A DNA stretch of 37,495 nucleotides from Kiritimatiellia bacterium. GTDB taxonomy: Bacteria > Verrucomicrobiota > Kiritimatiellia > RFP12 > UBA1067. Below the pieces are notes generated by a model that saw only the letters and a list, made by a program, of their open reading frames with translations, did no database searches and was not told where the DNA came from. The position numbers were made by a program, and so were the translations under genes. Where the stretch lies: assembly GCA_017450695.1 (NCBI GenBank), contig JAFSTA010000102.1, positions 1 through 37,495 of the forward strand, given 5' to 3'. Shown here piece after piece: positions 1 through 37,495 of this stretch. Position 1 is the stretch's first letter; each line of letters begins with the position of its first letter.

Positions 1-111
1 GCCCCGGCGCCCGCCGCCGCCCCCGCACCAGCACAGGCCGCGAAGCCGGCCGAAGCGCCCAAACCCGCTCCGGCGCCCGCCGCCGCTCCCGCCCCGGCAC
101 AGGCAAAGTAA
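1..111 (+). CDS. C-terminal tail of an Ala/Pro/Lys-rich protein (5' part outside window)
   Basis: An open frame runs from the first base to a TAA at 109-111 and encodes about 36 residues made almost only of Ala, Pro, Lys and Gln, in two similar blocks (PAPAAAPAPAQA twice). Such tails occur as flexible linkers in lipoyl or biotinyl carrier proteins and in some exported proteins. The next gene, 49 bp downstream on the same strand, encodes a lipoyl-domain protein, so a 2-oxoacid dehydrogenase context is possible. The function cannot be read from this fragment. Confidence 0.55.
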   Translation, partial: APAPAAAPAPAQAAKPAEAPKPAPAPAAAPAPAQAK

Positions 112-160
112 TTTTCTGTGAGTTCCCGTTCTGCTTGGCAAACTTCAAAGAGAGGATGAT

Positions 161-631
161 ATGATCAAAGTAACGATTCCGCAGATGGATGCAAATCTGG
201 TTGATGTCACGATTACGCGCTGGAATTGCGCGGTGGGTGATATTGTGCGCGAAGGCGATTGCCTGGCCGAGTTGACAACAGACAAAGCCGTTTACGAGTT
301 GGCCGTGCCGAAGTCTGGAAAAGTTTTGGCAATCTACGCGCAAGCGAAGAGTGTAGTCCCCGTCAAGTATGTGATTGCCTTAATCGGCTCGGATGATGAA
401 GTGGCTCCGGCTGAACCTCCTCCCGAGAACGCGGTTTTGATGGCGGCTTACCAGGATCCCCTCGCCTCCTCCGCTCGAGTCGATGCCAAACAGAAAGCGC
501 CGCGAATCCGCGCCACGCCCCGTGCTCGCAGATTGGCGGCGGAACACAACCTCGACCTCGCGAAAATCCAAGCGGAAACGAACGCGAAGGTTATCGACGA
601 AAAAGTACTCGCCCCCTATCTGGAAAAGTAG
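161..631 (+). CDS. Lipoyl domain plus peripheral subunit-binding domain protein (E2-like, no acyltransferase domain)
   Basis: 156 aa. Residues 1-78 form a biotinyl/lipoyl domain with the lipoylation motif TTDKA, so K42 is the likely lipoyl-lysine. Residues 79-108 are a short linker. Residues 109-156 resemble the E3/E1 peripheral subunit-binding domain of 2-oxoacid dehydrogenase E2 chains (ATPRARRLAAEHNLDL), but the usual Gly-rich GTGxxGRI turn is replaced by QAETNAKVI. A full E2 is about 400 aa and ends in a CoA-acyltransferase domain. Here the frame stops right after the binding domain and nothing resembling the catalytic domain follows. ATG 161 has a GAGAGG ribosome site. It could be an E3-binding-protein-like carrier, or one half of a split E2 whose other half lies upstream of the window. 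The domain call is firm; the role is inferred. Confidence 0.85.
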   Translation: MIKVTIPQMDANLVDVTITRWNCAVGDIVREGDCLAELTTDKAVYELAVPKSGKVLAIYAQAKSVVPVKYVIALIGSDDEVAPAEPPPENAVLMAAYQDPLASSARVDAKQKAPRIRATPRARRLAAEHNLDLAKIQAETNAKVIDEKVLAPYLEK

Positions 632-677
632 CGCAAGGTGGGTAGTTAGGTGGTAGTTAGGTGGTTGGGTAGTCAAT

Positions 678-703
678 CCGCCGCCCGTGCTCGCACAGAA
701 ATG
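678..703 (+). repeat. Dispersed intergenic repeat, CCGCCCRTRCTCGCACAG type, copy 1
   Basis: The 26-bp stretch matches 9883-9908 with about three differences, and more weakly matches 35085-35112. All three copies are intergenic, follow the end of a gene, and run on into a T-rich stretch (TTTTATTTTG, AAGTTTGTCTC, TCTTTTGTCTC). Confidence 0.5.
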
Positions 704-806
704 CGGGCATGTTTTATTTTGCCCCACACGGAGGCGCGGAGCTGCGGAGGGAAACATATCTCGCTCGGAGCTTATAGATGTATTCCCCTTGCCTTGGAAA
801 GCAGAC

Positions 807-835
807 TTGAAGCGGGATGGTGATTCTGCTAGGAT
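807..835 (+). promoter_or_regulatory. Sigma70-type promoter for the GH51 gene
   Basis: TTGAAG (807-812) and TAGGAT (830-835) are separated by exactly 17 bp. Transcription would start near 842, giving a 5' leader of about 20 nt that contains the ribosome site before ATG 862. The same TTGAAG hexamer with a 17-bp spacer occurs before the D,D-carboxypeptidase gene. Confidence 0.5.
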
Positions 836-861
836 ACTGGCATGGAAAGGATGGTTATCAA

Positions 862-3324
862 ATGACGACAATTCATAGGATGATGGGAATCGGATTGACT
901 CTGGGCGCGTTTTTGTCCGCGGGCGCCGCACAGCATGGGCGAGTTGCCTTGCAGACCTGGCTGACCTCCGCCGAGTTCAAAGAAATCGTCGTAACAGACG
1001 CATCTGGCAAGACATTGTGGAACGCACTCCCCGACCCCGTATCGTGTTCCGTTGGAAGGGACGGCAGATGGACCGTTGCCAACGGCGTTTTGCGTCAGGC
1101 CAATGAGAATGGAACTGACACAGCCCTCGTATTTGGCGAAGAGTCATGGCACGATTACACGGTGAAAGCCAAGGCTCGCAAGCTCTCCGGGAAAGAGGGG
1201 TTCATCCTCCATATCCGGGAACGCTCCCCGGAACAGTGCATCTATGCGAACTACGGCGGCTGGATGAATGTGGCGCACGCCATCGAGACACGAGGTACCT
1301 ACGACTTTGCAACGCCGTACCGCACGGACCGCAATCAACAGTCGCGAACAACCTTCAAACCCATCGAGACTGGACGCTGGTATGATTTGGAGGTGACGTG
1401 TACGGGCGATAAGGTGACGATGAAACTCGATGGGGTTCATATCTTCTCCAATCTTGATGTGCAGGAGGTCGTATTCGACAACCGGATGAACAGTCTCTTC
1501 ATCGATGCCTCCAAACCGCGTTTCCCCGTTTCGGAAGACATGTGGGGTATCTTCTTCGAGGATATTGACCTCTCCCTTGACGGCGGTGTGTACGCCGAAC
1601 TTGTGCGCAATCGCAGTTTCGAGGACGATCCTCTGAAGAGCAGGCAGCAAAAGACCATCGGTTTCTGGAATACGGTCGGTGCCGCTACAATCTCGCTCGA
1701 TTCGTCCAAACCGATTTCCGAAAAGAACCGTAACTGCGGTCGAGTCGATACGCTTCCCGGCGGTGGCGTGGCAAATGACGGATATTTCGGGATTGCCGTC
1801 AAGGAAGGTGCGAAGTACCTGTTTTCCGCCTACGCGCGCGGAGATGTGAAAGGAAAGATTGAAGTCTCGCTTGAATCGCTCGGCAAGACATTCGCGTGCG
1901 GAGTCATGGAGGGAATCGGATCGGAATGGAAACGTTTCTCTTTTCCTCTCATCTCAACGGGAACAGATCCGGACGCGAAACTCGTTTTTCGCGCCCCGAA
2001 TGGCGGCACGTTCTACCTCGACTGCGTCTCGCTCTTCCCGAGCGACACATACGGCAAGAGTGGTCTCTTCCGAAAGGACCTCATGGAACGCCTCGCCGCA
2101 CTCAAGCCGAGTTTCGTGCGTTTCCCCGGCGGCTGCTGGGTGGAGGGAAACACGATGGCGGAGGCGTACCGCTGGAAGCAGACGATCGGTAACGTGTGGG
2201 ACCGCCGGACGCAGTGGAATCTCTGGGGGTACTGGTCAGCAAACGGCGTCGGTTTCCACGAGTACCTGCAACTCTGCGAGGAACTGGGGGCGAAGGCTCT
2301 CTTCTGCATCAACTGTGGGATGAGCCACAAAGAGGTAGTCCCCCTCGACAAGATGGATGAATTCGTACAGGACGCGCTTGACTGTATCGAGTACGCGAAC
2401 GGTCCCGCCACTTCCAAATGGGGGGCGGTACGTGCGGCGAATGGCCACCCCGCACCGTTCAATCTTCAGTACCTGGAGATCGGCAACGAAAACGGAGGGA
2501 CGAACTATCACGCACGGTACGCGCTCATCCACGACGCGGTACGGGCGAAATATCCGGAAATCAAAATCGTCTCCGATGTCTGGGGCGGTCCGGTACAAGG
2601 ACGGCCGCAACATATTCGCGACGAACACTACTACAGGAGTCCTGACTGGTTCATGTCTGCGGGCTCGAAACTCTACGACGCTTATCCGCGGGGCGAGTTC
2701 GAAGTGTTTGTGGGTGAGTACGCCGTCACACAGGATGTGGGACGTTGGGGCGACCTCCGCGCCGCAATCGGCGAGGCCGCGTTCATGTGCGGACTCGAAC
2801 GGAATGCGGACGTGGTGAAGCTCGCCGCCTATGCGCCGCTCTTCGCGAACGCGAAACACACGGCGTGGACGCCGAACCTCATTTACCCGATGACGGACGG
2901 CAACTTCGTAAACCCAAGCTGGAACGTGCAGAAACTCTTCAGCGAGAACCGAGGAAAAGAAGTCCTCGCATTCGATCAGGAGGTTCGCTGGATTCAGACA
3001 AAGAACGGCAAGGCGTGCCGAGCCATCGCCGCCTCTGCCGTACGCGATGCCGACGGTTCGGTTATCGTGAAGACCGTGAACTGCTCCGAGGAACCGCAAC
3101 CTTGCGACATCTCCGTCACAGGTGGAACATTCACACATGCCACGAAAACGGTCTTCACCGGAGACGGACCGCGAGCCTCCAATGACCCACTCCACCGCGA
3201 TGCACTCGGCGAAACGATAGGAACCGCTGAGATAAAAGACGGAGCAATCCACGAAACGCTTCCCCCGCTTTCGCTGACCGTCTTCCGCGTCAGACGGGAA
3301 GCAGGACGTAGTAGCAAGCAATAG
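862..3324 (+). CDS. Secreted alpha-L-arabinofuranosidase, GH51 family
   Basis: 820 aa from ATG 862, chosen because AAAGGA lies 10 bp upstream and the product then begins with a signal peptide (MTTIHRMMGIGLTLGAFLSA). Residues about 60-210 look like a concanavalin-type (LamG/DUF1080-like) jelly roll. GH51 proper starts near residue 226 with MWGIFFEDIDLSLDGGVYAE. A CBM-like beta-sandwich follows (about 265-395), then the TIM barrel with RFPGGCWVEGN. The acid/base is probably E543 (EIGNENG) and the nucleophile E619 (VFVGEYA). A C-terminal beta-sandwich follows. The enzyme should release terminal arabinofuranose from arabinan or arabinoxylan in the periplasm or outside the cell. An in-frame ATG at 817 would bury the signal peptide and lies inside the promoter. 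Family is confident; substrate is inferred. Confidence 0.9.
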   Translation: MTTIHRMMGIGLTLGAFLSAGAAQHGRVALQTWLTSAEFKEIVVTDASGKTLWNALPDPVSCSVGRDGRWTVANGVLRQANENGTDTALVFGEESWHDYTVKAKARKLSGKEGFILHIRERSPEQCIYANYGGWMNVAHAIETRGTYDFATPYRTDRNQQSRTTFKPIETGRWYDLEVTCTGDKVTMKLDGVHIFSNLDVQEVVFDNRMNSLFIDASKPRFPVSEDMWGIFFEDIDLSLDGGVYAELVRNRSFEDDPLKSRQQKTIGFWNTVGAATISLDSSKPISEKNRNCGRVDTLPGGGVANDGYFGIAVKEGAKYLFSAYARGDVKGKIEVSLESLGKTFACGVMEGIGSEWKRFSFPLISTGTDPDAKLVFRAPNGGTFYLDCVSLFPSDTYGKSGLFRKDLMERLAALKPSFVRFPGGCWVEGNTMAEAYRWKQTIGNVWDRRTQWNLWGYWSANGVGFHEYLQLCEELGAKALFCINCGMSHKEVVPLDKMDEFVQDALDCIEYANGPATSKWGAVRAANGHPAPFNLQYLEIGNENGGTNYHARYALIHDAVRAKYPEIKIVSDVWGGPVQGRPQHIRDEHYYRSPDWFMSAGSKLYDAYPRGEFEVFVGEYAVTQDVGRWGDLRAAIGEAAFMCGLERNADVVKLAAYAPLFANAKHTAWTPNLIYPMTDGNFVNPSWNVQKLFSENRGKEVLAFDQEVRWIQTKNGKACRAIAASAVRDADGSVIVKTVNCSEEPQPCDISVTGGTFTHATKTVFTGDGPRASNDPLHRDALGETIGTAEIKDGAIHETLPPLSLTVFRVRREAGRSSKQ

Positions 3325-3401
3325 GGAGTAGGTCACGCAGAGGCGCGGAGACAAAGAGTAAGGCGTTACGCGCCAGCGTACTAAGTCACTTAACCGAACC
3401 A

Positions 3402-3428
3402 CAATTCCTCTGTTTCACAGAGGAATTG
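3402..3428. terminator. Perfect hairpin between convergent genes
   Basis: An 11-bp perfect inverted repeat (CAATTCCTCTG / CAGAGGAATTG) encloses a 5-nt loop, midway between the end of the GH51 gene (3324) and the end of the SWIM gene (3497). It could terminate transcripts from both sides, although neither side has a strong U-tract. A 9-bp-period repeat (3335-3352) lies just before it. Confidence 0.45.
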
Positions 3429-3496
3429 CGGATTATGCAGACGCGTACTTCGTCCCGAAACAGTTTTGCGTTCAAGCAGTTTTGTCCAAATCTTCC

Positions 3497-5563
3497 TCAC
3501 TTCGTCCACTTCGCGATGAGACCGTCGCCCTCGGACTCCATTTGGCGAAGCATCTTCATGAGATTCAACCGGCGTTTGTATTGCGCACGAATACCGCCGA
3601 CGATCTCCTGCCACCGGGAGAGCTTCCCTTGGCCTTTCATAACCGGACGCATTTTGGCAAGTGCCTTGCAGATCGTCCGGTAATAGGAATCTCCCGTGTA
3701 TTCCAAGTTACTCTCCACATGACGCATCCAGATCGCAACGGCTTCATCGGGGAATTTCGAGCTGATTGCATCAGCAACCTCCCAGGACAGCGAGTCCCAG
3801 CTATTATAACCATACGCGGCTCGTTTTCCCTTAGCGTTGTCCAGAAATCTCCGGTACCATGCGAGGACATCCTCCGCGCGCTTTTCCAAAATCGCGATCT
3901 GGATCAGAGCCGAATACTTAGGGAACTGTAACTCGTCCGGTTTCGGTATTTTCACCGGCAGCGGAGGCAGCGGCCAGTTCTTTTCGTTAGCCGGATCGCG
4001 TCCGTCTTCCAGATAGCGCAAAGCGTATTCGCGAACCCGTTTCCATGCTTTCACCTTTTCGGATGATTCTTGCAGTTTCCTGAACGATCCGTCATGGGGA
4101 TAGGAGAGGAAGGAAACCAAATCGCAGACGGCGACAGTCTTCGCATCCCCGTTTTCATCAGCCAGTTTCCGAAGACGATCCAAAAATGCGTTACTGCCGT
4201 ATCCCCTGACCGTTTCTTCCGCCAGATTCCGACGGCAGACGTCTTCGGCCTCTTTCCTCCGGCCGAGGTGCAGAAGCAAATCAATCAACTCTGTCTGATA
4301 CTGTACGATTCCGGTCTCTTCTTTCAGCAAAGAGACCGCCTCTTCCGCACGTCCCGCCCGCTCCAGCGTCGTGACGATCTCCCGTGGAGTTCCTCTCCAC
4401 CCGGTTTCGCCCACCCCATGCACTTTCCGGTCTTTTCCAAGCAGATAGTCGGCCACACGCGACCATCCGGTCTGATCCGCCTCAAGCGCGTCGAGATACG
4501 TCACTTCCATATTTTCGGTCACGCAGAAATCGTCACCCGAATGGATATTCTGTTCCCACTTCACTTTTTCGACCGGATCAAGATCAGACGCCATCACTGC
4601 ACGAGCCACAACATCCAGACACGCGGATGCCTGTAACGAGATTTCACCATCCTCATCGTCTGAACATTCCGCCTGATTCAAAGCCCGATGCTTGAGTTCA
4701 TCTCCCAACTCCATCAGCATTTTCCACGAACCCGCTTTCGCAAGGAGACCGAAGTATTCTTGGACAAGCGAATAGTCAGGTTCTTCGCACTCACCATGCC
4801 GCCAGTCCCAGTAGCGAAAACTGCCGTCGGTCGCATTCTTGATGGCGCTCCGCGCCATCCGCACGAGTTGGGAATCGGATGCCCGCTCGACTTCGATCTT
4901 GTGGCTCAGATACGTCCTTACTCCCGACACGCCATCCAGCAGTTCATGCAACAAGTCTCGTACACGTCCATCGGACAATTCCGCGAGATAGGTGCGAACC
5001 GTATCTCCTTCTGTCGTCCCCTTCCCATCCTTTCCAGCGGACGCTTCATGAGTCTTCTTTCGAGGTTGATTCCCCCGCTCCTCGTCCTCGAAATCATCCT
5101 CGTCATCAAAATCTTCGTCTTCTTCGAAGTCCTCTTCGTCCTCCTCGAAATCTTCGTCGAGATCATCCTCTAGCGTACCGTCCAGTTCTTCCAGCGCCTT
5201 CTTCCATTTCCTCTCCCCCATATCCGCCTTTTCGATTTCTTTCCCTTCCTGAAACAGCTTGGCGCAGACGAGAGCGAGCGCGACCGCGTGCTTGCAACGG
5301 TATCCCACAGGACAAGAACACTCCGACAGAAGATTCCCTTCCGCATCGAGACTCAGTCGCGTATAGTAATCGTCGCTACCGTGAACCACAGAGACCAAAC
5401 TTCCGTCGTCAAACCGCACTGGATCATCGACATTCGAAAGGTAGCCCCGCCCGCGTTCGACGGAACGCGAATCGCTCCACGCGCGCAGCTCATCCCAAGT
5501 CAGGGACAAAAGCTTGTCCTTCAGAGTCACGGGGTTCTCACTCGTTGCTTTTTTCTTCGCCAT
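3497..5563 (-). CDS. SWIM zinc-finger protein with acidic stretch and helical repeat region
   Basis: 688 aa. ATG 5563 is preceded by AAAAGGTGA. A SWIM zinc finger is clear: C82-x-C84-x5-C90-x-H92 (CSCPVGYRCKH). Residues about 132-162 are almost entirely Asp/Glu. The rest (about 190-688) is helix-rich and TPR/HEAT-like, with many W/L/A pairs, and has no catalytic motif I recognise. SWIM fingers bind DNA or proteins; long bacterial proteins with an N-terminal SWIM domain and a helical C-terminus are common but poorly characterised. No SNF2 helicase domain is present here, although SWIM often accompanies SNF2. The protein has no signal peptide and should be cytoplasmic. It is last in a minus-strand row after the propeller gene (187-bp gap). 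The domain call is firm; function is unknown. Confidence 0.85.
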   Translation of the reverse strand: MAKKKATSENPVTLKDKLLSLTWDELRAWSDSRSVERGRGYLSNVDDPVRFDDGSLVSVVHGSDDYYTRLSLDAEGNLLSECSCPVGYRCKHAVALALVCAKLFQEGKEIEKADMGERKWKKALEELDGTLEDDLDEDFEEDEEDFEEDEDFDDEDDFEDEERGNQPRKKTHEASAGKDGKGTTEGDTVRTYLAELSDGRVRDLLHELLDGVSGVRTYLSHKIEVERASDSQLVRMARSAIKNATDGSFRYWDWRHGECEEPDYSLVQEYFGLLAKAGSWKMLMELGDELKHRALNQAECSDDEDGEISLQASACLDVVARAVMASDLDPVEKVKWEQNIHSGDDFCVTENMEVTYLDALEADQTGWSRVADYLLGKDRKVHGVGETGWRGTPREIVTTLERAGRAEEAVSLLKEETGIVQYQTELIDLLLHLGRRKEAEDVCRRNLAEETVRGYGSNAFLDRLRKLADENGDAKTVAVCDLVSFLSYPHDGSFRKLQESSEKVKAWKRVREYALRYLEDGRDPANEKNWPLPPLPVKIPKPDELQFPKYSALIQIAILEKRAEDVLAWYRRFLDNAKGKRAAYGYNSWDSLSWEVADAISSKFPDEAVAIWMRHVESNLEYTGDSYYRTICKALAKMRPVMKGQGKLSRWQEIVGGIRAQYKRRLNLMKMLRQMESEGDGLIAKWTK

Positions 5564-5750
5564 CTTTCACCTTTTCTCCATCTTGGACACGGCTTATTGT
5601 CGTCACTTCGTTGCCGATTCCTTTCGAGAACGAGGCGACGCATACCCCACGACTGTCCGCGCAAGACAGCGCGTCACAATCCCGAATTCGCGGTCGATCG
5701 CTTGGACACCTTCGATTCCTCTTATCCCTTCAACGGATCCGCGCACACGC

Positions 5751-6998
5751 CTACTGGGTGATGTCGCGGAGATAGACCTGGCGCGTTCCTTCGTGGACGG
5801 AGTTGAAACCGATCTGCTTGCCGTCCGGACGATAGCGCGGATGTAGGTCGCACCGGGAATAGGTTTCGCGGTATTGCGGCGGAACGAAGAAGGTACCGAG
5901 TGGCAGGACCGCCTCGTCTTCCACGCGGATCAAGGCCCATGTGCGTTCACCCATGCGGTTCCAATACCCGTCCGAGCTGATGAACTTGCCGTCGGGCGAC
6001 CAGATACAATGCCCGTCCCAATCCATCAGCCCCGGCGCAAGACGGTGCACCTTCTCTTCTTCATCGACCGTAAACACGACATGTCCCCAAAGCTGGCCCT
6101 TGTACCGTGCGGTCACGACCATCGTGCGGTCGTCGCGCCAGTTGAAGTGCGACCCGGCCCAGCCATCGGGGAAACAACGACGGACATTTGTCCCGTCCGC
6201 ATGGCAGGTGAGCGAAGTGGTTTCCCAAGAGGATGCCTTCCCTTTCTCCTTATCAAAACTCTCCACGCTCCGCGCCAGCCAAAAGATTCGTTTCCCGTCC
6301 TTGCTGAAGACGGTGTGGCAGTAGTAGGCCAGCCCATGCTCGCTCTTCACCTCCGGCATCAACGGCTTGCCGGAAGCGATCGTGACGATCAGTTTCGCCT
6401 CGCCGGTCTGAAGATTGACGAGCCACAGTCCATCGTCCTCCGGCCAGACAACATTCTCGCGCGAGTTCTGTCCCTCGCCGGCGTACCCGTAATCAGGGCG
6501 CGTGAGACGCAGACGCGCGTAGTTGATCGAGACGGCCCACAGGCCGTCCTCCGAAACCGCGCTGACGGGATGCGGAACGATCCGTTCCTCTTTCGTCTTC
6601 CAATTCAGGATGACCGCAACGAATTTGCCGTCACGGCGGTCGTTGTAGATCAGCGTATCCTTCGCCCAAGGCAGCCAATGCGCCATAGTCGCCTCCTGGA
6701 AATTCCAGCAGTAGGTACGGGCAATCGGAATCAGCCGATTGTTGTCTTGCAAATCAACCAGGCAAAGCGTGGCTGCTTCATCCTCGCGCACCAACCGTCC
6801 GTTGATGTCCATCTCCAGCACCGACACATAACGATTATCGGGACTCCACGAGTTGATCGCAAAATAGCTGGCGAAAAAATGCTCATGCGGCCCCTGCGTA
6901 ATGGCGCGGGGCGCAGAAAACTTGGGAAACGGCGTCACCGCACAAGCGAACGACGCAAACAAACCAGACACCGCAATACAGAAACCGATCTTGTTCAT
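5751..6998 (-). CDS. Secreted beta-propeller protein (PD40/TolB-type, oligogalacturonate-lyase-like)
   Basis: 415 aa. GAGGAGAG lies about 8 bp before ATG 6998. Residues 1-20 are a signal peptide (MNKIGFCIAVSGLFASFACA). The body carries repeated WD40-like propeller blades: SWSPDNRYVSV (about 51), VFSKDGKRIFWLAR (about 230), IWSPDGKFISSDGYW (about 335) and HPRYRPDGKQIGFNSVHEG near the C-terminus. This last signature, followed by RQVYLRDI, is typical of propellers annotated as oligogalacturonate lyase (PL22-like) or TolB-like. The length fits a seven-bladed single-domain propeller. It may act on or bind pectic oligosaccharides in the periplasm, but I cannot confirm the lyase metal-site histidines. 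It sits 48 bp downstream of purF. Confidence 0.75.
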   Translation of the reverse strand: MNKIGFCIAVSGLFASFACAVTPFPKFSAPRAITQGPHEHFFASYFAINSWSPDNRYVSVLEMDINGRLVREDEAATLCLVDLQDNNRLIPIARTYCWNFQEATMAHWLPWAKDTLIYNDRRDGKFVAVILNWKTKEERIVPHPVSAVSEDGLWAVSINYARLRLTRPDYGYAGEGQNSRENVVWPEDDGLWLVNLQTGEAKLIVTIASGKPLMPEVKSEHGLAYYCHTVFSKDGKRIFWLARSVESFDKEKGKASSWETTSLTCHADGTNVRRCFPDGWAGSHFNWRDDRTMVVTARYKGQLWGHVVFTVDEEEKVHRLAPGLMDWDGHCIWSPDGKFISSDGYWNRMGERTWALIRVEDEAVLPLGTFFVPPQYRETYSRCDLHPRYRPDGKQIGFNSVHEGTRQVYLRDITQ

Positions 6999-7046
6999 CA
7001 GAAACTCTCCTCTTAAATCATGTGGCCCGATTAAAAAAGCGGCAAC

Positions 7047-8510
7047 TTACGGATTGCAGTGGTGCACGCACCCGGCACACCTACCCTTGCAGGTTTCCGG
7101 CTTCGAAACATCCCGACCGTCCCAGCAATAGGTGCAAAGCTTTTCCTTCGGCAAACCGATTGACGCGACCAAGTCGTCCAGCCGCTGGAAGGCGAGCGAG
7201 GTCAAACCGAGATCGCTGCGGATCTTCTCCACCATCGCCTTATACGGTTCCCCGTCCGGATCCAGATACTTCGAGATGTCGGCGTTCTCCCCCTCGACAG
7301 CCTGAATGTATCGCCGCGTGGCGAGATCCAGCACGGATTTCGACCGGGAGAAGTTGATAAAGAGGCACGGGAAAAGCAACGGCGGGCAGGCGATCCGCAT
7401 GTGGATTTCCTTCACGCCGTCGTTGTACAGGCGCTTCGCCTGCTGACGAAGCTGGGTTCCGCGCACGATGGAGTCATCGCAGAACACGAGCCGCTTCCCT
7501 TTGATGAGACCGGGAATGGGAATCAGCTTCATCTGCGCGATGAGGTCGCGCTGCTTCTGATCTGGCGGCATGAACGAACGCGGCCACGTCGGCGTGTACT
7601 TCACGAACGGACGCGCATACCGCGTACCGGACTCCTGCGAATAACCGAGCGCATGGGCGACACCGCTGTCCGGAACGCCACCGACAGAATCCGCCTCGAC
7701 CGGATTGCGGCGCGCAAGCGCACCGCCGCAACGATAACGCGCCATCTCCACATTCCGTCCCTCGTAGGTGCTGGCTGGATACCCGTAATAAACCCAGAGG
7801 AAGGAGCAGATCGCCATCTCCTGGCTAGCAGGAATCAGCGTCTCCGCACCCTCCGGCGTGATCTCGACCATCTCGCCCGGTCCCAACTCCCGGTAGAGCG
7901 AATAACCGAGATTCGGAAGTGCGCACGACTCTTGCACCACCAGAATCGCGTTCTGTTTCTCGCCCAGAATAACCGGGGTGCGTCCGTAACGATCCCGTGC
8001 CGCGTAAAAGCGGCCGGTCTCCGTCAAGATCATCAGGGAACAAGACCCTTCAATCCGCGACTGCGCGTACTTCACCCCCTCGATGAACGACGACTGCGAA
8101 TCGATCAACGCGGCCACGACCGCCGTCGGGCTGACGACACCGGAAGTTGTTGAATACTGGAACTGAATCCGTCGCTCACGGAACATCTCCTCCATCAACT
8201 CTGTAATGTTCGTCAATACACCGACTGTTACCAGCGCGTATGTCCCCAGATGGCTCGCTACGATGAGCGGTTGCGGATCGGTATCCGAAATCACGCCTAA
8301 ACCGACACATCCGGAAAACTTGGAGAAGTCATCCTCGAACTTGGATCGGAACGGAGCATTCTGGATATTGTGGATCGCCCGCTGGAACCCCCTTTCCCCG
8401 AGAACGGCCATTCCACCGCGTTGGGTTCCAAGATGAGAATGGTAATCCGTTCCGAAGAAAAGATCGGCCACGCAATCCGTTTTAGAAACAACACCGCAAA
8501 AACCACCCAT
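7047..8510 (-). CDS. purF: Amidophosphoribosyltransferase (glutamine PRPP amidotransferase), Fe-S type
   Basis: 487 aa. It transfers glutamine amide nitrogen to PRPP, the first step of purine synthesis. The N-terminal Ntn glutaminase begins MGGFCG, making C5 the probable nucleophile after processing. The PRPP loop is VFCDDSIVRGTQ (342-353). All four iron-sulfur ligands known from Bacillus-type PurF have equivalents: C235 (ICSFLW), C382 (FPC) and C459/C462 (CTYC). Four further cysteines (C474, C478, C481, C485) form an extra tail. The DYHSHLGTQRGGM segment replaces the usual LQHRGQES and marks the divergent PurF subtype I associate with Bacteroidetes. GAGG lies 8 bp upstream of ATG 8510. It follows fucO after a strong hairpin terminator. 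The family is confident; whether this copy is the main purine enzyme is inferred. Confidence 0.88.
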   Translation of the reverse strand: MGGFCGVVSKTDCVADLFFGTDYHSHLGTQRGGMAVLGERGFQRAIHNIQNAPFRSKFEDDFSKFSGCVGLGVISDTDPQPLIVASHLGTYALVTVGVLTNITELMEEMFRERRIQFQYSTTSGVVSPTAVVAALIDSQSSFIEGVKYAQSRIEGSCSLMILTETGRFYAARDRYGRTPVILGEKQNAILVVQESCALPNLGYSLYRELGPGEMVEITPEGAETLIPASQEMAICSFLWVYYGYPASTYEGRNVEMARYRCGGALARRNPVEADSVGGVPDSGVAHALGYSQESGTRYARPFVKYTPTWPRSFMPPDQKQRDLIAQMKLIPIPGLIKGKRLVFCDDSIVRGTQLRQQAKRLYNDGVKEIHMRIACPPLLFPCLFINFSRSKSVLDLATRRYIQAVEGENADISKYLDPDGEPYKAMVEKIRSDLGLTSLAFQRLDDLVASIGLPKEKLCTYCWDGRDVSKPETCKGRCAGCVHHCNP

Positions 8511-8540
8511 AGACTAAGCCTCGACAACTCGAACTGGTAA

Positions 8541-8583
8541 CAAAACAAGATTCGGCGCGTCGGCATCTACCGACGCGCCGAAT
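8541..8583 (-). terminator. Intrinsic terminator / attenuator between fucO and purF
   Basis: A perfect 14-bp inverted repeat (arms 8550-8563 and 8570-8583, 6-nt loop) begins 9 bp after the fucO stop. In the minus-strand transcript it is followed by CTTGTTTTG. The purF start is only 40 bp beyond the stem, so it would either separate the two genes or attenuate read-through into purF. Confidence 0.85.
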
Positions 8584-8592
8584 ACGCGGAAA

Positions 8593-9741
8593 CTACAGAA
8601 GCGACTTATACAGCTTCTCGATATCCTTCACCGAGGTTTCGCGCGGATTGCCGGGACGGCAGGCGTCGGCGTACGCGGACTCGGAGAGGAAAGGAATGTC
8701 TTCCTTCTTCAGAATCCCCTTCAGGTTGGCGGGAATTCCGACGTCGAGCGAGAGCTGCTGCACCGCGTCAATCGCCGCCTGACGATACTGCGTCTTGGTC
8801 ATCTTATCCACATCCTTGACACCCATCGCCCGCGCAATCTCGCGGTACTTCTCACCGGTAGCGGGCGCATTGTATTTCATGACCGTCGGCAACAGAATCG
8901 CACAGGCCATCCCGTGCGGCGTATCGTAAAGCGCCGATAGCCCGTGGGCCATCGAGTGATCCACGCCCAACCCGACATTGGAGAATCCCATACCGGCAAT
9001 GTACTGCCCCAGAGCCATTCCCGTACGTCCTGCAGGCTTATTCGCAACGGCGTCGCGGAGAGAAGCGGAGATCAAACGGATCGCCTCCAGATGCATCATG
9101 TCGGTCATCGCCCATGCGCCCTTGGTGATGTACCCCTCGATCGCATGGGTCAACGCATCCATGCCGGTGAACGCCGTCAAGCCTTTCGGCATTGTCGCCA
9201 TCATGTCTGGATCGACGAAGGCGACAATCGGCATATCGTGCGGATCGACGCAAACGAACTTGCGTTTCTTCTCGACATCGGTGATCACATAGTTGATCGT
9301 CACCTCGGCAGCCGTACCCGCCGTCGTCGGGACCGCGAAAATCGGAACGCAGGGATTCTTCGTGGGGGAAAGACCTTCCAGACTGCGCACATCCTTAAAC
9401 TTCGGATTGGTGATGATAATGCCGATCGCCTTGGAGGTATCCATCGAAGACCCGCCGCCGATGGCGATGATGTAGTCCGCGCCGGACTTCTTGAACGCAG
9501 CGACGCCGGACTTCACGTTCTCGATGGTGGGATTCGGCTTGATGTCGCTGTAGATCTCAAACTTCATCCTGTTGGCCTTCAGCAGATCCGTTACCTTGGC
9601 CGTGACCTGGAACTTAACCAAATCCGGATCCGAGGCGATGAACGCCTTTTTGAAACCGCGAGATTTCGCTTCCGTGACGATCTCGTTGATCGCGCCTTGA
9701 CCATGATACGAGATTCCGTTGAGACAGATACGTTGCGCCAT
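8593..9741 (-). CDS. fucO: Lactaldehyde reductase / 1,2-propanediol oxidoreductase (iron-containing alcohol dehydrogenase)
   Basis: 382 aa, the same length as E. coli FucO, with long stretches recognisably the same (RSLEGLSPT, TTAGTAAEVTINYVIT, ALTHAIEGYITKGAWA, GQYIAGMGFSNVGLG). The NAD loop is GGGSSMD (95-101). Metal ligands correspond to D195, H199, H262 and H276. It reduces L-lactaldehyde from L-fucose or L-rhamnose breakdown to 1,2-propanediol, reoxidising NADH during anaerobic growth; it is cytoplasmic. AAGGAG lies 8 bp before ATG 9741. No fucose aldolase, kinase or isomerase is adjacent, so it stands outside a classical fuc operon. The family is nearly certain; the precise aldehyde substrate is inferred. 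Confidence 0.93.
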   Translation of the reverse strand: MAQRICLNGISYHGQGAINEIVTEAKSRGFKKAFIASDPDLVKFQVTAKVTDLLKANRMKFEIYSDIKPNPTIENVKSGVAAFKKSGADYIIAIGGGSSMDTSKAIGIIITNPKFKDVRSLEGLSPTKNPCVPIFAVPTTAGTAAEVTINYVITDVEKKRKFVCVDPHDMPIVAFVDPDMMATMPKGLTAFTGMDALTHAIEGYITKGAWAMTDMMHLEAIRLISASLRDAVANKPAGRTGMALGQYIAGMGFSNVGLGVDHSMAHGLSALYDTPHGMACAILLPTVMKYNAPATGEKYREIARAMGVKDVDKMTKTQYRQAAIDAVQQLSLDVGIPANLKGILKKEDIPFLSESAYADACRPGNPRETSVKDIEKLYKSLL

Positions 9742-9817
9742 GATTCGTTCTCCTTCGTTATGCTTGCGGCGGCATCCTCACCGCCTCATTCAGGACTACC
9801 CGCCTGAAACGTGAGTT

Positions 9818-9826
9818 ATTGTACCA
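9818..9826 (-). promoter_or_regulatory. Possible extended -10 promoter for fucO
   Basis: On the minus strand TGGTACAAT forms an extended -10 (TGn plus TACAAT) about 75 bp before ATG 9741. The -35 region is poor. The leader contains two small inverted repeats (around 9768-9785 and 9789-9808). Confidence 0.35.
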
Positions 9827-9882
9827 TACTTCCATTCAAACGAACAGACCGGATTTTTAGCGTGTTACTTCTAGCTGTTAAC

Positions 9883-9908
9883 CCGCCGCCCATACTCGCA
9901 CAGGAATG
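9883..9908 (+). repeat. Dispersed intergenic repeat, CCGCCCRTRCTCGCACAG type, copy 2
   Basis: Nearly the same 26 bp as 678-703. It is preceded by a TTTTTAGCG stretch that also begins the gene-free DNA after 36971, so a longer composite unit may be involved. Confidence 0.5.
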
Positions 9909-9972
9909 TACATGAGGGTAAGTTTGTCTCATGCAAAGTCTGCGAAGGACGGTCACGCTCCGTCACAACACG

Positions 9973-10008
9973 CTTAACCGACCTAACGCGCCTAACTTGC
10001 TTAACCGG
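9973..10008 (+). repeat. Four 9-bp tandem units of CYTAACNNN
   Basis: Four exact 9-bp units follow each other: CTTAACCGA, CCTAACGCG, CCTAACTTG and CTTAACCGG. Positions 1-6 are conserved (C-Y-T-A-A-C) and 7-9 vary, as in the other 9-bp-period intergenic repeats in this window. Confidence 0.6.
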
Positions 10009-10013
10009 ATAAT

Positions 10014-10027
10014 GGGGCGCTCGCCCC
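10014..10027 (-). terminator. GC hairpin after the surface-protein operon
   Basis: GGGGCG/CGCCCC with a 2-nt loop lies 14 bp past the stop codon of the last gene of the minus-strand operon, with a smaller stem at about 10038-10050. No clear U-tract follows, so termination strength is uncertain. Confidence 0.35.
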
Positions 10028-10040
10028 GTGTGGGTGTGCG

Positions 10041-13000
10041 TCAACGCACGCTCACGTCCCACGTCGCGGCGGGCTTGGCGAGTTTCGCGACACCCGTGCC
10101 CTCGCCGTCCACGACCACGCCCGTGACCTTCACGGTGTACTTCTTGAGCTTGCCGCCCTGGAGGGCGTAGAGCTTGAACGATCCCTTGAAGAGGCCGGTC
10201 TTCGGCGTGTAAGTCAGCTTCATCGCGGAGAGGTTCGGCTTCTTCGGGTCGGTGTAGCCGCTCAACACGCCCTTCGCGTACTTGATGGACGCCGCCTTGT
10301 CGAACGCCCACTTGCCGCCTTTTGCGCGGACCGGCTCGCCGTCCGGCAAAAGGGCAGTAATCGTCCCTGAAGGCAATGCCCCGCGTTGTGTCACATAAAC
10401 GTTTGCGGTAGAGCGTTTCCACTTCCCACCAATGGTCATGTCCACCATCTTGTAAGAGGCGTTCTCCAACTTAAATGTTCCATTAAGTGCCAAGTCCGTA
10501 TTCATACTGAACATCATCGAACCAATCGGTTTCTTAAAAACAAGTGTAGCATGTGAAGTCGTGTAATCCCATATATTGAGATTAGTTGCCTTTGCCGTTA
10601 CTGAACTTGCCTTTCCGTTCACAATCAATGTCGCCTTCGCGGAAAGTTTCACGGTTCCCTTACGACTATTTATCTTGCCCGCTTTCAATTGTACAGTTCC
10701 GACAAGGAATCCGCCACTATCGAGCAGGGCCGTCGTGACAGTCTGGGCTTTTTTAAAGGTGGAATCCAACTTTCCTGAATAGGTTATATCCTCCACGTCA
10801 TCCATCGAATAAGGAACGGCAACATCACCGATACTACCAGAAGTTCCTTGCGGCAGTTCGCCAGCATAATTCCGAATCGTTCTACCGCCATAGGTAGGCC
10901 ATGCATTGGGCAGTTCAACCGAAGAATTTTTCCAGCCGGTCGATCCGAAAGGAACATAGCTTACAAGATCGGAACGGGCATCGCAGTACGGCGACGATTC
11001 GTCGGGATATGTAGATGAAGCTTGTTCCAACCGGGGTGCGTTCCCTTTAAAGTACACTTCCCTCATGGGGGTTTCGAATACCGTCTGTTGCGGACCGAGG
11101 TAGGCAAGCGTTGACGGGAGTACAAGCACCTCGACGCCGGTTCCCATAAACACGCCGAACTCAACAGTGTTCACACCTTCCGGAACTTCAAATACCCCTT
11201 TGAGCGACTTACAGAAACAGAACGCCCACGAATCGATCAGCTCCAATGCCGAACCAGAACTAAACATTACGTTCGTAAGCGAAGTACATTCATAGAAAGC
11301 ATAGTGCCCGATCGTCACAAGCGTAGACGGGAATCGAACAGAGGTAATTCCAAGTCCCTCGAACACATACGGGAAGATATGCGTGACTCCTTCGGGAATA
11401 ACCACATCCGTTACTCCGTTAAGTTCGATGTCTGTCAGTACTCCATCCGCAGAGATATTCCATTTTATTTTGTCGATAGGATATTCACCGCTGGCAGCAT
11501 ACTCAATACGAATCCCGTTCCACGTTCCGGGAATGGCAACACCCCAACCTGTCGATCCACGTTTGACATACGCGGTACAATCATCAGAGACTTTTTCAAA
11601 CGTAGAAGATGTAGCGGCGGGGGCATTCCCTTCAAAGTTAATGGACGTGAGTGCCGTACATCGTGCGAAAGCGACAGCATCTAGATTCCTTACGCTACTC
11701 GGAATTGTCATGTCCGTCAGCATACGACAACCGTTAAACGCAGCATTTCCGATACTCGTCACACCATTCGGGATTGTGACACCTGTCAATCCCGTACACT
11801 CATTAAAAACGCAATATTCGATTTTCACCAAAGATGTAGATAGTTTTATGGTTTTCAACCCTGTACAATTTGAGAACGCACCCTCTCCGATATGAACAAC
11901 ACTGTTCGGGATAATTACCTCCGTCAGTCCAATACACTCGTTAAAGGCAAAATTTCCAATCGCCGTAACGCTTGTAGGAATGATGATACTCATCAATACG
12001 CTAAATCCGTCGAACGCATTGTCACCAATTGTCGTCACGCCGTCAGGAATCAAGACATTCCCGTTAATCCCCTGAATGATGGTTTTTCCGTCTTTCGTCA
12101 GCAAAATACCATCCAAGGAAGAATAGGCTGGATTACTTGCGGTAACGGTTATCGATAGCAACTCGGCACAACCAGTAAATGCAGCCCGCCCAATATCGAT
12201 CACATTTTCGGGAATCGTTATATTCGTCAGTCTTGTGTGTGAGAACGCATACTGCCCGATACTCGTCACACCGTTAGGTATCGTCATGCTCGTCAAACCG
12301 CTACAGCCTTCAAACGCATGGTCCCCGATACTCGTCACGCTGTCGGGGATCGTCACGCTCGTAAGCCCCTTAGAGTCCTCGAACACCCCCTCACCAATAC
12401 GTGTCACGCCGTCCGGTATCGTCACTTCCGTGCAGCCGTTCAAATCGACAGCCGTCAAGACACCGTTTTCAATCGTCCAAATCGGCTCGTTTTCTGGATT
12501 CGCGTTTGTTGTCCATTTCGCGTACAGTGTCGTCGCAGTTGTCTTGTCCCATGCCCGTGTACTCGCACCGGTCGCGGTGTAGTACTGCGTCCCGCTTCCG
12601 TTCGTACCGGACCAATAACCCCCGAACGTGTAACCGCTCCGCGTCGGAATCGTAATCGACGGCATCGCGCTTCCGTACGTAGCCGTCACGCTTGCCGTAC
12701 CCCCGCTTCCGTTCTGCCGATCCAATGTTATGGTGTACGTGTTTGCCGTCCAGAACGGGTAGAGGGTTGCCGCCGCGTTGGCAGTGTAGATTCCTGAAAG
12801 ACCGTACATTTGCGTGCCGCCGTCGCTCGTCGCCCACCCCGTCTGCGTATAGCCCGTGCGGGTAAAGATTGCCCCCTTCAACGTCAACGACACGCCGTGT
12901 GTCTTGGTCGCCGTCTGCTGCGACCCCGTCCCGTATGCACCGGGGCTGTACGTCACCGTGTAGGTGTTCGCCGTCCATTTCGCATAGAGCGTTGTCACGA

Positions 13001-13865
13001 TTGCCATGTTCCATGTCCGCGCACTTGTTCCGGTCGCGGTGTAGTACTGCGTCCCGCTTCCGTTCGTACCGGTCCAGTAGCCGCCGAACGTATAGCCGCT
13101 CCGCGTCGGAATCGTAATCGACGGCATCGCGCTATCGTATGTTGCGGTCACGCTTGCCGTTCCCCCGCTTCCGTTCTGCCGATCCAACGTGACGGTGTAC
13201 GAGTTCGCCGTCCAGAACGGGTAGAGGGTTACCGCCGCGTTGGCAGTGTAGGTTCCTGAAAGATCGTACGCTTTCGCGCCACCGTCGCTCGTCGCCCACC
13301 CTGTCTGTGTATAGCCCGTGCGCGTGAAAATCGCGTCCTTCAACGTCAGCGACACGTCTTTTGTCTTGCTGTCGGTCTGTTCAGCGCCGGCACCGTTCGT
13401 TCCGGGGTTATACGTGACCGTGTAGGTTTGCGGAGACGATTGCACAACGGCAAGCAGAAGCCCCGAAATCGTCGAACCGGGATTCGGGGCAAGCAACGTG
13501 TCCACGTTCTCGCCGTCCAGCGTAATCGATGTGGGGGTAAGCACTTCCGTATCCGGCGTTCCCGTCCTCCAAACCTTCAGCGTGAGCGCGGTATCCTTCG
13601 CGGCATAGAACGTGAATTCCAGTTTCGACTGGAACACTTCACCGTATCCGCAGAATACGGTTCCATCCGTACCTTCGCGGAAGACCGCGACGGCGTCACC
13701 CTCTGCGGCGGCCTGTCCGTCGAACGTCAACGTGACGTTCTCGTAGGTCGTCGGGGCGAGCATATCCTCGTTCCTGACATCATCCTCGTTCCAAGGAACG
13801 CCGTATGAGACCTTCCCTGCGAAGAGTGCGAAACACATCATACAGACACGGGCAAACGTTTTCAT
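10041..13865 (-). CDS. Exported mosaic surface protein: module N, InlB B-repeats, BspA-type LRRs
   Basis: 1274 aa from ATG 13865, chosen because AAAAAGGAGA lies 6 bp upstream and a signal peptide follows (MKTFARVCMMCFALFAGKVSYG). Order: module N (about 35-135), nearly identical to that of the 511-aa neighbour; four InlB/Flg_new-type B-repeats (about 140-455: YTFGGYW, TLYAKWT, TLYPFWT); a WTIENGVLTAVDLNG linker (about 460); BspA/LRR_5 repeats of about 23 residues (CSGLTSMTIPNGVTSIG type); a CTAYVKRGSTGWG element (about 763); more LRRs; and a C-terminal beta-rich module ending near LTYTPKTGLFKGSF (about 1217), shared with the 511-aa protein. BspA LRR and InlB repeats occur in adhesins and host-interaction proteins; a surface adhesin role is inferred. 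It starts 25 bp after the previous gene. Starts at 13883 or 13901 are possible but less well placed. Confidence 0.85.
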   Translation of the reverse strand: MKTFARVCMMCFALFAGKVSYGVPWNEDDVRNEDMLAPTTYENVTLTFDGQAAAEGDAVAVFREGTDGTVFCGYGEVFQSKLEFTFYAAKDTALTLKVWRTGTPDTEVLTPTSITLDGENVDTLLAPNPGSTISGLLLAVVQSSPQTYTVTYNPGTNGAGAEQTDSKTKDVSLTLKDAIFTRTGYTQTGWATSDGGAKAYDLSGTYTANAAVTLYPFWTANSYTVTLDRQNGSGGTASVTATYDSAMPSITIPTRSGYTFGGYWTGTNGSGTQYYTATGTSARTWNMAIVTTLYAKWTANTYTVTYSPGAYGTGSQQTATKTHGVSLTLKGAIFTRTGYTQTGWATSDGGTQMYGLSGIYTANAAATLYPFWTANTYTITLDRQNGSGGTASVTATYGSAMPSITIPTRSGYTFGGYWSGTNGSGTQYYTATGASTRAWDKTTATTLYAKWTTNANPENEPIWTIENGVLTAVDLNGCTEVTIPDGVTRIGEGVFEDSKGLTSVTIPDSVTSIGDHAFEGCSGLTSMTIPNGVTSIGQYAFSHTRLTNITIPENVIDIGRAAFTGCAELLSITVTASNPAYSSLDGILLTKDGKTIIQGINGNVLIPDGVTTIGDNAFDGFSVLMSIIIPTSVTAIGNFAFNECIGLTEVIIPNSVVHIGEGAFSNCTGLKTIKLSTSLVKIEYCVFNECTGLTGVTIPNGVTSIGNAAFNGCRMLTDMTIPSSVRNLDAVAFARCTALTSINFEGNAPAATSSTFEKVSDDCTAYVKRGSTGWGVAIPGTWNGIRIEYAASGEYPIDKIKWNISADGVLTDIELNGVTDVVIPEGVTHIFPYVFEGLGITSVRFPSTLVTIGHYAFYECTSLTNVMFSSGSALELIDSWAFCFCKSLKGVFEVPEGVNTVEFGVFMGTGVEVLVLPSTLAYLGPQQTVFETPMREVYFKGNAPRLEQASSTYPDESSPYCDARSDLVSYVPFGSTGWKNSSVELPNAWPTYGGRTIRNYAGELPQGTSGSIGDVAVPYSMDDVEDITYSGKLDSTFKKAQTVTTALLDSGGFLVGTVQLKAGKINSRKGTVKLSAKATLIVNGKASSVTAKATNLNIWDYTTSHATLVFKKPIGSMMFSMNTDLALNGTFKLENASYKMVDMTIGGKWKRSTANVYVTQRGALPSGTITALLPDGEPVRAKGGKWAFDKAASIKYAKGVLSGYTDPKKPNLSAMKLTYTPKTGLFKGSFKLYALQGGKLKKYTVKVTGVVVDGEGTGVAKLAKPAATWDVSVR
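12505..13436 (-). repeat. Two tandem ~466-bp units inside the 1274-aa gene
   Basis: 12505-12970 and 12971-13436 are highly similar in DNA. Each unit encodes two different InlB-type repeats (a TLYPFWT type and a TLYAKWT type), so the duplicated unit is a pair, not a single repeat. Frame is preserved. Confidence 0.75.
13460..13759 (-). repeat. 300-bp near-identical module N, copy 1
   Basis: This segment matches 19108-19407 (same length, same strand) with roughly ten substitutions by eye. It encodes the 100-residue module N (PTTYENVTLTFDGQ onward) of the 1274-aa protein. Flanking sequence diverges at once, which points to recent duplication or gene conversion. Confidence 0.85.
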
Positions 13866-13890
13866 GATTATCTCCTTTTTCATAACATCC

Positions 13891-14345
13891 TCACTTGTCA
13901 AACGTAATCGTTGCCGCCTTCTCCGCCTTCATCCAGTAACCGACGCCCGGCGACATCTCGGTCAACCTTCCACCCGATTGAGGCGTCCAGCGCTTCGTGC
14001 CGGAGACGACGCTTGACACGATCCCCGCATCCGCCGCACTCTTCAGGACCGTCCCCGGATCGCCGCTTTCCAACAGCGGGTAGCCAACCAGATTCCACCC
14101 TTCGTTCACCTGAATCGCAACACCTTCGTTCGGTGTGCCGGAAATCGTCCACGTCACGTTGTCGAAAGCCGTGTTCACCCAGTAGCCGACACCGATCTTC
14201 AACTCCGTGAGACGCCCGCCGTTCTGCGGCGTCCAGCGTTTCGTGCCGGAGACGACGCTCTGAATCTTGTCCGCCACATCGCCGAACACCGCCGCCGGCG
14301 AAGGATCGTCCGGCAACACGTTGAACGAGACAAGATTCCACCCCG
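13891..14345 (-). repeat. 455-bp duplicated C-terminal tandem module, copy 1
   Basis: It matches 19549-20003, ending exactly at the stop codon in both genes. It encodes two tandem GWNL-type repeats (GTKRWTPQNGGRLTE and GTKRWTPQSGGRLTE). Identity is high by eye, about 90%. Confidence 0.85.
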
Positions 14346-17300
14346 CCTTCGCAATGGTGACGGTCTGGGCGGCAACACCAGTCGTATCGTCGCCAGTCGT
14401 GTCATCAACATTCCAAAAGAAACCGGAACCGGTCTTTTGCGATGACGAAAACAAAACCGTAGATCCGCTGGTTATCGGGTTTCTCGTCCATTGCGCATAC
14501 AAAACCGTATCTGTTGTTAACCGTATATCGTCATCTTCTGCGACATTTCCAAGCGAATCCAAATACCAGCCTTCAAACGTATAACCGTCCCGTTCGGGAA
14601 CCGGCAAATTGCCTGCCCCCTCCCCATGCAACACCCTGCGGGAAGAACACGCCTCGCCTCCGTTTGAAGCGAACGATAGAGTGTATTCGTTCTGTTCCCA
14701 ATGTGAATAAAAGATTGAATCCCCGTTGACACCGCACTCCTCCGATATTTTTTCTCCCCCGTCTGGGTCAGTCCACCAGCCGCAAAATGTGAAGCCGTTA
14801 CGCGCATCTGGTGTCGGCAAAGTCCCAATGGGCAAACCTTCTTTGACGCCCTTGAATGTCACCCCGCATAACGAAGCGTAGTTGCGCAATTCTTGTATTG
14901 AATCCAGATACGCCTTGGCATGGGCTATCACTATGCTGACATAAAAATCGCTGTATTGCAATGCATTCTTCAACCCCGACACATTGTAGCCATATTTCAT
15001 GGAGCCGAGTGTACTACGTATATATGCGCCCAAGTCACCATCCCACCAACTGTACGCAGTACCATTTTCGACAGCGCGGAGACATTCCTCCGTAATCCGC
15101 CTCCAGTCATCTGCATTTGCCGCCGCAGTATAATACGTCACGGCAGAACAAACGGTCGGGATATAGTCATAATAGGCACTTCTAATCCGAGATTCGACAT
15201 ACTTGACATTCACTATATCTTCTGAAGAGAAACCGGATTCAGTCGCAAAACCTACTATGTGTGTCGGCATTATATCCAAGCCGTAAATTTCCCCGCAGGA
15301 ATTCATCCAGGACTCGATGGAGTGAATTGCCCGGATATTCGCGCCGGCGGCATTGCACATATTCATGAACTCATATCCGATGGACAACCCGTTTTTAATG
15401 GCGTTTGAAAGTATATACGTATTCAATCCCTTCTGTGTACAACGACTTAAGATTTCATCATACAGTTCAGAAGTGGCCGTCCCCTGTATGTGATTTTCAA
15501 ACGTTTCGTCCACTGCGGCATCGGTCAGATAAGAGACCGAATAGGAGTATCGCGACCCGATGGTTGAACTCACAAAAGTCTTGATTGCCTGTTTATTACT
15601 TTCCATCGCGGTTTCATAGTCCCCCCTCTTTTCTTCTAAAGTCTGTGTGTCCTCTGACGGCACAATGCCGGAAGCCGCGATACTCCACTTATCGTAGGAA
15701 AATGTCGCAATGTGCCTACGCTGCGAGACTGAAATGACATCGTTACTTTTTGCCGAACAATAGTTTGTACATATACCGTCAAAATCCGATATCGTCAAGA
15801 CGAGTCCATCCAAGGCATTGCACTCATACTTCACATCGCCGCTACCATCGAAAGTGGTCGAAAGCCAGGACATCCCGCTATGGGGACTACTGCGCAACGC
15901 TCCGTTTTCGACAAACCAACCATTGGCAGAATCTGAGCCGCCGGTAACAAACACGATTTCAGGAAAGAGACTTGTCGTCAACCGCCGTCCGAACTTGGCA
16001 TATAATGTCGCAGGCTGTTGATTCGTTGCATCGACCTTGTACCCAAGCACTTCATTGTCAAGGACTGCGGCATCTGGGAAGACTGGCAGTCCGTTCGGGG
16101 TTAACGCCCATCCAGCGAAAACGCAGCCATTACTCGTAAAAGTGTTGGGGGGTAACGTCCATTCCTCCTCTGTGAAATACCACATCTTTTCTTGGCCCAC
16201 TCCGCCGTTGGCATCCAATACGACCCCATAGGCGGCGTCCCATTTCGCATACAGGGTCTCCACCGTCATGTCGTTCCAAAGCGCAGCACCCGTTCCATCA
16301 CTATTAAAGTACTTGACACCATTCCCATTCGGAGCGGAATAGTAACCTTTGAACGTATATTGCGCGCGTTTTGGCGGATCAACCGAATTCAACGCGGCGC
16401 CATAGGACACAACTGTCGAATTCGCGCCAGAAATCCCCCCTTGCTTATCGAATGTAACCACATAAGACATTCTCTGGGGTGTCCAGTATGCGTAAAGGGA
16501 CATTGGTTTCGTACCCCGCCAAACGATGTCAGACGAACCGTCGGCGGCATAGTACCTGATACCATTACCGTCTGTATCAGAAAAATACCCTTGGAATTCC
16601 CAGCCCGAACGTTTGGGTGAAGGTAATGACGGTAATATCTCTCCGTAAACAATCGTAACGCTTGAAAGTCCGTCAGTCCCGTTGCCATTGTCGATAGCAA
16701 GAACCGATTTCTTCCCGGTCCATTTTGCATACAGCACCGCGTCGCCCTCTTCATCCCATATCCTTTCAGCCGTTCCGCTTGCCGAGTAATACTGTATTCC
16801 ACCACCGCCGGGTTCAGACCAATAGCCACAAAAATCGTATCCGGTTCGCGACGGCACATTTATCGACGGCATAGCCGTATCATACGTGACGGTCGCTGTC
16901 CTTGTGCCACCTGAACCCCGCTGGCGATTGAATGAAATTGAACTTCGTTTCGCCGTCCAGTGAGCATAAAATGTCCGCGATTCGGTTATTTTCTCGGATG
17001 GCTCTATCTTTTCCCCTCCGACTTCCGTAGTCCACCAACCGCAGAATTCATACCCTTTGCGGACTGCGACCGGCAGTGTACCGAGTATATCGCCCGCAAT
17101 GACAGACACGGTTGTGGAATCATCGACCCCGTTCATGTTGTACGTTACCGCCACGGGCGTACGCGAATAAGCTCGCAAGGATATTTTTGCCTCATTGTTG
17201 GCTTCCGATGATTCATCAATCAATCTCGTCGCATCGAGTAAAATCCTCAACTCATGAACACCTTCGGATGGTTTAGGAATGTTTACCGAATACGTACTTG

Positions 17301-17967
17301 TCTCGCCACAGGCAAGCTCTTTCACGGTGAAATCACCAAGCTTCCTCCCGTTATCATACACGCTGGAAACTGTGAGTGAGGAACTCGCCTTGCGTCCTGC
17401 GTTCTTAACGGTGAAAGAAAGAACACCCGTTTCATCCACCGCAATCGCCGGGGACGAAAGTGAAACAGAAGCCACAACAAGATCCGGAAGTTTCTTTCCG
17501 TATGTAACCGTTACGGCATACGACTGCCGGGCATAATAATTTGAATACTCATGATACGTGGGAAAGTAGTGTGGAAACCTCACCCCCGCAATCGTATTAT
17601 AGTACGCTACATTATACGGGTTGCAGTACACATCAGGTTTACAACTAATCGCAATGGTAAGCAACGTAGCGGACGAAACTTCAACAGTTCCGTCGAGAGA
17701 AATTTGTTTCCCTCCAATAGACGCCGTGAATCTTGAACTTCTACAGTTACCCCAGCTAAACCCTTTGTCGGAAAGCCTGACCTTGGCATACATTCCTTCC
17801 GGGACATCAATCGTGTATGTATCTGAAACATACGATACAACACTGCCTGATTGCACCATCCCCTCGGAATAGGTTTTTGCCGGATTCAAGGCGTATGTGC
17901 CGGCAAGTGTACAATAATCAATCGACAACGCCACTGCTGACGCGAGAAAAAACTGTCCGCGAATCAT
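13891..17967 (-). CDS. Exported mosaic surface protein: CARDB, InlB B-repeats, helical insert, tandem GWNL C-terminus
   Basis: 1358 aa. ATG 17967 is preceded by AAGGA (10 bp) and a G-run. A signal peptide covers about residues 1-23 (ending YCTLAG). A CARDB-like domain spans about 159-270 (LPDLVVASVSLSSPAIAVDE). InlB/Flg_new-type repeats follow from about 274 to 655 (GYEFCGWW, TLYAKWD, AYWTP). A unique region and a long helix-rich insert (about 715-1040) come next, then two more InlB-type repeats (about 1045-1190). The C-terminus (1207-1358) is the tandem GWNL module shared almost exactly with the 1511-aa protein. It starts 19 bp after the 511-aa gene, so it is in the same operon. The insert resembles nothing I recognise. 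A surface role is inferred from the signal peptide and repeat types. Confidence 0.83.
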   Translation of the reverse strand: MIRGQFFLASAVALSIDYCTLAGTYALNPAKTYSEGMVQSGSVVSYVSDTYTIDVPEGMYAKVRLSDKGFSWGNCRSSRFTASIGGKQISLDGTVEVSSATLLTIAISCKPDVYCNPYNVAYYNTIAGVRFPHYFPTYHEYSNYYARQSYAVTVTYGKKLPDLVVASVSLSSPAIAVDETGVLSFTVKNAGRKASSSLTVSSVYDNGRKLGDFTVKELACGETSTYSVNIPKPSEGVHELRILLDATRLIDESSEANNEAKISLRAYSRTPVAVTYNMNGVDDSTTVSVIAGDILGTLPVAVRKGYEFCGWWTTEVGGEKIEPSEKITESRTFYAHWTAKRSSISFNRQRGSGGTRTATVTYDTAMPSINVPSRTGYDFCGYWSEPGGGGIQYYSASGTAERIWDEEGDAVLYAKWTGKKSVLAIDNGNGTDGLSSVTIVYGEILPSLPSPKRSGWEFQGYFSDTDGNGIRYYAADGSSDIVWRGTKPMSLYAYWTPQRMSYVVTFDKQGGISGANSTVVSYGAALNSVDPPKRAQYTFKGYYSAPNGNGVKYFNSDGTGAALWNDMTVETLYAKWDAAYGVVLDANGGVGQEKMWYFTEEEWTLPPNTFTSNGCVFAGWALTPNGLPVFPDAAVLDNEVLGYKVDATNQQPATLYAKFGRRLTTSLFPEIVFVTGGSDSANGWFVENGALRSSPHSGMSWLSTTFDGSGDVKYECNALDGLVLTISDFDGICTNYCSAKSNDVISVSQRRHIATFSYDKWSIAASGIVPSEDTQTLEEKRGDYETAMESNKQAIKTFVSSTIGSRYSYSVSYLTDAAVDETFENHIQGTATSELYDEILSRCTQKGLNTYILSNAIKNGLSIGYEFMNMCNAAGANIRAIHSIESWMNSCGEIYGLDIMPTHIVGFATESGFSSEDIVNVKYVESRIRSAYYDYIPTVCSAVTYYTAAANADDWRRITEECLRAVENGTAYSWWDGDLGAYIRSTLGSMKYGYNVSGLKNALQYSDFYVSIVIAHAKAYLDSIQELRNYASLCGVTFKGVKEGLPIGTLPTPDARNGFTFCGWWTDPDGGEKISEECGVNGDSIFYSHWEQNEYTLSFASNGGEACSSRRVLHGEGAGNLPVPERDGYTFEGWYLDSLGNVAEDDDIRLTTDTVLYAQWTRNPITSGSTVLFSSSQKTGSGFFWNVDDTTGDDTTGVAAQTVTIAKAGWNLVSFNVLPDDPSPAAVFGDVADKIQSVVSGTKRWTPQNGGRLTELKIGVGYWVNTAFDNVTWTISGTPNEGVAIQVNEGWNLVGYPLLESGDPGTVLKSAADAGIVSSVVSGTKRWTPQSGGRLTEMSPGVGYWMKAEKAATITFDK

Positions 17968-17986
17968 CGCCCCCCTGTTCCTTTCC

Positions 17987-19522
17987 CTACTGAACCGCCA
18001 CCGCGACGCTGCCCTTGCCCTTCAACACGGCGGTGCCGTAACCGATACCGTCGGTGACCGCGCCGAAGACGTTGAACTTGTTCTTCACGAGCTTGCCGCC
18101 CTTCACCGCGTACACCGTGAACGAACCCTTGAACAGCCCCGTCTTCGCCGTATAGGTCAGCTTCAGTCCCGACACGTTCGCGCCGGCGACGGTCACGCCG
18201 CCCTTGTAGGCGACTTTCGCCGCCTTGCCCGCGTCCCACTTGGTACCCTTCACCGTCAACGGGATGGCGAACGGCGTCTGCTCGATCGCGCCCGGCACAA
18301 GGACGGACAGCTTCGCATCGTCCAGCGCGACCGTGTGCGCACCGGCCGTGAGATTGTCCTTTGCACCAAAACCTGCGACATTCCACGCCATCGTGAACGC
18401 GGGTTTCACCGTGTTCCGCCACGGCGTAAGCGCCGTCACGTCCACCAGTTCGCGGGTATTCTTGTCAAACCAGGCGACAAACCCGAACTTGCTTTTCTTC
18501 GAGTAGACCACGGGGACGCAGCAGTAGGTGTCGCCGACGGTCATCTGCGCGGAAGCCGTCACCTTCGTGCCGTCCGCCAGTACGCCGGAGACCTTCGCCT
18601 TGCCCTTCACCGCCATTGCGATGGAAAGCGTCGAAGACCCGCCCTGCGCGTAGGTGTCGGGGTTCTCCGTTCCCAGCGCGACCACGTAACCCTTGCCGCT
18701 GAACTTCGACAACACGGCGAGCGCGGCGGTGTCCTTCGCCTTCGCCGCGTCCGCTCCGCCCTCCAGCGTCCCGACTTTCGCGACCGTCCCGCCGACCGCG
18801 TTCGCACCGAACGTCAATCCCGCGAGACCGCCGCTCCCCTCGCCGGTCGCCAGGTTTACAGCCCCGGTTACCTTCGTCTTCTTGCCTGTGGCTAGCGAGA
18901 CGAACGTCAGCGTCGCGGCTGCGGTGTCCTTCCCCTTCACGGGTTTCTTCACCGCCAGCACGAACGTCCCGGCGACATTCCCATCCGCATCCTTCGCATA
19001 TCCGTTGAACGTCCCGCCCTTGTACGTGGAAGGGACATTCCCGTAGAAGGGGTTCACGTGAAGCGTGTAAGATATCGGTACAGGCGATGCCCCTACAGAC
19101 AGGGCAAGCCCCGAAATCGTCGAACCGGGATTCGGGGCCAGCAATGTGTCCACGTTCTCGCCGTCCAGCGTGATCGAGGTGGGGGTAAGCACTTCCGTAT
19201 CCGGCGTTCCCGTCCTCCAAACCTTCAGCGCGAGCACGGTATCCTTCGCGGCGTAGAGCGTGAATTCCAGTTTCGACTGGAACACTTCACCGTATCCGCA
19301 GAATACGGTTCCATCCGTACCTTCGCGGAAGACCGCGACGGCGTCACCCTCTGCGGCGGTCTGTCCGTCGAACGTCAACGTGACGTTCTCGTAGGTCGTC
19401 GGGGCGAATATCGTATCCCCCTCCGTCTGGACGACCTTATCTTCATTCCACGGGGTTCCCAGCGCGAACTGCCCGGCAAGGAAAACCAACCCGGCAAAAA
19501 AGTTCAGTAATTCCTTCTTCAT
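17987..19522 (-). CDS. Exported protein with module N and KTGLFKGSF C-terminal module
   Basis: 511 aa from ATG 19522, which has GGAGG at the better spacing of 5 bp; ATG 19525 one codon earlier is also possible. The signal peptide is MKKELLNFFAGLVFLAGQFALG. Module N (about 38-138) is near-identical to that in the 1274-aa protein. The middle is Gly/Ala/Lys/Thr-rich and beta-prone, with several repeats of a pattern like GTFNGYAKDADGNVAGTFVL. The C-terminus carries LTYTAKTGLFKGSFTVYA (about 454), shared with the 1274-aa protein. It contains no LRR or InlB repeats, so it may be the minimal member of this surface set. It starts 23 bp after the 1511-aa gene. Function unknown. Confidence 0.82.
   Translation of the reverse strand: MKKELLNFFAGLVFLAGQFALGTPWNEDKVVQTEGDTIFAPTTYENVTLTFDGQTAAEGDAVAVFREGTDGTVFCGYGEVFQSKLEFTLYAAKDTVLALKVWRTGTPDTEVLTPTSITLDGENVDTLLAPNPGSTISGLALSVGASPVPISYTLHVNPFYGNVPSTYKGGTFNGYAKDADGNVAGTFVLAVKKPVKGKDTAAATLTFVSLATGKKTKVTGAVNLATGEGSGGLAGLTFGANAVGGTVAKVGTLEGGADAAKAKDTAALAVLSKFSGKGYVVALGTENPDTYAQGGSSTLSIAMAVKGKAKVSGVLADGTKVTASAQMTVGDTYCCVPVVYSKKSKFGFVAWFDKNTRELVDVTALTPWRNTVKPAFTMAWNVAGFGAKDNLTAGAHTVALDDAKLSVLVPGAIEQTPFAIPLTVKGTKWDAGKAAKVAYKGGVTVAGANVSGLKLTYTAKTGLFKGSFTVYAVKGGKLVKNKFNVFGAVTDGIGYGTAVLKGKGSVAVAVQ
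19108..19407 (-). repeat. 300-bp near-identical module N, copy 2
   Basis: Partner of 13460-13759. It lies at the start of the mature 511-aa protein. Confidence 0.85.
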
Positions 19523-19548
19523 CATTGCCTCCTTCCTCTCATTCCCGG

Positions 19549-20003
19549 TTACTTATCGAACGTGATAGTCGCGGCTTCGTTCGCCTTCAGCCAGTACCCC
19601 ACGCCCGGCGACATCTCGGTCAAACGTCCGCCGCTCTGCGGCGTCCAGCGCTTCGTTCCGGAGACGACGCTTGACACGATTCCCGCATCCGCCGCGCTCT
19701 TCAGGACCGTCCCCGGATCGCCGCTTTCCAACAGCGGGTAGCCGATCAAGTTCCAGCCTGCGTTCAGCGTGATTTCGACCTCTTCGTCAGGCCTTCCCGT
19801 AACCGTCCACGACACGTTGTCTTCCGTGGTCTTCACCCAGTAGCCAACCCCGATCTTCAACTCCGTGAGACGCCCGCCATTCTGCGGCGTCCAGCGTTTC
19901 GTGCCGGAGACGACGCTCTGAATCTTGTCCGCCACATCGCCGAAGACCGCTTCGGGCGAAGGATCGTCGGGGAGCGCATTGAACGAAATCAGATTCCATC
20001 CGC
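19549..20003 (-). repeat. 455-bp duplicated C-terminal tandem module, copy 2
   Basis: Partner of 13891-14345, forming the last 150 residues of the 1511-aa protein. Confidence 0.85.
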
Positions 20004-23000
20004 TCCTCTCGACGGTGATGACCTGCGACACCGTATCCAAGACAGTAATCGATACGCCCGAATAGTCCTCCCCCGGTTTCTGCGTAACGTACGAACCCAC
20101 GGCATCGAGAACCGCGTCCTGCGGCGTGCCGAAAACCCAGGCCTGCCAGTAAATTTTCGTCCCCTCGAATGCCGACACGCAGATATCGAGCTTTCCGTTA
20201 TTTTCGACAACGCCGTATGCCCGCAAGACACCTTCCGAATCATATCCCGCAACACAACTGCCGACTGGAGCGGCTTCACCGAATACGGAGAGCGAAACAT
20301 TCACCAGCCAGTTCGGGGGCAGCAACGCGGTATCCTCGTCGCCGATAATCGGATCATCGCCCCAGGGACTTATGGTGGAATCCGTATAATATTTGAAGAC
20401 TGTACTCGCATTGGTGGTCATACTGCCCGTAACTGCGTATTCGCCATAAGACGGTTCGGTCGTCGATCCATCCAAGAGCGAATCGCCCCCTGCTTCATCA
20501 TCCGCGATATGCGTAAACGTCACGCCGTTGGCGATACAGGTTCCTCCCGCCTCTACCACCAGGCTTGCGTTCTTTGCAAATTTCACGACGGCTCCGTCCT
20601 CGATCGTCAAAGTCGCGTTGGACTTGACGATATACTCGCCCACTATCATATTGATGACATCTGCACTCCAGGTGATGTCCTCTGTCGCCCTGTCTAGTCT
20701 AAGCCTGACATTGTCCGCACTCCCCTGTACACGTACCTGCGTCCAAAATGGAATGGTGTGCCCTTTCCATCCTGAATACGGGGTCTCGAAATTCAATGTT
20801 TCAGGAATTCCGGAAAAGACTATTTCCGCCAAGTTGCTACAGGCATAGAAAGTACCGCTCCCGATTTCCGTTACGGTTGCCGGAATCGAGGCCTTTGTCA
20901 CTGATTGGTTCTGGAAGAATGAATCGGATGTGAGCGATTTCGTCCCGTCCGCATAAACCACTTCAAAACCGTTCTCGCCGCAATAGACAAATGCCGCAAT
21001 ATCGACAAATGAAAGACTAGCGGGAAGGACAATCCGTGAAAGTGCCCTGCAACCCCCAAAAACAGTTGCGCCCACGGTCTTGACACCTTCCCGAATGGTC
21101 ACATCTTTCAGCGAAACACACCCTGAGAACATACTGTCGCTAAGACCATATTCAAAAGTCGAAGGGATGACAACCTTCTCCAACCCTGTGCAGTCCCGAA
21201 AGGCGCCGGCAAAAGCCCAGTAATTATACGCATACATTTCCGGTCTTGGGCATTTCAAACCTTCCGGCAAGATTAGTTCTTTCAATGACGTACATCCCGC
21301 GAACGCTTCCGGCGCCCGCTGTACACCTCTTCCGAAGGAAAGTTCTTTCATCCCCACGCACTTTGAGAATGCCCCATAACCAATATTTGTGACCGTATCT
21401 GAAATAATAACGCTTGTGATGTTACTACACTGACTGAAAGCATACTCACCAACTACAAGAACTCCATCCGGTATTTTAATCTCCCCAGAAAGTTGCCCAC
21501 AACGATAAAAGGCATAGTCCCCGACATTGGTAATGCTATTCGGCATCGTCACGCTCGTCAGACCGCTACAATTGATAAACGCCCTATCTCCGATACTTGT
21601 CACACTATCAGGAATTGTCACGCTTGTGAGCCCTCTGCACCCGCCGAATGCAGCATTCCCAATTTCTGTCACGCCTTCTGGTATCGTCACGCTCGTCAGA
21701 CCGCTACAACCGGAGAACGCACCCTCGCCAATACTTGTCACCGAGTTCGGTATCGTCATGCTTGTCAAGCCGCTACAACCGTAGAACGCATTACGCCCGA
21801 TACTCGTCACACAGTCGGGCATCGTCACGCTCGTCAGCCCGCTACAGCCGTAGAACGTACTATTCCCGATGTTCGTTACACCGCCCGGTATCGTCACTTC
21901 CGTACATCCGTTCAGATCAACCGCCGTCAAGACACCGTTTTCAATCGTCCAGATCGGTTCGGGAGTCTCTTCTCCGTCGATATACGCAATGTTAATCCCG
22001 TTCCACATTCCAGGAATATCAACGTCCCACCCCGTCGAGCCACGTTTGACATATGCAGTGCAACCTTCACACACCTCGGAGAAAGCAGTCGTTGAAACCG
22101 CAGGAGCATTCCCTTCAAAGACCAGATTGGTCAATCCGCTACAAAAAGCAAACGCATTGTCTCCAATGTTCGCCACGCGATCAGGAATCGTTACCGCTGT
22201 TAATTTGTGACACCATTGAAAGGCATCGCTACTAATATTCGTTACCGCATAGGGAATCGTGATCGCCGGTATTTCAGAACACCCGTCAAAGGCAGCCGGT
22301 CCAATGTTCGTCACACTTGGCGGAAGGCTAATTCCTGACAGAGCGAAACAGTCGTAAAAAGCACCGCCCTCAATGCTTGTCACCCCATTCGGAATCTGGA
22401 TCGACTGCAATTTGAAACAATGAGAAAAAGCTTGAATTCCGATTTCAGTAACGCCAGACGGAAGCTCTACTTCGATCATTTTTTTGCACCCGTAAAACGC
22501 CGAACGGCCGATGCTGGTTACGCTCGATGGGATTTCAATTGACTCCTTTTGGGACGGACAGCAAAGTAACTTCGTGTACGCCTTATCGTAAAGTACGCCA
22601 TCGAGTGTTGCATAGATCGGGTTTCCGTCCTCAACCTCGATTTCCGTCAATTTCTCGTTTGAACCATAACCATTCTCAAAGAATGCATAGTAGGGAATGT
22701 TCGTCACGCTTGCAGGAATTATCACCGTTGTCTTCATACCGGGACACCAAATCAACCGGGTGCAATGCTTGTCATACAATACACCGTCAATCGATGTATA
22801 GCAGGGATTGTCGGGTACAACATCAATTCTCTCCAATTTTGCGCATCCCTCAAACGCATGATCCCCGATGCTGGTCACGTTAGCAGGAATCGTAATCTCC
22901 GTCAGGCTGTCACTGTAGCCGAAGGCCTTTTCGCCGATATTCGTGACTGCCGCCGGAATGTTTACACTCGTTAGTTTCCTGCAGCTGTACAACGCGAAAT

Positions 23001-24084
23001 CATCAATATCCCTTAAACTTTCAGGGAGGATAATCGACCTAAGGTTGTAACACTCTTCAAAGGCGCTATTGCCAATACGAGCCACGCCCTCGGGGATCGT
23101 CACGGACTCAATCTGCCGACAGCTACGGAAAGCCCATTCTCCGATTTCCCTGACCGGGCAATACCCGTATACGTAACTTGGAACCACCAGGCTACCAGTC
23201 GTTGATCGGTCAACGGCCGGATAATAGTTCAAGCCCGTCGCCCTGCCCCCTCCGATGGATGCAACGCAATCCGTAAGCTTGTAGGTCCAATTCGTGCCGT
23301 CTATCGTCTCTGTCCAGATTCCGTCCGACGGTAACACGACAGGAGCACCCGCCGCAAGAAGAAGCTTCATCAGCCGTAGCATTTCTGCCTGATCGCCATA
23401 AATCGCTTCAAGGGAATCACACCCATCAAAAGCTTTAAATGCAATACTCTCTAGCGTATTCGGTAACGTAAGTTCTTTAAGTGAGATACAGTTCTGGAAC
23501 GCATACTCGCCGATGTGTATCACAGAATCGCCTATCGTTACGCTCATCAGACCACTACAAGCTTTAAATGCATTATCCCCGATTTTTATGACGGAATCGG
23601 GAATTGTTATGTTTTGCAGACTACTACAAGCACCGAATGCAAAATCCCCTATGTTCGTTATTGAGTTTGGCAGCGTTACATTCGTTAAGCAACTACAGCC
23701 ACAAAAGACCGACCTCTCTATGCGCGTCACTGTATCAGGGATCACTATGTCTGCTAGTCCACTACAATTGAAAAACGCATACGCCCCGATATTCGTAATT
23801 GAATCCGGGATTACCACATCCGTCAATCCGCTACAATAGTAAAACGCATAAGCACCGATGCTTGTCACGGGAAAACCACCAAGCGTAACGGGAATACTGA
23901 TTGCGCCAGTTTTCGAGGTCGGGACAGCCCCATCATAAGAATTCCCGGAACCGAGCGATGCCTCGCCGTTTGAAACGGTATAGGTCCACGTAATACCGTT
24001 GACCGTCTCCGTCAATGCATTTGCGGAGGTAACCGTAAATGCGAAAATGGTTACGGTCACAAACTTGATTAAGCTCTTTTTCAT
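19549..24084 (-). CDS. Very long exported BspA-type leucine-rich-repeat protein
   Basis: 1511 aa from ATG 24084, preceded by AAAAAGGAG (8-bp spacing) and followed by a signal peptide (MKKSLIKFVTVTIFAFTVTS). Residues about 60-690 and 708-1150 are dozens of BspA/LRR_5 repeats (CSGLTSVTIPDSVTSIGDRAF type), split by a WTIENGVLTAVDLNG linker that also occurs in the 1274-aa protein. Around 1190-1250 is a short beta-helix-like stretch (TLTIEDGAVVKF). Residues about 1255-1350 form a divergent module N (GTPQDAVL replaces GTPDTEVL). The tandem GWNL module closes the protein (1360-1511). BspA LRRs in other bacteria bind host proteins or other microbes; that role is inferred here. It lies 44 bp after the upstream 246-aa gene. 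Starting at 24171 would overlap that gene and lose the signal peptide. Confidence 0.87.
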   Translation of the reverse strand: MKKSLIKFVTVTIFAFTVTSANALTETVNGITWTYTVSNGEASLGSGNSYDGAVPTSKTGAISIPVTLGGFPVTSIGAYAFYYCSGLTDVVIPDSITNIGAYAFFNCSGLADIVIPDTVTRIERSVFCGCSCLTNVTLPNSITNIGDFAFGACSSLQNITIPDSVIKIGDNAFKACSGLMSVTIGDSVIHIGEYAFQNCISLKELTLPNTLESIAFKAFDGCDSLEAIYGDQAEMLRLMKLLLAAGAPVVLPSDGIWTETIDGTNWTYKLTDCVASIGGGRATGLNYYPAVDRSTTGSLVVPSYVYGYCPVREIGEWAFRSCRQIESVTIPEGVARIGNSAFEECYNLRSIILPESLRDIDDFALYSCRKLTSVNIPAAVTNIGEKAFGYSDSLTEITIPANVTSIGDHAFEGCAKLERIDVVPDNPCYTSIDGVLYDKHCTRLIWCPGMKTTVIIPASVTNIPYYAFFENGYGSNEKLTEIEVEDGNPIYATLDGVLYDKAYTKLLCCPSQKESIEIPSSVTSIGRSAFYGCKKMIEVELPSGVTEIGIQAFSHCFKLQSIQIPNGVTSIEGGAFYDCFALSGISLPPSVTNIGPAAFDGCSEIPAITIPYAVTNISSDAFQWCHKLTAVTIPDRVANIGDNAFAFCSGLTNLVFEGNAPAVSTTAFSEVCEGCTAYVKRGSTGWDVDIPGMWNGINIAYIDGEETPEPIWTIENGVLTAVDLNGCTEVTIPGGVTNIGNSTFYGCSGLTSVTMPDCVTSIGRNAFYGCSGLTSMTIPNSVTSIGEGAFSGCSGLTSVTIPEGVTEIGNAAFGGCRGLTSVTIPDSVTSIGDRAFINCSGLTSVTMPNSITNVGDYAFYRCGQLSGEIKIPDGVLVVGEYAFSQCSNITSVIISDTVTNIGYGAFSKCVGMKELSFGRGVQRAPEAFAGCTSLKELILPEGLKCPRPEMYAYNYWAFAGAFRDCTGLEKVVIPSTFEYGLSDSMFSGCVSLKDVTIREGVKTVGATVFGGCRALSRIVLPASLSFVDIAAFVYCGENGFEVVYADGTKSLTSDSFFQNQSVTKASIPATVTEIGSGTFYACSNLAEIVFSGIPETLNFETPYSGWKGHTIPFWTQVRVQGSADNVRLRLDRATEDITWSADVINMIVGEYIVKSNATLTIEDGAVVKFAKNASLVVEAGGTCIANGVTFTHIADDEAGGDSLLDGSTTEPSYGEYAVTGSMTTNASTVFKYYTDSTISPWGDDPIIGDEDTALLPPNWLVNVSLSVFGEAAPVGSCVAGYDSEGVLRAYGVVENNGKLDICVSAFEGTKIYWQAWVFGTPQDAVLDAVGSYVTQKPGEDYSGVSITVLDTVSQVITVERSGWNLISFNALPDDPSPEAVFGDVADKIQSVVSGTKRWTPQNGGRLTELKIGVGYWVKTTEDNVSWTVTGRPDEEVEITLNAGWNLIGYPLLESGDPGTVLKSAADAGIVSSVVSGTKRWTPQSGGRLTEMSPGVGYWLKANEAATITFDK

Positions 24085-24128
24085 TTTGCGTACTCCTTTT
24101 TGTTCGTTTGCCGAAATCGAAAAATAAC

Positions 24129-24869
24129 CTACTTCCCGAAGATGTCGTAGATGTGTTTGCAGGAATCCCACGACTCGCGGGCTTTCGTGCCGCTTCTGGG
24201 CGGGTTGGACGGGCTGAACGTGTCGCCCGTCTCCTTCAAGTACTGCTGTCTGGCGTAGGCTCGCGCCTGCCCGGCGTTGATCCGTGCTTGCGTGTCAAGC
24301 GTCCGAAGTTCGGCATCCATACGTTGTATGAGCCGATTGTAATGAGCCTTGAGTTCGTTGAGATTTCGCATCGACTGCGCGTACGGCATCTCCATCACAT
24401 AGTCCAGCACGCCGCCGCCCCCGATCAGATCCTTTACGCTGAATTTGGACGGAAGGTCGTCGCTACGCATCTTGGCGAGCAGCTGCACCGCCCTCGCCTC
24501 ACACCCCCCGCCGAGCTGTGAACCATATCTCAAGATATGGATCGTTTTTTCAAGCGTCGATTTCGCCATCGCCGGATTATCGTCATTCCAGTACAACATG
24601 GACAAGCAAAGCATATCTGACGCCCGGTTGAAATCCGGTCCACCCGAAGAATTCACAAGGTCCCGCCCGGCGCAGACGGCGGCATACCACCTCCCCTGCC
24701 TGATGGCGTCATCACGCTTGTCCGCCTGGGAAAACGTCTCGTTGAAATTCATACCGCCGCCGAGTGAGCTCAAGAAACCGTCCATCTCGGCGACTCCCGC
24801 CTTTGCAAGCGAAACAGCAAACATCACGGTTGAAACCGCAGACACCGCCATCCTTCGTACACGTTTCAT
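24129..24869 (-). CDS. Exported protein of unknown function, first gene of the surface-protein operon
   Basis: 246 aa from ATG 24869 (GAAGG 9 bp upstream; a signal peptide MKRVRRMAVSAVSTVMFAVS follows). Upstream in-frame ATGs at 24878 and 24902 are possible, but earlier sequence belongs to a foldback element and does not look coding. The mature part starts with a Gly-rich stretch (FLSSLGGGMNFNE) followed by TPR-like helices (about 50-120: DDAIRQGRWYAAVCAGRDL, AKSTLEKTIHIL). A second Gly-rich loop (DLIGGGGVLD) and a helical, charged C-terminus follow. It may be a periplasmic helper for the larger exported proteins, but nothing in the sequence proves this. I do not recognise the family. Confidence 0.7.
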   Translation of the reverse strand: MKRVRRMAVSAVSTVMFAVSLAKAGVAEMDGFLSSLGGGMNFNETFSQADKRDDAIRQGRWYAAVCAGRDLVNSSGGPDFNRASDMLCLSMLYWNDDNPAMAKSTLEKTIHILRYGSQLGGGCEARAVQLLAKMRSDDLPSKFSVKDLIGGGGVLDYVMEMPYAQSMRNLNELKAHYNRLIQRMDAELRTLDTQARINAGQARAYARQQYLKETGDTFSPSNPPRSGTKARESWDSCKHIYDIFGK

Positions 24870-24941
24870 CCACGTCATCCTTCGACACGTTCCCCTTTTC
24901 ATCACACCGAAGGAAGCGGGGAAACATGACACCTCCTCCGA

Positions 24942-25075
24942 TGTATCGGGTAAGGTGCGTAGGATGAACCTCCAAAGACACGATCGAAGGAGGCGAGACT
25001 GCACGTGACAAGGCAGTGTCTCCTCTTTGCGTCTTTGGATCGGTTTTTAAGTTTCCTACGCTTTTACCCGATACA
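24942..25075. repeat. 134-nt imperfect foldback (long nested inverted repeat)
   Basis: Outer arms 24942-24964 and 25054-25075 are complementary except for one bulge and one mismatch (core TGTATCGGGTAA ... GCGTAGGA). Inside them TCCAAAGACAC pairs with GCGTCTTTGGA, and further in a weaker stem (around GACTGC / GCAGTG) closes a loop of about 10 nt. The whole stretch can fold into one long hairpin. It lies 72 bp upstream of the first gene of the minus-strand operon. It could be a structured 5' leader or a foldback (MITE-like) element; no target-site duplication is evident. Confidence 0.7.
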
Positions 25076-25232
25076 ACCCAGAAACAGTATGAAACCGCGA
25101 GAAACGCGATTCCGCCCCGTCTGGGAAAACTGGCATTCGGCATGGCTTCCGCCGCCGAACGAGGTAAACAATAGCCGAAAACGGGGCACAGGGCAAGGAG
25201 AAAATGAAAAAAATGAAGAATGAAGAATGGTC

Positions 25233-25262
25233 GGGAGGGGCGCGACGAGGCGCGCCCCTCCC
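25233..25262 (-). terminator. Perfect 12-bp GC hairpin with T-rich tail on the minus strand
   Basis: GGGAGGGGCGCG and CGCGCCCCTCCC enclose a 6-nt loop. On the minus strand it is followed by GACCATTCTTCATTCTTC and a T-run. It could stop read-through from the DUF1846 gene. The stem shares the GGGGCGCG core with the dispersed GGTCGCGAC family. Confidence 0.6.
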
Positions 25263-25456
25263 GTTCTTTCCTCCGCGTCTCTGTACCTCCGCGTGAGATA
25301 AAAACGACAACAAGGACAACAAGGGACAACAAAAAGATGTCTTCGGTTAACAAACGAACCACAGACCAACACGGACGCGCCGCGCTTACGCTTGCGCACT
25401 TCAAGACCAAGGCGAGCGTTCGCGATGCCTGTCCGTGTACGTCCGTTTGTTTTAGC

Positions 25457-25483
25457 CACAAAGAGCACAAAGGGCACAAAGGT
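25457..25483 (+). repeat. Three 9-bp tandem units of CACAAAGNN
   Basis: CACAAAGAG, CACAAAGGG and CACAAAGGT follow directly. A reverse-orientation relative lies at 37345-37365. Confidence 0.7.
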
Positions 25484-25607
25484 ATGGGGCGTCGCGCCCT
25501 GCGCCTCCGCGTGAGATAAAAAACGGGCTTTGTCGCGTCCGTTCCCGCACGGCGCGTGGGGACATGCGCCCGCCCGCACGACAGGCGACATCCGACAGCC
25601 GGCACTC

Positions 25608-25633
25608 GGTCGCGACGGGGCGCGCCCCTCCCG
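25608..25633 (+). repeat. GGTCGCGACGGGGCGCG dispersed repeat (one of several copies)
   Basis: Closely related copies lie at 25962-25987, 27706-27722, 27731-27747 and 29326-29342, and in reverse at 35141-35160. All are intergenic. Confidence 0.65.
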
Positions 25634-26067
25634 ACCTTTCCTTCGCGTCTCTGTGACTCCGCGTGAGATCCCAAACGAGGAATCCGGAATCACTGCTTCC
25701 CCAACTATCTACCTTCCACGAAGTGCGCTTCGCGCATCTGCATTTCTATGCGGGATTGCTGAAACATCCGCCTCTTTTGCATACGATACCCCGCAGGTTC
25801 AAAACATATGTTTTTTTGTTCATCAAAACCAAGGAATCCGCCTGCCCGATGTCACGACTCGTCAGGCGCAACGTCTTCAATACAAAGAACACAAAGGGGC
25901 GGAATAATCCTTGTGATCTTTGTAGCCCTTGCGGCAAAGCCTTGATGTTCACGCCGTCTCCGGTCGCGACGGGGCGCTACTCTCCCGTTGTGTCGCGGTC
26001 GTTCCCGTTCTATAAGCGGTCGCGCGGCAGCGCGATCCTCTCCCCAAAGTGCCGATCCGTCACGCGA
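25634..26067. other. Gene-free stretch beyond the DUF1846 gene end
   Basis: No convincing gene. It contains a foldback of CACAAAG-type repeats at 25881-25924 and a GGTCGCGAC copy at 25962-25987. Confidence 0.55.
25881..25924. repeat. Foldback built from CACAAAG-type repeat
   Basis: Left arm TACAAAGAACACAAAGG and right arm CCTTGTGATCTTTGTA pair with one mismatch and one bulge around an 11-nt loop. The arms are the same repeat family as 25457-25483, here in inverted arrangement. Confidence 0.65.
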
Positions 26068-27585
26068 TCACGCATCGACGAAGAGATCGGTGCTCGCGAA
26101 GAACGGATCGGTCGTGCAACGGATGCCGATACGGCGGAGTCCGGCGGCATCTCCCGGGGTGACCATGTGCGTCATGTGCATTTCGCAATCGCGCAAGTCC
26201 AGCAGCTTCTCCGTCGCGATCTGCGCGGCGGGATTGGAAGGGCAGCTGATCGCCAATCCGATCAACGCCTCGTCCAGATTGAGGCTCGTGTTCTTGCTCT
26301 TCAGGAGGTCATGCTTCATGTGGATGATCGACTGCACGTACTGCGGCGAGATCAAATGGAGCGGATCGGGAATTCCCGCCAGCTTTTTGATCGCGTTCAA
26401 CACGACAGCCGCCGCCGCATGAAGCTCGTTGGAGTTTTTGCCGATCACAACCCGACCGTCCTTCAGCTGCAAAGCCGCTCCGACATACGTGCCGTTGTGC
26501 CCTTTTCCGCACTCTTTCGCAGCCTTGCCCGCCTCACGGGCGGGCTTGACGATCAGGCGATCTTCCGGAACGAGCTTCAGTTTTTTCATCAGTTCGTCCA
26601 CCCGATCCAGCGCGGACTGTTCCCCCTGTCCCAGAGTGTATTCGCAGAGATGCCGGAAATAACGACGGATCACCTCCTGTCGCGACGCTTCGCAGACAAC
26701 CGCATCATCGACAATTCCGCAACTGATTTTGTTTACGCCCATGTCCGTCGGGGACTTGTAAGGGCAGGCGTCATTCGTCATCTTCTCCCAAATCGCACGA
26801 AGCAACGGGAATGCCGCGACATCGCGGTTATAGTTGATCGCCTCCAGATTGTACGCCTGCAGATGATAGGGGTCAACCTCGTTGAAATCCTTCAGGTCGG
26901 CAGTTGCCGCCTCATACGCGATGTTGACGGGATGGTCAAGCGGCAGATCCCACACGGGAAAGGTCTCGAACTTCGCGTATCCCGCCATGCGTCCCTGCTT
27001 GTGCTCGTGATACAGTTGGGTCAGGCAGGTGGCGAGCTTCCCGCTGCCGGGACCGGGGGCAGTGACCACGACGATCGGCCGCTCGGTCGGGACGAACTCG
27101 TTCGCGCCGTACCCCTTCTCGCTCACGATCGTATCGACATCGGTCGGATACCCCTGCGTCACATAGTGGTAGTGGACGGAAATGCCGCGATGCTCCAAAC
27201 GCGCGCGGAACTGCTGCGCGGGCTTCTGTCCGCTGTACCGCGTAATGACAACCGCCCGGACAAGCAAACCGAGATTCCGCAACCCGTCGATCAACCGCAG
27301 GGTATCGCTCTCGTAGGAAATGCCGAAATCCGCCCGCATCTTTTTCCGTTCGATATCCCCCGCATAGATACACAGGATAATCTCCGCCTTGTCCTTCAGC
27401 TTCTGAAGAAGCCTCAGCTTCACATTGGGATCGTAACCGGGGAGAATGCGCGCCGCGTGCAAATCCTGCATCAGCTTGCCGCCAAACTCCAGATAGAGCT
27501 TATTCCCGTTCTTTTCCGCACGACGCAGGATCTCCTCCGTCTGCTCCGACAAATACTTCTCGTTGTCAAATCCGATCTGCTGCAT
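26068..27585 (-). CDS. DUF1846 family protein (cytoplasmic, function not established)
   Basis: 505 aa, the usual length for DUF1846 (PF08903). Characteristic stretches are GFDNEKYLSEQTEEI (5-19), YLEFGGKLMQDLHAARILPGYD (31-52), a P-loop-like APGPGSGK (176-183) and GRMAGYAKFETFPVWDLPLDHPVN. There is no signal peptide or membrane segment. The family is widespread in anaerobes and its structure is known, but I know of no firmly assigned reaction; the P-loop-like motif suggests nucleotide binding. GGAAGG is close to ATG 27585. It stands alone: a gene-free kilobase lies downstream and a 600-bp repeat region upstream. Confidence 0.9.
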   Translation of the reverse strand: MQQIGFDNEKYLSEQTEEILRRAEKNGNKLYLEFGGKLMQDLHAARILPGYDPNVKLRLLQKLKDKAEIILCIYAGDIERKKMRADFGISYESDTLRLIDGLRNLGLLVRAVVITRYSGQKPAQQFRARLEHRGISVHYHYVTQGYPTDVDTIVSEKGYGANEFVPTERPIVVVTAPGPGSGKLATCLTQLYHEHKQGRMAGYAKFETFPVWDLPLDHPVNIAYEAATADLKDFNEVDPYHLQAYNLEAINYNRDVAAFPLLRAIWEKMTNDACPYKSPTDMGVNKISCGIVDDAVVCEASRQEVIRRYFRHLCEYTLGQGEQSALDRVDELMKKLKLVPEDRLIVKPAREAGKAAKECGKGHNGTYVGAALQLKDGRVVIGKNSNELHAAAAVVLNAIKKLAGIPDPLHLISPQYVQSIIHMKHDLLKSKNTSLNLDEALIGLAISCPSNPAAQIATEKLLDLRDCEMHMTHMVTPGDAAGLRRIGIRCTTDPFFASTDLFVDA

Positions 27586-27614
27586 AGCCTTCCACGCTTT
27601 CCTTGAACAAAAAC

Positions 27615-27643
27615 ATTTTTGAGTTTTTCCGAGACAAAGTCAA
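27615..27643 (-). promoter_or_regulatory. Candidate promoter for the DUF1846 gene
   Basis: On the minus strand TTGACT (27643-27638) and AAAAAT (27620-27615) are 17 bp apart. The leader to ATG 27585 would be about 23 nt. Confidence 0.45.
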
Positions 27644-28133
27644 GGTCGCGTTCCAGAAATTTCAGGTGGAGAGTCGCAAATCGTGTAACCGGAATGGGCA
27701 ATCGCGGTCGCGACGGGACGCGCACACGACGGTCGCGACGAGACGCGACCATTCTTGCATAAGGCAAAAGACAAGCGACGTGCGACACGCGACATGCGCA
27801 ACAACATTCCGACACGCACCTGTCGGGTGTCTCATTTTCCCCGCTGGCGGTGTCAGCCGATGAGAAAGGCACTCTTTTAAAAAGAACAACAACTGGAACA
27901 ACGGAAAGACAACTTGCTGGCGGTCGTCGCGCAACCACGCGACGTTTCCCATCCGGCTCGCGGTTGCGAGCCGTCCATTCTTGAGTTTCAAGTTATCCCT
28001 GTTGTTTCCTAGCCTATACGTTGGCGGGAAAGTCCACCGCCCTCGCTCGCTCGAAAATGGAAATGAGGATAAGTTCCTATCCTTCAACCACCACCTAACC
28101 TTAATAGTCAGTCAACTTATAGGCAAGTTCTGC
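27644..28133. other. Gene-free divergent intergenic region with hairpins and repeats
   Basis: No gene is evident. Two GGTCGCGAC units (27706-27722 and 27731-27747) are followed by GCGAC-rich sequence. Perfect 7-bp stems occur at 27955-27972 (GGCTCGC/GCGAGCC) and just before it (CGTCGCG/CGCGACG), and GGCGG/CCGCC around 28023-28041. Confidence 0.55.
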
Positions 28134-28162
28134 TTGAAGGGGGGGGAGGGGTGTGGTACACT
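28134..28162 (+). promoter_or_regulatory. Sigma70-type promoter for the D,D-carboxypeptidase gene
   Basis: TTGAAG (28134-28139), an exactly 17-bp G-rich spacer, and TACACT (28157-28162). Transcription would begin near 28169, giving a leader of about 28 nt that includes GGGAG before ATG 28197. Confidence 0.6.
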
Positions 28163-28196
28163 AGTTTTCGTTTTAAGGTTAAGGATTGGGAGAACC

Positions 28197-29180
28197 ATGA
28201 AAAAAATTGTCGTACTTGCTTTGTCCTCTGTTCTGTTTGTCTCCGCCGCGGCGTTTGCCGCACCGGCGAAAGCGAAGGCCCCTGCCAAAAAACCGGCGGC
28301 CGCGCAAAAGGCAACGAAACCTGCGCCGAAGAAAGCGGCGCCTGCGAAGAAGACCTCGAACCGTCGCGCAGACTGTATTGCGAAATACCCGTATGTCGGC
28401 GCGATTGCGCTGGACGCTGCGGACGGCCGCGTGTTGTTTGAGGACAAGGCGGACGTGCCGGGTTATCCCGCCAGCACATTGAAGCTGATGACGCTCCTGG
28501 TCGTGCAGAAAAAGATTGAGTCAGGGGCTGTCAATCTGAGCGACCAGTGCAAGGTTTCCGTCCGTGCCTATCGTCAGGGCGGTTCCCAGTGTTACTTGGA
28601 TCCCAAGGAAACCTTCCCCGTGGAGGAACTTCTGTATGCGCTGATGGTGAAGAGCGCGAATGACGCGGCCGTCTGCCTTGCCGAGCATGTGGCCGGATCG
28701 TGCGAGGAGTTCGTCGCCATGATGAACAAGGAGGCCGAGTTGCTGGGAATGACGAACACCCGGTTCTCCTCCGTCAACGGACTGCCGCCCGATTTGGCGA
28801 AGGGGGAAAAGCAGGACGTGACGACCGCGCGCGATATGGGGAAGCTCTGCGTGGAACTCTGCCGCCATCCCGACATCTTCAAGTACACCGGGTGCGCCGT
28901 GCGCGGATTCCGCGAGAAGGGATCGAAAGCGTACATCGAGATGCGTACGCACAACACCTTCCTGAAAGAGGGAATGCCGGGGTGCGACGGTTTCAAAACC
29001 GGTTATACGGCGACTGCCGGTTATTCCATCTGCGTGACCGTGAAACGCGGTGACCGCCGTGTGATCGTGGTTGTGCTGGGAAGCTGGACGAACAACATCT
29101 ATGGATCGGTCATGGACGGCATCAAGGTCCGCGACACCGCCGCGCGCGAAATCATCAACAAGGCATTCGCGACGGAATAA
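28197..29180 (+). CDS. D-alanyl-D-alanine carboxypeptidase (S11 penicillin-binding protein)
   Basis: 327 aa. ATG 28197 has GGGAG 5 bp upstream and a clear signal peptide (residues 1-22). An in-frame start at 27981 precedes the promoter and is rejected. Residues 23-55 are a Lys/Ala/Pro low-complexity linker, unusual for this family. All three catalytic motifs are present: S93-T-L-K96 (SxxK), S153-A-N155 (SxN) and K267-T-G269 (KTG). The enzyme removes the terminal D-Ala of peptidoglycan stem peptides in the periplasm. It lacks the PBP5 C-terminal beta domain and amphipathic anchor (it is shorter than the ~400 aa of PBP5), so it is probably soluble; the basic linker may bind the wall or membrane phosphates. 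This resembles DacF/DacB-type enzymes. Confidence 0.92.
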   Translation: MKKIVVLALSSVLFVSAAAFAAPAKAKAPAKKPAAAQKATKPAPKKAAPAKKTSNRRADCIAKYPYVGAIALDAADGRVLFEDKADVPGYPASTLKLMTLLVVQKKIESGAVNLSDQCKVSVRAYRQGGSQCYLDPKETFPVEELLYALMVKSANDAAVCLAEHVAGSCEEFVAMMNKEAELLGMTNTRFSSVNGLPPDLAKGEKQDVTTARDMGKLCVELCRHPDIFKYTGCAVRGFREKGSKAYIEMRTHNTFLKEGMPGCDGFKTGYTATAGYSICVTVKRGDRRVIVVVLGSWTNNIYGSVMDGIKVRDTAAREIINKAFATE

Positions 29181-29192
29181 TCCGAAAGACGG

Positions 29193-29240
29193 AAGGGCGG
29201 CGGCTCCGCTGACTGGGAAGTGGTGGCTTCGCCGCCCCTT
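29193..29240 (+). terminator. Possible terminator hairpin after the carboxypeptidase gene
   Basis: AAGGGCGGCG (29193-29202) can pair with CGCCGCCCCTT (29230-29240) with one bulge, around a 27-nt loop, 12 bp after the stop. No U-tract follows. Confidence 0.35.
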
Positions 29241-29325
29241 ATCTGCATCTCAGCTTTTCAGCTTCTCAGCCTCCCCGCTTCCCCGCTGGTGACCCCAACA
29301 AACGGCAGACGCCATCGCCGTAACC

Positions 29326-29342
29326 GGCCGCGACGGAGCGCG
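29326..29342 (+). repeat. GGTCGCGACGGGGCGCG-family copy (diverged)
   Basis: GGCCGCGACGGAGCGCG, intergenic, 145 bp after the carboxypeptidase gene. Confidence 0.5.
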
Positions 29343-29375
29343 ACAAGGCAACTAAAGAAGCGACCGTCGGCAAAA

Positions 29376-29473
29376 GCGACATTCAACGGCCGACGTTCGA
29401 CAACCCGGCGACAACCGACGGCCGAAATGTCGCAAGTCGTCCCGGTTGTCGGCCGTCGAATGTCGAATGTCGC
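29376..29473. repeat. Long imperfect inverted repeat, GTCG-rich
   Basis: Arms of about 37-38 nt (29376-29412 and 29436-29473) pair imperfectly. The left begins GCGACATTC and the right ends GAATGTCGC, with CGGCCGAC and CGACAACC blocks matched in both. It lies between the carboxypeptidase gene and psd. Confidence 0.5.
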
Positions 29474-29502
29474 CCCACCCCAGTTGACTGCGCAGTGCAT
29501 CG

Positions 29503-29531
29503 TTGACACCGCCGCTGGATTATGGGAGAAT
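29503..29531 (+). promoter_or_regulatory. Candidate promoter for the psd-pssA cluster
   Basis: A perfect TTGACA (29503-29508) and GAGAAT (29526-29531) are separated by 17 bp. Transcription would start near 29538, which would exclude the strong GGAGG at 29532-29536 from the RNA and favour the psd start at 29615. Confidence 0.4.
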
Positions 29532-29614
29532 GGAGGTGATGTTTGCAACAACAAATCAAGTCGAAGGCGTCCCCTTCCTTTGGATGCCCGGCGGAACGCG
29601 AAGAAGTCATTGCC

Positions 29615-30322
29615 ATGATTGATCTATCGACAAAACGTTTTCTCTGCCCTGCGATCAGCAAGGAGGGTATCCCCTTTGTGATCGCCGGATTCATCTTCAC
29701 CCTGCTCCTGTGTACGGGATTCGCTTTCCTCCATCGATGGCTCGCCTGGTACGGTGTGGTCTGCGCGGCGATTCTGGGACTGGGGCTGACCTACGCGATC
29801 TACCTTTTTTTCCGCGATCCGGAACGTGTTTCCCCCGATGACCCCGCACTGGTTCTCTCCCCGGCGGATGGTTTTGTCTCCCTGATCCAGGAAGTTCCCC
29901 TTCCCAAGGAATTCGGGACGGAGTTCGGAACGGAGCCGGTTTGGCGCGTGAGCGTGTTTATGTCCGTTCTGAATGTACACGTCAACCGGATGCCGGTGGG
30001 CGGCACGATTGTCAAGGATGTGTATGTGCCGGGCGCGTTCATCAACGCCTCGTTGGACAAGGCGAGCGAAAAGAACGAACGGCACCTGTACCTTGTCAAA
30101 ACGGATCAGGGGCGGCAGGTCGCCTTTGTGCAGATCGCGGGGCTGATCGCCCGACGGATTGTCAGCCGTGTCCGCGAAGGACAAAAGCTCCAGCGCGGTG
30201 AACGGTTCGGATTGATCCGATTTGGAAGCCGACTGGACATTTATCTGCCGAAGGGTGTCCTTCCAAGCGTGAAACTCGGGCAGATGATGGTTGCGGGAGA
30301 AACCCCACTTGCGAGGTTGTAA
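29615..30322 (+). CDS. psd: Phosphatidylserine decarboxylase, short type
   Basis: 235 aa from ATG 29615. It decarboxylates phosphatidylserine to phosphatidylethanolamine at the inner membrane. The N-terminus has the family's EGIPFVIAG stretch and two hydrophobic segments (about 20-65), then FFRDPERVSPDDPALVLSPADG (about 68-90), the NVHVNRMPVGG motif, and the self-cleavage site G204-S205 (IRFGSRLDIYLP), whose Ser becomes the pyruvoyl cofactor. This is the short (about 210-230 aa) form. A TTG at 29543 preceded by GGAGGTGAT could add 24 residues, but the extension lacks family similarity and a candidate promoter would start downstream of that ribosome site. The stop overlaps the pssA start (TAATG), so translation is coupled. 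Confidence 0.92.
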   Translation: MIDLSTKRFLCPAISKEGIPFVIAGFIFTLLLCTGFAFLHRWLAWYGVVCAAILGLGLTYAIYLFFRDPERVSPDDPALVLSPADGFVSLIQEVPLPKEFGTEFGTEPVWRVSVFMSVLNVHVNRMPVGGTIVKDVYVPGAFINASLDKASEKNERHLYLVKTDQGRQVAFVQIAGLIARRIVSRVREGQKLQRGERFGLIRFGSRLDIYLPKGVLPSVKLGQMMVAGETPLARL

Positions 30323-31173
30323 TGTCGAAATTCAGATTGCGCGGAAAAAAACAGAAGAAGGATAACAAGCGGGAGATTCCCATTCAGAGAATCATTCCCA
30401 ATATGCTGACCTTTATGGCGGCAGCGTTCGGGATCACCTCGATCCGTTACAGTTGCGCGGGCGAATGGAAACGTGCCGCGGTTTACATCCTGATTTCGTG
30501 CTTTCTGGACGGAATCGATGGCCGTGTTGCTCGTCTGCTTCGCGCCACCTCCAAACTCGGCGCGGAACTGGACTCGCTCTCCGACTTCGTCAGTTTCGGA
30601 GTCGCTCCCGCGATGCTCCTCTACTTCTGGATCATGCAGACCGTCGTTCCTGGCAGCGCCTACCACGCCTATCGCGGCATCTTCTGGGGACTCGCCCTCT
30701 TCTATGCGCTCTGCTGCGGATTCCGCCTCGCAAGGTTCAATATCATGATTGAGGATGGACCGACGCAACCGTACTGGAAACATTTCTTCCTCGGTCTTCC
30801 CGCCCCCGGAGGCGCGGGGCTTGTCATGCTTCCGCTCGTCATCTATTTCATTACCGATGCCGCGATCTGCCTCTCCCCCGTTCTCTGCTCCCTCTCGCTG
30901 CTGATCTGCGGAATTCTTCTGGCGGGACGGATTCCGACGCTCTCTGCCAAGCATCTGCGCGTTCCGCGCGTGTGGATGTTCCCGTTCATCCTGCTCGTCA
31001 TCTTTATCGTTTGTGTCTTCGTCGCGCGTCCGTGGATCGCGCTGGCGATCATTGGAACGATCTATTACCTGTCCATCCCGATTTGCGGCTATCTCTTCTT
31101 ACGCATGAAGCGCCGCTATGAAAACTCGCTTGGCAACTCTCTGCCCAGAGAAAGAACGCGACAAGGAGACTAG
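30322..31173 (+). CDS. pssA: CDP-diacylglycerol-serine O-phosphatidyltransferase
   Basis: 283 aa integral membrane enzyme that joins CDP-diacylglycerol and L-serine to phosphatidylserine, the substrate of the preceding psd product. The CDP-alcohol phosphatidyltransferase motif D66-G-x2-A70-R71-x8-G80-x3-D84-x3-D88 is intact. Hydrophobic segments occur before it (about 28-42, 52-62) and at about 90-108, 118-132, 155-175, 180-200, 217-233 and 238-260. N-terminal residues 1-20 are very basic. The start codon ATG 30322 overlaps the psd stop by one base. The psd-pssA pair completes phosphatidylethanolamine synthesis, as in many Gram-negative bacteria. It ends 2 bp before the DUF1080 gene. Confidence 0.93.
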   Translation: MSKFRLRGKKQKKDNKREIPIQRIIPNMLTFMAAAFGITSIRYSCAGEWKRAAVYILISCFLDGIDGRVARLLRATSKLGAELDSLSDFVSFGVAPAMLLYFWIMQTVVPGSAYHAYRGIFWGLALFYALCCGFRLARFNIMIEDGPTQPYWKHFFLGLPAPGGAGLVMLPLVIYFITDAAICLSPVLCSLSLLICGILLAGRIPTLSAKHLRVPRVWMFPFILLVIFIVCVFVARPWIALAIIGTIYYLSIPICGYLFLRMKRRYENSLGNSLPRERTRQGD

Positions 31174-31175
31174 TT

Positions 31176-32015
31176 ATGGTTACAAAACGGAAGCAGCTTT
31201 CACGATATGCGGCAGGTCTCGCCCTGTTTTTCGCTTGCATCGGCTCCATGCAGCTTTCTGCGCAAGATCCCGTTCCAGTCGCAGTCACGGAAGAGATCGA
31301 GCTCTTCAATGGAAAGGATCTGACGAACTGGTACCGTTTCATCAAGGGACGCGGCAAGGAGAACGACCCAAAGCATGTCTTTTCCGTCGTCAACGGCGTT
31401 CTTCGCGTTTCAGGCGAAGAAATGGGGTGCATCACGACGGAAAAAGCCTACCGTGATTACCACCTGACCGTCGAGTACCGCTGGACGGGGCGGAGTTATG
31501 GGAGCAAGAAAAAGTGCGCACCGGACAGCGGCATCCTCTTCCATTCCATCGGCAAGGACGGCGGTTTCGGCGACACCTGGATGCTATCCCACGAGTACAA
31601 CCTGATTCTCGGAGCCTCCGGCGATTTCTGGACGGTCGGGACGAAGGAACGGCCTGACATCTTTCTCGAAGCGACCGTTGGCGAAGAACGGTTGGGTGGA
31701 AAATATTACATCTACAGTCCGACGGGAAAGACCGTTCGGTTGACAGGAAACGACCGCGTATGCCGAATGGACATAGCGCGTGATTGGGCGGACGCACCGA
31801 CCGTTCGTCCTGCAGATAACGAAAAGCCCCTCGGCGAATGGAATACGGCGGAACTGATTTGCGAGGGAGATCGCGTCACCTGTCTCTTCAACGGCAAGGT
31901 GGTCAACCGCGCACGCGTCCAACCATCCGCTGGAAAAATCCAGTTGCAGTCGGAACTCTGCGGCATCGAATTCCGCCGCATCACCCTCTCTCCGCTTAAA
32001 AAAAAACTGAACTGA
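31176..32015 (+). CDS. Secreted DUF1080 protein (3-keto-disaccharide hydrolase-like), ends in an A9 run
   Basis: 279 aa. AAGGAG lies before ATG 31176. A signal peptide covers about residues 1-29 (YAAGLALFFACIGSMQLSAQ). Residues about 40-273 are one DUF1080 (PF06439) concanavalin-like domain: ELFNGKDLTNWYRF, GVLRVSGEEMGCI, DYHLTVEYRW, PDSGILFHS, EWNTAELICEGDRV, GKIQLQSELCGIEFRRITL. Members are implicated in cleaving 3-keto-glycosides; no active-site residue can be asserted here. The last codons lie in nine adenines (31998-32006), then a TGA. A -1 slip there would continue into the SUMF1/sialidase frame, giving a 1274-aa fusion. It starts 2 bp after pssA, so it is probably co-transcribed. Confidence 0.88.
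   Translation: MVTKRKQLSRYAAGLALFFACIGSMQLSAQDPVPVAVTEEIELFNGKDLTNWYRFIKGRGKENDPKHVFSVVNGVLRVSGEEMGCITTEKAYRDYHLTVEYRWTGRSYGSKKKCAPDSGILFHSIGKDGGFGDTWMLSHEYNLILGASGDFWTVGTKERPDIFLEATVGEERLGGKYYIYSPTGKTVRLTGNDRVCRMDIARDWADAPTVRPADNEKPLGEWNTAELICEGDRVTCLFNGKVVNRARVQPSAGKIQLQSELCGIEFRRITLSPLKKKLN
31998..32006 (+). promoter_or_regulatory. A9 homopolymer: possible programmed -1 slip or frameshift lesion
   Basis: The zero frame reads CTT AAA AAA AAA CTG AAC TGA. A -1 slip on the A-run gives ...KKKTELNVNSLGMRLIPI, restoring the NSLGM motif that normally begins SUMF1 domains. That stretch lies upstream of the next available ATG (32033) in the -1 frame and has no start codon of its own other than CTG 32012. 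Confidence 0.6.
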
Positions 32016-32032
32016 ACGTCAACTCGCTCGGG

Positions 32033-34999
32033 ATGCGACTGATCCCGATTCCGCTCGGCACTTCGCTTTTCGGTGGACTGGGACGGGATATTCATTTCGA
32101 CGAGGTGCCGCCGCAAACAATCCGTGTCTCTCATTCGTTTCGTGTCTCCGAAACGGAAGTGACCAACGAACAGTTCGAGAAGTTCCGTCCCGAACACCGC
32201 TCACTTCGCGGGAAGAACGGGTTTTCGAAAGAGAACGACGAGGCGGTTATCTACGTCAGTTGGCATGACGCCGTCGCCTTCTGCGCGTGGCTTTCCCAAC
32301 GCGAAGGTCGCACCTACCGCCTGCCGACGGAAGAGGAGTGGGAGTATGCCTGTCGCGCCGGGTCGGTGACGGATTTCGCCATCGACCGCAATGCGCTCAA
32401 GAAGAATCAAAAACTGGAGTGGACACCGGTCTCCGTTTCCCTCCGCGTGAAGGAGACGCCTCCGAACGCCTGGGGGCTTTACGACATGCACGGGAATGTG
32501 GAAGAATGGTGCGCGGACTGGTACGGAGCCTATCCCGTCCCCATCCCCGAACGGTACGACGGTCCCGAAACGGGATATGCGCGGATCGTACGAGGCGGCA
32601 GCCACAACACGCAGCTTGAATTCCTGAGATCTTCCAACCGAAGCGCGCTGCTGCCGGAGGACAAAACTCTCTTCACGGGATTCCGCATCGTGGAAGATCT
32701 GTCGGGGCATCCCCTCGCCGCTTCGGTTCCACAAACCCCAGGGACAGATACGCAGTCGCTCTCCCCTCCCCCCACTTCTTCCGCCATCCCGCTTCCTTCC
32801 GCCTCGGAGGCACCTCCAACCTTCGCCGAACCGATTCCGTTCGTGCGGTTGGATAACCAACGCGCCACCCCTTTCTTCTATCGGCACAACCATTGTCCGG
32901 CACTGACCTGGTTACCGAACGGTGACCTTCTGGCAATCTGGTTTTCCTGCGAGAAGGAAACCGGACGCGAAATGGTCATCCTCTCCAGCCGTCTCGCCCG
33001 TTCCCAAGGAGCCACCGAATGGTCCACGCCCGAACTTTTCTTCCAGGTCGCGGATCGGAACCTGACGGGATCTTCGCTCTTCTACGACGAACAGGAAAAC
33101 AAACTCTGGCACCTGAACGGGATGGAGGCGGCGGGGAGTTGGCAGAACCTCGCCCTCATTGGCAGATTCAGCCTGGACTCCGGACGCACCTGGTCGGCAC
33201 CGCGTATTCTCGATGCCGAACACGCGATGGGAAACCAAGTGATCGCCAGCATGTTCAAACTGCGGAACGGCACGCTCGTCCAAGCGTGCGACGCCACGCC
33301 CGCCGGCAACGGCGGCAGCATCCTCCACCTCTCGAAAGATCGCGGGAAAAGCTGGTTCCGCGCCGCCGGGAAAATCGCGGGTATCCATGCGGGCGTCGTC
33401 GAACTGAAAAACGGTGACCTCCTCGCCTTCGGGCGGGGGGACGATGTGACGAAAGGCGAAAAGGCTTGGATGCCCATGAGCCTCTCGAAAGACTGCGGTG
33501 CCTCGTGGACCGTCTCCGCCTCTCCTTTCCCGACCATCTCCTCCTGCCAGCGGTTGCAGATTCGCCGCTTGCGCGAAGGGCCGATCCTCTTCCTCTCCTT
33601 CACCGACAATGGCAAAGGCAAGGGACTGGAGTTCGTCTCGCTGCGCGGGAAGAAAATCACCGGGCACGGGCTCTTTGCCGCGTTGTCATTCGACGAGGGC
33701 AGAACATGGCCGGTCGCGCGGTTGCTTACGGACGGGAAAGAGCGTTATCTTCTCGGCGGCGCCAACAGCACCGGCTTTTTCCGGATGGATGCCGAACACG
33801 CGGAACCGCGTGGTTACCTGGCGCTCACGCAATCCCCCGACAACTGGATTCACTTGGTGAGCAGCGGCATCTACTACCGGTTCAATCTCGCATGGCTGCT
33901 GGATGAGGGATGGTCATCCCCTTCCTTCCCGACCTCGCTGAATCTTCCGTGCAAGGATCTCTCGAACCAATTGAAACAGGCGGTTCGGATTCCGGCGGGA
34001 ACATCCAAAATGAATCTCGCTCCACGGCTCCTCTGGGAACGGGAATCCCCGAACACCGTCTATCTCGGAGCGATCGCGGACGACACGACAACCGTCGCGG
34101 CGGGTCAAAAAACCATGTACTCCACCATGACCAGACTGTCGCTCCCGAACTGGGAGGTTGCAGGCCGTTATGTCGTCGGCAACAGCCGTATGGAAACGGG
34201 CGCATTCGTATTCCCGGAAGGTTGCGTCGCCGGAAACATTCCGGTCAACCGGCATGAATCCATCCGAAACATCTTCCACATCAACCACGCGTTCCACTAC
34301 CGCGAATGGGACAAGGCATCACAACGTTTCGCGCCCGAAGTCACACCGATTGATTTGCTTGACAGTACCAACCGCTATCCGCTCAGCACACTTGGCGTCA
34401 CGCGACTCTTGTCCCGGCGAAAACAAAAGGCAACCTTCTCCAATCTCTGGTTCTCGTTTGAACCGGTCCGGCACCAAGGGAAACTGTGGGGGTACATTTG
34501 CGGGAATCCCGGCGACACATTCGACGGTTGCCTCGTTTCCTCCGGCAACGACGGCGCGGCCTGGCGTGTCGAATCGATCCCGTCGTTCGGCTGCGGCAGT
34601 GCCTACGCGGGACGAGTCATGCAACGCGGCGGCAGGTTCTACCTCGCATTGCGGACAACGAAGGGAATCCGGCTCGCCAGCTATGACCCGGTGTTCAAAA
34701 CATGGCGAAATGGTATTCTTGTGGAAGGAAGTTGTGCGTCCCCTGCTCTCTTCCCCTACCAAGGTCGCATCTACGTGGTCTGCAACATCCAAGACAGGCG
34801 GCACCTGAAGTTTTTTGAATTCGTGTCCGAAACGGACATCCGTCCCGCATACGAACTCACGTCACACGAAGAACTCAGAAGCTTCACCTTCACCCCCATC
34901 GGCGAAGACCTCTACTTCGCCTACTCCATCCAGAAGCAACAGGCAACAGGGAAGGCAGCCACAGAAATCTGTATTCTCCGACTGGACTTGACCCGCTGA
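32033..34999 (+). CDS. SUMF1-like domain fused to a sialidase-like (BNR) propeller; probably the 3' part of a longer frame
   Basis: 988 aa if read from ATG 32033. Residues 1-225 are SUMF1/FGE-sulfatase-like (VSETEVTNEQFEKF, YRLPTEEEWEYACRAG, NAWGLYDMHGNVEEWCADWYG, IVRGGSHNT). The cysteine pair used by true formylglycine-generating enzymes after RGGS is missing. A Pro/Ser-rich linker follows (about 225-265), then a sialidase-like propeller with Asp-boxes SLDSGRTW (about 380), SKDRGKSW (about 434), SKDCGASW (about 484) and SFDEGRTW (about 552). The rest (620-988) looks like a second propeller-like region. There is no signal peptide and no good ribosome site at 32033, and the family motif NSLG lies just before the ATG, so the protein most likely begins in the DUF1080 gene through the A9 site. 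Confidence 0.82.
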   Translation: MRLIPIPLGTSLFGGLGRDIHFDEVPPQTIRVSHSFRVSETEVTNEQFEKFRPEHRSLRGKNGFSKENDEAVIYVSWHDAVAFCAWLSQREGRTYRLPTEEEWEYACRAGSVTDFAIDRNALKKNQKLEWTPVSVSLRVKETPPNAWGLYDMHGNVEEWCADWYGAYPVPIPERYDGPETGYARIVRGGSHNTQLEFLRSSNRSALLPEDKTLFTGFRIVEDLSGHPLAASVPQTPGTDTQSLSPPPTSSAIPLPSASEAPPTFAEPIPFVRLDNQRATPFFYRHNHCPALTWLPNGDLLAIWFSCEKETGREMVILSSRLARSQGATEWSTPELFFQVADRNLTGSSLFYDEQENKLWHLNGMEAAGSWQNLALIGRFSLDSGRTWSAPRILDAEHAMGNQVIASMFKLRNGTLVQACDATPAGNGGSILHLSKDRGKSWFRAAGKIAGIHAGVVELKNGDLLAFGRGDDVTKGEKAWMPMSLSKDCGASWTVSASPFPTISSCQRLQIRRLREGPILFLSFTDNGKGKGLEFVSLRGKKITGHGLFAALSFDEGRTWPVARLLTDGKERYLLGGANSTGFFRMDAEHAEPRGYLALTQSPDNWIHLVSSGIYYRFNLAWLLDEGWSSPSFPTSLNLPCKDLSNQLKQAVRIPAGTSKMNLAPRLLWERESPNTVYLGAIADDTTTVAAGQKTMYSTMTRLSLPNWEVAGRYVVGNSRMETGAFVFPEGCVAGNIPVNRHESIRNIFHINHAFHYREWDKASQRFAPEVTPIDLLDSTNRYPLSTLGVTRLLSRRKQKATFSNLWFSFEPVRHQGKLWGYICGNPGDTFDGCLVSSGNDGAAWRVESIPSFGCGSAYAGRVMQRGGRFYLALRTTKGIRLASYDPVFKTWRNGILVEGSCASPALFPYQGRIYVVCNIQDRRHLKFFEFVSETDIRPAYELTSHEELRSFTFTPIGEDLYFAYSIQKQQATGKAATEICILRLDLTR

Positions 35000-35020
35000 T
35001 CCGGAGTTCCGCGCTCCGGA
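35000..35020 (+). terminator. Palindrome directly after the sialidase-like gene
   Basis: TCCGGAG and CTCCGGA (7 bp, 7-nt loop) begin right after the TGA at 34997-34999. An overlapping alternative stem, GTTCCG/CGGAAC (35006-35022), is possible. There is no U-tract. Confidence 0.35.
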
Positions 35021-35084
35021 ACGTAAATTCCTCTGTTGAACAAAAAACCACGGAAGACACGGAATAAGTCGAATCGCTAGTAAC

Positions 35085-35112
35085 CCGCCTCCCGCTCTTC
35101 GCGCGGGAATAT
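35085..35112 (+). repeat. Dispersed intergenic repeat, CCGCCCRTRCTCGCACAG type, copy 3 (diverged)
   Basis: It has the same block order as 678-703 and 9883-9908: CCGCC-CCG, then CTCNCNCGGGAAT, then a T-rich TCTTTTGTCTC. Several positions differ. Confidence 0.35.
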
Positions 35113-35140
35113 GGTTATCTTTTGTCTCGCTGAGACATGG

Positions 35141-35160
35141 GGACGCGCCCCGTCGCGTCC
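35141..35160 (-). repeat. GGTCGCGACGGGGCGCG-family copy in reverse orientation
   Basis: The reverse complement reads GGACGCGACGGGGCGCGTCC, with nearly the same core as 25608-25624. Confidence 0.55.
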
Positions 35161-35191
35161 GCGTGAACAAGAACGACCGCTTCCCCTAGAA

Positions 35192-35222
35192 GCCAATAGC
35201 CAACCGCCAATAGCCAACAGCT
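35192..35222 (+). repeat. 7-bp-period array GCCAAYA
   Basis: GCCAATA, GCCAACC, GCCAATA, GCCAACA and a partial GCT follow without gaps. The array ends inside the T-rich tail of the tRNA terminator. Confidence 0.6.
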
Positions 35223-35261
35223 AAAAACAAACGCCGGAACCAGCAAGCGGTTCCAGCGTTT
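35221..35261 (-). terminator. Intrinsic terminator of the tRNA gene
   Basis: A 13-bp stem (35229-35241 with 35249-35261, one G.U pair) has a 7-nt loop and is followed on the minus strand by GTTTTTAG. It begins 6 bp after the tRNA 3' end. Confidence 0.9.
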
Positions 35262-35266
35262 TCAAC

Positions 35267-35343
35267 TGGTGGGCCCTGCAGGACTCGGACCTGCGACCTA
35301 GAGATTATGAGACTCCAGCTCTGACCAACTGAGCTAAGGGCCC
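35267..35343 (-). tRNA. tRNA with CAU anticodon, most likely tRNA-Ile2 (lysidine type)
   Basis: The 77-nt cloverleaf is complete: acceptor GGGCCCT/AGGGCCC, D arm GCTC-AGTTGGTCA-GAGC, anticodon loop CTCATAA, T arm GCAGG-TCCGAGT-CCTGC, and encoded CCA. The body follows E. coli tRNA-Ile2 (CAU) closely: acceptor, D arm, and the GGUCGC variable region. That argues for AUA-reading isoleucine tRNA, whose C34 is modified to lysidine, not elongator Met. Position 31-39 would be a U-U mismatch. The initiator hallmark of GGG/CCC pairs in the anticodon stem is absent, so it is not tRNA-fMet. Confidence 0.92.
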
Positions 35344-35358
35344 GCAAAAGAAAGGACT

Positions 35359-35387
35359 AGTATATCATGGACTCAACCGATTGGAAA
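35359..35387 (-). promoter_or_regulatory. Promoter of the tRNA gene
   Basis: On the minus strand TTTCCA (35387-35382) and TATACT (35364-35359) are separated by 17 bp. The tRNA 5' end is 15 bp beyond the -10. Confidence 0.6.
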
Positions 35388-35568
35388 GCTGAAAATTGAG
35401 GTGCCGACCGGTCTCTCGTCCCCTGTCCCACGTCAATGGCAATCGACAAACCAGTCGCCTACGTTCACGCGAGAATGCACAGAGGCGCTACGAGCCAGCC
35501 GAGAAGCCGTATGTCGCGTATCGCATCTCCGCAATGCATATCCGGCTTACCCAGCTGAACCTAGATTC

Positions 35569-35696
35569 CTCGTTTGGGTTCTCACGCAGAGCCGCTGAGG
35601 CCGCAGAGTACGCAGAGTAATTGCCGAAAACAGAGGCTTTTCGATCCCCCCACGTAGCTTACGACAGAAAACGGATTCACCCAAATGGTGAAAGTC
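35569..35696 (+). repeat. Long dispersed repeat, copy 1 (128 bp, TTTGGGT...ACCCAAA ends)
   Basis: It matches 37180-37291 over its whole length. Near the ends TTTGGGT (35573-35579) and ACCCAAA form short inverted ends. Inside are four 9-bp units of the CGCAGAG type (35584-35619); the second copy has three. Confidence 0.8.
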
Positions 35697-35724
35697 AGAA
35701 AAAATCAAAAGTTCCATGATTCAC

Positions 35725-35801
35725 CACGGAACACACGGAATTCACGGAATCGCCGTTCCAAGAAACGGATGATTTTCTGTGTATTCCGCGTGTTCCGTGG
35801 T
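35725..35801. repeat. CACGGAANN 9-bp array in a foldback
   Basis: Three units CACGGAACA, CACGGAATT and CACGGAATC (35725-35751). The arm 35723-35745 pairs with 35779-35801 with two mismatches around a 33-nt loop. Confidence 0.7.
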
Positions 35802-36036
35802 TTTCAAAGTGTCCAACAGCGGAATTTAGGCGTAACACACCCAGCACGCCCTTTCGGGCTTTTCTAGAAATTCTGAGTTCTGAGCGAAAGGGGAACGGTA
35901 CAAACCCTGATCGCGTAAATCCCTTCTATCGCGTCTGTCCCTTTACGCCTTGCCTATCAGTTCCGACTTGCCCCGCCGTCATCAACATCATTCCCATGCG
36001 GCACGGCCAGACCACTGCCTCACCTTGTTTTTTCCT

Positions 36037-36064
36037 TTGCACCGGGGCTATTTTATGGGATAAT
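36037..36064 (+). promoter_or_regulatory. Candidate promoter for the isomerase-like gene
   Basis: TTGCAC (36037-36042), a 16-bp spacer, and GATAAT (36059-36064). The leader to ATG 36093 would be about 22 nt and includes AAAGGAG. Confidence 0.55.
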
Positions 36065-36092
36065 TTTCCCGTTGTTTAACAAAGGAGCTTGT

Positions 36093-36971
36093 ATGAATCT
36101 TTCACGTCGTTCATTTTTGGGAGGCGTCGCCGCGACTGCCTCTTTGCCGTTCGTTTCTTTCGGTGCCGAGCTTCCGAAAGCGAAAGTCGCCGTGCAGTTG
36201 TATTCTGTTCGGGACCTGATCAAAAAAGAAGGTCTGGAAAAAGTCTTGAAAGAGGTCAAGGCCATCGGATATGCGGGCGTCGAGTTCGCCGGATACTGGG
36301 GCAAGGATGCCAAGACGATGAAGTCGCTGTTGGACGACAACGGTCTCGTCGCCTGCGGTACGCACATCGGCAGACTGGAACTGGGCCCCGACAAGATCCA
36401 GAAAACGATGGAATACAACCTGGCAATCGGCAACACCCATTTGGTCTGTCCCGGCGGTGGAATGCAGCCCGGAAAGGACTATACGGGAACCCGCGAGGAT
36501 TGGTGGAAGAAGATGGCCGAGTTTTATTCGGTCGCCGCCGAGACGGCGAAAAAGAGCGGTTGCACGGTCGGCTACCACAATCACCAGTGGGAGTTCAAGG
36601 AGAAAGTGGGGCAGATGACCATGTGGGAATACTTCTTCTCCAATACGCCGGCTGGCGTTTGCATGCAACTGGACGTCGGCTGGTCCGTGACGGCTGGAAC
36701 CGATCCTTGCTCCTGGTTCAAGCGGTTCCCCCGCCGGTCTCCCTCGCTGCACGCGAAGGAAGTGTTTGCACGCGGCGCACCCGGAATCGTCGGACAGCCC
36801 GGCAAGTTGCCTGACGGCACGCCCCGCAAAGGTGTGGACTGGGACAAACTTTTCGTGACGACCGATCTGGATGGCGTGAAATGGTATGTCGTGGAGTGCG
36901 AGACCAATCCCGCCTCCTTGCTATCCATCACGGAAAGCTTCGCCTTCCTGCATCAGAAAGGCCGTTGCTAG
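36093..36971 (+). CDS. Tat-exported sugar phosphate isomerase/epimerase-like protein (xylose isomerase-like TIM barrel)
   Basis: 292 aa. ATG 36093 has AAAGGAG 7 bp upstream; a TTG at 36072 precedes the ribosome site. Residues 1-25 form a twin-arginine signal (SRRSFLGG plus a hydrophobic stretch ending VSFGA). The rest is a xylose-isomerase-like TIM barrel (PF01261): AVQLYSVRD (33-41), AGVEFAGYW (61-69), GYHNHQWEF (160-168), MQLDVGW (191-197), SLHAKE (218-223) and VVECE (266-270). Likely metal ligands are E64, H162/H164, D194, H220 and E268. Periplasmic members are common in sugar-degrading PVC and Bacteroidetes bacteria. The exact sugar is unknown. It stands as a single gene between repeat regions. 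Confidence 0.88.
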   Translation: MNLSRRSFLGGVAATASLPFVSFGAELPKAKVAVQLYSVRDLIKKEGLEKVLKEVKAIGYAGVEFAGYWGKDAKTMKSLLDDNGLVACGTHIGRLELGPDKIQKTMEYNLAIGNTHLVCPGGGMQPGKDYTGTREDWWKKMAEFYSVAAETAKKSGCTVGYHNHQWEFKEKVGQMTMWEYFFSNTPAGVCMQLDVGWSVTAGTDPCSWFKRFPRRSPSLHAKEVFARGAPGIVGQPGKLPDGTPRKGVDWDKLFVTTDLDGVKWYVVECETNPASLLSITESFAFLHQKGRC

Positions 36972-36984
36972 ATTTTTAGCGTTA

Positions 36985-37014
36985 GCCGGTAGCTGCTAGC
37001 TGGCAGCTATCGGC
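36985..37014. repeat. 11-bp hairpin after the isomerase-like gene
   Basis: GCCGGTAGCTG (36985-36995) pairs with CAGCTATCGGC (37004-37014) with one G.U pair and an 8-nt loop. No U-tract follows. Confidence 0.5.
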
Positions 37015-37112
37015 TGATAGGTAGAGGCGCTACGCGCCAGCTTGAAAAGGCTGAAAAGAAGGTTAGGCGACAATCGCGAGTCGGAAAGTCGTCATGCATT
37101 TCATGTTGTCCC

Positions 37113-37172
37113 CTCCCTTCGGAGAAGCGATACTCTTGTCGCTTTTTGGCGGCTCGTCAATTTAACCATTTA
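37113..37172 (+). repeat. 60-bp repeat with UUCG hairpin and AAGCGACA stem, copy 1
   Basis: It matches 37436-37495 with about ten differences. It has a CCCTTCGG start and then a stem of GAAGCGA with TCGCTT. Confidence 0.65.
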
Positions 37173-37179
37173 ACCTAAT

Positions 37180-37291
37180 CTCGTTTGGGTTCTCACGCAG
37201 AGCCGCAGAGTACGCAGAGAAAGTGCCGAAAACAGAGGCTTTTCAATTCCCCGCACACACAGAAAACGGATTCACCCAAATGGTGAAAGTC
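37180..37291 (+). repeat. Long dispersed repeat, copy 2 (112 bp)
   Basis: Partner of 35569-35696. It lacks one 9-bp CGCAGAG-type unit and about 7 bp further on. Confidence 0.8.
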
Positions 37292-37344
37292 CGTCTTGTT
37301 CTGGAGAGCCGTTCTTCTTCCTGGTTCCGCCTGTTTTCTTTATG

Positions 37345-37365
37345 ACCTTTGCGTTCTTTGTGGCT
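37345..37365 (-). repeat. Reverse-orientation CACAAAG repeat
   Basis: The reverse complement reads AGCCACAAAGAACGCAAAGG, sharing AGCCACAAAGA with 25454-25464. Confidence 0.55.
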
Positions 37366-37405
37366 GAAACCGAATTTCACCAGAGGATTCTAGTGTGGTT
37401 TAATC

Positions 37406-37420
37406 GCCTCCTTCGGAGGC
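37406..37420 (+). terminator. Small GC hairpin GCCTCC-TTC-GGAGGC
   Basis: A perfect 6-bp stem with a 3-nt loop followed by TTTCAAT. No gene ends close by, so it may simply be part of the repeat region. Confidence 0.3.
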
Positions 37421-37435
37421 TTTCAATCGACCATT

Positions 37436-37495
37436 CTCCCTTCGGGGAAGCGACACTCTTGTCGCTTGTCGGCGGCGCGTCTATGTAACCATGTA
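37436..37495 (+). repeat. 60-bp repeat with UUCG hairpin and AAGCGACA stem, copy 2
   Basis: It contains CCCTTCGGGG and a perfect 8-bp stem AAGCGACA/TGTCGCTT with a CTCT loop. It reaches the window edge and may continue. Confidence 0.65.

Follow-up and report, generated by a model that had tools for sequence, protein, structure and literature searches.

Two reading frames and their junction

The window (the whole stretch of 37,495 nucleotides analysed, from a Kiritimatiellia bacterium) carries a gene for a secreted-type DUF1080 protein that is followed, in the -1 frame, by a long open frame with a SUMF1-like domain and a BNR_2 propeller. Just upstream of the pair lie psd and pssA, which overlap stop to start as TAATG. 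The features of the junction and its surroundings are:

31176 to 32015, + strand: DUF1080 / 3-keto-disaccharide hydrolase-like ORF of 279 aa (PF06439, E 2.7e-27), with a hydrophobic, signal peptide-like N-terminus and the SD sequence AAGGAGA (pairing -7.1 kcal/mol)
31998 to 32006, + strand: A9 run, putative slip site, forming three 0-frame AAA codons; identical in a genome of the same genus (G001:C5:4147-4155)
32000 to 32015, + strand: the 16 nt that the DUF1080 and -1 frames have in common, bounded by the stops TAA (31997-31999, -1 frame) and TGA (32013-32015, 0 frame)
32006 to 32032, + strand: -1-frame codons TELNVNSLG, ahead of the first ATG and leading into the NSLGM of the SUMF1-like domain; the same NS[IL]GM motif occurs in two genomes of the same order (G014, G049)
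32028 to 32048, + strand: hairpin UCGGGAU-(7-nt loop)-AUCCCGA over ATG 32033, 7 bp, -10.7 kcal/mol by folding
32033 to 34999, + strand: downstream ORF from the first ATG, 988 aa (PF03781, 6.3e-42; PF13088, 1.7e-20), without signal peptide and without SD (pairing -2.2 kcal/mol)
about 32039 to 32692, + strand: SUMF1-like domain (PF03781, 6.3e-42)
about 32921 to 33739, + strand: BNR_2 propeller (PF13088, 1.7e-20)
after BNR_2 to 34999, + strand: C-terminal part of about 365 aa, without Pfam match

The DUF1080 frame ends CTT AAA AAA AAA CTG AAC TGA, and the initial annotation was right that nine adenines (31998-32006) stand two codons before its TGA (32013-32015). The -1 frame is stopped by the TAA at 31997-31999 and stays open from 32000 to 34999; positions 32000-32015 are the only site at which a -1 shift can join both frames, and seven of the nine adenines lie inside this 16-nt overlap. 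From the overlap the -1 frame reads KKTELNVNSLGMRLIPI. The product of a -1 slip would read KKKTELNVNSLGMRLIPI at the join, with LSPLKKKTELNVNSLGMR as the residues across the junction and SPLKKKTELNVNSLGMR as the junction-spanning stretch, and the predicted length of 277 + 997 = 1274 aa agrees with that given initially. It had further been stated that 8 or 10 A in the reads would mean simply fused genes. This is half wrong: fusion of the frames at the DNA level needs 10 A (or 7), whereas 8 A leads into the other wrong frame and an immediate stop (LKKN*).

The window has no other A or T homopolymer as long as the A9 at the junction. A pattern search of the 5.0-Mb genome (287 contigs) yielded only 13 runs of A9 or longer, counted from 16 listed matches in which one 12-A run matched four times. 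Among the runs of this genome that were read in detail, which are all except those on contigs C205 and C274, no other was found where two long frames meet; a run on contig C48 that had looked in-frame proved to be intergenic, downstream of a double-DUF1080 gene. From the genome density, we estimate the chance of a right-strand A9 in a given short frame overlap at about 3e-5, and that of such an A9 across all gene seams of a genome at the order of 0.1. The occurrence of an A9 at a frame seam is notable, yet not beyond chance genome-wide.

The upstream gene belongs to the DUF1080 family, with a PF06439 profile score of 96.5 bits against a cut-off of 26.8; no relative of solved structure was found by sequence. 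Relatives of 40-70% identity mostly end directly after the domain and have unrelated genes next to them, and in three genomes (G022, G135, G136) the frame runs on into other sequence at the same point. As most relatives end here and no DUF1080-SUMF1 single frame was found, the DUF1080 protein is likely functional by itself and the fusion would be an additional product.

The downstream protein and its relatives

The downstream frame has a poor start of its own. Ahead of 32033 it holds no ATG, GTG or TTG, and the ATG at that position, its first, has a best SD pairing of -2.2 kcal/mol (vs -7.1 for the DUF1080 start) and lies inside the -10.7 kcal/mol hairpin. Hydropathy reveals no signal-peptide-like hydrophobic stretch in the protein read from this ATG, whereas the DUF1080 part has a hydrophobic N-terminus. 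These results uphold the initial description of a frame without a good ribosome site or signal peptide behind a gene that has one, and the TELNVNSLG codons that precede the ATG bear out its proposal that a -1 shift restores the NSLGM start of the SUMF1 domain. The alignment to human FGE, which runs from KMVPIPAG, begins at Met 32033 of the downstream protein, so that the SUMF1 fold does not need NVNSLG. That the fold can start at ATG 32033 is an objection to the fusion. The presence of NVNSLG before the ATG argues that an ancestor translated through this stretch; it does not argue for a structural need.

The paired active-site cysteines of FGE are absent: the aligned residues are GGSHNTQLEF-LRSSNRS, against a cysteine-bearing stretch in the human enzyme. 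The protein is therefore rejected as a formylglycine-generating enzyme (SUMF1 proper), and its SUMF1-like domain probably has a structural or binding role. Only its family assignment makes the BNR_2 part sialidase-like. A structure predicted for the -1-frame protein (998 aa, 13 sequences) has a mean pLDDT of 50 and an unusable SUMF1 part; the model suggests an all-beta repeat at the C-terminus.

All 16 of the SUMF1+BNR_2 relatives examined carry, or sit behind, a signal-peptide-like N-terminus. Fourteen of these are stand-alone Bacteroidales proteins (L116-L129; 45-48% identity, mostly rumen), whose signal-like N-termini were judged by eye, with hydropathy computed for four of the 14. In the same order as the window genome, G049 encodes in one frame a signal peptide, a TNSLGM-SUMF1 domain and BNR_2, and G014 encodes in one frame a signal peptide, a leading domain, a TNSIGM-SUMF1 domain and BNR_2 (42% identity). 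The NS[IL]GM motif of these order-mates lies, in the window, upstream of the ATG. The initial annotation held that the fusion idea would fail if relatives had separate genes with their own start and signal peptide. In part they do, since distant relatives have a separate SUMF1-BNR_2 gene; their own signal peptide nevertheless favours the fusion, because it is exactly what the window gene lacks.

Single-frame fused homologues are common, although not universal, in families with poly-A slippage or -1 frameshifting. No single-frame DUF1080+SUMF1 protein was found in family and order searches, a GTDB scan and viral contigs, and in this respect the pair departs from the poly-A slippage genes. The comparison with related genomes that had been recommended thus returned one of the two things sought, an identical A run in a sister species, and not the other, a single fused frame.

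Conservation of the junction in a sister species

The pair was found in one of the three other genomes of the genus, G001, with the gene order of the window (psd-pssA-DUF1080-SUMF1). In this separate assembly the junction has the identical A9, TGA and -1 frame relation, and the downstream open frame, of 999 aa, is 85% identical to that of the window. No stops or frameshifts occur in the 3 kb of the downstream frame in either genome, and dN is 0.07-0.11, with dN/dS about 0.06-0.09 at dS about 1. In light of the intact frames and the low dN/dS, strong purifying selection acts on the downstream frame, which is no pseudogene.

Codon comparison of the two species gives dS values of 0.49 for psd, 0.21 for pssA, 0.13 for DUF1080, 0.15 for the junction and 0.94-1.2 for the rest. 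Divergence falls around the junction, which suggests that this segment is shared or was recombined. The slip site and frame relation are thus identical in two species at a local dS of just 0.13-0.15, at which the A9 would be expected to be retained without selection; its conservation is rejected as proof of selection and is weak evidence for it.

A frameshift mutation in a once-fused gene, the decay of a pseudogene or an assembly error in the homopolymer would also produce two frames that meet in this way, and homopolymers are indel hot spots. Against this stand the occurrence of this A9 in two species that were assembled separately, which largely disposes of the assembly error offered as an alternative at the outset, the selection on the intact 3-kb frame, and the failure to find a gene of the fused ancestor type. 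The related proposal of a recent indel fares differently, in that the identical A9 excludes an indel only back to the point at which the two species last had the junction segment in common. Error or decay is, taken together, very improbable. Replication slippage in a phase-variable tract, between an off state of 9 A and a fused on state of 10 or 7, would make the fusion in only some cells, with the assemblies recording the 9-A majority. An A9 is the type of tract that mutates by slippage, and both poly-A tracts and secreted or surface proteins are typical of phase variation (PMC3711429); the fusion would be an exported enzyme. Both species have exactly nine A, however, and no 10-A or 7-A allele appears in the one genome available for each; phase variation seems doubtful, if less so than error or decay.

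Slippage, re-initiation and known systems

The best-known frame changes at A runs are those of insertion sequences, dnaX and the T6SS gene tssM. In having a homopolymer slip site where two frames overlap and a shift in the right direction, the junction resembles poly-A slippage and -1 frameshift genes of the tssM1, mxiE and Mg-chelatase type. Canonical -1 PRF uses a slippery heptamer together with an upstream SD and/or a stem-loop 5-8 nt downstream. Although A_AAA_AAA is in frame, the junction falls short of this dnaX type: no canonical stimulator was seen, the upstream sequence being pyrimidine-rich without SD and no structure lying close downstream. The hairpin was considered as a dnaX-like stem and rejected, as it starts some 20 nt beyond the A run, farther than a canonical -1 stimulator would lie, and is not unusually stable (fold z -1.6). 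Because the run is an A9 without SD or properly placed stem, RNA-polymerase slippage is somewhat ahead, and the polymerase is the modestly favoured slipping agent over the ribosome.

The pair would then be expressed as a single unit in which the frame changes at the A9. The majority of transcripts or ribosomes would yield the secreted DUF1080 protein, ending at TGA 32015, near the ends of its relatives. In a fraction, the mRNA would gain one A, from 9 to 10, as RNA polymerase slips, or, alternatively, the ribosome would step back one base on AAA-AAA. The slipped product would be a 1274-aa exported protein of DUF1080, SUMF1-like, BNR_2 propeller and C-terminal domains, in which the DUF1080 signal peptide exports a downstream enzyme otherwise lacking a good start or export signal.

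The main rival reading is that of two operon genes, in which the downstream protein arises from ATG 32033 by termination-reinitiation, is cytoplasmic or exported otherwise, and the A run is incidental; a start at CTG 32012, overlapping the TGA, is a less likely variant. The DUF1080 stop and the ATG are 17 nt apart, within the range of the translational coupling cluster, where distances stay below 10 and in some cases below 20 nt (PMC3711429). The neighbouring psd/pssA overlap, the capacity of the SUMF1 fold to start at Met 32033, and the complete, stand-alone nature of the DUF1080 relatives all speak for re-initiation. It would, however, leave the in-frame NVNSLG untranslated, would depend on an SD pairing of -2.2 kcal/mol at an ATG held in the -10.7 hairpin, and would give a protein without signal peptide, whereas in the SUMF1-BNR_2 relatives examined a signal-like N-terminus is part of the protein or stands ahead of it. 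Re-initiation is on these grounds unlikely, while retaining more weight than phase variation. Slippage, narrowly of the transcript rather than at the ribosome, giving a secreted DUF1080 protein and some secreted fusion, is on balance the probable explanation. The slip-fusion reading of the initial annotation is thus partly backed, by the shared junction, the selection on the downstream frame, its poor start and the export signals of its relatives; it is weakened by the missing fused homologue, by DUF1080 relatives that mostly end at this point and by the lack of a canonical stimulator. We infer slippage itself, its level, the polymerase as its agent and a function for the fused protein. The junction is real, and slippage at it would be a frame change of a known kind.

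Frame changes on nine adenines have precedents. A_AAA_AAA_AA gave 40% frameshifting in an E. coli cassette (PMC3711429), Thermus thermophilus dnaX undergoes transcriptional slippage on an A9, and nine is the length at which the coding regions of many genomes start to avoid A/T runs (both PMC1088944). In Citrobacter rodentium tssM1, transcript slippage on an A11 before the stop produces both a short and a full-length form (PMC4256274). The junction is like tssM1 in that a poly-A tract stands just before the upstream-frame stop and that added A's would lead to the longer protein, with short and long forms from one gene. Unlike in the window, slippage was measured in tssM1, both forms are needed, the run is A11 and the protein is a membrane part of a secretion machine rather than a secreted enzyme (PMC4256274); tssM1 homologues encode the full-length form canonically, whereas no fused homologue was found for the window pair. 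The Magnesium chelatase fs-gene cluster (PMC3711429) similarly fuses two annotated genes by an A-run -1 frame change, but spans six genera, is tested and has known single-frame fusions, in contrast to the two genomes and missing fused homologue of this junction. Thermus dnaX (PMC1088944) shares the A9 slip site with opposite outcome, the templated frame encoding the long product and the slip leading to the short, whereas in the window the templated frame gives the short product. The SUMF1-like + BNR_2 pair itself is shared with the Bacteroidales and the G014/G049 proteins; these are single frames with their own signal peptide or leading secreted domain and no DUF1080, and the Bacteroidales forms lack the C-terminal 365 aa.

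The fused product would presumably be a glycan-active protein of several domains that is exported. A programmed slip at the A9 may, as a tentative proposal that stops short of likely, set the ratio of hydrolase alone to hydrolase tethered to a SUMF1-like/BNR_2 protein that lost its start and export signal, a frame change thereby letting two secreted enzymes of Kiritimatiellae make do with a single signal peptide. If slippage is real, a single exported enzyme of several domains is divided by gene finders into a plain hydrolase and an apparently cytosolic protein, and the latter is therefore mis-localised. A-run frame changes would then extend to secreted glycan-active enzymes of uncultured gut Kiritimatiellae. 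The Kiritimatiellae family of the window genome does have gut members: a contig of Kiritimatiellae bacterium isolate RGIG3692 from goat rumen (L140) has 100% identity in G020, a genome of this family.

Divergence from the sister species

Over pssA, the DUF1080 gene and the initial portion of the SUMF1 domain, window 30200-32150 differs from the corresponding sister-species locus (L065) by only ~1-10%, and beyond 32150-32200 the divergence between the two climbs to ~20%. This step from low to high divergence near 32150-32200 points to a possible recombination breakpoint within the SUMF1 domain.

DUF1080 relatives

In three DUF1080 relatives (L073-L075; G022:C123, G135:C359 and G136:C41, respectively) the frame runs on beyond the usual stop into additional sequence, a natural C-terminal extension located exactly where the slip junction lies. 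A further locus, L204, carries a double-domain gene:

L204 1413-2726, minus strand: gene with two tandem DUF1080-like domains

An intergenic A9 run lies ~50 nt past the 3' end of this gene.

Repeats and tRNA in the window

Three further features were recorded:

17987-19046: multicopy gene segment
25237-26000: GC-rich dispersed repeat surrounding the start of the 25663-27606 ORF
35267-35343, minus strand: tRNA-Met(CAT), just 3' of the sialidase-like gene

The dispersed repeat is built of 62-nt and 27-nt units with inverted arms, and numerous partial copies of window 25466-25670 (78-92% identity) occur throughout the same-genus genomes G002 and G003. The multicopy segment has ~10 strong matches (69-84% identity) in the sister genome G002 and a few in G003.

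Follow-up and report, generated by a model that had tools for sequence, protein, structure and literature searches.

A family of miniature inverted-repeat elements with probable IS1380-like ancestry in a Kiritimatiellia bacterium

A dispersed repeat present in two copies in a 37,495-nucleotide stretch of DNA from a Kiritimatiellia bacterium (contig JAFSTA010000102.1; hereafter the window) is, with a probability that we put at about 0.88, a gene-less miniature inverted-repeat transposable element (MITE) related to an IS1380-like insertion sequence (IS), and would be moved in trans by the transposase of such an IS. This reading, drawn from sequence comparison, places the dispersed repeat in a concrete transposon type, and points to an IS1380-like parent as a possible source of a MITE with more than 100 copies.

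Copies in the window and the wider family

The preliminary description of the window had reported copies of the repeat at 35569-35696 and 37180-37291, and we found them at exactly those coordinates. It had also stated, correctly, that they differ by one 9-nt unit of a CGCAGAG array and by 7 nt further along, and that they flank an isomerase-like gene. This gene (36072-36971, + strand; AP_endonuc_2/PF01261, 3e-11) is open, encodes a xylose-isomerase-like TIM barrel and is not part of the element; its deletion by recombination between the two copies is possible. The sequences TTTGGGT and ACCCAAA, which had been taken for the ends of the repeat, are both present but internal. Similarity between the oriented copies extends well past both intervals, and since the element starts with CCTAGATTCCTCGTTTGGG and ends with CAACAGAGGAATTTAGG, we rejected TTTGGGT/ACCCAAA as termini. 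The true ends lie further out, CCTAGATTCCTC... on the left and ...GAGGAATTTAGG on the right, and ACCCAAA forms part of an internal palindrome, TTCACC-CAAAT-GGTGAA.

With its termini located by similarity, copy 1 is a full element of 271 bp (35560-35830, + strand). Its left terminal repeat, CCTAGATTCCTCGTTTGGG (35560-35578), resembles the transposase-downstream end of the L153 IS described below, and is followed by a CGCAGAG-type 9-bp array of about 4 units (35584-35619; Tandem Repeats Finder). The internal palindrome (35676-35692) resembles one in the transposase-side end of the IS, and is followed by a CACGGAA-type inverted array (35723-35801) with arms at 35723-35749 and 35775-35801 that are 89% complementary, and by the right terminal repeat CAACAGCGGAATTTAGG (35814-35830), with 1 mismatch to the consensus; all these parts lie on the + strand. 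Its flanks, CTGAA and CGTAA, agree in 3 of the 5 bases, so that a duplication is either decayed or absent. A tRNA with a CAT anticodon (35267-35343, - strand) lies just upstream.

Copy 2, also on the + strand and with located termini, spans about 37174-37398; 3 nt are missing from its left end, and about 4 extra nt stand ahead of the last G at its right end. It carries a CGCAGAG-type array of about 3 units (37195-37220; Tandem Repeats Finder), the internal palindrome (37271-37287) and a right half of the CTTTGCG/CTTTGTG type. The copy is flanked by TTTAA on the left (37169-37173) and on the right (37399-37403), the right target being valid only on the premise that the extra TGTG belongs to the right end. 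Another repeat brackets copy 2 (37113-37172 and 37436-37495, 87% identical, 323-bp spacing), with the contig ending inside it, and locus L011 on contig C130 has its near flanks in common with copy 2.

Sequence similarity further revealed an inverted remnant of a third copy, consisting of the right terminus and CACGGAA units (35022-35077, - strand), and an inverted relic with a degenerate left terminus and the start of an array (25657-25688, - strand; 5 mismatches over 32). Elsewhere in the window, a 462-bp unit is tandemly present twice (12511-13427) in a region covered by a minus-strand open frame of 1286 aa, and BspA-type leucine-rich repeats lie in a 1540-aa open frame (19549-24171, - strand).

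The inner palindrome, with at most 3 mismatches, was found at 118 places in the 5.03-Mb genome and at none in a reversed control, and the right terminus at 146 places against 0 in the control. A search with the core gave at least 40 places at 81-100% identity (40 scored of 387 first-look candidates), and 93 distinct cores come from fetched loci. Of the 118 palindrome places, the first 100 were listed. The family is bounded by CCTARATTCCTC-type terminal inverted repeats. Copies with both ends (39, 41 or 41, depending on the end criteria used) were analysed as a set of 41; they are 184-449 bp long and contain no transposase gene. The preliminary description had looked to further genomic copies with common ends: many further copies with common termini are present, and neither a lack of further copies nor a lack of common ends was seen. 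Its proposal of a small non-autonomous element with a variable array also holds, given the many copies, their target duplications and an array of 1-6 units. Among the first 100 palindrome places listed, 12 begin less than 60 bases from the start of a contig, and the family may explain part of the assembly breakage. A second architecture in the same genome (L226) has inverted CGCAGAG arrays and GTTAT duplications, its ends having been chosen with a bonus for matching flanks.

Across the order, 27 of 161 genomes contain the right terminus; the control gave a total of 6 matches. One genome of the same genus (G001) has 16 right termini; 4 of the 15 loci fetched from it have both ends, with a duplication of 5/5 in L243, L248 and L251 and of 3/5 in L245, under the same flank-match bonus. 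At 2 mismatches, the right terminus was not found in two other genomes of the genus (G002 and G003). In another genus, L062 in G019 is a full copy that, judged by eye, is flanked by TTTAA on the left and on the right, and in G076 ends of this kind enclose CGCAAAG arrays in a 130-bp element (L261) with a duplication of 2/5 (flank-match bonus). Because the end searches for the putative parent IS and for G001 and L226 gave a bonus to matching flanks, the duplications from those searches are not independent evidence.

Target duplications and uninterrupted sites

In a first test, in which the ends were placed by terminal similarity alone, the 5 bp on either side matched exactly in 10 of 41 copies; shuffled flanks gave a mean of 1.37, and none of 2000 shuffles reached 10. 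An overlapping, re-collected set showed an exact 5-bp duplication in 12 of 41 copies against 1.45 expected (0/5000 shuffles), the other 29 having none, and for copies with well-kept ends the figure was 8 of 17 against 1.19 expected (0/5000 shuffles). Target duplications, proposed earlier as a check, are thus present among the copies at a frequency above that of shuffles. The target consensus is WTSAW: all 17 well-kept left targets have A at position 4, and 16 of them have T at position 2. These two nearly constant positions contribute little to the matching evidence; outside the 5 bp, in both directions, the flanks match at the background level, and inside them the excess lies at positions 1, 3 and 5. 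Two pairs of copies (L007/L118 and L010/L081) have flanking repeats in common and are perhaps not independent.

Several copies were compared with uninterrupted copies of the host repeats in which they lie, so that these empty sites are paralogous ones, within other dispersed repeats of the same genome, and not orthologous sites in another strain. When the flanks were joined with one copy of the target, L081 matched the uninterrupted sequence of L086 over 200 of 200 positions (90.5%), L118 matched L088 over 62 positions (95.2%), and L030 matched L081 over 101 positions (82.2%); L085 and L090 also belong to these matches. The targets at the uninterrupted sites are ATCAT, ATCAA and TTGAA, each a single 5 bp where the filled sites have two. 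Other copies of the host repeats differ at the target itself (L133, L049 and L116 in the first case, L087 in the second). Some MITE copies share flanks because they lie within further dispersed repeats, which are multicopy in their own right. One such repeat, with CACGCAAAGTCCGC motifs (L010, L081, L086, L030 and others), hosts several MITE insertions, and appears to have been amplified together with some of the MITE copies.

An IS1380-like relative and competing explanations

A complete IS1380-like IS is present in a relative (L150/L153 on G029:C76; 100% identical to L180 of the Kiritimatiellae MAG RGIG5952, and taken to be the same place), with the termini CCTAAATTCCTCTGTTGGG and CATCCCAAAAGAGGAATTTAGG. 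In L153, CCTAAATTCCTCTGTTGGG lies on the transposase-upstream side and CCTAAATTCCTCTTTTGGG, read inward, at the other end; the right and left ends of the MITE, CCTAAATTCCTCTGTTGG and CCTAGATTCCTCGTTTGGG, show the same asymmetry. The terminal inverted repeats are therefore common to the MITE and the L153/L180 IS, which resides in a relative and not in the MITE's own genome. The duplication of the L153 IS itself (TTCAA/GTCAA) matches at 4 of 5 positions. Its transposase scores above the gathering score of PF13701, and its best NCBIfam model is NF033539 (IS1380), at 140 bits. Among four IS transposases, three exceeded the PF13701 gathering score, and these three gave 140-159 bits with NF033539, for which the cut-off is 180. 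Sequences with a CCTA left end form 25 distinct loci, counted by eye (from 62 given to the script, leaving out duplicates, L169 and loci without that end), and 11 of these have perfect 5-bp duplications, under a scoring that favoured both features.

An alignment model built from three transposases of this type matched 20 of the 161 genomes at E <= 1e-20. An intact cognate transposase was not found in the MITE's own assembly, where this model matches only contig C198. The IS1380-like gene there is truncated at the contig edge, with 29.6 bits against NF033539, and was rejected as a direct partner because its terminus differs (CCTAAGCGTCGCAGTTG). L136 was likewise rejected (NF033539, 21.7 bits; no close CCTARATTCCTC end by script).

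Similarity at the right end continues past the terminus, above the level of shuffles, in the short copies L007 (z of 3.6 and 3.7 against two IS ends) and L129 (2.8 and 2.2); the longer L118, in which the stretch tested contains CACGGAA units, showed none to these two ends (-0.9 and -0.1). Comparison of the left interior of the MITE with the IS beyond its terminus gave no clear match (best z 2.3). In the L153-type IS, a CACC-n-GGTG palindrome is located 76 bp in from the transposase-upstream end, and the MITE keeps a similar one, which in L007 starts 62 bp from the right end (by eye). By eye, and with no control for chance, 21 of the 25 distinct CCTA-left-end loci have such a palindrome inward of the transposase-side end, at 75-77 bp from the IS end in 15 and at 87-99 bp in 6; L188, L193, L197 and L210 lack it. 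The pair of bases that immediately flanks the palindrome is T-A in 12, G-C in 3 (L151, L184 and L185) and mismatched in 6, so that covariation is hinted at only. The conserved subterminal palindrome of this IS1380-like group is a directly testable feature.

In the mechanism that we propose, an IS1380-type transposase would act in trans on the gene-less element, recognising its terminal repeats and presumably cutting and rejoining with a 5-bp stagger. The retained palindrome may act as a second recognition site or as a regulatory site, and the CGCAGAG and CACGGAA arrays would have been acquired as cargo, with slippage, hairpin deletion and recombination altering them.

Other origins for the family were weighed against this one. 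If the repeat had spread through recombination, gene conversion or a different kind of mobilisation such as REP/RAYT, no transposition with target duplication would be involved; the mosaic right halves and the flanks that some copies share inside multicopy repeats fit such a process, yet the 5-bp duplications stand well above shuffles and uninterrupted sites with a single target occur in three target contexts, which makes this origin extremely improbable. RAYT-driven REP insertion is not known to leave target duplications. Alternatively, the transposase that mobilised the element might belong to a different family, also giving 5-bp duplications. Such duplications are not unique to IS1380, those of Tn3-type miniature elements being 5-6 bp (PMC4133298), and the assembly yielded no intact cognate transposase; the IS1380-like IS nevertheless resembles the element closely in both asymmetric termini and in the subterminal palindrome, which renders this very unlikely.

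That the repeat is a structured RNA or a regulatory element which selection maintains at each site, transposition being only a past event, is improbable, but some observations favour it. The copy 1 transcript would fold with a z of -5.5, far better than shuffles (0/200), and in a rough comparison 6 of 14 junctions fall in an open frame of 150 codons, whereas 35 of 42 left-flank control positions do, a sign that the insertion sites seem biased to non-coding DNA. However, inverted arrays fold strongly without any selection on RNA, the copies are decayed and mosaic, and at the gathering threshold Rfam matches nothing in the window but the tRNA.

Internal arrays and comparison with known systems

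The CGCAGAG array varies by 9-bp units, the range of 1-6 units being the script's rough motif count. The right halves of the 41 two-ended copies fall into a class with a CACGGAA inverted array (20), a short class (8), a CTTTGTG/CTTTGCG class (5) and others (8). Copies are decayed and their right halves mosaic, and remnants such as ccacggtttttc in L029 and L117 suggest deletion across a hairpin.

The array pattern occurs at 194 places in the MITE's own genome and in 59 of the order's 161 genomes, and the rows contain no match of the control. Among the 24 exact array places listed for the own genome, 11 adjoin a palindrome place among those listed; by eye, 11 of the remaining 13 have a MITE-like left end just upstream, which is degenerate in two of these 11. 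Inspection by eye of 17 array loci from relatives revealed a left end in L062 and L063, a partial one in L061, L073 and L074 and none in the rest, and a MITE-like left end was seen in 0 of 7 array loci from five other genomes. Since arrays occur elsewhere without MITE ends, they are not confined to the MITE, and the inner CGCAGAG array looks like acquired cargo. At L280 (G079:C189:2600-3800), an inverted pair of CGCAGAG arrays lies in frame within a 373-codon open frame with YD-repeat-like sequence, and at L147 (G050:C492) a CACGAAG-type inverted array directly adjoins the end of an IS1380-like IS. By their titles, the matches listed in our literature searches held nothing relevant to the 9-bp array sequences. 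A more speculative and rather doubtful extension is that 9-bp-period arrays (CGCAGAG, CGCAAAG and CACGGAA) are an independent class, captured and swapped as cassettes by IS1380-like MITEs, with the palindrome kept as a second conserved recognition site.

Among the matches listed, and in the available parts of PMC4133298, PMC3542288 and PMC10969869, no MITE was assigned to IS1380. Judged by title, none of the matches listed describes an IS1380-type MITE in Kiritimatiellae. ISEcp1 is a member of the IS1380 family. It has the inverted repeats IRL CCTAGATTCTACGT and IRR ACGTGGAATTTAGG and 4-5-bp direct repeats (PMC7864471). The window element is similar in its termini (CCTAGATTC... and ...GGAATTTAGG) and in direct repeats of this length (PMC7864471), and its putative parent IS encodes a probable IS1380-like DDE transposase. 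Unlike ISEcp1 and IS1380, the element lacks a transposase gene, measures about 0.2-0.45 kb and occupies more than 100 places in the genome. The Tn3-derived miniature elements known as TIMEs (TIME1-3, 262 bp) are also thought to be mobilised in trans and make duplications of 5-6 bp, but have 38-bp Tn3-type termini and are usually present in a single copy, as far as the available text describes them (PMC4133298). The nearest MITE with a minisatellite in the literature searched appears to be BrickBuilt of Porphyromonas gingivalis, which resembles the window element in its internal minisatellite, IS-matching termini and intergenic location, and, in the part of the source available, differs in having 23-nt units, IS5-type termini, 19 copies in ATCC 33277 and duplications of irregular length (PMC4596501).
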